Positions 1 through 7,809 of a stretch of 7,809 nucleotides of DNA are shown here, in pieces. The stretch's first letter is position 1, and each line of letters begins with the position of its first letter. The notes below the pieces were generated by a model. The model was not told the origin of the DNA and did no database searches. It saw only the letters and a program-made list of their open reading frames with translations. This DNA is from Candidatus Latescibacterota bacterium (GTDB lineage: Bacteria > JAAXHH01 > JABIQT01), in NCBI GenBank assembly GCA_018667995.1, contig JABIQT010001016.1, forward strand, positions 1 through 7,809, written 5' to 3'. The position numbers and the translations under genes were made by a program.

Positions 1-642
1 CGGCTGATCTACACTGACCATTCAGAAACCCCCGAGGTGGACAAGAGAAGTGAATGAAACCTATTGAGAAAGCGATTAACCGGAGAGAACTGAAACGCAT
101 CCAGAGGTGGCGATTTCTTCCATGCAAGCTGTTACCAAAACTAAAGAAGTCGTGGATTCACGTCAATCAATATGCGCTTGGGGGGTGGAACAGCCGGAAC
201 GAGTGTCAGCCCTTCACTCAACGGCAGTGTCGGATTCCGTTGCTATAGACAAGAGATATCTCCGGCAAGAAGCCGCCTATTGGGGGGTGATGCCCACCGG
301 ACCTCAGAGAGGTGCCCAAGGAACCAAGATATCCCACGTTGACCAGCTATGAGCAACAGATTAAGCGTTGCAACGGAAAGACAAATGTAGAGAAGTTTCG
401 TAACAGGGGTGGTAGATAATGAGGGGGATTTGGCTGTTTCGACACAGCCGAGTCTCACTAACCTAATAGCGGAATTGCGGTGAGCCTGTTATTTCAAACG
501 GAGTGTGATATCGGCACAACGGATTCTGTTCTGGTTTGTCCGGTAAGATGGAAGACCCGTACTAACGGCTCGACTCACGTATCACCCGAATTTCCAAGTG
601 AATCTACGAAGCCCAATACGGATTCTTTTTTGTGGTGTGATA
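1..642. other. Non-coding or degenerate stretch with no supported gene
   Basis: I see no convincing gene here on either strand. The open frames are short, lack good ribosome binding sites and encode no family I recognise. The plus strand carries several small hairpins: GAGTG/CACTC around 199-217, a perfect 10-bp palindrome GAGATATCTC at 253-262, ACCTC-aga-GAGGT near 301-313, and GGCTGT/ACAGCC near 431-448. This could be a decayed element or a structured RNA, but I found no diagnostic core of tmRNA, RNase P RNA, SRP RNA or a group II intron. The first 57 bases are open in frame 1 and end in TGA, which could be the tail of a gene outside the window, but 18 codons are too few to judge. Confidence 0.5.
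503..519. other. Possible deletion scar of a tRNA-Phe copy (composite of both tRNA flanks)
   Basis: These 17 bases equal the two ends of the nearby tRNA-Phe locus joined together. The left nine (GTGTGATAT, 503-511) match 635-643, the 3' flank and last base of the tRNA. The right nine (TCGGCACAA, 511-519) match 711-719, the first bases of the tRNA and its 5' flank. The body of the tRNA is missing. A second copy of ACGGATTCT (519-527 and 618-626) lies nearby. Inference: a tandem duplication of the tRNA region whose extra copy lost its body, or a recombination footprint. Similarity does not extend beyond these short blocks, so chance is not excluded. Confidence 0.35.
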
Positions 643-715
643 TGCCGAGGGACAGAATCGAACTGTCGACACATGGATTTTCAGTCCACTGCTCTACCGA
701 CTGAGCTACCTCGGC
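643..715 (-). tRNA. tRNA-Phe (anticodon GAA)
   Basis: The minus strand folds into a complete 73-nt cloverleaf. The acceptor stem is GCCGAGG paired with CCTCGGC, with discriminator A. The D arm is GCTC/GAGC, the anticodon stem GTGGA/TCCAT (one G-U pair), and the T arm GACAG-TTCGATT-CTGTC with a standard TTCGA loop. The variable loop has five bases. The anticodon loop CTGAAAA puts GAA at 680-682, which reads Phe codons UUC and UUU. The 3' CCA is not encoded (the next bases are TAT), so it must be added by CCA-adding enzyme. All stems are perfect or wobble paired, so the gene looks functional. A promoter lies just upstream, so it is probably transcribed alone. I see no strong terminator after it. 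Confidence 0.97.
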
Positions 716-741
716 ACAAACTGATCGTGCACAGATTTCGA

Positions 742-769
742 AAGATACGTTTCCAGTATCCCATGTCAA
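742..769 (-). promoter_or_regulatory. Sigma70-like promoter of tRNA-Phe
   Basis: On the minus strand a perfect -35 box TTGACA (769-764) is followed after 16 bases by TATCTT (747-742), which matches four of six -10 positions. A transcript starting about seven bases further on would begin near 735, roughly 20 nt before the mature tRNA 5' end, a usual leader length. Confidence 0.65.
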
Positions 770-873
770 CAGAAAAATGGTCGAATCAGAGCCGCTTTTC
801 GAAGACAAAGAGCACGACGGAGTACGTCTTGAAAGGGGTAGAATTCTAGCAGTAAAAGGACCGTATAAATACA

Positions 874-923
874 GAATGCCCGAGTGAAATAACCTGAGTA
901 CGGCTTATTCCAATCGGGCATTC
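874..923. repeat. Long imperfect inverted repeat downstream of the RHH-like gene
   Basis: The arms GAATGCCCGA (874-883) and TCGGGCATTC (914-923) are perfect 10-bp reverse complements. Inside, after a short internal loop that still allows T-A and G-C pairs, AATAA pairs with TTATT, leaving a 12-base apical loop. Read on the minus strand, the hairpin begins 36 bases after the stop of the small gene. It could end that transcript, but no clear U-run follows on either side (only TTTATA and TTTT further on), so a processing site or a dispersed repeat is equally possible. Confidence 0.6.
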
Positions 924-959
924 GCTACATTTGCAGTTCAGTGCCACTCGGTATAGAGA

Positions 960-1139
960 TCAGGCTTCTACTGCTGTTGCCCGAATTCCGTGTTTTTCGA
1001 AGAACTCGCGCAAGGCCTGTGCCACAATCTCTTCTTTGTCCGCTTCCAGAGTTATGCTTGCCCTATCAAGCCGAGTGCTGAGATCAACCGATAGATGGTA
1101 CTCCGAGGTGATCATTGTTTCCTCTTCTACGTGCCACAT
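960..1139 (-). CDS. Small ribbon-helix-helix-like (CopG/antitoxin-type) protein
   Basis: A 59-residue protein, probably a small DNA-binding regulator. The start is set by a perfect AGGAGG (1151-1146) six bases before ATG at 1139; an in-frame ATG at 1154 overlaps that site and is less likely. Residues 14-20 (YHLSVDL) look like the beta strand of a ribbon-helix-helix fold. Helix A would be about 21-33 and helix B about 35-50 (KEEIVAQALREFFEKHG), whose 'EIVAQALREF' pattern is typical of CopG-type antitoxins and MetJ/Arc-like regulators. Family members bind DNA as dimers through the beta ribbon. No toxin partner is visible: the gene stands alone between two long inverted repeats, the upstream one 43 bases before the start. 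The family call is from pattern only and an unrelated small protein remains possible. Confidence 0.65.
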   Translation of the reverse strand: MWHVEEETMITSEYHLSVDLSTRLDRASITLEADKEEIVAQALREFFEKHGIRATAVEA

Positions 1140-1182
1140 AGCATGCCTCCTCATTGATCAACTGTTCTCCATTTCCGTTTAT

Positions 1183-1214
1183 CTGAATCATGCCCCTATG
1201 GGGTCATGATTCAG
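1183..1214. repeat. Strong inverted repeat, possible operator or RNA hairpin upstream of the RHH-like gene
   Basis: The arms CTGAATCATG (1183-1192) and CATGATTCAG (1205-1214) are perfect 10-bp reverse complements. Inside them CCCC (1193-1196) pairs with GGGG (1200-1203) around a TAT loop, with a single unpaired T at 1204. The hairpin is 14 bp in all. It lies 77 bases after the end of the candidate selenoprotein frame and 43 bases before the RHH-like start. No U-run follows on either strand, so it is not a typical intrinsic terminator. A binding site for the RHH-like protein (autoregulation) or a structured leader is plausible. Confidence 0.6.
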
Positions 1215-1290
1215 GATTCTACACGGCGTCTGCTCTGGGCCGTTCTTATCTATAAATACCCACAACAGACAGGAAATACGTTGATGGAGA

Positions 1291-1494
1291 TCACACCACA
1301 AGATCTTTTCTCTTTGTTCGATCTCGCCCCGGATTCTTCGGTGACTCTTCTTTCACACCTACACCCTCATTTTTCCGTCGATCCTCGACAGAACAGCTTC
1401 CCGAGAATCATGTGGGCACTCCCAGTCGAGGTAGGACATATTTCATTATCACAACGTAGACCACGAGCATCACTATTAGACCAAGGCCATCCAT
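1291..1494 (-). CDS. Candidate small membrane selenoprotein (TM segment, PT-U-FSGSC motif, charged tail) coupled to dnaE
   Basis: ATG at 1494 lies five bases after the dnaE stop. Its Shine-Dalgarno sequence GGGGAG (1508-1503) sits inside the last dnaE codons at eight-base spacing, so translation is probably coupled. Residues 3-22 form one hydrophobic membrane segment (core GLIVMLVVYVVIM at 5-17), followed by K18, P22, R23 and LGVPT. Codon 29 is TGA (1410-1408). Read conventionally the product is a 28-residue membrane peptide. Read as selenocysteine, the frame continues as U-FSGSC-SVEDRRKN and a Lys/Arg/Glu-rich tail to a TGA at 1291, giving 67 residues: a membrane anchor, a UxxxxC redox-like motif and a soluble tail. 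A nine-bp hairpin with a GGA loop lies 14 bases after the UGA. TGA ends ordinary genes here, so general recoding is unlikely. I recognise no named family. The small ORF itself is fairly well supported; the Sec reading is inference. Confidence 0.5.
1373..1393 (-). promoter_or_regulatory. bSECIS-like stem-loop immediately after the in-frame UGA
   Basis: On the minus strand TTCTGTCGA (1393-1385) pairs with TCGACGGAA (1381-1373), nine base pairs with one G-U, around the loop GGA (1384-1382). The stem begins 14 bases after the UGA at 1410-1408, and the loop starts 23 bases after it. Bacterial SECIS elements lie within the coding frame just downstream of the Sec UGA, and their small apical loop usually begins with G. 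This hairpin fits in distance, stem length and loop. The surrounding sequence also encodes the tail, as required of a bacterial SECIS. A SelB-binding role is inferred only. Confidence 0.45.
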
Positions 1495-1499
1495 AATCT

Positions 1500-4400
1500 C
1501 TACTCCCCACCGTTATCGTTTCCATTGCCGTTTCCGTTCCATCGCCCATTCCTCTGTGGCCGGTTGCTACCATATCCGGTCCAGCCGCTGACATTGCTCT
1601 TCAGTGGCGCCGCTCTCAGTCGCGCGTTCTCCGTTCCCACGACTTTCCGCACGGCAGTGAGCAGACTCTGTGTAGGCGATACCCGATGTTTCTCGCCGGC
1701 CTTCACGGCCACTTCACCATGCTCATCTGACCGGACGGTGAATACCACATCGCAATCACCCGGATGAGCGGTTAATGTTTCTTTCAAGGTATCCACCGTG
1801 GCTTCATTGGATTGCTCCGGAACAATGCGAACATGGATTGATCGTGACAGCTTATCACGCGCATCTTCCAGTGACATGACTTCTGCCGCAACCACTTTTC
1901 GGTCATCATCCTTAACAGATATTTGACCGCGGACCAGAATCAGTGAGTCCATATTCATGACTGCCTTATGTAACTCATACTCGCTGGAAAACACGAGGAC
2001 CTCCCCAGCGCCCGTAAAATCCTCAAGGGTGATAAACGCCATGGATTTGCCCTTACGATCGACAATTGGCTTAATCTCGGTGATTATTCCTCCGACGACG
2101 ACATCCTCCTCAATGTCCCGCACCTGATCGAGCCGCTTCATCTCTGTCGTAGCAAATCCTCTCAGTTCGTCAGCATATTGAGCCAGAGGATGGCCGGATA
2201 CGTAGAATCCCAGCATCTCCTTCTCCATGACCAATGCCTGACTTGTGGGCCACTTCTGCACAGTAGGCATCGGTGGCCGATGGATCATGGGATTTTGGTT
2301 CTCATCGTCATCACCCACATCAAAGAGAGATGTCTGCCCTTTGTCCCTGTCGTTCTGCAGAGACTGGGCCGAGTCAATCGCACTTTCCAGAATTTCCAGA
2401 AGCTGTGCACGGTGCCCGTTCAACGAATCACAGGCCCCCGATTGTATCAAGCTATCGAGCACACGCTTGTTTGCAAGACGCAGCTCGATGTTCTCACACA
2501 TATCATATAAATCGTTAAACTTCCCGAATTGGTTCCTGGCGTTTATGATCGACTGTACCGCACCCAAGCCCACGTTCTTGATGGCACACAGACCAAACCG
2601 AATCCCATCACCCTCAACAACGAAACCCGTCTGGCTCGTATTCACATCGGGCGGGAGAACCGTCAACCCCATCTTACGGCACTCGTTTATGAGCATGACG
2701 ATTTCATCACTATTGGACATTTCATTGGACATCAAGGCGGCCATGAATTCCCTGGGATAATGGGCCTTCATGAATCCTTCTTGATATGCCACAATCCCGT
2801 AAGCGGCCGAATGGCTCTTGTTGAACGCGTAACCTGCGAAATACTCAATCAGGTCAAAGATCTCCTCGGCAATTTTCTGATCAATGCCGTTGGCGACCGA
2901 TCCCCCGATAAAGTCGCGCTTCTCCGCTGCCATAACTTCGGCGCTCTTTTTGCCCATAGCCTTTCGCAGAATATCCGCTCTACCCAAGGTATAGCCTGCC
3001 ATGTCTCTGGCAATCTGCATGGCCTGTTCCTGATAGACGATCAGTCCATAGGTCTCCTTGAGTGATTTCTCAAGCACGGGATGCAGATAGACCACTTCCT
3101 TGCGACCATTCTTACGGTCGATGTAGTCATCAACCACTCCACCGTACAGCGGGCCGGGCCGGCATAGGGCATTCATGGCTATGAGATCTTCGACAGCACT
3201 TGGCTGCAGCCGCCGGAGATAATCGAAAAGCCAGGAACTGTTGAATTGGAAAATACCTGCCGTATCACCGCGACAGAATAGATCAAAAGTCTTCTGGTCG
3301 TCTAAGGGGATCTCCTCAAGATCAATTTCATCCCCGGTATTTTCCTTAATCATCGCTATCGCGTCCTGGATCACCGAAAGATTGCGCAGTCCAAGGAAAT
3401 CCATTTTAAGCAGGCCGACTTCCTCCATATAATCGCCGGTATACTGCGTGACCACATCGTCCTTGTTACTGGGTTTATACAGAGGTACGTAATCGGTGAG
3501 GTCGCCTGGCGCGATAACGACTCCCGCGGCGTGAACCGAAGCATGGCGCGCAAGACCTTCAAGCGTTTTGGCAAATCCGATGAGTTGCCCTTCGTTACCG
3601 CCGGAATCGGCTACCTGCTTGAGCTCCGGCACCTGATCCATGGCCTTATCAATCGTCATTTTCAGCTCTGTAGGCACGAGCTTTGCCACGTGATCCACTT
3701 CGCCATATGACATTCCGAGAACACGCCCCACATCTCGAATGGCCGCCTTCGCTGCCATCGTTCCAAATGTGATGATCTGTGCTACGCTCTGTTTTCCGTA
3801 CTTCTCTATGACATAGTTGATAACCTTATCGCGCTCCCGGTCCGCAAGATCAATATCGATGTCAGGCATGCTGACCCGTTCCGGATTCAAGAACCGCTCG
3901 AAGAGCAAACCATATCCGATAGGATCGACATTCGTGATGCCCAGCGTGTAGGCCACCAGACACCCCACAGCGGATCCACGGGCCATAACAGGAATCTTGG
4001 CTTCACGGGCAAAGCGCACGAAATCGGCAACGATCAGGAAATAGCCGGGATATCCCATCTGATTGATCACACCAAGCTCATAATCCAGCCGGGCGGTGAG
4101 CTCCTCGGTGATGACGCTGTACCGTTCTTTCAACCCGTCATAGGACAATTTATGGAGATACTCGGCCAGATTCTTGTAGCCATCCGGTACCGGGACCTGC
4201 GGGTGTTTCAGATTATCGAGCTCCATCTCAAAGTCGATCATCTCCGCTATTTTTACTGTGTTTTCTATGGCACCGGACACATGACCAAACATATGAGACA
4301 TCTCGCCGGCCGTCTTAAAATACAGCTGATCTGTCGCAAATTTCAATCGTTTGGGATCAGCCAGTTCTTTGCCCGTCTGTATACATACGAGTACGTCCTG

Positions 4401-5060
4401 CGCGGCGGAATCTTCCCTGTTCAGATAGTGGGCATCATTGGTGGCCACTAGCGGCAGGTCGAATTCTTTGGAGAAATCGATCATGGCATTGTTTATGGGT
4501 TTGTCAAAGTCAAGTCCATGATCCTGCATTTCCAGGTAGAGATTGCCATCGAATATTTCCCTCAGGCGCTTGGTCTTCTCCCTCGCTTTGTCCATCTGTC
4601 CGCCCACGACATGATTGGCCACCACGCCCTTTGCACACGCTGACAACGCGATCAAACCTTCGCTGTGCTTCTCCAGGAGATCCAGGTCGACGCGTGGTTT
4701 GTAGTAGAACCCCTCTAAATACCCGGCCGACGACAACTTCATCAGGTTACGGTATCCGGTGGCGTTCTTCGCGAGGACTACCAAATGAGTGGTTTGCGCT
4801 GAACGGTCACCTGCTCGCGGTGGCTTCTTTTCAAACCTGCTGCCGGGCGCGACGTACAACTCGCAGCCAATAATCGGTTTTACATTGGCGCTCTTCATGG
4901 TCTTGTAGAATTCGACCGCGCCAAACATGTTACCGTGATCGGTCATGGCCAGAGCCGGCATGTTGTAGTCAAATGCCGTTTCTGCCAGATCTGAGATCCG
5001 ATTGGCTCCATCTAGTAGGCTGTAGTGAGTATGGGTGTGAAGGTGTACAAACGACGGCAT
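1500..5060 (-). CDS. dnaE: DNA polymerase III subunit alpha
   Basis: Catalytic subunit of the replicative polymerase: template-directed DNA synthesis in the cytoplasmic replisome. At 1186 residues it is full length. The N-terminal PHP domain (about 4-215) keeps the putative metal ligands H6, H8, D17, H42, E67, H92, C142, D209 and H211. The palm carries D400 and D402 (PDIDID) and D554 (KMDFLGLR), aligned with the E. coli catalytic D401, D403 and D555. Further hallmarks are ARHASVHAAG (504-513), CRPGPLYGG (633-641) and AFNKSHSAAYG (745-755). A helix-hairpin-helix region follows (about 820-880), then a clamp-binding motif QTSLF (909-913), an OB fold (about 985-1065) and a C-terminal tail domain. 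The last 15 or so residues are Gly/Asn-rich. Start: AAGGGG (5075-5070) lies nine bases before ATG, with an in-frame TAA at 5084-5082. It has its own promoter and long leader, and a small membrane ORF begins five bases after its stop. Confidence 0.98.
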   Translation of the reverse strand: MPSFVHLHTHTHYSLLDGANRISDLAETAFDYNMPALAMTDHGNMFGAVEFYKTMKSANVKPIIGCELYVAPGSRFEKKPPRAGDRSAQTTHLVVLAKNATGYRNLMKLSSAGYLEGFYYKPRVDLDLLEKHSEGLIALSACAKGVVANHVVGGQMDKAREKTKRLREIFDGNLYLEMQDHGLDFDKPINNAMIDFSKEFDLPLVATNDAHYLNREDSAAQDVLVCIQTGKELADPKRLKFATDQLYFKTAGEMSHMFGHVSGAIENTVKIAEMIDFEMELDNLKHPQVPVPDGYKNLAEYLHKLSYDGLKERYSVITEELTARLDYELGVINQMGYPGYFLIVADFVRFAREAKIPVMARGSAVGCLVAYTLGITNVDPIGYGLLFERFLNPERVSMPDIDIDLADRERDKVINYVIEKYGKQSVAQIITFGTMAAKAAIRDVGRVLGMSYGEVDHVAKLVPTELKMTIDKAMDQVPELKQVADSGGNEGQLIGFAKTLEGLARHASVHAAGVVIAPGDLTDYVPLYKPSNKDDVVTQYTGDYMEEVGLLKMDFLGLRNLSVIQDAIAMIKENTGDEIDLEEIPLDDQKTFDLFCRGDTAGIFQFNSSWLFDYLRRLQPSAVEDLIAMNALCRPGPLYGGVVDDYIDRKNGRKEVVYLHPVLEKSLKETYGLIVYQEQAMQIARDMAGYTLGRADILRKAMGKKSAEVMAAEKRDFIGGSVANGIDQKIAEEIFDLIEYFAGYAFNKSHSAAYGIVAYQEGFMKAHYPREFMAALMSNEMSNSDEIVMLINECRKMGLTVLPPDVNTSQTGFVVEGDGIRFGLCAIKNVGLGAVQSIINARNQFGKFNDLYDMCENIELRLANKRVLDSLIQSGACDSLNGHRAQLLEILESAIDSAQSLQNDRDKGQTSLFDVGDDDENQNPMIHRPPMPTVQKWPTSQALVMEKEMLGFYVSGHPLAQYADELRGFATTEMKRLDQVRDIEEDVVVGGIITEIKPIVDRKGKSMAFITLEDFTGAGEVLVFSSEYELHKAVMNMDSLILVRGQISVKDDDRKVVAAEVMSLEDARDKLSRSIHVRIVPEQSNEATVDTLKETLTAHPGDCDVVFTVRSDEHGEVAVKAGEKHRVSPTQSLLTAVRKVVGTENARLRAAPLKSNVSGWTGYGSNRPQRNGRWNGNGNGNDNGGE
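1510..1539 (-). repeat. Degenerate hexamer repeat encoding the Asn/Gly tail of DnaE
   Basis: Five head-to-tail hexamers related to CCGTTT (plus strand) run from 1510 to 1539 and encode alternating Gly/Asn/Asp at the extreme C-terminus of DnaE. The tract lies after the folded C-terminal domain and is probably a disordered tail that can change length by slippage. It also sits just upstream of the ribosome binding site of the next ORF. Confidence 0.55.
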
Positions 5061-5313
5061 GGACGGGGTCCCCTTACGTCTTTAATGACATTCAGTGGTC
5101 TCTGCAGACGAGAGGTCCAACAGGTGGAACAGACGAAAACCTTGGTCTCGACCTACCAAATAGTCGTATCACGGGGTCAAGGTTTTTGGCGGTGCCATCA
5201 AGACCTGAGTGCATGCAGAATCTATAGCGGTGGGTGCATGGAGATACAGCCTCCATGCCAGGTGGAGTCGTGTAAGGATTGAGGCCACAGGCCTACCTCG
5301 TGGCACACTATAC
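5061..5313 (-). promoter_or_regulatory. Long structured 5' leader of dnaE
   Basis: No protein gene is supported between 5061 and 5372. Read on the minus strand, the likely dnaE transcript starts near 5307 and carries about 245 nt before the ATG. It contains AGGCC-TGT-GGCCT near 5283-5295, a perfect 8-bp hairpin GCATGGAG/CTCCATGC with a seven-base loop (5236-5258), and a longer pair AAAACCTTG/CAAGGTTTT (5136-5144 with 5178-5186) enclosing a small GGTC-GA-GACC hairpin. The Shine-Dalgarno region overlaps GGGGaCCCC. I match no known riboswitch class. An open frame of about 46 codons starts at the TATAATG of the -10 box, too close to the transcript start to be translated in the normal way. Regulation by leader structure is an inference. 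Confidence 0.45.
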
Positions 5314-5343
5314 ATTATACTATACGTGAGGAGGGCACGGCAA
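5314..5343 (-). promoter_or_regulatory. Sigma70-like promoter for dnaE
   Basis: A perfect -10 box TATAAT (5319-5314) lies 18 bases after TTGCCG (5343-5338), which matches four of six -35 positions. It comes directly after the probable terminator of the upstream gene, as expected if dnaE starts its own transcript. The strong -10 makes this the best promoter in the gap. Confidence 0.6.
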
Positions 5344-5345
5344 AC

Positions 5346-5366
5346 AAAAAATAGTGCGTTTCACTA
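5346..5366 (-). terminator. Probable intrinsic terminator after the WYL/helicase-associated gene
   Basis: Seven to eight bases after the stop codon of the upstream gene, TAGTG (5366-5362) pairs with CACTA (5356-5352) around the loop AAACG, followed at once by six T residues (5351-5346). The five-pair stem is weak, so termination may be partial. Confidence 0.5.
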
Positions 5367-5372
5367 ATTGAT

Positions 5373-7343
5373 TCAGGTGTCCTCACCGTCGGTTACTCGA
5401 ATGCCTTTTATGTTCGCAATCTTGAAGGACCGGGCTCTCTCTTCCCAGTGGCTGTAGGCCTCCACATGGGGCGTCCCGCGGGACCTATCTATATGGTCCG
5501 GGCGGATCTTCTGAAGTTTGCTGTTGCTCCTATTGCCTGTGAAATATTCGACCAAAACCGTCTTTTCCTGTCTGATCGCCATCTCCAGGAGTTCCTGCGT
5601 CTGCTTCGAGGAGAGATTCTGCATAATGGTGGATGCTTCGAGGTGACGACTGTCATCGTCTTTTGTATGCAGGCGGCGAGTCAAGCGGAAGCCGGGAAGC
5701 GTCTCGTCAATACCCACGACCGATGCCGCAGGCCGATGCGCACTGTGTCGAGCCCATACATCGGCAAAGTACTCACGGGTGAAATGATGCCGTTCTAAAC
5801 TTAGTTCTAGATCGGCTCCAACAACCTGCGATTTCGGCATGAATCCCAAATTCCGCAGGACCTCCATCATCTCCCGATAACGGTGGCGCTCCACAATGAG
5901 CGCATCGGGGGCAACCTCTCCCAGCACGTAGGGAGCAAGTTGACTGTGTGCCTTAATATGCCGTGCCAGTTCAGGCTCGGTCGTTCTAAGAAGGAACACG
6001 TCCATGAAGTATACCTGACCGTAATTTTCGCCCCATTCACGCACAGAGTACTCTACATTTTGAGGTATCTCTTTGTGGGAATGCCGTTCAAGGAAAGCAA
6101 TGATCGCCTCGCCGGACATGCCCGCGTCGCCAGCTCGGTATACGGTATCACGAGTTATTCGGTAGGTCAAGGTAACGTCTGCGGACAGCAGATCCGCAAA
6201 GCGCTCCAACTCATCTCGAATCACGAGTTGAACGGTGTGAGGTACGATGACTTCGAACGTCGGTTGAACAAGAAAAGCCTCAACCCACATCCCTTCCTCG
6301 CCCCAAGTATGATTACCGAGGACACTCCTGCCCGGGTACGACACGGCTAGAGCGGCTGGTGCGTTCTCCTGAACACCGACCCGTCGTACTACCCCCAACC
6401 ATTCGAGTTCGCACAGTGCCTCTTCAATGCTAAGTCGGTTGTGCGTCAATACGGCCGCGTCATTCGTCACGTCAGGCATGCACGCAATCACCAGATCCGT
6501 CAACCTATTCTGGTTTATTGCCCCTACATCGACACTGCGATTGAGAATGTTTAATAGGATTGCGGCTCGCTGGGAACCATTTTGCCGTTTCGTATACCAG
6601 TATGCCAGTAAATCGTCCAGCTTCTCATCAGTCGGAAGATGCAGCCACTGCTCGAATGCAGTGGAGCACTTCAGACGGCTGTCATCTTCGTATATCAGCT
6701 GCCGAGTGCGACAGTACTGTATCATAAGATCAAGCCTGTCAGGGTAAGGACTCATCGAGGAAGAAGATCGGCGGTCTTTTGATTCCAGTCGTTCATACAG
6801 TTGATCCAAGGAGCGCTTGTAAATCACATCTTTGTCTTTCAGACGTACGGGCTCGGCCCTTAACCAGCTGAGGAACGAAAAGATATCCCGAATGAACGCG
6901 AGACTGCCCGTGTCCATACCCGAATCCACCTTTGTATCCGTCTCCAATTGCCCGAGGATTTCAGTACGGAATTGACGTTCCAGAATCTCGCTGATATCCG
7001 AAGGAATGACATATTCGGGCGAACGGAGATATCCCCAACGTCCAACGATGAGTCCCTTAGAAAGCAGCGAGAACAGCCGCTCCGCCAGCTGACCATCGGT
7101 TGACGTCGTTGCGTCACAGGAATACCCGTGCTCACCGGCTATCATCACAGCAACCAGCAGCTCGCGATCCCGCGCCGATAACGATGCTGTCAGAGAAGCA
7201 ATGAAGCCCGGTTGAAGCATCTGGATAGGCAACTCACGAAGCAGTCGGGCCCGGGATATCATACTGGATTTGACGTCTAGCGTCTCTCCCATGAGTTTGA
7301 GATCGTCGAGCGGCAATTCCTTCAGGTAATCATGAAAAGTCAT
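5373..7343 (-). CDS. Helicase-associated-domain protein with C-terminal WYL-like domain
   Basis: A 656-residue soluble protein of no settled function. Residues about 353-475 match the XPB/Ssl2-type helicase-associated region (Helicase_C_3-like): QPTFEVIVP (360-368), a Tyr-Arg-Ile-Thr strand (394-397), then PQNVEYSVREWGENYGQV (427-444). Residues about 582-652 look like a WYL domain (TVLVEYF at 595-601, IRPDHI at 613-618, HVEAYSHWEERARSFKIANI at 626-645). WYL domains often sense ligands or nucleic acid in transcription and defence regulators. No Walker A or DEAD/DEAH motor is present. The N-terminal 350 residues are helical and include a repeat-like LLRELP segment. Start: AGGA (7356-7353) lies nine bases before ATG, and an in-frame TAG lies two codons upstream, so no earlier start is possible. 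It lies 72 bases after guaA, probably co-transcribed, and is followed by a terminator. A DNA-binding or regulatory role is inferred. Confidence 0.75.
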   Translation of the reverse strand: MTFHDYLKELPLDDLKLMGETLDVKSSMISRARLLRELPIQMLQPGFIASLTASLSARDRELLVAVMIAGEHGYSCDATTSTDGQLAERLFSLLSKGLIVGRWGYLRSPEYVIPSDISEILERQFRTEILGQLETDTKVDSGMDTGSLAFIRDIFSFLSWLRAEPVRLKDKDVIYKRSLDQLYERLESKDRRSSSSMSPYPDRLDLMIQYCRTRQLIYEDDSRLKCSTAFEQWLHLPTDEKLDDLLAYWYTKRQNGSQRAAILLNILNRSVDVGAINQNRLTDLVIACMPDVTNDAAVLTHNRLSIEEALCELEWLGVVRRVGVQENAPAALAVSYPGRSVLGNHTWGEEGMWVEAFLVQPTFEVIVPHTVQLVIRDELERFADLLSADVTLTYRITRDTVYRAGDAGMSGEAIIAFLERHSHKEIPQNVEYSVREWGENYGQVYFMDVFLLRTTEPELARHIKAHSQLAPYVLGEVAPDALIVERHRYREMMEVLRNLGFMPKSQVVGADLELSLERHHFTREYFADVWARHSAHRPAASVVGIDETLPGFRLTRRLHTKDDDSRHLEASTIMQNLSSKQTQELLEMAIRQEKTVLVEYFTGNRSNSKLQKIRPDHIDRSRGTPHVEAYSHWEERARSFKIANIKGIRVTDGEDT

Positions 7344-7415
7344 AAGTGTCTATCCTATACGTGATCTCGCCGCGATGCAGGCCGACCTGTGAGTCTGTTC
7401 CGCCAAGATTCCTGA
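7344..7415 (-). other. Short spacer between guaA and the WYL/helicase-associated gene
   Basis: This 72-base gap has only a minor CAGG-TCGG-CCTG hairpin and the AGGA ribosome binding site of the next gene. I see no convincing promoter or terminator, which favours read-through from guaA. Confidence 0.4.
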
Positions 7416-7809
7416 TTACTCCCATTCGATGGTGCTGGGAGGCTTAGTACTCAGGTCGTATACGACCCGATTAATGCCTCGAACCTCATTGATTATACGG
7501 CTCGATACCCGAGCGAGTAAATCATATGGCAGGCGGGCCCAGTCAGCTGTCATAAAATCCTGGGTAGTGACTGCCCGCAGAGCAATCACATGCTCATAGG
7601 TTCTGGCATCACCCATAACACCAACGGTCTTCACGGGAAGAAGTACGGCCAATGCCTGCGAGGTATCATCGTAGCATCCCGCCTGCCGAAGCTCATCCAG
7701 GAAGATCAAATCGGCTTCACGAAGTATGGACAGGCGGTCGGCGGTAACCTCACCAAGGACTCTGATGGCCAGGCCGGGCCCGGGAAAGGGATGTCGGGAG
7801 ATTATATGC
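7416..7809 (-). CDS. guaA: GMP synthase (glutamine-hydrolysing), C-terminal part
   Basis: The last 130 residues of GMP synthase, which converts XMP to GMP with ATP and glutamine in de novo purine synthesis. The N-terminal amidotransferase and most of the ATP pyrophosphatase domain lie beyond the window edge. What remains is the C-terminal dimerisation domain: [19 protein letters not shown] near the visible start, then [33 protein letters not shown] and the family ending KPPSTIEWE. These closely follow E. coli GuaA, which also ends in TIEWE. The frame is intact up to the TAA at 7418-7416, so the gene appears functional and is truncated only by the window. It is the first gene of the visible minus-strand run and probably co-transcribed with the WYL/helicase-associated gene. 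Confidence 0.97.

Follow-up and report, generated by a model that had tools for sequence, protein, structure and literature searches.

A short gene interrupted by UGA behind dnaE very likely encodes a membrane selenoprotein of a seemingly undescribed family

Does the short reading frame located directly behind dnaE in a Candidatus Latescibacterota genome end at its first TGA codon, or is this codon read as selenocysteine (Sec, U)? The window, by which we mean the whole stretch of 7,809 nucleotides that was analysed (contig JABIQT010001016.1), carries all the features described below on its minus strand. There, dnaE (positions 1500 to 5060; 1186 amino acids according to the list of open reading frames; 75% identical to its counterpart in a genome from the same order) is directly followed by the gene in question (1291 to 1494), whose product is predicted to be a membrane selenoprotein of 67 residues. 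Its ATG lies 5 bases past the dnaE stop (TAG, 1502-1500), and a ribosome binding site, GGGGAG (1503 to 1508), can be read in the sequence 8 nucleotides ahead of this ATG, within the 3' end of dnaE. The 28 codons ahead of the UGA read MDGLGLIVMLVVYVVIMKYVLPRLGVPT, the in-frame TGA (1408 to 1410) occupies the position of residue 29, the 38 open codons after it read FSGSCSVEDRRKNEGVGVKEESPKNPGRDRTKRKDLVV, beginning with FSGSC, and the frame is closed by a terminating TGA (1293-1291). Residues 4-23 (1426 to 1485) form a transmembrane helix, hydrophobic in all members of the family described below, and the AlphaFold2 model, obtained with moderate confidence, consists of this single helix with the rest unstructured. 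A preliminary description, made from sequence alone, had proposed this layout in full, from the ribosome binding site and the 5-base gap to the two runs of codons, the FSGSC motif and the charged tail, and every detail was correct; we also agree with its remark that a lone open run of 38 codons is not significant. On the other side of the gene, a small frame (960 to 1154) taken from the list of open reading frames encodes a 64-residue product without a Pfam match; it also adjoins dnaE in two relatives of the same order and is therefore a conserved gene. An ordinary neighbour, a 656-residue protein with Helicase_C_3 and WYL domains, is encoded at 5376-7343.

The 67-residue translation, searched against 59 genomes, returned three distant genomes that share this layout and have their TGA at the corresponding codon. 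Using a profile of four sequences, 42 carriers, including the genome of the window, were found among 384 genomes (about 11%), a diverse sample with mostly one or a few genomes per family. With the 42-sequence profile, members were found in 19 of the 20 genomes of one bacterial family, in all 4 genomes of a small phylum and, in a larger phylum, in 168 of 395 (about 43%). That well over a hundred genomes, spread over many families, repeat this arrangement down to the codon that holds the TGA is far beyond chance. We read 145 distinct members at the sequence level (43 from the first set, 45 new ones out of 52, and 57), and their consensus is a Met, a few residues, one hydrophobic helix, the motif [LF]P[KR][LMF]G[VI]xT, the TGA, xxxxC and a charged tail of about 15-40 residues, for an overall length of about 50-70 residues. 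In the window, the Cys of this UxxxxC motif is Cys34 (1393 to 1395), and its offset, U+5, is kept in most of the further members (49/52 and 48/57). No match to the family was found in a plasmid search. The sole locus given by a contig scan with the single sequence (L039, GVPTCFSGTC) was rejected as a chance match with stops just upstream, and several weak single-sequence matches (L011, L013, L015-L017, L019 and others) also look like chance; two genomes with such matches, G022 and G040, yielded real members by profile search.

The codon that follows [LF]P[KR]xG[VI]xT is TGA in 144 of the 145 distinct members and CGA in one, and it is never TAA, TAG, TGT or TGC. As terminators, these genes use all three stop codons: 22 TGA, 10 TAG and 8 TAA in the first set, and 21, 13 and 23, respectively, in the third. 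The lone CGA (Arg) member (G261; L075, L125) meets a TAA seven codons on and has no clear start, so that decay or a sequencing error is possible. The published model of the bacterial SECIS (bSECIS) specifies a loop of 3-9 nt, a stem of 4-16 bp, a G in the first two loop positions, a spacing of 16-37 nt and an energy of at most -7.5 kcal/mol (PMC13188914). All these criteria are satisfied by the hairpin of the window, TTCTGTCGA-GGA-TCGACGGAA (1373 to 1393), which has 9 bp and the loop GGA at 23 nt from the UGA, the apical loop starting at the 24th nucleotide; its energy is -11.4 kcal/mol over 42 nt and -14.3 kcal/mol over 48 nt. Plain MFE z-scores distinguished the UGA stretch from the stretch 75 nt downstream and failed to separate it from the stretch coding for the transmembrane segment, which is why we relied on a positional hairpin test and on covariation. 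The positional test, which asks for a perfect stem of at least 5 bp and a loop of 3-8 nt with G in its first two positions, 15-30 nt past the UGA, was passed by 127 of 144 members (40/42, 38/45 and 49/57 in the three sets) versus 125 of 849 control stretches at other offsets; the remaining 17 of the 144 members fail this simple test. Among 13 members of equal geometry, all 8 stem pairs examined vary on both sides, with a covariation score of 0.877 as compared to 0.25 after shuffling and 0.06-0.24 after sliding.

Homologues conserved only up to codon 28 would have spoken against a selenoprotein, as the preliminary description itself had stated, and we observed that conservation goes on past this codon. 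When close pairs are compared beyond the SECIS region, their substitutions fall at codon positions 1, 2 and 3 in the numbers 11/3/17, indicating that position 2 is avoided, versus 44/61/54 after the terminator (p = 0.0016 for the difference; nine pairs, small numbers). In two members, G234 (L129) and G092 (L138), the frame stays open beyond the UGA and takes in an entire thioredoxin domain (Pfam, E 6e-29 and 8e-29, respectively), which carries WCAPC in the former and WCGPC in the latter.

We looked for the selenocysteine machinery in the carriers and in the organism of the window. In the 384-genome sample, SelA scored over the TIGR00474 cut-off in 41 of 42 carriers versus 138 of 342 non-carriers (p = 4e-14), and the one carrier without a SelA match (G352) has SelB. 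SelB was over the cut-off in 41 of 42 carriers, the sole exception being the window's own assembly. This assembly, which is 85% complete and in 1165 contigs, contains SelA (E 1e-145), no SelB above the cut-off, and for tRNA-Sec only matches below the Rfam threshold, which ARAGORN reports as Ser/Leu tRNAs. The preliminary description had named a genome without the selenocysteine machinery as a refutation, and SelA, for its part, is present in this one. Among 15 relatives from the same order, 14 have a SelB that scores over the cut-off and one has a weaker match, and we infer that the missing SelB and tRNA-Sec are due to the incompleteness of the assembly. In this order (G001-G015 and G000), the listed SelA matches mostly start at model position 58-72, and the SelA of the window's genome (L001, 397 amino acids) looks short at its N-terminus, as if devoid of the N-terminal domain; the relatives still have SelB. 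Contamination by a foreign contig was considered and rejected, since the dnaE of the window is nearest to that of the same order (68-75% identity within the order, and no more than 53% for the others in the comparison). In the two closest relatives inspected (G013 and G011), the selenoprotein gene is absent at the dnaE locus, and the small downstream gene comes directly after dnaE; the selenoprotein gene is therefore patchy within the order.

Altogether, the TGA exclusivity, the covarying hairpin, the co-occurrence with SelA and SelB, the U+5 Cys and the thioredoxin fusions support the reading of the preliminary description, namely a membrane-anchored UxxxxC selenoprotein. We consider it very likely (probability of about 0.9) that the gene is a genuine selenoprotein gene of a seemingly undescribed family and that its UGA is read as Sec; this evidence is comparative, and neither a protein nor a selenium label has been measured.

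What could such a protein do? At 87 distinct loci, thioredoxin-like genes lie within 1.5 kb of the selenoprotein gene at 34, ArsR genes at 21 and FmdB genes at 18, these counts not being independent since one bacterial family supplies about half of the thioredoxin loci. Around the first 42 loci, Thioredoxin is the Pfam family with the most matches among the neighbours, and thioredoxin-like products account for 16 of 155 near genes versus 2 of 226 farther genes. Further neighbours encode PDO, OsmC, AhpD, rubrerythrin, DUF2892, DUF6132 and CcdA proteins. FmdB matches all share the strand of the selenoprotein gene and lie no more than 600 nt from it, and FmdB-type zinc-ribbon genes adjoin it at L176-L178, L189 and L190, for example. 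The mean charge is -0.24 before the helix and +1.14 after it, with K/R after the Pro in 87/94 cases, and because of the positive charges after the helix we infer that the C-terminus most likely faces the cytosol. The comparative evidence supports that translation continues through the UGA, which is followed by a bacterial SECIS, in organisms bearing SelA and SelB, and that it gives a product in which one membrane helix precedes Sec and, after four intervening residues, Cys, with a charged tail at the end. With the C-terminus in the cytosol, the selenol/thiol pair is predicted to sit at the inner face of the cytoplasmic membrane, where it would most likely be oxidised to a selenenyl sulfide and reduced again in a cycle. 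Thioredoxin-type proteins, neighbours in many genomes and fused in two, may reduce this selenenyl sulfide, and the reduced protein would pass electrons to, or detoxify, a membrane-proximal oxidant, which could be a peroxide, sulfane sulfur, an arsenical or a partner disulfide, the substrate not being established. Given that the protein is a selenoprotein, we lean, by a narrow margin, towards such a thioredoxin-linked redox role, which rests on guilt by association without any measured activity.

Several other explanations were considered. The one that survives best accepts a real selenoprotein family and gives it another role, Sec binding a metal or metalloid such as arsenite or mercury, or the protein acting together with FmdB or ArsR in regulation or membrane assembly. 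This remains possible, as the frequencies of ArsR and FmdB genes given above and the DUF2892 and efflux genes at a few loci are in its favor. However, the two thioredoxin fusions are independent, thioredoxin-like genes lie near 34 of the 87 loci, and thiol redox or oxidative stress is the field of the neighbours for PDO, OsmC, AhpD, rubrerythrin and CcdA; moreover, a metal-binding or regulatory role does not exclude a redox one. It could also be that the window copy is decaying or untranslatable in an organism lacking the Sec machinery, for which the absence of SelB over the cut-off and of tRNA-Sec from the assembly can be invoked. This seems unlikely, since the assembly is incomplete and its SelA match is strong, nearly all relatives of the order have SelB, and the reading frame, the hairpin and the UxxxxC motif are intact. 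A third possibility is that the gene encodes an ordinary membrane microprotein of 28 residues ending at the TGA, what follows being untranslated or a separate short frame. A single-helix peptide of this size is a plausible product, and a Met codon follows the TGA in 18 of 43 first-set members, so that TGA-ATG stop/start coupling can be imagined. However, the site is always TGA in the 144 members with a stop there, yet true terminators are mixed; the codon-position bias, the U+5 Cys and the thioredoxin fusions all lie beyond the TGA; the codon after it is one for Ala, Leu or Ile in many members; the SECIS hairpin covaries; and the carriers encode SelA and SelB. We therefore regard the microprotein as very unlikely. 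Finally, recoding of UGA to another amino acid (a Trp or Gly code change) or selenium-free programmed readthrough would also leave conserved sequence past the TGA, but is all but excluded by a window dnaE whose 1186 codons are open under table 11 without an in-frame TGA, by the spread of the family over many unrelated genera, and by the SelA/SelB association and the bSECIS hairpin, which fit Sec specifically.

Coming back to the selenoprotein reading, the preliminary description had expected homologues with Cys at codon 29, and this expectation failed: no Cys form was seen among the genomes searched with the family profiles (the 384-genome sample, the one bacterial family and the larger phylum), and the position is aligned by Sec alone in everything searched. 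Cys homologues are usual for selenoproteins without being obligatory. Nearly all selenoproteins have them, and SECIS-independent searches depend on them (PMC13188914), so that the lack of a Cys form would explain why methods based on Cys/Sec pairs overlooked this family. No model of NCBIfam (June 2026 release) matches the window protein or the 42 members, apart from one chance match far below the cut-off; Pfam gave only chance matches below the cut-off for the same proteins, and PDB chains gave no convincing match. Nothing recognisable with the architecture or the motif of the family is listed in the inventory of May 2026, which covers 119 families of prokaryotic selenoproteins (PMC13188914). 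Within these sources, GenBank and preprints being outside their scope, what appears to be new is the protein family, together with its Sec-only architecture of a single helix; the decoding mechanism is known.

The new family shares with the known bSECIS selenoproteins of this inventory the in-frame UGA, a hairpin behind it whose loop has G in its first two positions, SelA and SelB in the carriers and a U paired with a nearby Cys, whereas none of those listed combines a single helix, a length of about 50-70 residues and the motif GVxTUxxxxC, and nearly all of them have the Cys homologues that were not found here. With thioredoxin-like selenoproteins and membrane-anchored thioredoxins it shares the genomic association with thioredoxin, the two thioredoxin-domain fusions and a small redox motif. 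However, the former have UxxC in a thioredoxin fold, whereas the conserved core of the new family is one helix and an unstructured tail, without a thioredoxin fold, and has UxxxxC beside the membrane helix. The SAO and Tso selenoprotein operons (Haft and co-workers, via PMC13188914) resemble it in that their selenoprotein genes lie within redox or metal gene neighbourhoods; they have NCBIfam models according to PMC13188914, and the new family matches none. The DUF6132 and DUF2892 proteins, encoded by neighbours of the new family, are likewise tiny membrane proteins with a Cys (a TGA in one DUF6132-like protein) near the membrane, but they differ in sequence, and the new family matches neither Pfam model. 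The DUF6132-like protein in question is encoded in G055 (L040:10068 onward, plus strand), just downstream of the new selenoprotein, and an in-frame TGA replaces the Cys of its CPLT motif. This gene has its own SECIS-like hairpin, ACCTGTG-GTT-CACAGGT, with the loop 21 nt after the UGA; its Pfam match is below the cut-off, and DUF6132 is absent from the 2026 list of selenoprotein families (PMC13188914).

Bacterial selenoproteins are largely sought through Cys/Sec pairs (PMC13188914), and gene callers stop at UGA; a family of about 50-70 residues that has only the Sec form is passed over by both. In a bolder reading, which we consider likely, this is among the most widespread selenoprotein families of bacteria, missed on account of its tiny size, its truncation by gene callers and the lack of any form other than Sec, and it would provide in many lineages a selenol relay at the membrane surface working with thioredoxin, in itself a reason to keep the Sec machinery. 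If the family is real, it adds a new one in about 11% of a diverse sample (42/384) and about 43% of one phylum sample (168/395), and estimates of which organisms use selenium, and why, would change. It would also point to a Sec-specific function apparently not replaceable by Cys, and would offer a very small system in which to study membrane selenol chemistry and UGA recoding.
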